NCBI GenBank assembly: GCA_003023645.1
Contig: PXYQ01000008.1
Span: forward strand, 1 to 32,512
Reading direction: 5' to 3'
Length of the DNA stretch: 32,512 bases
Source of the DNA: Candidatus Arcticimaribacter sp.
Lineage (GTDB): Bacteria; Bacteroidota; Bacteroidia; Flavobacteriales; Flavobacteriaceae
In this document: one piece after another, positions 1 to 32,512 of the stretch
Position numbering within the stretch: position 1 is the stretch's first letter
How the letters are laid out: each line of letters starts with the position of its first letter
Notes under the pieces: model-generated
Databases searched by the model: none
What the model saw: the letters and a program-made list of their open reading frames with translations, nothing else
What the model was told of the DNA's origin: nothing
Program-made: the position numbers and the translations under genes

Positions 1-1038
1 ATATCGTATACCACCATCGGCGATAATAGGTACTCCACTACCCTTGATCGCTTCTGCCACTTGAAGAACAGCTGACAGTTGCGGGTATCCAACGCCAGCT
101 ATGATACGCGTAGTACAAATAGATCCCGGACCAATACCAACTTTAACAGCGTCAGCACCTAGGTCTACTAAATATTTTGCTGCTGCTCCTGTAGCTATAT
201 TACCAACTACTACGTCTAGATCAGGGAATGAAGCTTTAACTTCTTTCAAAACGGAAGCAACACCTTTGGTATGACCGTGAGCCGTATCAATTACAATTGC
301 ATCAACTCCTGCGTTCACAAGGGCTTGTGTTCGTTCGACAGCGTCAGCAGTTACACCAACAGCAGCAGCAACACGAAGTCTTCCAAAAGCATCTTTATTC
401 GCTATTGGTTTAGTGGTATGTTTTGTTATATCTCTGAATGTAATCAAACCAACTAAGTTTTGATTGTCATCGATTACAGGTAATTTTTCTATTTTGTGTT
501 TTTGTAGAATCTCTTCAGCATCGGACAACGAAGTTCCTTCCTTAACCGTAATCAGGTTTTTAGAAGTCATAACCTCCGTTATTGGGCGTTGATCATTTTT
601 CTCGAAACGCAAATCTCGATTCGTAACAATCCCACTCAATTTACCATGCTCATCAACAATTGGAATTCCGCCAATCTTGTACTTTGTCATGTTTTCATTT
701 GCATCTGCAACTATTGCAGTCAATGGAAGAACAACAGGGTCTAAAATCATTCCAGACTCTGAACGTTTCACCATCCGCACTTTGGCAGCCTGTTCTGCAA
801 TTGTCATGTTCTTATGAAGGACACCAATACCACCTTCTCGTGCCATAGCAATCGCCATTTGGCTTTCTGTTACAGTATCCATGGCTGCAGAAACTATAGG
901 GATATTTAGAGGGATGTTTCTAGAAAACTTAGAATTGATTTTTACATCACGTGGTAAAACATCTGAATATGCTGGTACGAGTAGCACATCATCGTATGTT
1001 AGACCTTGTTCGACAAATTTTGGATTGTTTGAAATCAT
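1..1038 (-). CDS. guaB: IMP dehydrogenase, C-terminus cut by window edge
   Basis: Oxidises IMP to XMP with NAD+, the committed step of GMP synthesis in the cytosol. Read from an ATG at 1038 the protein begins [20 protein letters not shown], the usual N-terminus of the family. The active-site loop GPGSICTTR is present with the catalytic Cys at about residue 308, and the region between residues about 95 and 215 fits the two regulatory CBS repeats. About 346 codons are seen of a usual 490 or so; the last third (flap and C-terminal potassium site) lies beyond the left edge. It stands alone on this strand with its own upstream -7 element. Identification is secure. Confidence 0.97.
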
Positions 1039-1065
1039 AGCAACTGCTTAGAAATTAGTTGCGAG

Positions 1066-1095
1066 CAAAATTATGAAATAATACGCGTTAAACAG
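1066..1095 (-). promoter_or_regulatory. Probable guaB promoter
   Basis: On the minus strand an exact Bacteroidota -7 element, TAATTTTG, lies at 1073-1066. A weak -33 match (CTG at 1095-1093) sits 19 bases further upstream. The ATG of guaB is 27 bases downstream of the -7 element, a normal leader length for this group. The weak -33 half lowers certainty. Confidence 0.5.
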
Positions 1096-1111
1096 TACTA
1101 TTATGAGGTTT

Positions 1112-1594
1112 TTATTTAAAAATATCCTTCAAAATAACCAAAACGCCTAAGACATAACTTAGTGTCATTAAAATTCCAGAAAATATGACAACATAAGAAA
1201 AGAATGAATAACCAAGCCACAGCATATAAATTCCACCGAAAGTAAGTAAGACGGAAACAAAAGGCTCAATGGTTAAAAAGGTCTTGAGTTTGATGGATTG
1301 ATCTGTTCCCCAAACGAGAATTCCTAACATGAAAAAAATAAATGAAATGGAAAGGATGTGGGTATGAATGATGGTCAACATCTCCCGTTTTCCTTTTTTA
1401 AACTTCATGGTTTCAGCTTCGGGTTTATCTTCATTCCCATTGTAATTCTCTATAACTCCCTGAGGAGTTGCGCTATCTGTTTGTCTTACAAAATTAAGGC
1501 CTGTGAAATAACCAACTGATAAGGCAACTAAAAACGCAAACAAAAACATTTTGATTGGTTTTGGAAGCGTCGCGATGTAGTTTGGAAACATCAT
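1112..1594 (-). CDS. Four-helix membrane protein with HTH histidine pair
   Basis: Predicted inner-membrane protein of 160 residues. Hydrophobic segments fall at about residues 15-35, 75-95, 108-127 and 130-155. Between the first two there is a polar, acidic loop of about 40 residues. Two histidines (H77 and H79, in IIHTHILS) sit at the start of the second helix and could bind a metal or haem. The start codon directly abuts the stop of the upstream FMN-binding gene with no spacing, so the two are almost certainly translated together. That link suggests it is the membrane partner of an extracytoplasmic flavin protein, which is inference. I do not recognise a named family with confidence. Confidence 0.8.
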   Translation of the reverse strand: MMFPNYIATLPKPIKMFLFAFLVALSVGYFTGLNFVRQTDSATPQGVIENYNGNEDKPEAETMKFKKGKREMLTIIHTHILSISFIFFMLGILVWGTDQSIKLKTFLTIEPFVSVLLTFGGIYMLWLGYSFFSYVVIFSGILMTLSYVLGVLVILKDIFK

Positions 1595-2131
1595 TTAGGA
1601 AGGAGTTTTATTATTAAACTCTTTTAAAGAATACAGAAAGTGGTTGATGGATGCAGTCATTGATTTAACAGAAATTGTAGCTCCCGAAATTGCTGTGATC
1701 TCTTCTCCATAACCAAGAATTGAATCCCTATTCTTCGATATGAATTGGGAAAGCCAACGCTTACTGCCTATTTCTCCGCCATAATCTTCACGATAAACCA
1801 ATACTTTCGCTTTTACAATTACAAGGTCTTTATCAAGTAAAACGAGGTACTCAAAACTATCTGTTTTACTAGGAGCTGTTCCAATAAAGGCATAACCTTG
1901 AAGTACATTTTGTGCATGTATTTCTTGAAAAGTACTGGCTTGTAGGAAATTATTAGCTGGGATTTTAAAAGAGTTTTCTTCCAAATTAAAAGTTTCAACT
2001 TTAAAAACACTCTTGATTTCTTTCTGCACTTTCTTCTGAATCCTTTTAGATACAGCGTCGCTATGAGACACATGCGAAGCACTCATTAAAAAAGTAATAG
2101 AAAGACTCAAAAATGAAAGAAAACGGATCAT
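1595..2131 (-). CDS. FMN-binding domain protein, NqrC/RnfG-like, exported
   Basis: A 178-residue protein with an N-terminal hydrophobic export segment (residues 1-19), followed by an FMN-binding domain of the NqrC/RnfG type. The segment YREDYGGEIGSKRW (about 113-126) is typical of the family. S149-G150-A151-T152 matches the flavinylation motif, in which an ApbE enzyme links FMN covalently to the threonine. The Asp usually found three residues before the Ser of this motif is Thr here. It should act in the periplasm or at the outer face of the inner membrane as a one-electron carrier. It lies between a porin and a four-helix membrane protein on one strand, with an AT-rich palindrome just upstream. 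No apbE gene is in the window, so modification would need one elsewhere. Confidence 0.88.
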   Translation of the reverse strand: MIRFLSFLSLSITFLMSASHVSHSDAVSKRIQKKVQKEIKSVFKVETFNLEENSFKIPANNFLQASTFQEIHAQNVLQGYAFIGTAPSKTDSFEYLVLLDKDLVIVKAKVLVYREDYGGEIGSKRWLSQFISKNRDSILGYGEEITAISGATISVKSMTASINHFLYSLKEFNNKTPS

Positions 2132-2169
2132 GACTGCAAATATATTTCAGTTCTTACGAAGGAACAATT

Positions 2170-2192
2170 TTATTTAGATTAATTTTAAATAA
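2170..2192. promoter_or_regulatory. AT-rich 23-bp palindrome, possible Fur-type box (copy 1)
   Basis: Two arms, TTATTTAGATT and a near-complement ending TTAAATAA, pair at 9 of 11 positions around one central base. It lies between the porin stop and the FMN-binding gene start. The same arm occurs at 3383 and 3444. Size and symmetry fit a dimeric metalloregulator such as Fur; the regulator itself is inferred. Confidence 0.5.
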
Positions 2193-2195
2193 ACT

Positions 2196-3377
2196 TTAAA
2201 ACCAAACTCCTACTCCCATATTAAATTGGCCGTATGTGGAACCTGATACAGCTGTTGATTTTGATTGATAATCTACTTTGAAAACTGATCCAGGTGATAA
2301 ATGGTAAGACAAACCAGTAGTCCATTCTTTTCTATGAAAGGCTGGGTTTTGAACTAAAGCGCCTGCAGTTGCTGCATGTGTATTGTAGTCTTCGTAACGA
2401 ACGAAGCCTTCTAATCGCTGAATATTTGAAGAAGGAAGTAAATTATACGCAGCTTCAAGATAATATCCTGAAATTTCTTTTCCAAGATCCCTGCCTGTTA
2501 GTGTGTTGTATTGATCCGAATCCGAAAGATTTGCTTGAATGAATTGACCTCGTGCAGAAAATTTTCTTAATCTGTATCGAGCATCCAATCCAACCATTGA
2601 AACCCCTACCGTACTTCCAAGTATACCAGACTGGTCATCTACAGCTTGTGTTCTTCCGAAGTATCCAGAAAGCCCTAATCGAAGTCCAGGAATTCCATAA
2701 TAATCAACCTTTGAAGAAAAGTTAAATTGATCTACAGTAGACTTTGCTCCTTTTTGACGGCCACTTCTTAGTCCATTACTTCCTTTGAGTTTACCGTCTG
2801 TTCCGTCATGAGATAAAAACCCATTAAAAATATAAGCTTGATATCGCAAGGCTAATGCATCCCATCGTCCCGAAGCTCCAATTCCTATTTCTCTCCAAGT
2901 CGTTGGGACAATTGCATTGTCAAGACTTGGACGCTCAACACCATTAAAGGTTGTAGGTTCGTGAAATTCGTTTATAATCCCCATTGGAACTAGCATTAAT
3001 CCAGCTCTAAGATTGAGCCCGTCTGTAAGGTTATAATTAATAAAGGCTTGCTCTACGTACACTTCTTTCACATGTTCAAATTCAATTTCTGTGATGAACT
3101 GTACGCGTTCATTAAACTTATAACCGAATAAAAGAACCAAACGTTGTACATCTAATTCTCCATTAGCATTATCGGGTTGATTGTATAAAATTTCACCGTA
3201 ACCTCCGAGTGTAACTCCCTGAGGAATTGCTTCAAGATTAGACATGATTCGTTGGTATCCGTTGATCTGAATTGGAGTCTTCGAAATACTATCTTGTTGT
3301 GTATTTAATGCTTGTGGTTGCTGTGCAAAACCAACTGTAGTAATTAAAGTTATTACTGTTAAAAAAAATGTTCTCAT
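2196..3377 (-). CDS. Outer-membrane porin-like beta-barrel protein
   Basis: A 393-residue secreted protein with a clean signal peptide, MRTFFLTVITLITTVGFAQQ. Alternating amphipathic strands run throughout, with many Gly and Tyr residues, and the chain ends in a C-terminal aromatic (GVGVWF), as expected for an outer-membrane barrel. Segments such as LGGYGEILYNQ, RLVLLFGYKFNERVQF and LRAGLMLVPMGIINEFHEP are typical of the Bacteroidota porins often labelled phosphate-selective porin O/P-like. Substrate cannot be read from the sequence. It is first in a run with the FMN-binding protein (64 bases downstream) and the four-helix membrane protein. A strong promoter and two palindrome copies lie upstream, so metal-regulated import or surface electron transfer is a reasonable guess. 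Confidence 0.88.
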   Translation of the reverse strand: MRTFFLTVITLITTVGFAQQPQALNTQQDSISKTPIQINGYQRIMSNLEAIPQGVTLGGYGEILYNQPDNANGELDVQRLVLLFGYKFNERVQFITEIEFEHVKEVYVEQAFINYNLTDGLNLRAGLMLVPMGIINEFHEPTTFNGVERPSLDNAIVPTTWREIGIGASGRWDALALRYQAYIFNGFLSHDGTDGKLKGSNGLRSGRQKGAKSTVDQFNFSSKVDYYGIPGLRLGLSGYFGRTQAVDDQSGILGSTVGVSMVGLDARYRLRKFSARGQFIQANLSDSDQYNTLTGRDLGKEISGYYLEAAYNLLPSSNIQRLEGFVRYEDYNTHAATAGALVQNPAFHRKEWTTGLSYHLSPGSVFKVDYQSKSTAVSGSTYGQFNMGVGVWF

Positions 3378-3382
3378 TGCCT

Positions 3383-3405
3383 TTATTTAGATTCATTAAG
3401 AATAA
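3383..3405. promoter_or_regulatory. Palindrome half-site over the porin start region (copy 2)
   Basis: The arm TTATTTAGATT (3383-3393) is identical to those at 2170 and 3444, but the second arm is degenerate. It lies between the -7 element (3411-3418) and the porin ATG (3377), covering the expected transcription start. This is a position suited to repression. Confidence 0.4.
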
Positions 3406-3410
3406 TAATG

Positions 3411-3441
3411 CAAATATATAATGCAGAAAACAATCTACAAA
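3411..3441 (-). promoter_or_regulatory. Porin operon promoter, full Bacteroidota consensus
   Basis: On the minus strand TTTG (3441-3438) is followed by exactly 19 bases and then TATATTTG (3418-3411). This fits TTTG-N19-TAnnTTTG. The porin ATG is 33 bases downstream of the -7 element. Palindrome copies 2 and 3 lie on either side. Confidence 0.75.
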
Positions 3442-3443
3442 GC

Positions 3444-3466
3444 TTATTTAGATTAAATTTAAATAA
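3444..3466. promoter_or_regulatory. AT-rich 23-bp palindrome, possible Fur-type box (copy 3)
   Basis: The best of the three copies: arms TTATTTAGATT and AATTTAAATAA pair at 10 of 11 positions around a central A. It lies directly upstream of the porin -33 element and overlaps the stop codon of the HMG-CoA lyase gene. Iron or another metal is the likeliest signal; this is inference from shape and placement. Confidence 0.55.
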
Positions 3467-4313
3467 AGATAATGAGTGACTGATTATAGGCGTATTCAAA
3501 CTTAATTGGGTTGATGTTCAATGAAATTTTTTGTTGATTGAAGAAAGAAAGCAACTTCTCTGTCGGTAAATTTCCGGTCAAATCATCGGCCGCCATAGGA
3601 CAACCGCCAAATCCTTTTATTGCACCATCAAATCGAATGCAGCCTGCGTCATAAGCTGCCTTAATTTTATTAAAAGCATTCTGAGGCTGGGTATGAAAAT
3701 GAGCACCGATTTCAATTTCTGGATACTGTAAAATCGACGCTTTAAAGATGTGGCTTATGTCGTCAGTTTTTGCTGTTCCTACAGTATCGGAAAGCGAAAT
3801 GATTTGCACTCCTTTCTCAACCAAAAGATCAACCCAATTCATTAGAATGGAAACTGACCAGGGATCTCCGTAAGGATTCCCAAAACCCATAGATAAATAA
3901 ACAACAAGTTTTTTGCCAGAACTTGCGCAAACCTTTAGTAATTCATCCAACAACACAAGTGCTTCTTGTTGGGTTTTATGGGTATTTCGCATTTGAAAAT
4001 TCTCTGAAACTGAAAGCGGAAAACCTATATATGAAATTGAATCGAATTGTGTCGCTTCTAGCGCACCTCGAAGGTTCGCTACAATAACCAACAATTCCGA
4101 CTTAGTCTCTGTGGTATCAATATTACGAAGAACCTCAGCAGTATCTCGCATTTGAGGAATTGCTTTGGGGGACACAAAACTACCAACGTCTATGACATCA
4201 AAACCAACTGTCAATAACGATTGTACATACTTGATTTTTGCCTCAGTAGGTATCCACTTCTTAATGCCTTGCATGGCATCGCGTGGACATTCAATAAGAA
4301 TAGGCCTTTTCAT
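3459..4313 (-). CDS. mvaB: Hydroxymethylglutaryl-CoA lyase
   Basis: Cleaves HMG-CoA to acetoacetate and acetyl-CoA, the last step of leucine breakdown. It is a TIM-barrel enzyme needing a divalent metal. The N-terminus carries the ECPRD motif (R11, D12: substrate and metal binding). HFH at 205-207 supplies metal ligands, and GFGGCPMA contains the catalytic Cys (C238) in the family signature. At 284 residues it is of normal length. It is 21 bases downstream of the LysE exporter gene on the same strand, probably cotranscribed. Its stop codon overlaps a palindrome belonging to the porin promoter region. Liuase-type partner genes of leucine breakdown are not in view. Confidence 0.93.
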   Translation of the reverse strand: MKRPILIECPRDAMQGIKKWIPTEAKIKYVQSLLTVGFDVIDVGSFVSPKAIPQMRDTAEVLRNIDTTETKSELLVIVANLRGALEATQFDSISYIGFPLSVSENFQMRNTHKTQQEALVLLDELLKVCASSGKKLVVYLSMGFGNPYGDPWSVSILMNWVDLLVEKGVQIISLSDTVGTAKTDDISHIFKASILQYPEIEIGAHFHTQPQNAFNKIKAAYDAGCIRFDGAIKGFGGCPMAADDLTGNLPTEKLLSFFNQQKISLNINPIKFEYAYNQSLIIFI

Positions 4314-4334
4314 TGGCTAAAGATACGTTTTTGT

Positions 4335-4943
4335 CTAGAATAGAAGGTAGATGGCGATGCCTATCAAAAGAATTCCTTGTCCAAAATTAATCCAATAAAG
4401 GCTTTTAGGGTTATTTAGTATTGGAGCAATAAGGGTAGCGGCTGCAATTGAAACGAATGTAAAAACTACTGCTGCTTGGAGCATAAACAACCCACCTAAA
4501 ATAGCGTATTGAGTTCCGTGGGGAAGTGAATCATGAAACAAAAAACTAGGAAAGAAAAGCCAGAAAAACAAACTGACTTTAGGGTTTAATAAATTCATTA
4601 AAAGCCCTTTTTTAAAAATTGTAAAGGATTCCTTTTCGATTAACTCTGTGTTATGAACTTCTATCTTTAAGCTATTAAAAGTTTGGATCGCGAGATACAA
4701 AAAATAGAGTGCTCCGCAAATTTTAATCACTACAATCAAATTGGGATAAAAACCAATGAATTGACCCCATCCCAATACGAGAACTAAAGTGTGAAAAGGT
4801 AATCCACAAATCAAACCAGCGGCTAACATTAATGCAGATTTTGATCCTTTAGTCAAACTTTCGCTAAGCACCAAAAGAATGTCAGGTCCGGGTGCTAGGG
4901 TCAGCAATATAGATGCCAATAAAAAAGAAAAAAGTTCTTCCAT
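4335..4943 (-). CDS. LysE/RhtB-family amino-acid exporter
   Basis: Inner-membrane exporter of 202 residues with six hydrophobic segments. The N-terminal signature LTLAPGPDILLVL (about residues 14-26) is the LysE/RhtB hallmark, and the segment around GLICGLPFHTL and GALYFLYLAIQ also fits. The family exports amino acids and related small metabolites such as lysine, homoserine or threonine; the substrate cannot be told. The gene heads a probable two-gene unit with HMG-CoA lyase, and is divergent from the DUF3050 gene across 80 bases. Linkage to leucine catabolism hints at a branched-chain substrate, but this is only a hint. Confidence 0.9.
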   Translation of the reverse strand: MEELFSFLLASILLTLAPGPDILLVLSESLTKGSKSALMLAAGLICGLPFHTLVLVLGWGQFIGFYPNLIVVIKICGALYFLYLAIQTFNSLKIEVHNTELIEKESFTIFKKGLLMNLLNPKVSLFFWLFFPSFLFHDSLPHGTQYAILGGLFMLQAAVVFTFVSIAAATLIAPILNNPKSLYWINFGQGILLIGIAIYLLF

Positions 4944-5023
4944 AATAATTCAATACAAAGTTCGATATTATTTTCAAATAAAAGGATTACAACTATCTTT
5001 ACTCAAAATTATAAAAGAGCAAA

Positions 5024-5797
5024 ATGATCGACCGAATTGAAAATGAAATTGAGACTCTAAAAGTACAGTTAATCAACCATTCTTTGTACAAAATGATGAA
5101 AAGCCAAGAAGACCTTCAAGTCTTTATGGAACATCATGTATACGCCGTTTGGGATTTTATGTCTTTAGTCAAAAAGTTACAAGTAGATCTTACAACAACT
5201 ACCCTACCCTGGGTACCGAGTACCATGCCTTCCGCAGGAAGGTTAATTAATGAAATTGTTTGGGGAGAGGAAACGGACATCAACAAAGATGGTGTACCAA
5301 TGAGTCATTTTGAAATGTATCTGGAATCCATGGATCAAGTTGGTGCATCTACTTCGGCAATGAAACACTTCTTAAGCACGCTTCATGCATCGCCTACCAT
5401 TCAACACCACATCGACTCAGCTGAACTTCCAAGCTATATAAAAGAGTTTTTGAAATTCACTTTTGAAGTTATAGAATCGAATAAAACGCATGTGGTAGCT
5501 GCAGTTTTCACTTTTGGAAGAGAGGATTTGATTCCTGACATGTTTATTGAGATGATCAAAAACATTAATAATGATTCGGACCTTGATTTAAGTCATTTGA
5601 TTTATTACCTTGAACGACATATTGAAGTTGATGCTGGAGAACATGGCCCTATGGCTTTGAAGATGATTCAAGAATTGTGTGGAGATGACCAAGTGAAATG
5701 GGAGGAAGCTCTTGTAGCTTCTAAAACTGCACTCAACCATAGAATTGCTCTGTGGGACGGTATTGCAGACTTAATTTTAAAACCAATAACCAAATGA
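5024..5797 (+). CDS. DUF3050 protein
   Basis: A 257-residue soluble, mostly helical protein that I recognise as the DUF3050 family. It begins with a helix-rich stretch and HHVYAVWDFMSLVKKLQ (about residues 37-53), which is characteristic. The family is thought to share the haem-oxygenase-like helical fold, several members of which are metal-dependent oxygenases; no activity is established here. Candidate metal ligands seen include H37, H38, E79, and H214 in DAGEHGPMA near the C-terminus. Its stop overlaps the start of the M28 peptidase gene (ATGA), so the two are translationally coupled. The divergent upstream gene is the LysE exporter. Confidence 0.85.
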   Translation: MIDRIENEIETLKVQLINHSLYKMMKSQEDLQVFMEHHVYAVWDFMSLVKKLQVDLTTTTLPWVPSTMPSAGRLINEIVWGEETDINKDGVPMSHFEMYLESMDQVGASTSAMKHFLSTLHASPTIQHHIDSAELPSYIKEFLKFTFEVIESNKTHVVAAVFTFGREDLIPDMFIEMIKNINNDSDLDLSHLIYYLERHIEVDAGEHGPMALKMIQELCGDDQVKWEEALVASKTALNHRIALWDGIADLILKPITK

Positions 5798-6786
5798 ATA
5801 CTATGAAGTCAATTTATTTATTTGCATTTCTACTATGCACCAGCCTAGGATTTGCACAAACACCAGCATCGGATGCCTATGCATCGACCATTGAATCGGA
5901 AGATTTAAAACAATTATTATACGTTTATGCTTCTGACTTTTTTCAGGGAAGAGAAACTGGAACGCTAGGTCAGAAAAGAGCCGTTACTTTTTTAAAGGAG
6001 TTTTATGAATCTCGAGGGATTCAAGCGGGTGCAGGAAGCGAAGATTATTTTCAAAAAATGACCTTGACCATCAAAGGGGAAGAAATTGATACAGAAAATG
6101 TTATTGCTATCATTGAAGGTTCTGAAAAACCAGAAGAGTATCTAGTTATTTCTTCTCACCTAGATCATATTGGAACGCACGAAGGAGAGATTAACAACGG
6201 TGCTGATGATGATGGCTCTGGAACGGTAACCTTACTTGAAATTGCTGAAGCGTTTCAAAAAGCAGTTGCAGATGGAAAAGGTCCAAAAAGATCCATTATT
6301 TTCCTTCACGTTACTGGGGAAGAAAAAGGGCTTTTAGGTTCTGCGTACTATGCAAATAATCCGCTTTATCCTTTAGTTAACACCATTGCGAATTTAAACA
6401 TCGATATGGTAGGGCGTACAGATCCGAAACGAGTAAACGATAATCCTAATTACATCTACCTAATTGGTTCTGATCGATTGAGTACAGAGTTACACGAAAT
6501 TTCTGAAGAAGTAAATAAAGCTACAGTAAACATTGACTTAGATTACACGTACAATGCGCACGATGATCCAAATCGTTTCTACTTCAGAAGTGATCACTAT
6601 AATTTTGCGAAAAATAATATCCCTGTTATCTTTTATTTCAACGGTACACACGATGATTATCACAAGCCAACCGATACCGTTGAAAAGATCGAATTTGATT
6701 TGATGGAAACTAGAGCGCGCTTAATTTTTGCTACTGCCTGGGAGCTAGCTAACAGAGAGGAACGCATAAAACTAATTGAGGAATAA
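5794..6786 (+). CDS. Secreted M28-family zinc peptidase
   Basis: Exported aminopeptidase-like enzyme of about 331 residues using the ATG that overlaps the upstream stop; an ATG three codons later is equally possible. The signal peptide is MKSIYLFAFLLCTSLGFAQ. The dinuclear zinc site of family M28 is complete: H122 (SHLDH), D138 (GADDDGSG), E176-E177 (TGEEKG, catalytic base and ligand), D204 (NIDMVGR) and H290 (DYHKPTDT). Removal of N-terminal residues from peptides in the periplasm or outside the cell is the expected role. It follows DUF3050 with a 4-base overlap and precedes a barrel-like protein after 23 bases, forming a three-gene unit that ends in a strong terminator. Confidence 0.93.
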   Translation: MNTMKSIYLFAFLLCTSLGFAQTPASDAYASTIESEDLKQLLYVYASDFFQGRETGTLGQKRAVTFLKEFYESRGIQAGAGSEDYFQKMTLTIKGEEIDTENVIAIIEGSEKPEEYLVISSHLDHIGTHEGEINNGADDDGSGTVTLLEIAEAFQKAVADGKGPKRSIIFLHVTGEEKGLLGSAYYANNPLYPLVNTIANLNIDMVGRTDPKRVNDNPNYIYLIGSDRLSTELHEISEEVNKATVNIDLDYTYNAHDDPNRFYFRSDHYNFAKNNIPVIFYFNGTHDDYHKPTDTVEKIEFDLMETRARLIFATAWELANREERIKLIEE

Positions 6787-6809
6787 CATATTCCTACAAA
6801 ACTTTACTT

Positions 6810-7499
6810 ATGAAATATTTTTTCTTACTGCCTTTATGCTTGATTAGTTTGCTCAGTTTAGGGCAAGAAGTAGACAATTCATCGAATGCTTTTGAAGTTG
6901 AAGATTTTCAAGTAACAGACTCTATTGATGTCTATAAAGTAAAAAGGCTATCCGTTGGAATAAAATTAGGAATTCCAAACATTGCCAGCTTATCCTTAGA
7001 AGGTGTTACACCTTTTTTCGGAAACCGCATTGCTCCTTTTGTTGATTACAGTTCTTTTCCTGTAAATACGGTTGATACTGACATTGACTTAAAGCATACA
7101 GAATTTGGCTCTAATTTTTACTTTGGAAACCAAGGAAAAGGAGTTTATGTTGGCATTGGTTTTGGAACCTTAAAACCGAAGATTACATTCAAAGATCAAG
7201 AATTCGAAGAGGATGGGAATCGAGGCACTGGAACTGCAATTGTTTCAACGCAAATAAAAACCACCAACCTAAAACTAGGAATAAAAACTGGAGGACGCGT
7301 ATACTTCCGACTTGAACTAGGCTATGGGATTGGCACTGTTCCACAAACTGTAGAGGCGACTGGTACGTTTACTTATACTGACAGCGATGGGAACATACAA
7401 ACTGATACAGGAATTGAAATTGAAGATTTTCCAGCTATCCCTGGGGTAAGTACCAACGGAGTTTTAGTAGGTAATTTTGGCTTTGGTGTTTCCTTTTAA
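6810..7499 (+). CDS. Exported beta-strand-rich protein, probable outer-membrane barrel
   Basis: A 229-residue protein with signal peptide MKYFFLLPLCLISLLSLGQ. The mature part alternates Gly- and aromatic-rich strands (for example FYFGNQGKGVYVGIGFGTL and RVYFRLELGYGIGTV), and the final residues NFGFGVSF end in Phe, as in outer-membrane barrels. I do not recognise a named family; annotation as a hypothetical outer-membrane protein is safest. It is last in a run with DUF3050 and M28 peptidase and is closed by a hairpin terminator 32 bases after the stop. Confidence 0.78.
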   Translation: MKYFFLLPLCLISLLSLGQEVDNSSNAFEVEDFQVTDSIDVYKVKRLSVGIKLGIPNIASLSLEGVTPFFGNRIAPFVDYSSFPVNTVDTDIDLKHTEFGSNFYFGNQGKGVYVGIGFGTLKPKITFKDQEFEEDGNRGTGTAIVSTQIKTTNLKLGIKTGGRVYFRLELGYGIGTVPQTVEATGTFTYTDSDGNIQTDTGIEIEDFPAIPGVSTNGVLVGNFGFGVSF

Positions 7500-7530
7500 T
7501 ACGTAGCCTATTTAAATTATATCGCATTGA

Positions 7531-7558
7531 AAGCCCTTTTGAAAAGAAGGGCTTTTTT
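7531..7558 (+). terminator. Rho-independent terminator after the barrel protein
   Basis: Arms AAGCCCTT (7531-7538) and AAGGGCTT (7547-7554) close an 8-base loop. They are followed by a run of T, in the right direction for the plus-strand run ending at 7499. Confidence 0.85.
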
Positions 7559-7592
7559 ATTTAAACCAATAATAAGTGCATATCATACAACA

Positions 7593-7621
7593 AAAAACCC
7601 TCTATATAATAGAGGGTTTTT
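7593..7621. terminator. Second, perfect 12-bp hairpin terminator
   Basis: Arms AAAAACCCTCTA (7593-7604) and its exact complement (7610-7621) enclose a 5-base loop, with A and T tracts on both sides. It could act in either direction. No minus-strand gene ends here, so it is probably a backup for the same plus-strand unit or insulates the next gene. Confidence 0.75.
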
Positions 7622-7758
7622 CATGTAATAGTTCTGTATAAGGTGTGAGAAAATCAAAAAAAATACAGATACAGGGAAATCGTATTTATCCTACTATCTT
7701 TCTCTACGACTTCATACGAACAGAATAAAGCTTTAAATTTATATTCAAATAGACAGGA

Positions 7759-8058
7759 ATGAAAACGGGAATGCAATTGTATAATGTTAGCGAATGCCAA
7801 GTGAAATTAAAAGAACTCCATTTGGATTGGAAATTCGATGATAACGGAATTGAAAAAGAATTTCAGTTTCAAAATTTTGTGAAGGCTTTTGAATTTATGA
7901 CTAAAGTTGCAGTTGTTGCCGAAGACAAAAAACATCATCCCGAATGGACTAATGTTTATAACAACGTACAGGTGCGATTAACAACACATGATTCTGGCGG
8001 AGTAACCGATAAAGATTTTGACCTGGCGCTTGCAATGGAGCAAATTTTGAGGAAATAA
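7759..8058 (+). CDS. phhB: 4a-hydroxytetrahydrobiopterin dehydratase
   Basis: Pterin-4a-carbinolamine dehydratase recycles the pterin cofactor of aromatic amino-acid hydroxylases. At 99 residues it has normal length. The active-site signature is clear: HHPEW at 59-63, then NVYNNV, and LTTHDSGGVTDKD with H77 and the following Asp. The start at 7759 is chosen because it gives the typical N-terminal length; an ATG four codons later is possible. It stands alone between two terminators, about 140 bases after the upstream hairpin. No aromatic hydroxylase gene is adjacent. Confidence 0.94.
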   Translation: MKTGMQLYNVSECQVKLKELHLDWKFDDNGIEKEFQFQNFVKAFEFMTKVAVVAEDKKHHPEWTNVYNNVQVRLTTHDSGGVTDKDFDLALAMEQILRK

Positions 8059-8059
8059 A

Positions 8060-8082
8060 AAACCCTCCATAAAGGAGGGTTT
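8060..8082. terminator. Bidirectional terminator between convergent genes
   Basis: Arms AAACCCTCC (8060-8068) and GGAGGGTTT (8074-8082) close a 5-base loop. It lies between phhB, ending at 8058, and the minus-strand gene ending at 8092. An A-run on the left gives the T-tract for the minus direction. The arm core resembles the hairpin at 7593. Confidence 0.82.
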
Positions 8083-8091
8083 GATAGTGGT

Positions 8092-8832
8092 CTATTTATT
8101 TAAGAAAATGAATTTCTTTAAAACTACTCGATCGGTTAAATCTCGCAGCTTCATCATTTTTTGATAATTTTTATCAGCGTTTGAAGATGGCTGTGCACTT
8201 ACTTTCAAAAAGTCAGAGTATTTGTCAAACCAATCAACCGTAAAGTGAGACCAAGCAATTTCAGTCCCTACTCTATCGATACGTTTTGATAAACTCCATC
8301 CTTTTCTAGGAGATCCTTTGGCTATTGATTTGGTTGTAGCTTTTTCTATATCTTCATAAGCTTTGTATTGGTCATGCTTAACTTTCATTAAGTTCATTAC
8401 AGCAATATCCGGATAATCCGTTACACCTTCTTGTAGTACTTCGGCGACGTTAACAACTTGAGTTTCGAAAACAATTTTTCTGTTTTCACGATTTTTACTC
8501 GCCCAATCCATTAATTCCGATTGTGTCATATCCGTAAACTCTTCGGTCCATTTTTTACCTTCGTAGTCCTCATCCATTTTATCCATATCATATACAGCTA
8601 CTACTAAGTGCGTAAAAGGACTTTGTGCACCATTAATAACTTTCCATACATGCCAGCCTAAAATTCGGCCATCGTCAATGTAATTCTGATTTAATCTTTG
8701 GTATTTCGTTTTTAAGTTTTGATCGTAAGCGTTGATGTTTTCGGCATCTACAAATGCAAAATCAAATGCAATGTTCTGTGAAAACATTTGCGTTGATAAA
8801 ATCAAGGCAAAAACAAATAATAGTTTTTTCAT
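8092..8832 (-). CDS. Secreted protein of unknown function
   Basis: A 246-residue protein with signal peptide MKKLLFVFALILSTQMFSQ. The mature part is mixed alpha/beta, with two halves that each contain a strand-like segment with Trp and Val (LGWHVWKVINGAQSPFTHLVVAVYD and a later EIAWSHFTVDWF). This loosely suggests a dimeric alpha/beta-barrel type domain seen in small stress proteins, but the match is not firm. I do not recognise the family. It is a single gene with its own promoter and shares a bidirectional terminator with phhB. Confidence 0.82.
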   Translation of the reverse strand: MKKLLFVFALILSTQMFSQNIAFDFAFVDAENINAYDQNLKTKYQRLNQNYIDDGRILGWHVWKVINGAQSPFTHLVVAVYDMDKMDEDYEGKKWTEEFTDMTQSELMDWASKNRENRKIVFETQVVNVAEVLQEGVTDYPDIAVMNLMKVKHDQYKAYEDIEKATTKSIAKGSPRKGWSLSKRIDRVGTEIAWSHFTVDWFDKYSDFLKVSAQPSSNADKNYQKMMKLRDLTDRVVLKKFIFLNK

Positions 8833-8858
8833 TTTGAATATAGTTTAGTTAATACATT

Positions 8859-8889
8859 CAAATATAACATTATTAATTGCAAAATGCAA
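8859..8889 (-). promoter_or_regulatory. Promoter of the secreted protein gene
   Basis: On the minus strand TTG (8889-8887) is followed by 20 bases and then TATATTTG (8866-8859), an exact -7 element. The ATG at 8832 is 26 bases further on. Confidence 0.65.
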
Positions 8890-8991
8890 GTTTATTTTGA
8901 ACACATAAAAATCAACTAACCAAATTCATAAAACAAAGTGTTAAGAGAATTGGCAGGAATTATTGAGTACAATAAGTAAGAGCAGAAAAAC

Positions 8992-9228
8992 TTAGTGGAA
9001 GGTTATGAAATATATTTTGCAAATTAGAAAGCCGATTGCAAATCCAAGTCCAAACATAATAAAAACTTTAGCCTGAAAAACCCATTTAAAGAACCGCTCC
9101 CATGAATCAGGAATGAAGTTATTATTTTCATCAGTACTCTTTCCGTTCTTAGTTGCATAAATCGCATACGCGTAAACAATGCCCATAAATAGTGCAAAAA
9201 CGATTAATAAATATAGTATTTCCTTCAT
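8992..9228 (-). CDS. Small two-helix membrane protein with Ca-binding-like loop
   Basis: A 78-residue protein with hydrophobic segments at about residues 2-25 and 52-75. Between them is a polar loop containing STDENNNFIPDSWERF. This loop resembles one repeat of a thrombospondin type 3 or dockerin-like calcium loop (D-x-N-x-N-x-x-P-D). The pattern of two helices flanking a short acidic motif supports a real gene. I do not recognise a named family. It lies alone between a secreted protein gene and the GldL-like small gene, with no obvious promoter match. Confidence 0.65.
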   Translation of the reverse strand: MKEILYLLIVFALFMGIVYAYAIYATKNGKSTDENNNFIPDSWERFFKWVFQAKVFIMFGLGFAIGFLICKIYFITFH

Positions 9229-9483
9229 TAGGATATTTTTATATACAATGTACTTATTATATTCCGTAAAACCACTTTAGTAATCCCTAGATTTCATGTC
9301 AGCACAATTCAATTGTATATTTTCAAGGCATAACTTATTGGTTGAGAGGTTTCAATCCAAATAGGTCTTACAAAATCAAAAAAAAGTTTATAGGAATATG
9401 GTAGAAATCATATCATGGGTTCTAGAAAGCGTTTTTAGTTTTCATAAAAAGTTATTGAAGATTAACTAGTTTTCAGAATGGGT

Positions 9484-9491
9484 TAATTTTG
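9484..9491 (+). promoter_or_regulatory. -7 element upstream of the GldL-like small gene
   Basis: TAATTTTG is an exact TAnnTTTG match 30 bases before the ATG at 9522. No good -33 element stands at 19-21 bases; the nearest TTG (9455-9457) is 26 bases away. Confidence 0.4.
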
Positions 9492-9521
9492 TGTTTAGAG
9501 ATAAAAAGTGTCTCTTTGTAA

Positions 9522-9668
9522 ATGATTAAATTAAAATATTTGGGACTATCCATTGGGATTTTTGGGTGCCTTTTTAAGCTAATGTCTTGGGCTGGTGCAA
9601 GTATTTTACTAATCATTGGCTTATCATTATTAGGTGTCTATTATCTAATGAAGGTCTTTGAAAAGTGA
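9522..9668 (+). CDS. 48-residue GldL-like membrane hairpin protein
   Basis: ATG at 9522 to TGA at 9668 gives a protein starting MIKLKYLGLSIGIFGCLFKL and continuing MSWAGASILLIIGLSLLGVYYL. It has two hydrophobic helices joined by F-K-x-M-x-W-x-G-A. This joint matches the N-terminal hairpin of GldL, the inner-membrane motor protein of type IX secretion and gliding, where the equivalent reads FK-M-HWPGA. Proteins of this size holding only the hairpin occur in Bacteroidota; their role is not established. A -7 element lies 30 bases upstream. The stop overlaps a GTG (GTGA) that would start the ytxJ-like relic downstream. Confidence 0.7.
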   Translation: MIKLKYLGLSIGIFGCLFKLMSWAGASILLIIGLSLLGVYYLMKVFEK

Positions 9669-9958
9669 AGCAATCGTTTTTAAATAGCTTCTGTGATTAA
9701 AAAACGACCAAAAATCCGTTTGTATTAATTTTTAAACAGATTACATGTTGTGGAATTAGTAGAATGGTAGTAAAACAGTTTGAATCCCTCTATAATGAAG
9801 AAAACAAATCATTAAAAGTCAATTATTTAGATTTATTAAACTTTCGAGAAGTTTCATCTAAACTATTGGAGGTTTTTCAAGTAGTACATCAATCGACTCA
9901 ATTTTTAGTTATAAAAAACGGGATTTCCGTCTATGATGAACCTCATTATGACGATTAA
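9665..9958 (+). pseudogene. ytxJ: ytxJ-like bacilliredoxin gene broken by one in-frame TAA
   Basis: Read from the GTG at 9665, which overlaps the stop of the upstream small gene, one frame gives MKQSFLNSFCD, then TAA at 9698-9700. It continues as KTTKNPFVLIFKQITCCGIS and ends at 9958. The part after the stop matches YtxJ, a monothiol bacilliredoxin: a strand ending in IFK before a Cys site (usually KHSTxCxIS, here KQITCCGIS), then LDLLNFREVS, and a C-terminus like VHQSTQFLVIKNGISVYDEPHYDD. The intact remainder from ATG 9764 (64 residues) lacks the Cys site, so it would be inactive. The single stop in a frame otherwise open on both sides points to recent decay or a base error. A bshB1 gene in the same window shows bacillithiol synthesis. 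Confidence 0.62.
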
Positions 9959-10046
9959 TAAAGTAAACTTATCGAAATACACTTTACCTAAGTTCAAATA
10001 AGCTACTAATGAAGTAAGTGAAGACTTACCTTTGTTTATTGATTAA
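9948..10046 (+). pseudogene. Short coding relic A (YTLPK type)
   Basis: From ATG 9948 one frame gives MTINKVNLSKYTLPKFK, a TAA at 9999-10001, then ATNEVSEDLPLFID and a second TAA. The segments YTLPK and E-V-x-E-DLPL reappear in relic B at 11008-11075, where the corresponding piece is uninterrupted. Seventeen bases (9976-9992) are identical between the two. It overlaps the end of the ytxJ relic by 11 bases. The family is not recognised, and whether the ATG is ever used is unknown. Confidence 0.4.
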
Positions 10047-10060
10047 GTTAATTAGCATAC

Positions 10061-10699
10061 TTAAATAAATACTTTAAATGTAACCAAAGCATAAATCACA
10101 AAACGAGCATATCGGAAAAGCGACCACATTAAATAATATTTAAAATTGTATTTTATAAAGCCCGAGGCGAGGCTTACTAAAGAGTGCGGTATTGGACTGA
10201 TTGCGCCTAACAACACGAAAAGACCTCCCCATTTTCTTAAATTCACAATATGTTTTGCAATTTTATTTTCAATATGACTTTTTATGCTAGGAATTAAAAA
10301 CACTCGCCCCCCAATAAGGTAAGAAATGATTCCTCCAACGTATGAAATAGTAGCTAGTATTAACAAATATAACCAAGGGTTAGTTGATTTTGAAGCCCAA
10401 GCAATAAAAACTTCTGGAGGAATTATTCCTAAAATAGTTTCCGAAGTTAAAAAAAATGAAAATATAAATGTAGCCGAATAAGAAGATACCAAGTGATTAA
10501 GCAGGGAGTTAAAATCTAAAACGAAAACCTCAAGCCCTACTAGAAATATAATAAAAACAATTATTGCGACACTGCCTTTAAAAGCGGTGTTTTTTAAAAA
10601 AGAATAAAATTTTGTTATTTTATAATAGCGATTGAGTAGAACCAATCGTTTATTTAAACTATGAATGGATTTCAAATTATTTTTAAAAATTTTGTACAT
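10061..10699 (-). CDS. VTT-domain (DedA/YqaA-like) membrane protein
   Basis: A 212-residue integral membrane protein of the VTT (SNARE-associated/DedA) superfamily, closest in style to YqaA-like members. After a basic N-terminal stretch of about 40 residues and one helix (43-62), the re-entrant signature SETILGIIPPEVFIAWA appears (about 88-104). Next come YVGGIISYLIGGRVFLIP and GGLFVLLGAISPIPHSLVSLASG, with the conserved Pro and Gly positions. DedA-like proteins scramble or flip lipids such as undecaprenyl phosphate; a role here is inferred. It is flanked by two related coding relics (9948-10046 and 11008-11075). A possible distant promoter (TACCTTTG at 10824-10817, minus) lies about 118 bases upstream. 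Confidence 0.87.
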   Translation of the reverse strand: MYKIFKNNLKSIHSLNKRLVLLNRYYKITKFYSFLKNTAFKGSVAIIVFIIFLVGLEVFVLDFNSLLNHLVSSYSATFIFSFFLTSETILGIIPPEVFIAWASKSTNPWLYLLILATISYVGGIISYLIGGRVFLIPSIKSHIENKIAKHIVNLRKWGGLFVLLGAISPIPHSLVSLASGFIKYNFKYYLMWSLFRYARFVIYALVTFKVFI

Positions 10700-11117
10700 T
10701 ATTAAAAAATATAGTTAGGCTGATGTCACTTAACCCAGATATATATTATTTTTGAATTGTTAAAAACCTGTTACTATTAAATGTTTCACCTGCTTTTATA
10801 AATTTTAAATTGATGACAAAGGTAATGAACTTTTCATATTACAATTTCTGTAAACTGTAAATTCATAATAGGCTTTTTGCATTAAAAAAACGAAGGTCTT
10901 TAACAGGTTTATTTGAAGGAATTAAAAGTTTTAGGGTAAAAGGATGTTATATCAATTTAGTTCTTTTTCATTTAAACCACAAACATATCATCTTCAGTAA
11001 GTTCTACAATACACTTTACCTAAGCTGAAACAGGAAGTAGATGAGGTTGATGATTTGCCATTGTTAGTGGGGTAAAAGTAATATTTTACTTGTTAAAAGA
11101 AGTGCTTAATTAACAAT
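10700..11117. other. Gene-poor 418-base stretch with relic B
   Basis: No intact gene is seen on either strand. It holds the YTLPK relic B near its right end. It also has a 10-bp inverted pair, AAACCTGTTA near 10765 and TAACAGGTTT near 10897, too far apart to be a normal terminator. Composition is very AT-rich. It reads as decayed sequence rather than as an organised regulatory region. Confidence 0.5.
11008..11075 (+). pseudogene. Short coding relic B (YTLPK type)
   Basis: One frame reads YTLPKLKQEVDEV and then DDLPLLVG before TAA at 11073-11075. Upstream the same frame meets TAA at 10998-11000 and no start codon follows, so only the C-terminal end of a gene survives. It shares 17 identical bases with relic A and the same protein pattern. 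Family unknown. Confidence 0.4.
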
Positions 11118-11537
11118 TCATTCTTTGAAGAATTCTTCTTTGGATATCTCAAATCCAATAATTTTTTTTGCACCTGCGGAATAATAAAACTGTAAAAATT
11201 CTTCATTATTTAAATAAATTGGAATCCGTTTTGGAGATTCGGAATACATTTTGAGATTATAATATTGATACACAAAATGTCCTACAGGTAAATTTTTAAA
11301 TGTGTAGGATTCTTTTGCACGAATATAGACGTGAGATATATAATGCCTTCCGCCATCTCGTAAAGTAACAATTACATCATCAGTTATTGTATTTGATACT
11401 GTTAATGAAGAGAAAGAAACTGTATTTATCTGCTCTAATGGGTATTTGTCACTAAATATTTTGTCTCCAGTAGAAGGGCGTTGAGCAAAAACATAATTGC
11501 CACAAACTAAAATAAATAGAAAAAAAAATTTTACCAT
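11118..11537 (-). CDS. Small secreted protein of unknown function
   Basis: From the ATG at 11537 the protein has 139 residues and a signal peptide MVKFFFLFILVCGNYVFAQ. The open frame extends upstream to a TTG at 11582, but that would put 15 extra residues before an evident signal peptide, so the ATG is preferred. The mature part is strand-rich (LTVSNTITDDVIVTLRDGG, HYISHVYIRAKESYTFKNLPVG), like a small beta-sandwich. It has no Cys pair or known motif. I do not recognise the family. It lies alone in the accessory-looking stretch next to tRNA-His. Confidence 0.7.
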   Translation of the reverse strand: MVKFFFLFILVCGNYVFAQRPSTGDKIFSDKYPLEQINTVSFSSLTVSNTITDDVIVTLRDGGRHYISHVYIRAKESYTFKNLPVGHFVYQYYNLKMYSESPKRIPIYLNNEEFLQFYYSAGAKKIIGFEISKEEFFKE

Positions 11538-11582
11538 AACACAATTTACAATAAATAAAATTATTCGGTATGTATGGAACAA

Positions 11583-11781
11583 TTACATTTCAATAACAGG
11601 CATACCTCTTCAGTAGGTTCAGGTACTTTCTTTGAAATTAATTGATATATTAAAGTAGTAAATGGAAAGATTCAGTACTTCGTTAAAGGGCAGATAGTTA
11701 CACCAAATGAGTACTATAAGTTCAGAAGTGAAATATCAAATAAATAGAATGATTCGTTACCCCATTTGTTACCCCAAAAAA
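11583..11781. other. Gene-free stretch with tandem GTTACCCCA motif beside tRNA-His
   Basis: No intact gene is seen. At 11757-11776 the 9-mer GTTACCCCA occurs twice, 12 bases apart. A segment near 11600-11628 is about 80 percent identical by eye to 10983-11011 in the relic B area (shared TCTTCAGTA-x-GTTC). Together with the tRNA on its right these look like scars of past insertion, but no integrase or clear attachment repeat is left. Confidence 0.35.
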
Positions 11782-11807
11782 AAAGAGACAGCGTTAACTG
11801 TCTCTTT
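11782..11807 (-). terminator. Terminator of tRNA-His
   Basis: Arms AAAGAGACAG (11782-11791) and CTGTCTCTTT (11798-11807) close a 6-base loop. On the minus strand a run of T follows, just 6 bases past the tRNA 3' end. Confidence 0.82.
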
Positions 11808-11812
11808 ATAAG

Positions 11813-11887
11813 GGTGGAAGAGCGGTCTCGAACCGCCGACCTCCTGAACCACAATCAGGCGCTCTAACCAACTGAGCTACAACCACC
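11813..11887 (-). tRNA. tRNA-His (GTG)
   Basis: The minus strand gives the D-arm TAGCTCAGTTGGTTAGAGC, an anticodon arm CCTGA-TTGTGGT-TCAGG with anticodon GTG, and a T-arm with TTCGAGA. An extra G at position -1 faces C73, the mark of tRNA-His. CCA is not encoded. In the acceptor stem, positions 5 and 6 (both T) face T68 and T67, so two of seven pairs are mismatched; this is either a lineage trait or a sign of change. Confidence 0.92.
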
Positions 11888-11897
11888 GTTTATGCGG

Positions 11898-11928
11898 CAA
11901 ATTTAATACTTTTTTTGACCTCTCCAAA
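11898..11928 (-). promoter_or_regulatory. tRNA-His promoter, full consensus
   Basis: On the minus strand TTTG (11928-11925) is followed by 19 bases and TAAATTTG (11905-11898). The tRNA starts 10 bases after the -7 element. Confidence 0.78.
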
Positions 11929-11943
11929 GCCTAAAAAAAGAAT

Positions 11944-12663
11944 TTAAAATAAATTAGTAAACGACTGAATTACAGGCACTCGTTCGACTGTAAAACCTTC
12001 GGCTGCCTCTACTCCACTCAATCTCCCTAAGTTTTGAGCACGATATCGAACACTATCCAAGAAATTCTTACTACTTATAGGAGTTTGAGGAGCTTTACTA
12101 TTCGAATCAAAAAACTGACTCTTATAAGCCTGAATAGCTTCCATTTTGTGTTCTATAAAAGGCGACACATCGACAACAAAGTCAGGCTCAATGTCCTTCC
12201 ATTGGATGTAGTGATAAACTTGTTTCGGTCTCCAAGCAGCTTGATTCTTTCCTTCTGCATCCTGTGTCACTATCTTAGACAGCCCAGACAAAAAACAAGC
12301 ATGACTGACTAAGTCACTCCCTTTTGCATGGTCTATATGCCGATCGTCTATTGCATTACACAAGACAACATCAGGTTGATGTTGCCGAATGAGTCTGATG
12401 ACTTCCAACTGATGTGCTTCATCATTCACAAAAAAACCATCACGAAAGCCTAAGTTTTTCCGGAAAGAAACCCCTAAAACGGAAGCGGCGTTTGTTGCTT
12501 CTTCTTTTCGAATTGCTGCAGAACCTCTTGTGCCTAATTCTCCTTGTGTCAAGTCAACAATTCCAACACTTTTACCGGTTGCAATTGCAGACAGAATACT
12601 ACCTGCACAACCCAATTCTACATCGTCAGGATGGGCGCCAAAAGCAACTATATCTACTTTCAT
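11944..12663 (-). CDS. bshB1: Bacillithiol biosynthesis deacetylase BshB1
   Basis: Removes the acetyl group from GlcNAc-malate, the second step of bacillithiol synthesis, giving the amine to which cysteine is then joined. It is a 239-residue LmbE/PIG-L zinc hydrolase. The AHPDD motif at 10-14 supplies ligands H11 and D14, and DDRHIDHAKG (106-115) holds H109 and the third ligand H112. The segments DLTQGELGTRG and GFRDGFF are typical of BshB1. Its ATG overlaps the stop of the upstream PLP enzyme by 4 bases, placing it third in an operon after gpx and a trans-sulfuration enzyme. This grouping ties cysteine supply and peroxide removal to bacillithiol. Confidence 0.95.
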   Translation of the reverse strand: MKVDIVAFGAHPDDVELGCAGSILSAIATGKSVGIVDLTQGELGTRGSAAIRKEEATNAASVLGVSFRKNLGFRDGFFVNDEAHQLEVIRLIRQHQPDVVLCNAIDDRHIDHAKGSDLVSHACFLSGLSKIVTQDAEGKNQAAWRPKQVYHYIQWKDIEPDFVVDVSPFIEHKMEAIQAYKSQFFDSNSKAPQTPISSKNFLDSVRYRAQNLGRLSGVEAAEGFTVERVPVIQSFTNLF

Positions 12664-13808
12664 TTTTTTGATTTTGTTAATGCCTCGTTAATATCGTCTT
12701 TCAAATCGTCGATGTGTTCAATTCCAGTAGAAAAACGAATCAAATTATCCTGAATTCCTTGAATAACTCGGTCTTCTTCACTCAACAAGGCATGTGAGGT
12801 TTTCGACGGAATGGTGAGGGTACTCTCTATGCCTGCCAAACTCATTGCTGGCACAATTAGTTGAAGTGCTTTCTGAAACAAGTCGAGATCGTGGGAAGTA
12901 TTCAACTCAAAAGATAACATACCACCAAAACCATGCATTTGCTCTCGTGCAAGTTCATGATCGGGATGACTTTTCAAACCAGGGTAATAAACAGCATCAA
13001 TGGACGGTTTTTCCAATAGAAATACAGCTAATGCCTTTGCATTCTCGTTTTGTGCTCGAACGCGAAGCGAAAGTGTTTTAATGCTGCGCTCTAAGAGCCA
13101 AACGGTATAATCACTTAGATTACCTCCTAAGTTTTTTGCCATTTGAAAAACAACATCCATTTGCTTTTCAGATCCTACAACTGCTCCAGCTGAAATATCA
13201 CTGTGACCGCCTAAATATTTTGTTGCACTATGAATGACGATGTCGATACCAAAAGCAATTGGATTTTGGTTGATGGGAGATGCAAACGTATTGTCGATCA
13301 TGCTGATCAATCCTTTCTTCTTAGCGAGTACTCCTATCGCTTTTAAATCAACGATTTTCATCAATGGATTACTCGGACTCTCAACATAGATAACCTTTGT
13401 ATTTGGTTGTATTTGGGCTTCAAAATCAGAAGCTAATAAACCTGAAGTAAAAGAATATTCTATTCCAAACTTATTGAACTCTTCGACAATTAGATTGGTC
13501 GTACCGCCATAAAGATCCAGCTGAAGAACAATATGATCTCCAGACCGTAAGTGAGACAAAAGCGCTGTAGAAACTGCCGCCATGCCAGAACCAAAAATAA
13601 GGCCTTGCTCAGCTCCTTCAAGTGCTGCTATTTTTTGTGCTAAACCAACCTGATTAGGCGTGTTGAAATAACGAGGATAGCGTTTCTCATCTACCGCATC
13701 AAAGGCATAAGCCGTTGACATATATAGGGGCGAGATAACGCCTTGATGCTGCAAGTCTTTGAGTTGACCCTCGTGTACACACAACGTATCTATTTTGTTT
13801 TTTTTCAT
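12660..13808 (-). CDS. Cystathionine gamma-synthase/beta-lyase family PLP enzyme
   Basis: A 382-residue PLP enzyme of trans-sulfuration between homocysteine and cysteine. The start is set at the ATG at 13808 (MKKNKIDTLCVHEGQ), because upstream codons run into the preceding gpx gene and lack homology. Family features are the N-terminal VHEGQ region, GSGMAA near 73-78, the substrate-phosphate segment YGGTTNL (100-106), and SATKYLGGHSD with the PLP lysine K197. Whether it acts as gamma-synthase, beta-lyase or gamma-lyase cannot be fixed from the sequence. It starts 7 bases after gpx stops and overlaps bshB1, so cysteine production for bacillithiol is an attractive role. Confidence 0.9.
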   Translation of the reverse strand: MKKNKIDTLCVHEGQLKDLQHQGVISPLYMSTAYAFDAVDEKRYPRYFNTPNQVGLAQKIAALEGAEQGLIFGSGMAAVSTALLSHLRSGDHIVLQLDLYGGTTNLIVEEFNKFGIEYSFTSGLLASDFEAQIQPNTKVIYVESPSNPLMKIVDLKAIGVLAKKKGLISMIDNTFASPINQNPIAFGIDIVIHSATKYLGGHSDISAGAVVGSEKQMDVVFQMAKNLGGNLSDYTVWLLERSIKTLSLRVRAQNENAKALAVFLLEKPSIDAVYYPGLKSHPDHELAREQMHGFGGMLSFELNTSHDLDLFQKALQLIVPAMSLAGIESTLTIPSKTSHALLSEEDRVIQGIQDNLIRFSTGIEHIDDLKDDINEALTKSKK

Positions 13809-13815
13809 GCCAAAT

Positions 13816-14367
13816 TTACTTTGTGATCCAGGCGATAACCTCAGGGTCATCTGGAAGTGTTTTAGGATCAATTACTTTTTCTAAAACTCCGTCTTCGTTC
13901 AATAAGTACTTCTGAAAATTCCAACTTACTTTGGAGTCCATCACTCCATTTTTATCCTTATCGGTTAAAAAGGCATAGACAGGATGTTTATCTTTCCCTT
14001 TGACATCGATCTTAGACATCATCGGAAAAGTTACGCCGTAATTAGCTTCACAAAAAAGAGCTATTTCTTCTTCCGAGCCTGGCTCTTGAAATAAAAAGTT
14101 GTTTGCTGGAAAACCTACAATTACAAATTTATCGGACCCGTAAGCCTCATATATTGCTTGCAATTGTTTGTATTGCGGTGTTAATCCACATTTAGATGCC
14201 GTATTGACAACCATTACTTTCTTCCCCTTTAGGGAAGAAAGATCGAAAACATTACCTGAAATATCTTCGACTGAAAACTGATGTATACTCTGACTCATGT
14301 TTGTTTTGTTTTGTGCCCCTACAAGATACGATAAAAATAAGGCGAATAATAGTACTGTGTTTTTCAT
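13816..14367 (-). CDS. Glutathione peroxidase family thiol peroxidase, exported
   Basis: A 183-residue GPx-fold protein, using the ATG at 14367 that gives a signal peptide (MKNTVLLFALFLSYLVGAQ). The peroxidatic site NTASKCGLTPQY has C60 in place of selenocysteine. GFPANNFLFQEPG carries the catalytic Gln (Q94), and VSWNFQKYL supplies the Trp and Asn. Bacterial Cys-type GPx enzymes usually reduce peroxides with thioredoxin; export suggests periplasmic action. An upstream in-frame ATG at 14409 would bury the signal peptide and is rejected. It leads the operon with the PLP enzyme and bshB1 and is divergent from the YeeE/YedE pair across 141 bases. Confidence 0.9.
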   Translation of the reverse strand: MKNTVLLFALFLSYLVGAQNKTNMSQSIHQFSVEDISGNVFDLSSLKGKKVMVVNTASKCGLTPQYKQLQAIYEAYGSDKFVIVGFPANNFLFQEPGSEEEIALFCEANYGVTFPMMSKIDVKGKDKHPVYAFLTDKDKNGVMDSKVSWNFQKYLLNEDGVLEKVIDPKTLPDDPEVIAWITK

Positions 14368-14508
14368 TTTTTGGTTTTTGTACAGATGAATTTCTGAGTG
14401 AAAGTACATAATTTATTGCAGCTTTAAAACAAGAACAGTTTTGTAACTTTTGTTACTTCTTACCTCCAAATTTCTTGCTAATATTGCTTTTCAATTAATA
14501 ATATATTT

Positions 14509-15066
14509 ATGGACTACATTTTGAATCCTTGGCCTTGGTTTGTATCAGGACCTTTAATTGCTACGGTGATGTTTCTTTTGGTTTCCTTTGGAAAAACATT
14601 TGGCATGTCTTCTAACTTGCGAACGCTCTGCTCCATTGGCGGTGCTGGAAAAATTACTTCTTTTTTTGATTTCGATTGGAAAGAACACCAGTGGAATCTC
14701 TGGGTAGTTGCCGGAAGTATTATCGGGGGTTTTATTGCGGTGCAATTTCTAAGCAACACAGCTGCAATCGATATTAATCCAGATACACTTGCTGTGCTTG
14801 CTGAATATGGTTTTGCAGCACCTCAAAATAATCTAGTGCCTGCTGAACTGTTCTCTTTAGAAGCACTTCAAAACCCATACAACTTGACTTTACTGATTCT
14901 CGCTGGATTCATGATTGGATTTGGAACTCGATATGCAGGAGGCTGTACTTCGGGACACGCAATAACAGGCCTGAGTAACTTACAGCTTCCATCGCTCATA
15001 GCGGTTATTGGTTTTTTCATCGGTGGTCTCCTTATGACACATGTATTTTTTCCCTTTATTTTTTAA
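14509..15066 (+). CDS. YeeE/YedE-family sulfur transporter, first half
   Basis: Inner-membrane protein of 185 residues in the YeeE/YedE family, whose characterised member TsuA imports thiosulfate. Hydrophobic segments at about 10-30, 64-84, 122-142 and 160-183 are visible. The conserved core is RYAGGCTSGHAITGLSNL (about 143-160), where the Cys is expected to handle the sulfur ligand. In many bacteria this transporter is split into two genes, as here: the second half starts 3 bases after this stop. Divergent from the thiol operon with gpx and bshB1, it would feed reduced sulfur into cysteine supply (inference). Confidence 0.9.
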   Translation: MDYILNPWPWFVSGPLIATVMFLLVSFGKTFGMSSNLRTLCSIGGAGKITSFFDFDWKEHQWNLWVVAGSIIGGFIAVQFLSNTAAIDINPDTLAVLAEYGFAAPQNNLVPAELFSLEALQNPYNLTLLILAGFMIGFGTRYAGGCTSGHAITGLSNLQLPSLIAVIGFFIGGLLMTHVFFPFIF

Positions 15067-15069
15067 ATT

Positions 15070-15480
15070 ATGAAAGCAATAAAATTTTTATTTACTGGAA
15101 TTTTCTTTGGTATTGTCCTAACCAAATCTGAGGCAGTCTCTTGGTATCGAATTGTAGAAATGTTTCGATTTGAATCCTTTCATATGTATGGTATTATCGG
15201 GAGTGCAGTAATTACAGGAGTTGTTTTACTTCAGTTGAGCAAACGATTTAAAATGAATACGACAGAAGGAAATCCTATAGCTTTACCAGAGAAAGCAAAA
15301 CTGTACAAAAAAGCTCTTTTTGGAGGTAGTATTTTTGGATTAGGTTGGGCTTTGGCTGGTGCTTGTCCAGGACCCATGTTCATTCTTTTTGGAGCTGGCT
15401 ACTACAGCATCAGTATTGTAATACTTGCATCCCTCTTAGGAACTTTTGTTTACGGCTTGGTAGCGCACAAACTTCCTTAA
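15070..15480 (+). CDS. YeeE/YedE-family sulfur transporter, second half (DUF6691-type)
   Basis: A 136-residue membrane protein with four hydrophobic segments. The core motif GLGWALAGACPGPMFILFGAG (about 95-115) is the second conserved Cys site of the YeeE/YedE fold. It begins 3 bases after the first half stops, and both halves are needed to form the nine-or-so-helix pore. Its stop overlaps the convergent clpS stop by 4 bases. The substrate is probably thiosulfate or another sulfur species. Confidence 0.9.
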   Translation: MKAIKFLFTGIFFGIVLTKSEAVSWYRIVEMFRFESFHMYGIIGSAVITGVVLLQLSKRFKMNTTEGNPIALPEKAKLYKKALFGGSIFGLGWALAGACPGPMFILFGAGYYSISIVILASLLGTFVYGLVAHKLP

Positions 15481-15752
15481 ACCAATTCTGCTGATAACGC
15501 TGCTTTGAGCAAGGAAGAACAACGAGGTTCCAAATCTTTAAAGGAGCCTGTTTTTACGGTACACTTTCCGCTGTAATGAACTATGTAGGCACACTGTTCT
15601 GCTTGTTCAAGGGTGTGATCACAATATCGTATTAAACAGTTGATGACATGATCAAAGGTGTTTACATCGTCGTTATGCAAGACGATCTCATGCTCTTTGG
15701 ATGTAAGAACATCTACTTGCTCTTGCTCTTTATGTTCTGGGTTTGTAGCCAT
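15477..15752 (-). CDS. clpS: ATP-dependent Clp protease adaptor ClpS
   Basis: ClpS delivers N-degron substrates to the ClpA/ClpC-ClpP protease. It is 91 residues from the ATG at 15752; an ATG at 15779 inside the upstream gene is less likely. The binding-pocket signature HNDDVNTFDHVINCL is present, followed by a helix with CDHTLEQAEQCAYIVHYSGK that fits the substrate pocket. The final residues are ALSAELV. It starts one base after prmA ends, so it is last in the tpiA-prmA-clpS run, and it overlaps the convergent transporter gene by 4 bases. Confidence 0.95.
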   Translation of the reverse strand: MATNPEHKEQEQVDVLTSKEHEIVLHNDDVNTFDHVINCLIRYCDHTLEQAEQCAYIVHYSGKCTVKTGSFKDLEPRCSSLLKAALSAELV

Positions 15753-15753
15753 T

Positions 15754-16590
15754 TTATTGTTTAGTAAATTTAACTGCAACCCAATTTTCTCTTTCTAAAT
15801 GTGATGTGTATTCTAACTGAACAGAAGCACAAACACGCTTGATGTCTTCGATGTCTGCAGCATAAAAACCACTGAGTAAAAGGATACCTTTTGTATTTAA
15901 ACAAGAAGCATAGGTTGGAATATCGTGTAACAAAACATTCTTATTGATGTTTGCTATAATCACATCGTACTTTTTTCCGACCAACAAACGCGCATCTCCT
16001 TCATAAGCCTGAATGGTTTTGCAAGCATTTAACAAAGCATTCTCCTGAGTGTTTTCAAAACACCAAGGCTCTATATCAATTGCATCGGCAGAACGGGCTC
16101 CTTTCTTGACTGCTAAAATTGCCAAAACACCGGTTCCACAACCCATGTCTAAAACAGAGGCTCCTTCCAATTCTAGATCCAAAATATGCTGCAACATCAT
16201 ATAAGTGGTTTGATGATGCCCAGTTCCAAAACTCATTTTTGGTGTAATAATCAGCTCGTAGTCGGCAGCAATTGGCTCGTGAAAATCAGCGCGTACTGCA
16301 CAGCGATTGTCTACTACAATTGGCTTGAAATCGGATTCCCAAACTTCATTCCAGTTTTTCGGCGCTATGGTATTTGTGGTATATTCAATTGAAAATTCAG
16401 GATTCTTAAGAAGAGTAACTTCTTGCAAAGACTCTTCTTTAAAATCTATTTGTGGTATATAGGCTTCTAACCCTTGTTCTAATTCAACAAAACTTTCAAA
16501 TCCAATTTGAGCTAATTCTGCCATCAAGATTTCACTAGTTGGTTGAACCGGTTCAAGTGTAAAAATAAGTTGAACGTATGTGGTTGACAT
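15754..16590 (-). CDS. prmA: Ribosomal protein L11 methyltransferase
   Basis: Uses S-adenosylmethionine to methylate ribosomal protein L11. It is 278 residues, close to normal length. The N-terminal substrate-recognition domain ends near residue 100. The SAM domain carries KMSFGTGHHQTT, the glycine motif VLDMGCGTGVLAI and DIEPWCFENTQEN. The active-site segment VIIANINKNVLL matches the family NPPY-like position, N-I-N-x-N in PrmA. Its ATG shares one base with the tpiA stop (TAATG), so the two are coupled. Confidence 0.95.
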   Translation of the reverse strand: MSTTYVQLIFTLEPVQPTSEILMAELAQIGFESFVELEQGLEAYIPQIDFKEESLQEVTLLKNPEFSIEYTTNTIAPKNWNEVWESDFKPIVVDNRCAVRADFHEPIAADYELIITPKMSFGTGHHQTTYMMLQHILDLELEGASVLDMGCGTGVLAILAVKKGARSADAIDIEPWCFENTQENALLNACKTIQAYEGDARLLVGKKYDVIIANINKNVLLHDIPTYASCLNTKGILLLSGFYAADIEDIKRVCASVQLEYTSHLERENWVAVKFTKQ

Positions 16591-17339
16591 TAGATTGATT
16601 TAATGATTGTTGTGAAATCTGCTGCACTAAGAGCTGCACCGCCAATAAGGCCACCATCTACATCTTGCTTAGAAAAAATCTCTTGTGCATTACCTGGTTT
16701 TACACTTCCTCCGTATAGGATAGAAACGTCATCTGCCAAAGCAGCATCATACTGATCTTGTACCAAACCTCTAATAAATGCATGCATTTCTTGCGCCTGT
16801 TCTGGAGAAGCCGTTTCGCCTGTCCCAATTGCCCAAACAGGTTCGTATGCTAAAACAATCTTAGACCAAGCCGCAGCTGGTAGTGCAAATAAGGCATTGG
16901 CGATTTGAGATTTTACAACATTAAAGTGATTGTCCGATTTGCGATCTTCTAGTTCTTCGCCAAAGCAAAAAACTACATCCATATCATGATCCAATGCGTT
17001 GGTAACTTTCTTAGCTAAGGTTGCATCATTTTCACCAAAATAAGCTCTGCGTTCTGAATGACCTAAAATAACCGTTTGAATTCCTACACTAGACAACATA
17101 GCAGGAGAAACCTCTCCAGTATAAGCTCCAGAAGTAGCTTCGTGCATATTCTGTGCTGCAACCTCAATTCCTGAATCAGATGTTAAAGCAACCGCTTGAG
17201 CTAAATGTACAAATGAGGGCGCAATGATAACTCGGGTAGTCCCAAAGTCACCATGAGCTTTTAAAGCATCAATTAGGGTGCTTGTCTCAGCTTGATCATT
17301 ATTCATTTTCCAGTTTCCGGCTACAATTTTAGAACGCAT
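16590..17339 (-). CDS. tpiA: Triosephosphate isomerase
   Basis: Interconverts dihydroxyacetone phosphate and glyceraldehyde 3-phosphate in glycolysis. It is 249 residues. Catalytic segments are all present: AGNWKMN near residue 8-14 with the Lys, ILGHSERR with the His, and the loop AYEPVWAIGTG containing the catalytic Glu. The phosphate-binding ILYGGSVKPGNA and GLIGGAAL close the barrel. It lies 22 bases after the peptide permease gene and is coupled to prmA. Confidence 0.97.
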   Translation of the reverse strand: MRSKIVAGNWKMNNDQAETSTLIDALKAHGDFGTTRVIIAPSFVHLAQAVALTSDSGIEVAAQNMHEATSGAYTGEVSPAMLSSVGIQTVILGHSERRAYFGENDATLAKKVTNALDHDMDVVFCFGEELEDRKSDNHFNVVKSQIANALFALPAAAWSKIVLAYEPVWAIGTGETASPEQAQEMHAFIRGLVQDQYDAALADDVSILYGGSVKPGNAQEIFSKQDVDGGLIGGAALSAADFTTIIKSI

Positions 17340-17361
17340 AGTGTTTCTTTTTTAAGTTAAT

Positions 17362-18438
17362 TTAAAATGGTTTTGCTTGTGGGTCGATGACCACATAAAG
17401 TAAGTCGACAAAGATATTGATTATAATGAATAAAGTGGCTATGATTAGTACAGATCCCATCACAACGGGTATGTCAAGTGTATTCAATGCTGTAACTATT
17501 TCTTTTCCAATACCCCGCCATCCAAAAATATATTCCACAAACACAGCTCCGGCAAGCATAGACGCAAACCATCCAGACACTGCAGTGATTACTGGATTCA
17601 ATGAATTTTTCAAAGCATGCCGGTATATTATCGACAAGGGCGATAAACCTTTGGCTTTGGCCGTACGTATATAATCTTGGGTCATCACTTCAATTAATCC
17701 GCTTCGAACCAGCTGAACTATGACAGCCAAAGGGCGAATTCCCAGCACAAAAGCCGGTAGGATTAGATTCTTAAGTTGCAGTTGAGACCCTTCTCCGTAA
17801 TCGTCTAATTCATACAAACTCCCTGTCATATTCAAATGGGTATACTCACTCAGCAAATAACCAAAAATCCATGAAAAAAGAATTGCACTAAAAAAAGAGG
17901 GGACACTCATGCCAACAGTGCTCAATAGCTGAATACTCGTGTCGAGCCAGCTACCTTTAAAAATCCCTGCAATAATTCCAAAAACAAGGCCTAATATAAT
18001 TGCAATTCCAATAGAAGCTACTGCTAAAATAATGGTGTTAGGCAAAGTTTCGAATATGATGGTTTGTACTTTCTTACCCTGACGTTGATAGGAGGTTCTC
18101 AAGTAGGGAGTCTTTAAAATTAAATCAACTCTTGAAAATGATAAAAGTAAAATTCCACCGTATTTCGATTGGGTATAGAACGTAAAGTCGTCTGGATTTT
18201 TGGAATGAAAAGAAAGTGGTGCAAGATCATTCAAGTAGATTAAATATTGCTTTCCAATGGGCATATCGAAGCCGTACTTCTTTTTAACCTTCAACAATTG
18301 AACCTCTGTTGCATTTTGATCCAATACCATTTGAGCTGGATCGCCTGGCAATACATTGAATAAAAAAAATACTACAGTGGCTACCCCAAAAAGAGTTAGC
18401 AATCCGCTGATGATTTTTTCTATAATAAAAGTGAGCAT
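17362..18438 (-). CDS. DppB/OppB-type ABC transporter permease
   Basis: Inner-membrane permease of 358 residues in the dipeptide/oligopeptide family. The N-terminus has a helix and FFLFNVLPGDPAQMVL (about 24-39), the classic family start. The loop that docks on the ATPase is clear: QDYIRTAKAKGLSPLSIIYRHALKN, with the usual A-x-x-x-G. It is somewhat longer than usual because the periplasmic loop after the first helix (about 60-120) is extended. No ATPase, second permease or binding protein gene is adjacent, so its partners must lie elsewhere. It sits inside a housekeeping operon, 3 bases after DUF1599. Confidence 0.93.
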   Translation of the reverse strand: MLTFIIEKIISGLLTLFGVATVVFFLFNVLPGDPAQMVLDQNATEVQLLKVKKKYGFDMPIGKQYLIYLNDLAPLSFHSKNPDDFTFYTQSKYGGILLLSFSRVDLILKTPYLRTSYQRQGKKVQTIIFETLPNTIILAVASIGIAIILGLVFGIIAGIFKGSWLDTSIQLLSTVGMSVPSFFSAILFSWIFGYLLSEYTHLNMTGSLYELDDYGEGSQLQLKNLILPAFVLGIRPLAVIVQLVRSGLIEVMTQDYIRTAKAKGLSPLSIIYRHALKNSLNPVITAVSGWFASMLAGAVFVEYIFGWRGIGKEIVTALNTLDIPVVMGSVLIIATLFIIINIFVDLLYVVIDPQAKPF

Positions 18439-18441
18439 GGT

Positions 18442-18978
18442 TTATGAATCCAAATGAATCAAAGCAAAAACAGCATAATTAATCATGTCCTGATAATTTG
18501 CATCGATGCCTTCGCTTACAAGTGTCTTCCCCTGATTGTCTTCAATCTGTTTTACACGTAATAGTTTTTGAAGAATAAGGTCCGTTAAAGAACTTACGCG
18601 CATCTCTCTCCAAGCTTCTCCATAATCATGATTTTTATCCTTCATGAGCTGAAAGGTTTCGGCAAGGTGCTTTTCATACAATTCGGTTGCTTTTTGTGGA
18701 TTCAAATCGGGCTGTTCGGCAACTCCAAGCTCCAATTGAATCAAGGCCATCAAAGAATAATTGATAATTCCAATAAATTCGCTAACCTGTCCTTCTTCAA
18801 TTTTTTGCTCCTCAAGATCTTGTATACTCCTGATTCGTTGTGCTTTAATGTAAATTTGATCGGTAAGCGAAGGCAATCTAAGGATTCTCCAAGCCGCACC
18901 ATAATCCTTCATCTTATTGATAAACAAATCCTTACACGTATTGGTAATCTGTTGATAATGTGCTTGAGTAGATTTCAT
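18442..18978 (-). CDS. DUF1599 protein with two tandem repeats
   Basis: A 178-residue helical protein I recognise as DUF1599. It is plainly an internal duplication: K-D-Y-G-A-A-W-R-x-x-R-x-x-SLTD near residues 24-40 returns as HDYGEAWREMRVSSLTD near 118-134. Each repeat is followed by a helix ending Q-I and a second motif with INYSLMALIQLE or INYAVFALIHLD. Conserved acidic and His residues suggest a nucleotide-binding or hydrolase-like helical fold related to MazG-type proteins, which is inference. It heads the minus-strand run with the peptide permease and tpiA, and is divergent from folP. Confidence 0.87.
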   Translation of the reverse strand: MKSTQAHYQQITNTCKDLFINKMKDYGAAWRILRLPSLTDQIYIKAQRIRSIQDLEEQKIEEGQVSEFIGIINYSLMALIQLELGVAEQPDLNPQKATELYEKHLAETFQLMKDKNHDYGEAWREMRVSSLTDLILQKLLRVKQIEDNQGKTLVSEGIDANYQDMINYAVFALIHLDS

Positions 18979-19048
18979 AGGTATAGCAAATATGTGTAAA
19001 TTTCGTTTAATTTTTTATCTCTTTCAAATATTCCGAAAAAAGTTATTC

Positions 19049-19888
19049 ATGAATACTAAACACCACATGACCATTAATTGCCGAGGCACTCTAGTAGATT
19101 TGTCTAAACCCAAAATAATGGGGATTTTAAATCTTACACCTGACTCTTTTTTTGATGGCGGTAATCACAACAGTATCGATGCGGCCTTAGTTCAATGTGA
19201 AAAGATGATTAACGAAGGTGCAGCTTTTTTAGATGTTGGCGCATACAGCTCCAAGCCTGGAACTGAAGAAGTTTCTGAAGAGGAAGAATTGAAACGGCTA
19301 CTACCGACATTCGAAAAACTAAAGTTTGAATTTCCTCAGGCACTTTTTTCTATTGATACCTTTAGATCAAAAGTTGCAGCCCTAACTATCGATCGTGGTG
19401 CTGCGCTAATCAACGATATATCAGCTGGGGCATTTGATACTGAGATGTTAACTACGGTCGGAAAACACCAAGTGCCCTTTGTAGCCATGCACATGCAAGG
19501 CAAACCAGCAACCATGCAACAGCAACCCAAGTATACAAATGTAGTCGATGAAGTTGTTTTTTTCTTTTCAAAAAAAATTAAAGAAGCCCAAGCTGCGGGA
19601 ATCAACGATATAATCCTTGATCCTGGATTTGGATTTGGAAAAACCAAAGAGCATAATTTTGAGTTACTCAAACAACTAGAAACCTTTCAATGTTTTGATG
19701 CACCTGTACTTACAGGTGTTTCTAGAAAATCTATGATCTATAAAACATTGAATATAAAAGCAGAAACAGCGCTAAACGGAACTACGGTCTTGCACACCGT
19801 TGCTCTTTCCAAAAAAGCGCAAATACTTAGAGTACATGATGTCAAAGAAGCAAAAGAATGTATTGATTTATTAGAAGCGCTTCAATAG
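19049..19888 (+). CDS. folP: Dihydropteroate synthase
   Basis: Joins para-aminobenzoate to 6-hydroxymethyl-dihydropterin diphosphate in folate synthesis; it is the sulfonamide target. The start is the ATG at 19049, since the codons before it are hydrophobic and non-homologous. It is about 279 residues. The signatures IMGILNLTPDSFFDGG and FLDVGAYSSKPG are present, followed by INDISAG, HMQGKP and LDPGFGFGKT, and it ends with GVSRKSM, where the Arg binds the sulfonamide site. cdaA follows after 31 bases, an arrangement common in this phylum. Confidence 0.96.
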   Translation: MNTKHHMTINCRGTLVDLSKPKIMGILNLTPDSFFDGGNHNSIDAALVQCEKMINEGAAFLDVGAYSSKPGTEEVSEEEELKRLLPTFEKLKFEFPQALFSIDTFRSKVAALTIDRGAALINDISAGAFDTEMLTTVGKHQVPFVAMHMQGKPATMQQQPKYTNVVDEVVFFFSKKIKEAQAAGINDIILDPGFGFGKTKEHNFELLKQLETFQCFDAPVLTGVSRKSMIYKTLNIKAETALNGTTVLHTVALSKKAQILRVHDVKEAKECIDLLEALQ

Positions 19889-19919
19889 TTTTTCTAATTT
19901 TACAAAAAACCACTATGCC

Positions 19920-20708
19920 TTGGATGGCCTAAATTTCTTAGAAATCAGCTTTATTGACGTAACCGATATCATCTTGGTAGCGGTTTTACTTTACTATTTA
20001 TACAAATTAGTGAAAGGAACTGTAGCGATCAATATCTTCCTTGGAATTGTTATCATATACCTTATCTGGGTATTGACCGATGCGCTAAACATGGATGTTC
20101 TAAGTAATATTCTTGGCAAATTCATCAGTGTTGGATTCTTTGCTTTGATTGTTGTTTTCCAACAAGAAATACGGAAATTTCTCCTCCTACTAGGTTCTAC
20201 AAATTATACGAGCAGAAAAAGTTTGATCCGTTACTTCAATTTCTTAGGACAACAAAATGATGTGGTTAAATTAGATTTATCCCGCCTGACCAGCGCTTGT
20301 GAAAAAATGGCAAGCGAAAAAACAGGGGCAATCATTGTACTTGAGCGCTCCAATTCATTAGACTTTCTCAAAAATACAGGTGATAAAACTGAAATAAAAC
20401 TTTCCTCTCAGATTTTAGAAACCATTTTCTTTAAAAACAGCCCACTTCACGATGGTGCAATCATAATCAAAGACAACATCATAACCGCAACACGGGTCGT
20501 TCTTCCGGTATCCGAATCGACTTCAATTCCAAAAAATTATGGGCTACGTCATAAAGCTGGTGCTGGAATTTCTGAAAAGACAGATGCTTTGGTTATTGTT
20601 GTTTCGGAACAGCGCGGATTAATTACCTATATTAAAGATGGTGAGTTCATCAACTTTACTTCAATTGATAAGTTGAAGAGGACTCTGAGCGAAGACTTAT
20701 CGTTCTAA
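19920..20708 (+). CDS. cdaA: Diadenylate cyclase CdaA (c-di-AMP synthase), RHK variant
   Basis: Makes cyclic di-AMP from two ATP at the inner membrane. The chain starts at TTG 19920 (MDGLNFLEIS), followed by three helices (about 16-90) and the DAC domain. DGA is at 178-180, but the second motif reads R210-H211-K212, where the family has RHR, and is followed by AGAG rather than the usual AAVG type. The TTG is the only start that gives the normal N-terminus; an ATG 5 bases earlier opens a five-codon frame (MPWMA, stop at 19932). It follows folP and overlaps the convergent ABC exporter by 4 bases. The lysine may lower activity or be a harmless swap. Confidence 0.92.
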   Translation: MDGLNFLEISFIDVTDIILVAVLLYYLYKLVKGTVAINIFLGIVIIYLIWVLTDALNMDVLSNILGKFISVGFFALIVVFQQEIRKFLLLLGSTNYTSRKSLIRYFNFLGQQNDVVKLDLSRLTSACEKMASEKTGAIIVLERSNSLDFLKNTGDKTEIKLSSQILETIFFKNSPLHDGAIIIKDNIITATRVVLPVSESTSIPKNYGLRHKAGAGISEKTDALVIVVSEQRGLITYIKDGEFINFTSIDKLKRTLSEDLSF

Positions 20709-22468
20709 GATTCAACCTCAGAAAACTGAACTTGATGTAGCTTTTGATAGTACCCATTCTTCTTATTCAACAGTTCTTTGTGGGTTCCAATCTCAACAAT
20801 CAAACCTTGATCCATCACAACAATTCGATCTGCATTCTGAATAGTCGCCAAACGATGCGCAATGATGAGCGATGTTTTTCCTTTGGTGATGGTCTCTGTT
20901 GCTGTCTGAATCAATTCTTCTGAATAAGAATCTACGGAAGAAGTTGCTTCGTCCAAAACCAAAATAGTAGGCTTTGAAAGAAAGGCTCGTAAGAAAGCAA
21001 TCAGTTGTCGCTGACCAGCCGACAACATAACGCCACGTTCCTTTACGTTATATTGATAACCACCGGGCAAAGAGTTGATGAACTCGTGAACACCAATTTC
21101 CTTGGCAGCTTTTTGAACCTGTTCTAAACTAATCTTAGGATTGTAGAGCGTAATGTTGTTATAAACGGTATCGGCAAAAAGAAATACATCTTGTAAAACC
21201 ACAGCCACATGCATTCGTAAATCTGAAAGGGCATAATTACGAATAGACGTTCCATCTATCTTGATATCTCCAGAATCAAATTCATAGAATCGAGAAAGCA
21301 GGTTGATTATGGTAGACTTACCTGCTCCGGTTGCTCCTACAATAGCTACGGTTTCGCCGGGAAGAACTTGTAAATCGATTCCTTTCAGCACTTCTTCTCC
21401 TTTAATGTATGAAAAATGAAGTTGTTCTAAATCGATTTTTCCAGCCATTGTTTGAGCCGTAAAGGTGCCTTTATCTTCAATTTGACTTTCGGTTTCTAAA
21501 ATTGCAAAAACACGGTTGGCGGCTACCATTCCCATTTGTAATGTATTAAATTTATCTGCAATCTGACGGAGTGGACGAAAAAGCATTTGTGATAACTGAA
21601 TGAATAAAAAGATAGTACCCAACGAAATACTCCCGCCGGCAATAACATTCAATCCACCATACCAAACCAATAATCCAATAGTAACGGATGTTGAAATTTC
21701 CGCAACAGGGAAAAAGATGGAGTTGAACCAAACCGTTTTCAACCAAGCTTTTTTATGCTTTTCATTGATTCCCATAAAGGTTTTTTGCTCAATAATTTCA
21801 CGATTAAAAAGCTGAACGATTTTCATTCCACTAATGCGTTCCTGTACAAAGGTGTTTAAATCTGCAACCTGTTTACGAACATCTTCAAAAGCTTTTTTCA
21901 TGGACTTCTGAAATACGCGTGTTGCATATAAAATAACCGGTAAAACCGAAAAAACAATGAGTGATAGCTTCCAATTCACAAAAAGCATAACGCCAACAAC
22001 AATCCCCATTTTCAATAAATCGGCGATGATCATAAACAATCCCTGACTAAAAATACTGGCGATGGTTTCTATATCACTAACCGATCGCGTCACTAAACGC
22101 CCAACAGCTGAAGTGTCATAATAGGCCATTTTAAAACGGATTAGCTTTTGAAACAATTCAACCCGAAGGTCTTTTACGATCATTTGCCCCAGCCAATTCG
22201 CGTAATAAATAAAAATGAACTGAAAAACAACCTCCAAAATCAAACTGAGTAGCATTAGAAGTGAAAAAAACACCAAACCATCGTAATCTTTAGGAGTAAT
22301 ATAATCGTCAATAACGATTTTAAGTAAATATGGACTTAGTGTAGAGAAAACAGAAAGCAAAATCGCAGATAATAGGACGAAATAATACGTTAACCGATAA
22401 GGATTAGAATAATCCATCAATTTACTTAATAACTTTATATCAAATACTTTACCGTTAACTTTTGCCAT
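20705..22468 (-). CDS. ABC exporter, fused permease and ATPase (MsbA-like)
   Basis: A 587-residue half-transporter: a six-helix membrane domain up to about residue 320, then an ATPase. Walker A GATGAGKST is near 376-384, the signature LSAGQRQ near 479-485, and Walker B ILVLDEATSSVD with the His switch IAHRL follows. It would work as a homodimer or with a partner, exporting lipid or peptide substrates; the substrate is not visible. The gene overlaps truA by 14 bases and the convergent cdaA by 4. Confidence 0.93.
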   Translation of the reverse strand: MAKVNGKVFDIKLLSKLMDYSNPYRLTYYFVLLSAILLSVFSTLSPYLLKIVIDDYITPKDYDGLVFFSLLMLLSLILEVVFQFIFIYYANWLGQMIVKDLRVELFQKLIRFKMAYYDTSAVGRLVTRSVSDIETIASIFSQGLFMIIADLLKMGIVVGVMLFVNWKLSLIVFSVLPVILYATRVFQKSMKKAFEDVRKQVADLNTFVQERISGMKIVQLFNREIIEQKTFMGINEKHKKAWLKTVWFNSIFFPVAEISTSVTIGLLVWYGGLNVIAGGSISLGTIFLFIQLSQMLFRPLRQIADKFNTLQMGMVAANRVFAILETESQIEDKGTFTAQTMAGKIDLEQLHFSYIKGEEVLKGIDLQVLPGETVAIVGATGAGKSTIINLLSRFYEFDSGDIKIDGTSIRNYALSDLRMHVAVVLQDVFLFADTVYNNITLYNPKISLEQVQKAAKEIGVHEFINSLPGGYQYNVKERGVMLSAGQRQLIAFLRAFLSKPTILVLDEATSSVDSYSEELIQTATETITKGKTSLIIAHRLATIQNADRIVVMDQGLIVEIGTHKELLNKKNGYYQKLHQVQFSEVES

Positions 22469-23216
22469 TTATATAGTACGTTTCTTTTGGGTATTGAATG
22501 TTTGTAAGATACAACCCTTGTGCTGGTACTGAAAGTCCCGCATTACTTCTTTTTTTACTTTTTATAATTTCTCCAAAAGCAGCTATGGTAATTTTACCCG
22601 TCCCAACATCCAATAGAGTTCCTACAATAGCTCGAACCATATTCCGTAAAAAGCGATTTGCCGTGATGGTAAAAACATAGCCACCTTCTTTAGCTACCCA
22701 TTGTGCATGCTGAATATCACAAAAAAATGTTTTTACTTCGGTATGTATTTTTGAAAATGCTTCAAAATCTTTGAACGTTTGCATCAGCTGGGCTGCTTCA
22801 TTCATTTTTTCTAGGTCGAGCACATCTCGAACATAATAGGTTAGTCCCTGCGAAAATGGGTTTTTCTTTGCGTCTATATGATATTCATAGGTTCTCCAAG
22901 TAGCGTCAAAACGTGCATGAGCATCAGGTTTCACGGCTACAACAGAATGAATTACAATATCAAAATTGAGGTATTGATTGATCAGATAAACTAAGTTGTC
23001 TTGTATTTCCTCTGGAACATCTGCGTCAAAATGGGCAACCATCAATCGGGCGTGGACACCAGTGTCAGTTCGTCCGGCTCCCGTTACCTTTATGGGGGTT
23101 CGTAGCACCATGCTTAGTGCTTCTTCCAAAACCTCTTGCACACTAATAGCATTCGGTTGGCATTGCCATCCGTGAAACGGGGTTCCTAAATAAGATAGAT
23201 TGATGAAATAACGCAC
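22455..23216 (-). CDS. truA: tRNA pseudouridine synthase A
   Basis: Makes pseudouridine at positions 38-40 of tRNA anticodon arms. It is 253 residues from a GTG at 23216 (MRYFINLSYLGTPFHGWQCQ). The catalytic Asp is D51 in GAGRTDTGVHA. RTYEYHI and the later FLRNMVRAIVGTL are also typical of TruA. It has its own promoter and is followed by the ABC exporter with a 14-base overlap. Confidence 0.95.
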   Translation of the reverse strand: MRYFINLSYLGTPFHGWQCQPNAISVQEVLEEALSMVLRTPIKVTGAGRTDTGVHARLMVAHFDADVPEEIQDNLVYLINQYLNFDIVIHSVVAVKPDAHARFDATWRTYEYHIDAKKNPFSQGLTYYVRDVLDLEKMNEAAQLMQTFKDFEAFSKIHTEVKTFFCDIQHAQWVAKEGGYVFTITANRFLRNMVRAIVGTLLDVGTGKITIAAFGEIIKSKKRSNAGLSVPAQGLYLTNIQYPKETYYINGKS

Positions 23217-23231
23217 TTAAATTCTTTGGTG

Positions 23232-23261
23232 CAAAGATATCAGAATATCATAACAAGCAAA
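23232..23261 (-). promoter_or_regulatory. truA promoter, near-full consensus
   Basis: On the minus strand TTTG (23261-23258) precedes TATCTTTG (23239-23232) with 18 bases between. The GTG start follows 15 bases after the -7 element, giving an unusually short leader. Confidence 0.65.
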
Positions 23262-23450
23262 AGAATATCATCAATTGCTGACATTTGGTTTTAACTAGCA
23301 TTGTTCAAAATCTAAAAAATACTTTCTACAAGTCTTTTGAACAATAAGAATTATTTCACGTGTTTATTTAAAGTAAATTGCAATGAAGTATGATTTAAAC
23401 CATCATTTGGTAAAATATAGAAACACAACCTAAACACCTTTACTAAGCAT

Positions 23451-23960
23451 TTGAAAAAAATACTCCTCCTCTCTGACACCCACAGTCACATAGACAATCG
23501 CATTTTAAGTTATATTGAACAGGCAGACGAAGTTTGGCATGCCGGCGATATTGGGAACCTCAGTGTAACCGATGCTATTGAAAAAATAAAGCCCCTGCGT
23601 GCAGTATATGGAAATATCGACGGACAAGAAGCACGTGTACGTTTTCCAGAGTTTCAACAATTTTACTGTGAAAAAGTAGCTGTACTGATGACTCATATTG
23701 GAGGAAGCCCTGGGCGTTATAACCCCAAGGTACGAGCTGTATTGAGTAGATCATTTCCAAAACTTTTTATTTGCGGGCATTCCCACATTCTAAAAGTAAT
23801 GCAAGACAAAAAATACAAGCATCTATACATGAATCCAGGAGCAGCAGGTGTTCAAGGGTTTCATAAGGTACGAACGATGTTGCGCTTTGAAATCGATGGA
23901 GATCAAATTCAAAACCTAGAAGCTATAGAGTTGGGAATACGAGGCGTAGTTAAAGATTAA
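23451..23960 (+). CDS. YfcE/MJ0936-type metallophosphoesterase
   Basis: A 169-residue phosphodiesterase of the calcineurin-like fold. It begins at TTG 23451 (MKKILLLSDTHSH), the only start that gives the conserved first motif. Metal ligands are D9, H11, D33 (GDIGN), N55 (YGNIDG), H82 and H110/H112 (GHSH). Family members cleave phosphodiesters in vitro and the biological substrate is unknown. It ends by overlapping DUF4293 convergently by 4 bases. Confidence 0.92.
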   Translation: MKKILLLSDTHSHIDNRILSYIEQADEVWHAGDIGNLSVTDAIEKIKPLRAVYGNIDGQEARVRFPEFQQFYCEKVAVLMTHIGGSPGRYNPKVRAVLSRSFPKLFICGHSHILKVMQDKKYKHLYMNPGAAGVQGFHKVRTMLRFEIDGDQIQNLEAIELGIRGVVKD

Positions 23961-24352
23961 CGTAAACGATCTACAGACCGAATCAAAGCCTCATCTTTTT
24001 TGATGTATCTATTGGTTAATAGAAGGAATATCCAGCTCAAAAACACAAGAGCACAATGAATGAGCAACGATTCCTTTAAAGTTTCAAATTGCTCAAAGAC
24101 TTGAGTAATTATAAATGCTTCGTACCCTACAGAACTGAGCAATATAAATGTATTCAATCGAATTTGAACCTTGCGTTTAGAAAACAAAAACAAGCTTACA
24201 AAAGCAAGAACTGCGAAGAGATAAGGTGTGTAGCTAAGAATCCATTGAAGGGTATTGGAATTTACTTCAAACGGTATCGAAAAACGCAGGCTATACAGGA
24301 GCGTTATGGAGATAAAACCAAGTGTATATAGAGATTGAATTCTTTGCAGCAT
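23957..24352 (-). CDS. DUF4293 membrane protein
   Basis: A 131-residue protein with four hydrophobic helices. The start MLQRIQSLY and the end KKDEALIRSVDRLR are hallmarks of DUF4293, found across Bacteroidota. Function is unknown. An exact -7 element (TAATTTTG, 24373-24366 minus) lies 13 bases upstream, without a clear -33. It is divergent from rho, an arrangement common in this group. Confidence 0.9.
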   Translation of the reverse strand: MLQRIQSLYTLGFISITLLYSLRFSIPFEVNSNTLQWILSYTPYLFAVLAFVSLFLFSKRKVQIRLNTFILLSSVGYEAFIITQVFEQFETLKESLLIHCALVFLSWIFLLLTNRYIKKDEALIRSVDRLR

Positions 24353-24384
24353 TATTATTTTTTTTCAAAATTAAAGATTTTTCA

Positions 24385-24413
24385 TTGAGGGTTATATTTT
24401 TTTCGTATTATTG
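24385..24413 (+). promoter_or_regulatory. Candidate rho promoter
   Basis: TTG (24385-24387), 18 bases, then TATTATTG (24406-24413), one mismatch from TAnnTTTG. This leaves an approximately 80-base leader before rho, long enough for autoregulation by Rho. Confidence 0.4.
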
Positions 24414-24502
24414 TTGAAGCAATCTACAAACTCAAAGATTGTTCTTCAACAAAACTTCACATTTACTGGGATTCTACCAAGTAAATCAATTTCACAAAAA
24501 GA

Positions 24503-26248
24503 ATGTACGAAATATCAGAATTAAAGAGTAAAAAACTACCTGATTTACAAATCATAGCCAAGTCAATTGGTGTAAAGCGGATTACAGGTCTCAAAAAGAT
24601 GGATTTGATTTATCAAATCATTGATTACGTTTCTGCAAATCCCGACGCAATAAAGAGTGCGCCCATTGCACCAGCTGCAGCGTCAGCACCAACTACTCCA
24701 AAAGAAGAAGTGGTTAAAGTGAAAAAAGCAAGTGTAAGAAAACCCAAACCGCCTAAAGCGCCGAAGGTTGAAACAAAAGAAGACACTACTGATGCAACAG
24801 TAAGTTCAGAGTCTTCATCCAAAGAAAAGAAAGAACCAACTCAGCCTAAAAGAAATAATCCCGAGAAGCCAAAAACTCAAAATCAAAACGGGAACCCCAA
24901 TCAAAAACCAAATCCCAATCAGAAACAGAACGGGAATCCCAATCAAAAACAAAACCCAAACCAAAACCCAAATCAGAAGCCGAACCCAAATCAGAAGCAA
25001 AACCCGAATCAAAACCCAAACCAAAATCCAAACCAGCGAAAGAACAATAACCCCAACCAAAAGAACAAAACTCCAGGAGAACCTAATCATAATAAAGACA
25101 AACGCAACCGTTATCGCGAACCTGATTATGAATTCGAAGGGATTATTGATTCTGAGGGAGTTTTAGATATCATGATTGAAGGATATGGTTTCTTAAGGTC
25201 TTCTGACTACCATTACCTTTCCTCCCCTGATGATGTTTATGTTTCGCAATCTCAAATTCGTTTATTTGGTCTTAAGACTGGAGATACGGTACTTGGAACT
25301 GTTCGTCCACCCAAAGAAGGAGAAAAGTATTTCCCTTTAATTAAAGTAAATAAAATCAATGGTCTTGATCCTAAAGTAGTCCGTGATCGAGTTTCTTTTG
25401 AACACCTTACCCCGCTTTTCCCACAAGAAAAATTTAAGCTAGCAGAAAAACAAAGTACCATTTCAACTCGAATTATCGACCTCTTCTCTCCTATCGGGAA
25501 AGGACAACGTGGAATGATTGTTTCGCAACCGAAAACAGGTAAGACCATGTTGCTTAAAGATATTGCAAATGCTATCGCAGCCAATCACCCTGAAGTGTAT
25601 CAAATCATTCTTTTGATTGATGAACGTCCAGAGGAGGTAACTGATATGCAACGTAACGTAAAAGGAGAGGTAGTTGCTTCTACTTTTGACGAACCTGCAG
25701 ATAGACACGTTAAAGTGGCTAATATTGTTTTAGAAAAAGCAAAACGTTTAGTAGAATGTGGTCATGATGTTGTAATCCTCTTAGACTCCATCACCCGTTT
25801 AGCTCGAGCATATAACACCGTTCAGCCTGCATCAGGAAAAATATTGAGTGGGGGTGTTGATGCTAACGCGCTACACAAACCAAAACGTTTCTTTGGAGCT
25901 GCCCGTAATATTGAAAATGGAGGCTCTTTATCAATCATTGCTACTGCATTGACAGAGACTGGATCTAAAATGGATGAAGTTATTTTTGAAGAATTCAAAG
26001 GAACTGGAAATATGGAACTTCAATTGGAACGTAAGATTTCCAACCGACGTATTTTCCCGGCCATAGACTTGATTTCGTCGAGTACAAGACGTGATGACAT
26101 CTTATTGGATGAAAACACCGTAAAACGCATGTGGATCATGCGTAAGTACCTTGCCGACATGAATCCAGTAGAAGCCATGGAGTTCATTAACGATCGCTTT
26201 AAAAGAACTAAAAACAACGAAGAGTTTTTGATCTCGATGAATACCTAG
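24503..26248 (+). CDS. rho: Transcription termination factor Rho with NPNQ-repeat insert
   Basis: Hexameric RNA-dependent ATPase that ends transcription. It is 581 residues, about 160 more than E. coli Rho. Residues 1-45 form the Rho N-terminal domain ([16 protein letters not shown]...). A Lys/Pro/Glu-rich linker follows, then at about 126-188 a low-complexity run of NPNQK/NPNQN units, and then a basic [12 protein letters not shown] join. The RNA-binding cold-shock-like domain starts near 215. The ATPase holds [11 protein letters not shown] (Walker A), [12 protein letters not shown] and [13 protein letters not shown], all intact. Insertions here are known in Bacteroidota, and in Bacteroides thetaiotaomicron the disordered region drives condensate formation. 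Confidence 0.96.
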
Positions 26249-26268
26249 ATCTAAACCTTTTATAAGAC

Positions 26269-26298
26269 AAAAAGTGCTATCTGACGATAGCACTTTTT
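26269..26298 (+). terminator. rho terminator
   Basis: Arms AAAAAGTGCTATC (26269-26281) and the exact complement (26286-26298) close a TGAC loop and are followed by more T. It lies 20 bases after the rho stop. Its 13-base arms are the same as those at 26400. Confidence 0.9.
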
Positions 26299-26399
26299 TT
26301 AGGTCTTAAATCCACCTTAAAAGACCATTAGAGCACAACTGGATCTCGACTTACAATCCATTCAGTTCGTTTGTACAATTGTGTAAAACGAAGGCAAAA

Positions 26400-26430
26400 A
26401 AAAAGTGCTATCTAATTGATAGCACTTTTT
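26400..26430 (-). terminator. rpsT terminator, same arms as the rho terminator
   Basis: Arms AAAAAGTGCTATC (26400-26412) and complement (26418-26430), with loop TAATT. On the minus strand a T-tract follows. It lies 19 bases after the rpsT stop. Confidence 0.88.
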
Positions 26431-26449
26431 TAAATGAATTCTGATACAA

Positions 26450-26701
26450 CTATAGAGCAGAAACATGTTTAGTCAATTTTGACTTCAAGTTAGCCGCTTT
26501 GTTAGCGTGTATGATGTTGTTCTTAGACAATTTGTCTAACATTGAGATAACGCTCTTAAGCAATACATCAGCTTCTTTACGATCAGTAAGTTCTTTTAAC
26601 TTTTTGACAGCGTTACGTGTTGTTTTGTGTTGAAAACGGTTACGTAATCTTTTCTTGTCGTTTGATCTAATTCTCTTTAATGCAGATTTATGATTTGCCA
26701 T
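26450..26701 (-). CDS. rpsT: Ribosomal protein S20
   Basis: Small-subunit protein of 83 residues that binds 16S rRNA. The N-terminus MANHKSALKRIRSNDKKRLR and the all-helical, Lys-rich remainder (including ANKAANLKSKLTKHV) fit bS20 throughout. tRNA-Glu ends 25 bases upstream on the same strand, so the two are probably transcribed together from the promoter at 26812-26842. Confidence 0.97.
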   Translation of the reverse strand: MANHKSALKRIRSNDKKRLRNRFQHKTTRNAVKKLKELTDRKEADVLLKSVISMLDKLSKNNIIHANKAANLKSKLTKHVSAL

Positions 26702-26725
26702 CTAAATGTTGTTTTTTTTTATGTG

Positions 26726-26797
26726 TAGCCCGTAGGGGAGTCGAACCCCTCTTTCTAGGATGAAAACCTAACGTCCTAACCGATAGACGAACGGGCC
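26726..26797 (-). tRNA. tRNA-Glu (TTC)
   Basis: The minus strand starts GGCCCGTTCGTCTATCGGTT. It has an anticodon loop TTTTCAT with anticodon TTC, a T-loop with TTCGACT, and acceptor pairing GGCCCGT/ACGGGCT that includes one G-T pair. It is 72 bases and CCA is not encoded. Confidence 0.95.
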
Positions 26798-26811
26798 ATT
26801 TTTTATGGTTG

Positions 26812-26842
26812 CAAATTTAAAACGAAATAATATACCCTGCAA
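26812..26842 (-). promoter_or_regulatory. tRNA-Glu/rpsT promoter, full consensus
   Basis: On the minus strand TTG (26842-26840), 20 bases, then TAAATTTG (26819-26812). The tRNA begins 14 bases later. Confidence 0.78.
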
Positions 26843-26917
26843 CCCTTTTCCATTAATTTTTACTGATTTTTTTTAAATATTTTTCTTGACATAAAAGCAG
26901 TTTCTTAAGTGTGCTGA

Positions 26918-28396
26918 TTAGTAGGCTTTAGCAAACAATACCCTTTGAGCAGAAGGTTTACCAGAAAAAACACATGTTCCTTCTTTGGAGACCGAAGTAT
27001 ACGGAATACATCGAATTGTTGCCTTTGTAGCCTTCTTTATCGACTCTTCAGATTCGGATGTTCCGTCCCAATGCGCAGAAATAAAACCACCTTTGGTGTT
27101 GAGAATTTCCTTGAAAGTTTCAAAATCATCTACCTCGGTAATGTGATCATCTCTGTAGTTTGCCGCTTTTGTAAAAAGAGTTTCTTGAATCTCCTTGAGC
27201 AAATTCGGAATTACTGTTCCAAGATCAGCGATGGGAACATACGACTTTGTAAGTGTATCTCTTCTTGCTAACTCTATTTGATTTTTCTCTAAATCTCTTG
27301 GACCTATTGCAATTCTCAACGGAACTCCCTTAAGTTCATAATCGTTGAACTTAAATCCAGGTTTCACGTTATCGCGATCATCAAATTTAACACTGACGCC
27401 AAGGTCAAGTAATTGTTGCTTGATGGTTAAAGCTACTTCAGAAATAGCAGCCAATTGTTCTTCTCCTTTGTAAATAGGAACAATAACGACTTGTATAGGG
27501 GCTAAATTTGGAGGTAAAACCAATCCGTTGTCGTCTGAGTGTGTCATGATTAGTGCACCCATTAGACGGGTCGATACGCCCCAAGAAGACGCCCAAACAT
27601 GTTCCAACTTCCCTTCTTTGGTTGCAAACTTAACATCAAATGCTTTTGCGAAATTTTGTCCTAAAAAGTGAGAGGTTCCAGCTTGTAAGGCTTTCCCGTC
27701 TTGCATCAGCGCTTCTATACAATAGGTCTCCTCTGCCCCGGCAAAACGTTCGCTTTCTGACTTCACTCCCTTAATGACTGGAATGGCCATAAAGTTTTCT
27801 GCAAAATTGGCGTAAATATCGTTTATCAAAATAGTCTCGTCTAAGGCTTCTTGTCTAGTTGCATGTGCGGTATGCCCTTCTTGCCATAAAAACTCTGCTG
27901 TCCTTAGGAATAAACGTGTACGCATTTCCCAACGCACCACGTTAGCCCATTGATTAATGAGGATGGGTAAATCTCTGTACGACTGAATCCAATTTTTATA
28001 GGTACTCCATATAATCGCTTCGCTGGTAGGTCGAACCACAAGTTCTTCCTCTAGTTTAGCGTCAGGATCTACCATTAGTTTTCCAGGTTCATCTGGGTTG
28101 TTCTTAAGACGGTAATGGGTAACTACCGCACATTCTTTTGCAAATCCTTCGGCATTCTTTTCCTCGGCTTCAAAAAGGCTTTTAGGAACCAATAAGGGGA
28201 AGTAGGCATTTTGATGTCCAGTCTCTTTGAATTTCTTATCCAATTCAGCTTGCATTTTCTCCCAAATGGCATAACCATAAGGTTTGATTACCATACACCC
28301 ACGTACTGCAGAGTTTTCTGCTAAGTCAGCTTTAGTAACCAGTTCGTTATACCATTTGGAATAATCTTCTGATCGTGTTGTAAGTTTCTTTGACAT
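26918..28396 (-). CDS. proS: Prolyl-tRNA synthetase, archaeal/eukaryotic-type
   Basis: Charges tRNA-Pro with proline. The 492-residue chain is of the shorter ProS3 type, without the bacterial editing insert. Class II motif 2 is visible in [30 protein letters not shown], and class II motif 3 appears earlier as RPTSEAIIW with motif-1-like GYAIWEKMQ. The C-terminal zinc-binding-like end [12 protein letters not shown] is typical. It is a single gene; the upstream region contains an 18-bp inverted repeat. Confidence 0.96.
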
Positions 28397-28530
28397 TATT
28401 TTGAAATAGAATTAAACTATATGCTCTTTAAAATATTGAGGTGTAAAACTAATTGTTTTCATTTTGTTTTACCTACAAAAAAAAGAATGTTATCTGATTT
28501 TATCAACGTGAATGAATCTTAAGGAAAGGA

Positions 28531-28578
28531 AAAGCGAAATGATTAAAGCATAAGAACATACTTTAATCACTTCGCTTT
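28531..28578. repeat. 18-bp inverted repeat upstream of proS
   Basis: Arm AAAGCGAAATGATTAAAG (28531-28548) pairs with 28561-28578 at 17 of 18 positions around a 12-base loop. It lies between the stop of the nucleotidyltransferase (28657) and the proS start (28396), both on minus. On that strand no T-run follows, so it is not a classic intrinsic terminator for the genes present. Confidence 0.7.
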
Positions 28579-28656
28579 GTGTTTTATTTTGGATAGAATA
28601 TTCAAAGTGTTTTGATCAACAATCACAATTCTATATTGTGGTATTTCAAAAACTAT

Positions 28657-29082
28657 TTACTTTTTCAACAGCCAGCTACTCGACTGAATTTTATCGCCTA
28701 GCCCATCGACCAAGGATATTCCCAATTGATCACAAATTGGCTTTTCGGGGATACTTTTATTATTCTGATCTCCACCATTGGCAAAACTTAGCTCGTAATC
28801 ATCTCCAAAATCAAGTGCAATCTTTTCTATCGTTTTACAAACCGTTCTATCTTGATCGATTGATAAAACACAATGATTTACAGACTTTATATTAGAAACG
28901 ATATATACTCGTTCTTGTTCTTCTTGAAATTCATCACTTCCTTTTAAAATCCTTTGACGATCATTATTAACAATCACAAACAACTCATCTGACAAAGCCT
29001 TAGCATTATTCAAATACTCGATATGCCCTTTGTGAATGGGATTAAAATATCCCGAAACAATCATTCCTTTTTTCTTACTCAT
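28657..29082 (-). CDS. Cytidylyltransferase-like nucleotidyltransferase
   Basis: A 141-residue nucleotidyltransferase of the HxGH class (tagD/RfaE-C style). The start at 29082 (MSKKKGMIVSGYFNPIHKGH) gives HKGH at 17-20 in the usual place; an ATG at 29103 overlapping the previous gene would add seven residues. The nucleotide-binding segment VNNDRQRILKGSDEF follows, and the C-terminal part has CVLSIDQDRTVCKTI. The protein probably joins a sugar phosphate or polyol phosphate to CTP or ATP. Its neighbour is a PMI-like cupin 10 bases upstream, suggesting sugar-nucleotide formation. Confidence 0.87.
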   Translation of the reverse strand: MSKKKGMIVSGYFNPIHKGHIEYLNNAKALSDELFVIVNNDRQRILKGSDEFQEEQERVYIVSNIKSVNHCVLSIDQDRTVCKTIEKIALDFGDDYELSFANGGDQNNKSIPEKPICDQLGISLVDGLGDKIQSSSWLLKK

Positions 29083-29092
29083 CTTTAAAATT

Positions 29093-29569
29093 TTATCTAC
29101 CAAAATCGTCTTGCACTCTTATAATATCGTCTTCATCCGAAGGGTTATTCTTGTCTGTGTGTTGCCAAATCTCTGCCACTACACAAGGTTCATCCAAACC
29201 AATTAGTCTATGTCGTTCTCCTTGTTTTAAAACAATTTGATCTTCTTCCTTATATATCTCCATTTCATTTTCAGCATCACTATCGCTTCTTACAATACCA
29301 GCTGAGCCTTTGAATATTTGCCAGACTTCTGCTCTTCGGTTGTGATACTGCCAAGATAATCTAGCTTTGGATTTTACAATCAAAACCTTGGGACTCAACT
29401 TCCCTCCTATTTTTAACGTATCTATATTCAAACCCTTAAAAAAGTGGTTAGAAAACTCTTGTGCTTGAGTTTCGTCAATGACTAGGAAACCTCCCCAGGG
29501 TCTGTTGAAGTCTTTAGAAATAATTTTAAAACCTAAGGAGTTGAGGAGTTGTTCAGATTCTTTAAACAT
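29093..29569 (-). CDS. Cupin protein, type II phosphomannose-isomerase-like
   Basis: A 158-residue cupin related to the C-terminal domain of type II mannose-6-phosphate isomerase/guanylyltransferase. RPWGGF is near residue 23, the metal-binding motif W-Q-Y-H-N-R-R-A-E is in the middle, and GERHRLIGLDEPCVVAEIWQ carries further ligands. It ends with RVQDDFGR, a family tail. It would isomerise or bind a sugar phosphate. It pairs with the nucleotidyltransferase downstream on the same strand, but no glycosyltransferase or capsule gene is in the window. Confidence 0.87.
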   Translation of the reverse strand: MFKESEQLLNSLGFKIISKDFNRPWGGFLVIDETQAQEFSNHFFKGLNIDTLKIGGKLSPKVLIVKSKARLSWQYHNRRAEVWQIFKGSAGIVRSDSDAENEMEIYKEEDQIVLKQGERHRLIGLDEPCVVAEIWQHTDKNNPSDEDDIIRVQDDFGR

Positions 29570-29592
29570 TCTTTTTTTTATAGGTTATTCCC

Positions 29593-29610
29593 GAGTTTTT
29601 AATAAAACTC
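29593..29610. promoter_or_regulatory. Short hairpin in the cupin leader
   Basis: Arms GAGTTTT and AAAACTC around TAAT, 24 bases before the cupin ATG on the minus strand. It may affect translation; no terminator function is apparent. Confidence 0.35.
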
Positions 29611-30065
29611 TGGAGCTTTAAATAAAACTGAAAATTTAGTCACTGTGCAGTGATCGTTGTGGTTTTTCTGAAATTTAAAGCTATCTGTTTTTGAAAATTA
29701 TTTGACACTACAGGAAATAGTCTTTTCGAAAAAAACAGTTTAAGCATATTAAAAAAACTAGAATTCAGTAGTGTAATTCAATCACAAAAGTAAGGAATTC
29801 AGTTAAATCCTAAGAGTTTTTAGAGGATTTCATTCTAGGCTCAACTATAAAAAAAGAATGAGTTATACATTAATTTAGGCTAAAAGTTGTCGCAACCAAA
29901 GGAGTGTGATCACAAAAAAACAATAACGCTTATTTGGGTTTACCAGTTCAAAACCCATCAAGAAAAGTATACTAGTCTAGTAGTGAAGGTGTTTTAATTA
30001 TATATTTTTCTGGCACAGAATTTGAATAAGTTGTGAATGAACCACAAGTTGTATCTCTTTTAATT

Positions 30066-30073
30066 TACTTTTG
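30066..30073 (+). promoter_or_regulatory. -7 element of the lipoprotein gene
   Basis: TACTTTTG is an exact TAnnTTTG match 25 bases before the ATG at 30098. No good -33 is found at 19-21 bases; TTG at 30049 is only 14 away. Confidence 0.45.
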
Positions 30074-30097
30074 TTACAACTACTAAAACTGAATGTT

Positions 30098-31210
30098 ATG
30101 AAAAATCATCCATCTGCTTCTACCTTAAGAACTACATTTCTTATTGTTTTTTCTGTTTTTCTATATTCTTGTGGTAGTTTTCAACCTACCTCCTACTATG
30201 CTACTGATGGCATTTATGGTAGTGATCAACAGGTTCAAAATACTCCTAAAAAACAAACACCCAAATCGACTGGATACTCTCAATATTTTGATGAAAAATC
30301 TAAAGAATATGCATGGGATGAATCCGCTGGAGATGTATACTTAACCGACACCGACAACTATAGCGGGAACCCTGCAAACGCAGCACAAGTACCCCAGGGA
30401 CAATGGGGAAGCGCTCCGCAAAGCACCAATGTGTATATCGTTGGAAGTCCTATTGACAATCGTTTTAACTACTTAGGCTACGACCCGTATTTCAACAATG
30501 GCTTCCGTTTTGGTTACGGAAACTTTGGCGGTGGTTTTTATGGTGGTTTTTATGGCGGTTTTGGTAGAGTTTACAACCCCTATCGTCTGGGCTTTTATAA
30601 TCCATATTATGCTCCTTATGCCTATGGCTTTTACAATCCATATTCCTACGGGGGTTTCTATCCCTACAATCGATATAATAGATACAATCGTTACAATAAT
30701 CAATATTTTAATCGCGTAGCTGGAAATAGAGTTCCGCCAAAAAGAAGAGCCTATTCCAAATCCAGACGAGGATCATCGAATGCTACAAGTCGATCCAACT
30801 CCAGTGCTTCGAGAATATCTGCTACTTCTATACGCAGAGGAAATATCGGTTCAAGAAGTACAAATTCAGTAGCACGAGTTCCGAATTTAATTCGAAACTC
30901 TTCTAATGTAACGCGGAGTAATGGTGAGGAAATCCGCAACTACACGAGACGTTATATTGCTCCTGCTAACAACAATAGTAGTCGTCGATCAAGTGCAACG
31001 AGACCTAGCGCTAATACACGTACAAACTCGAACTATTACAAACCGAGAACAACACCTTCGAGAAGTAATAACGCTAACTACAATACTAACAGCAGCAGTA
31101 GAAGTTCCAATGCCCGAAGTTCAAGCAGCAGAAGCTCCAGCAGTAGAAGTAGTTCTTCTTCTCGATCAAGTTCTAGTTCGCGTTCGACAAGATCAAATAG
31201 AGGAAATTAA
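30098..31210 (+). CDS. Lipoprotein with aromatic/Gly core and Ser-Arg tail
   Basis: Using the ATG at 30098 (an upstream TTG at 30071 is unneeded), the 370-residue protein has a lipobox FLYSC, lipidated C25. A polar N-terminal part precedes a core of about 70 residues rich in Gly, Tyr, Phe and Asn (GGGFYGGFYGGFGRVYNPYR, then NPYYAPYAYGFYNPYS). A basic Ser/Arg/Asn-rich tail runs from about residue 215 and ends in repeated S-S-S-R units and SNRGN. Proteins of this style occur in Bacteroidota with unknown function. It is likely surface or periplasmic. It precedes an OmpP1/FadL-type barrel by 27 bases, so they may form a unit. Confidence 0.8.
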   Translation: MKNHPSASTLRTTFLIVFSVFLYSCGSFQPTSYYATDGIYGSDQQVQNTPKKQTPKSTGYSQYFDEKSKEYAWDESAGDVYLTDTDNYSGNPANAAQVPQGQWGSAPQSTNVYIVGSPIDNRFNYLGYDPYFNNGFRFGYGNFGGGFYGGFYGGFGRVYNPYRLGFYNPYYAPYAYGFYNPYSYGGFYPYNRYNRYNRYNNQYFNRVAGNRVPPKRRAYSKSRRGSSNATSRSNSSASRISATSIRRGNIGSRSTNSVARVPNLIRNSSNVTRSNGEEIRNYTRRYIAPANNNSSRRSSATRPSANTRTNSNYYKPRTTPSRSNNANYNTNSSSRSSNARSSSSRSSSSRSSSSSRSSSSSRSTRSNRGN

Positions 31211-31237
31211 CATACACATTCACTCCAATTAAATCCT

Positions 31238-32512
31238 ATGAAACATTATTTCAAAGCCATATTATTGCTCTTTTTTGTCACTTCAATGAACGGACAATCC
31301 CTTCAAGACATTCTTCGCTACAGCACATCTGATCTTAACGGAACAGCTCGTTACACAGCTATGGGAGGCGCTTTTGGAGCCTTAGGAGGAGATTTTGGTG
31401 CTTTAAGCAACAACCCAGCTGCGGGATCTGTATTTGAACATACCCAATTCAGCATCACTACAAGTTCTATTCGAAACCAAACCAACGCCACTTATTTTGA
31501 AAGTAGTTATGAGTCTAAGAATAGGGATTCCGAATTTGATCAAGTAGGTTTTGCTTTAGTTTTAAAAAACACAATAGAGAGCCCATGGTCCAAAATTAGT
31601 TTTGCCTTTAATTACCAAAAAACAGCTAACTTAAATGATGCTTTTAAAGCAGATGGATACAATTCAACCGGAATTGATCAATACTTTCTCAATAATGCTC
31701 AAGGATTCGAGTTAGAAAATTTTACAGTAAATAGGGATGCTGAAGAAGATGTTACTTCTTTATATGAATATCTAAATCAAATAGATGAGGTTGGATTCAA
31801 GGCTCAACAAGGTTTTTTAGGTTATGAGTCTTTAATCATTGATGCATTAACTCTTCAATCAACAAATACTGCATATATCAGTAATGTAAGTCCAGCGGCT
31901 GAGGGGTATTCACATGAATATGTAACACAAAGAAGTGGTGGAATCAAGAAGTACACCTTTAATTTTAGTGGAGAATATTTAAACAAGTACAATGTGGGTA
32001 TTAACATCAATTCCCACAAATTAGAATATCGTGAAGTAAACGATTTTGATGAAGGTAATTATGCTGACAGTTCTACTCTCAACGCGTTTCGCTTCAACAA
32101 TGAACTCCTAAGCTATGGGGAAGGGATCTCTTTTCAATTAGGGGGAATCGCTAAACTAAGTAAACAAATCCGTGTAGGACTAAGTTACGAAAGCCCTACT
32201 TGGTTTTCTATTAATGAAGAAACTAGGCAGTTTATTGAAGCTAATGACGGACTCGATATTTTAGTAGCTCCTGAGAGCACCAATTATTTCCCAGAATATC
32301 GTTTTAAAACCCCATCAAAATACAGCGGAAGTTTTGCCTACATTTTTGGGCAAAAAGGATTGATCAGTGTTGACTACACTCAAGTAAATTACGACAAAGC
32401 ACAATTCAACGAGCCAAATGATGATTTTTTCAACAATCAAAATGACAATATCATACAAGATTTTCGTCATAGTGACCACCTTCATTTGTTTATCGAACAA
32501 CTTTTAAATAAG
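31238..32512 (+). CDS. OmpP1/FadL-type outer-membrane protein, C-terminus cut by window edge
   Basis: A 425-codon fragment from ATG 31238 with signal peptide MKHYFKAILLLFFVTSMNGQ. The mature start shows the FadL-like hatch signature TARYTAMGGAFGALGGDFGALSNNPA, followed by a long series of alternating strands (IKKYTFNFSGEYLNKYNVGINI, IRVGLSYESPTW). FadL/OmpP1/TodX proteins let hydrophobic compounds cross the outer membrane; the substrate is unknown. The frame stays open to the last base, so the usual C-terminal strand lies beyond the window. It follows the lipoprotein by 27 bases. Confidence 0.9.
   Translation, partial: MKHYFKAILLLFFVTSMNGQSLQDILRYSTSDLNGTARYTAMGGAFGALGGDFGALSNNPAAGSVFEHTQFSITTSSIRNQTNATYFESSYESKNRDSEFDQVGFALVLKNTIESPWSKISFAFNYQKTANLNDAFKADGYNSTGIDQYFLNNAQGFELENFTVNRDAEEDVTSLYEYLNQIDEVGFKAQQGFLGYESLIIDALTLQSTNTAYISNVSPAAEGYSHEYVTQRSGGIKKYTFNFSGEYLNKYNVGININSHKLEYREVNDFDEGNYADSSTLNAFRFNNELLSYGEGISFQLGGIAKLSKQIRVGLSYESPTWFSINEETRQFIEANDGLDILVAPESTNYFPEYRFKTPSKYSGSFAYIFGQKGLISVDYTQVNYDKAQFNEPNDDFFNNQNDNIIQDFRHSDHLHLFIEQLLNK

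Follow-up and report, generated by a model that had tools for sequence, protein, structure and literature searches.

An 11-bp word recurs around a porin gene in the stretch of Candidatus Arcticimaribacter DNA analysed here (32,512 bp in full, hereafter the window), which raises the question of whether it recurs by chance or marks the operators of a regulator and, in the latter case, of which regulator and to what end. A search of the whole window finds exact copies of the 11-mer TTATTTAGATT at positions 2170, 3383, 3444 and 9823. The preliminary description had placed the first three copies exactly, yet its count of three was incomplete, since the fourth was overlooked. That copy (9823-9833) lies inside a short open frame without a second arm, and by eye it appears to be a coding coincidence. 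The copies at 2170, 3383 and 3444 each form one arm of a 23-bp palindrome, in which 9, 7 and 10, respectively, of 11 positions are paired, and the recount returned the values given earlier for the near-palindromes at 2170 and 3444.

The four matches in the window compare with a mean of 0.13 in shuffled sequences, none of 100 shuffles reaching four, and the probability of TTATTTAGATT occurring three times within a given 1,297-bp stretch is approximately 1.5e-8. However, some 11-mer occurs three times within 1,300 bp in 45 of 200 windows simulated with a first-order Markov model, so the repetition alone is only suggestive and no proof. Three further 11-mers are repeated likewise in the window, in a low-complexity gene. 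Other repetitive features were also observed: two palindromes with 10 of 11 pairs and AACCCTC...GAGGGTT arms (7596-7618 and 8060-8082), which are possibly terminators, and a gene at 24503-26248, by eye that of the transcription terminator Rho, with an Asn/Pro/Gln-rich low-complexity insert built from 12-30 bp DNA repeats.

Four genes follow one another on the minus strand around the repeats: an HMGL-like gene (3459..4313; PF00682, E 3.2e-22), a porin gene (2196..3377; Porin_O_P, PF07396, E 2e-07, 31 bits against a cut-off of 20.9), a gene for an FMN-binding domain protein (1595..2131; PF04205, E 8.8e-07, 29.9 bits against a cut-off of 22) and a gene for a 160-aa membrane protein of no named family (1112..1594). 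The HMGL-like gene is upstream and often a neighbour in relatives, and we do not claim it as a target. The candidate operators lie on the same strand. Box 1 (3444..3466) is the palindrome with 10 of 11 pairs; it extends into the final codons of the HMGL-like gene and ends 25 nt before the -7 element of a porin promoter predicted from sequence (3411..3441), adjoining its -33 TTTG. This promoter consists of TTTG (3438-3441), a 19-nt spacer and TATATTTG (3411-3418), and sits between the palindromes at 3444 and 3383. Given this geometry, transcription of the porin gene would start within box 2 (3383..3405), a degenerate candidate operator that begins 5 nt past the -7 element; the earlier statement that the 3383 copy covers the expected transcription start therefore holds. 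Box 3 (2170..2192) lies between the porin and FMN genes, beside a second -7 element, and is probably a third operator, which corrects the earlier reading. The corresponding internal promoter of the FMN gene, likewise predicted (2137..2167), comprises TTG (2165-2167), 20 nt and TATATTTG (2137-2144). Its -7 element ends 5 nt ahead of the ATG (2129-2144), so that the internal promoter would yield a leaderless or near-leaderless message.

The palindrome is summarized by the symmetric pattern TTATTTAGA-N5-TCTAAATAA, which has 18 fixed positions. Boxes 1 and 3 present one mismatch each to this pattern and box 2 presents three, versus two in the closest relatives, L128 and L129. The preliminary description had proposed searching the genome for the motif and listing nearby genes. 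When this search was applied to the window's genome (2.09 Mb in 190 contigs, 84% complete), it returned 8 sites with at most two mismatches, against 1 for the reversed pattern used as control, and it placed sites at iron genes; with three mismatches, 12 sites against 5 were obtained. Two of the eight are in the window, and the others are at hemA/araC (a perfect match), sufA, feoA-feoB, nqrA, a cytochrome gene and, on contig C128, before a gene of 98 aa. The last has no counterpart among the sites listed for G010, a one-contig genome of the genus, and may be noise. The cytochrome gene has one monohaem and several multihaem domain matches, and we call it actA-like, after alternative complex III. 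The perfect box, the only one in the genome, was found between hemA and the gene of an AraC-family regulator (L003, 1501-1523, contig C160), 15 nt before the latter, an arrangement retained in other genera.

G010 also presents 8 sites at up to two mismatches, at the same six target loci. The genome-wide search with three mismatches was abandoned as noise, given that it yielded 16 sites in G010 against 27 for the reversed control; this absence of excess speaks for chance AT-rich sequence as the origin of the repeats, as do the simulated windows above. Genome-wide claims are thus made at up to two mismatches, three being allowed only in short upstream regions with a control. With that threshold, 37 of 40 scanned genomes contain a match, with 215 sites in total against 66 for the control, and 35 of the 40 exceed their own control. 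The best sites listed outside the genus include, as judged by eye from translated starts, those at SufA (G034), hemA/araC (G022 and G024), a ferritin (G020) and receptor-like genes (G019, G035 and G037); sites were fetched from the listed genomes only.

A match to the FMN protein was found in 20 of 60 related genomes, and the porin, FMN and membrane protein genes are found together in 17 of the 20 regions fetched around these matches, the last of them staying with the operon in as many. The membrane protein gene was not detected in one of the 20 regions, L147, and L142 holds only a divergent second FMN gene. In one member of the genus (L138, G013:C2:459500-467500), the porin is lost and the reading frames of the FMN and membrane proteins are disrupted; what remains is the HMGL-like gene with one box. 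Among named genomes, 484 relatives of the FMN protein were confirmed, and the best 80 of them were used; among these 80, the genera include Winogradskyella, Tenacibaculum, Polaribacter, Olleya and Bizionia. In the titles and abstract openings searched, with subscription journals mostly outside the search, no account of a porin-FMN-membrane protein operon was found.

Boxes at the porin were counted with up to three mismatches, over an interval running from some 300 nt before the porin start to 60 nt past it. From 89 loci, L175, L205, L145 and L146 were set aside for having no porin within 1.2 kb, although in L145 and L146 a porin is visible in the regions fetched around FMN matches. Of the remaining 85 loci, 84 have a box before the porin and 76 have at least two; the reversed pattern is found in 12, several of its matches being 8 nt off a real box. 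The sole locus without a box, L214, starts near a contig edge and has a truncated porin. These places and their symmetry being kept, and the motif being co-located with iron genes, chance AT-rich repetition is contradicted and was rejected, with a probability that we consider negligible; given the conservation across genomes, the repeat is taken as real.

The arrangement of the boxes is also conserved. A TAnnTTTG element lies between the box pair in 74 of 76 loci (5.1 expected from mononucleotide shuffling), preceded by TTG at 19-20 nt in 68 of the 76. The gap between the end of box 1 and the -7 element downstream of it is 25 nt in 66 of 76 loci and differs from this by a single nucleotide (24 or 26 nt) in 8 more, and box 2 follows the -7 element by 4-5 nt in 8 of 74 loci and by 16-18 nt in 57. 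Of 80 intervals from box to box, 65 measure 61 or 72-74 bp, values about one helical turn apart, with 68 bp among the exceptions. At the FMN gene, some box is present in 17 of 85 loci, and in all eight genus loci examined, which as members of one genus are not independent, a third box lies 25-26 nt before a second TAnnTTTG. These counts indicate that two boxes flank the main promoter and that genus members have a third next to an internal promoter.

The preliminary description had suggested a Fur-type metal box controlling the porin, FMN-binding protein and membrane protein genes, and had advised comparison with known Fur boxes. In Riemerella anatipestifer, the Fur box is the 19-bp palindrome ATTTAGAATTATTCTAAAT, and fragments containing such boxes were shifted by purified Fur (PMC5609570). 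The core of TTATTTAGA-N5-TCTAAATAA is identical to it letter for letter. Against this match, the abstract of PMC5609570 prints the E. coli box instead, and a later Riemerella paper gives an E. coli-type sequence as the Fur box of the species (PMC7976709). The box at rhuB was tested by gel shift, and RhuB rises both without iron and without fur (PMC10986502). Fur (PF01475) is present in 57 of the 60 relatives and in 19/19 genomes of the genus. In the window's genome there is a single match (93 bits), and the solved structures nearest to this candidate are Fur proteins, PerR and Zur scoring lower. The earlier suggestion is thus favoured by the motif at iron genes, by the Riemerella core and by the presence of Fur throughout the genus, and we consider it very likely, from sequence comparison, that Fur binds the box. 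Boxes were absent from three of the 40 scanned genomes: G032 and G039, both without Fur, and G038, where Fur is present. G032 and G057, from one genus of the order, are nearly complete and have neither a Fur nor a DtxR match; in G032, an ApbE match is absent as well.

It is also conceivable, though improbable, that the box is read mainly by a regulator of the DtxR family or by a second Fur-like protein, Fur being a partial or secondary binder. DtxR-family proteins (PF01325) are found in 43 of the 60 relatives, and some genomes have several Fur-family proteins. Published Riemerella data are divided on this point. In favour of Fur, deletion of fur raises box genes such as hmuR, by 2.64 in iron-rich medium, and feoA and feoB are up under iron limitation. 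In favour of another reader, hmuR/hmuY, sufA/sufB and feoA keep responding to iron when fur is deleted, and the mutant has feoAB below the wild-type level, not above it. Much of the iron response thus persists, and another iron sensor may act there. Within the genus, however, DtxR was not detected in 10 of 19 genomes, which nevertheless hold 45 boxes against 5 control matches; were it present, the probability of missing it through incompleteness in the nine besides the window's genome would be approximately 6e-8. DtxR as a necessary regulator in the genus was therefore rejected. Exactly one Fur-family match is found in 16 of the 19 genomes, which also counts against a second Fur-like reader. 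Fur is the best candidate, albeit perhaps not the only reader of the box.

The position of the box relative to the promoter differs among its targets. In a survey of 38 chosen loci, boxes at feoA start 0-1 nt after the -7 element in all five genus loci, and those at sufA 4-5 nt after it in 4/4 loci, one of them from another family; such boxes, just past the -7 element, are as expected of repression. The nqrA box, in turn, is upstream, with 45 nt from its end to the -7 element in 8/8 genus loci, and so is that of the cytochrome gene, with 43-45 nt in 7/7. TTG is found 18-21 nt before the -7 element in only one of these 15 promoters. Upstream boxes that are phased, at promoters mostly without a -33 TTG, are as expected of an activator.

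For loci outside the genus, about 350 nt were scanned at 28 cytochrome genes and 28 nqrA genes: 25 of the former and 14 of the latter have a box, and the reversed pattern has no match at either. For the cytochrome gene, these 28 come from 29 genomes, G021 being left out because its match is only weak. For the cytochrome gene, the distance from box to -7 element is 43-45 nt in 22 of 25 loci, and 32, 54 and 55 nt in the others, with TTG in none. For nqrA, it is 32, 42-45, 53-55 or 76 nt in 13 loci, with TTG in one; no -7 element was found at the fourteenth nqrA locus with a box. L265 and L317 are the same place, whose -7 element is at 44 nt in the wider count and was missed in the survey of 38 loci, which used a longer frame. 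The distances share one helical face: the 14 unique values give a resultant of 0.88, with none of 5,000 random sets as high, and when four distance classes are considered 0.9% of random sets are as high, although these numbers overstate independence because the loci share ancestry. The nqrA and cytochrome boxes are common to divergent genes, a T9SS plug-domain gene and a SPOR gene, and it is from the position of the -7 element that nqrA and the cytochrome gene are taken as the probable targets. Upstream of the actA-like gene (L296-L323), the distal half-box is perfect and the promoter-side half is steadily TATAAATTA instead of TCTAAATAA, unlike the porin boxes, which keep the promoter-side half perfect.

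The upstream position of boxes 1 and 3 would allow Fur to activate the porin operon rather than repress it. The distance from box end to -7 element is 24-26 nt for box 1 (74 of 76 loci) and 25-26 nt for box 3 (the eight genus loci); a fixed distance of about 25 nt would also suit an activator, and the nqrA and cytochrome boxes are likewise upstream of their -7 elements. Yet the porin promoter mostly has its TTG (68/76 loci, compared with 1/15 promoters of nqrA and the cytochrome gene), and a second box lies at or just after the expected start of the porin transcript. We thus regard activation as unlikely, slightly more so than a regulator other than Fur, and repression as the preferred reading.

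That the three palindromes are Fur operators, through which iron-loaded Fur represses the porin-FMN-membrane protein operon, probably for iron supply, is a reading that we hold with good confidence. When iron is present, Fe-Fur would occupy boxes 1 and 2, on either side of the porin promoter, as well as box 3 next to the internal promoter, and the operon would be off. When iron is short, Fur would be released and the operon made together with FeoAB and Suf. Small iron complexes might then enter through the porin, and the flavin protein, possibly assisted by the membrane protein, might help reduce iron for ferrous uptake by FeoAB. The motif, its placement and conservation, the co-located iron genes and the presence of Fur are computed; Fur as binder, repression and the role in iron reduction are inferred, the last being the weakest step, suggested by co-regulation and by flavin-linked iron systems elsewhere (PMC8238504).

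The proteins themselves were considered with respect to this role. The core [S/T]GA[S/T] is present in 84 of 85 FMN proteins, and the Asp of D-x-x-[S/T]-G-A-[S/T] in 5 of those 84; it is absent from the window's protein, and this scarcity of Asp counts against the preferred reading. SGAT as a full ApbE motif was rejected, since the published motif starts with Asp, which most orthologues lack. In one fumarate reductase, replacing this Asp with Ala had minor effects (PMC12052999). The window's genome has two ApbE matches (PF02424), although the two proteins may serve NQR alone; covalent flavinylation of the FMN protein is possible, if uncertain, from its sequence. In Riemerella, an ApbE gene rises on iron restriction, by 1.84 in the wild type and 3.37 in the fur mutant, which would fit flavin use under iron shortage. 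The 160-aa membrane protein has no Pfam match at E 0.001, its family showing weak scattered matches (DUF2871 in 9 of 35 members, best E 0.02), and no PDB sequence match at E 1. Its model has four long predicted helices (pLDDT 86.5), for which Foldseek retrieved nothing from the PDB at E 0.001 or better; a second fold comparison gave a best Z of 8.8, values usual for helical bundles. An HxH is invariant in 35 aligned members.

A wider reading is that one regulator, through one palindrome, represses the porin-flavin operon, feoAB and suf and activates an alternative complex III-like operon and Na+-NQR, from one helical face and widely in Flavobacteriales, and that the porin-flavin-membrane protein operon is an undescribed reductive iron-uptake system. 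Taken as a whole, we put this forward tentatively, as having slightly less than an even chance of being right. The Riemerella data cut both ways here: iron restriction lowers a quinone-binding subunit of cytochrome c oxidoreductase by 1.01 in the wild type and 3.47 in the fur mutant, and without iron the subunit is 2.23 lower in the fur mutant, so that it appears iron-dependent, as activation predicts, yet its response survives the loss of fur. The analysis provides a readable iron regulon for marine flavobacteria and links to iron an operon whose role is unassigned. A further question becomes directly testable, namely whether a single iron sensor can raise respiration and lower iron uptake through the same DNA word, as decided by the position of that word relative to the promoter.

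Judged by its sequence, the box is of a known kind; the points of interest are the operon, which among the targets here bears the heaviest marking, and the activator-like position that the box takes at respiratory genes. The box resembles that of Riemerella in its symmetric 19-bp core, in the occurrence of Fur within the same order and in having iron-uptake genes among its targets. Here, however, two extra bases are conserved on each side and paired boxes surround one promoter, and the porin-FMN operon is not named among the Fur-regulated genes and boxes in Tables 4 and 5 of PMC5609570. For respiratory genes, the literature search, covering titles and abstract openings and few subscription journals, found no report that Fur controls alternative complex III or NQR in Bacteroidetes. 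A precedent exists in Neisseria, where nuoA and norB are reported to be directly activated by Fur from upstream boxes (PMC3788343). There, as here, the box is upstream of respiratory genes and has the same sequence as repressor boxes. The Neisseria boxes are about 100 bp before the start, whereas here 32, 42-45, 53-55 or 76 nt separate the box end from the -7 element, and the genes are others. Clusters for flavin-linked iron assimilation, in turn, are known with PepSY-, MsrQ- and DsbD-like proteins and P19 (PMC8238504). The present operon has in common with such systems an FMN-binding domain protein in a predicted iron-controlled operon and ApbE in the genome; it differs in that the Asp of the motif is mostly missing, and in having a porin and a membrane protein of no named family in place of PepSY, MsrQ, DsbD or VIT1.
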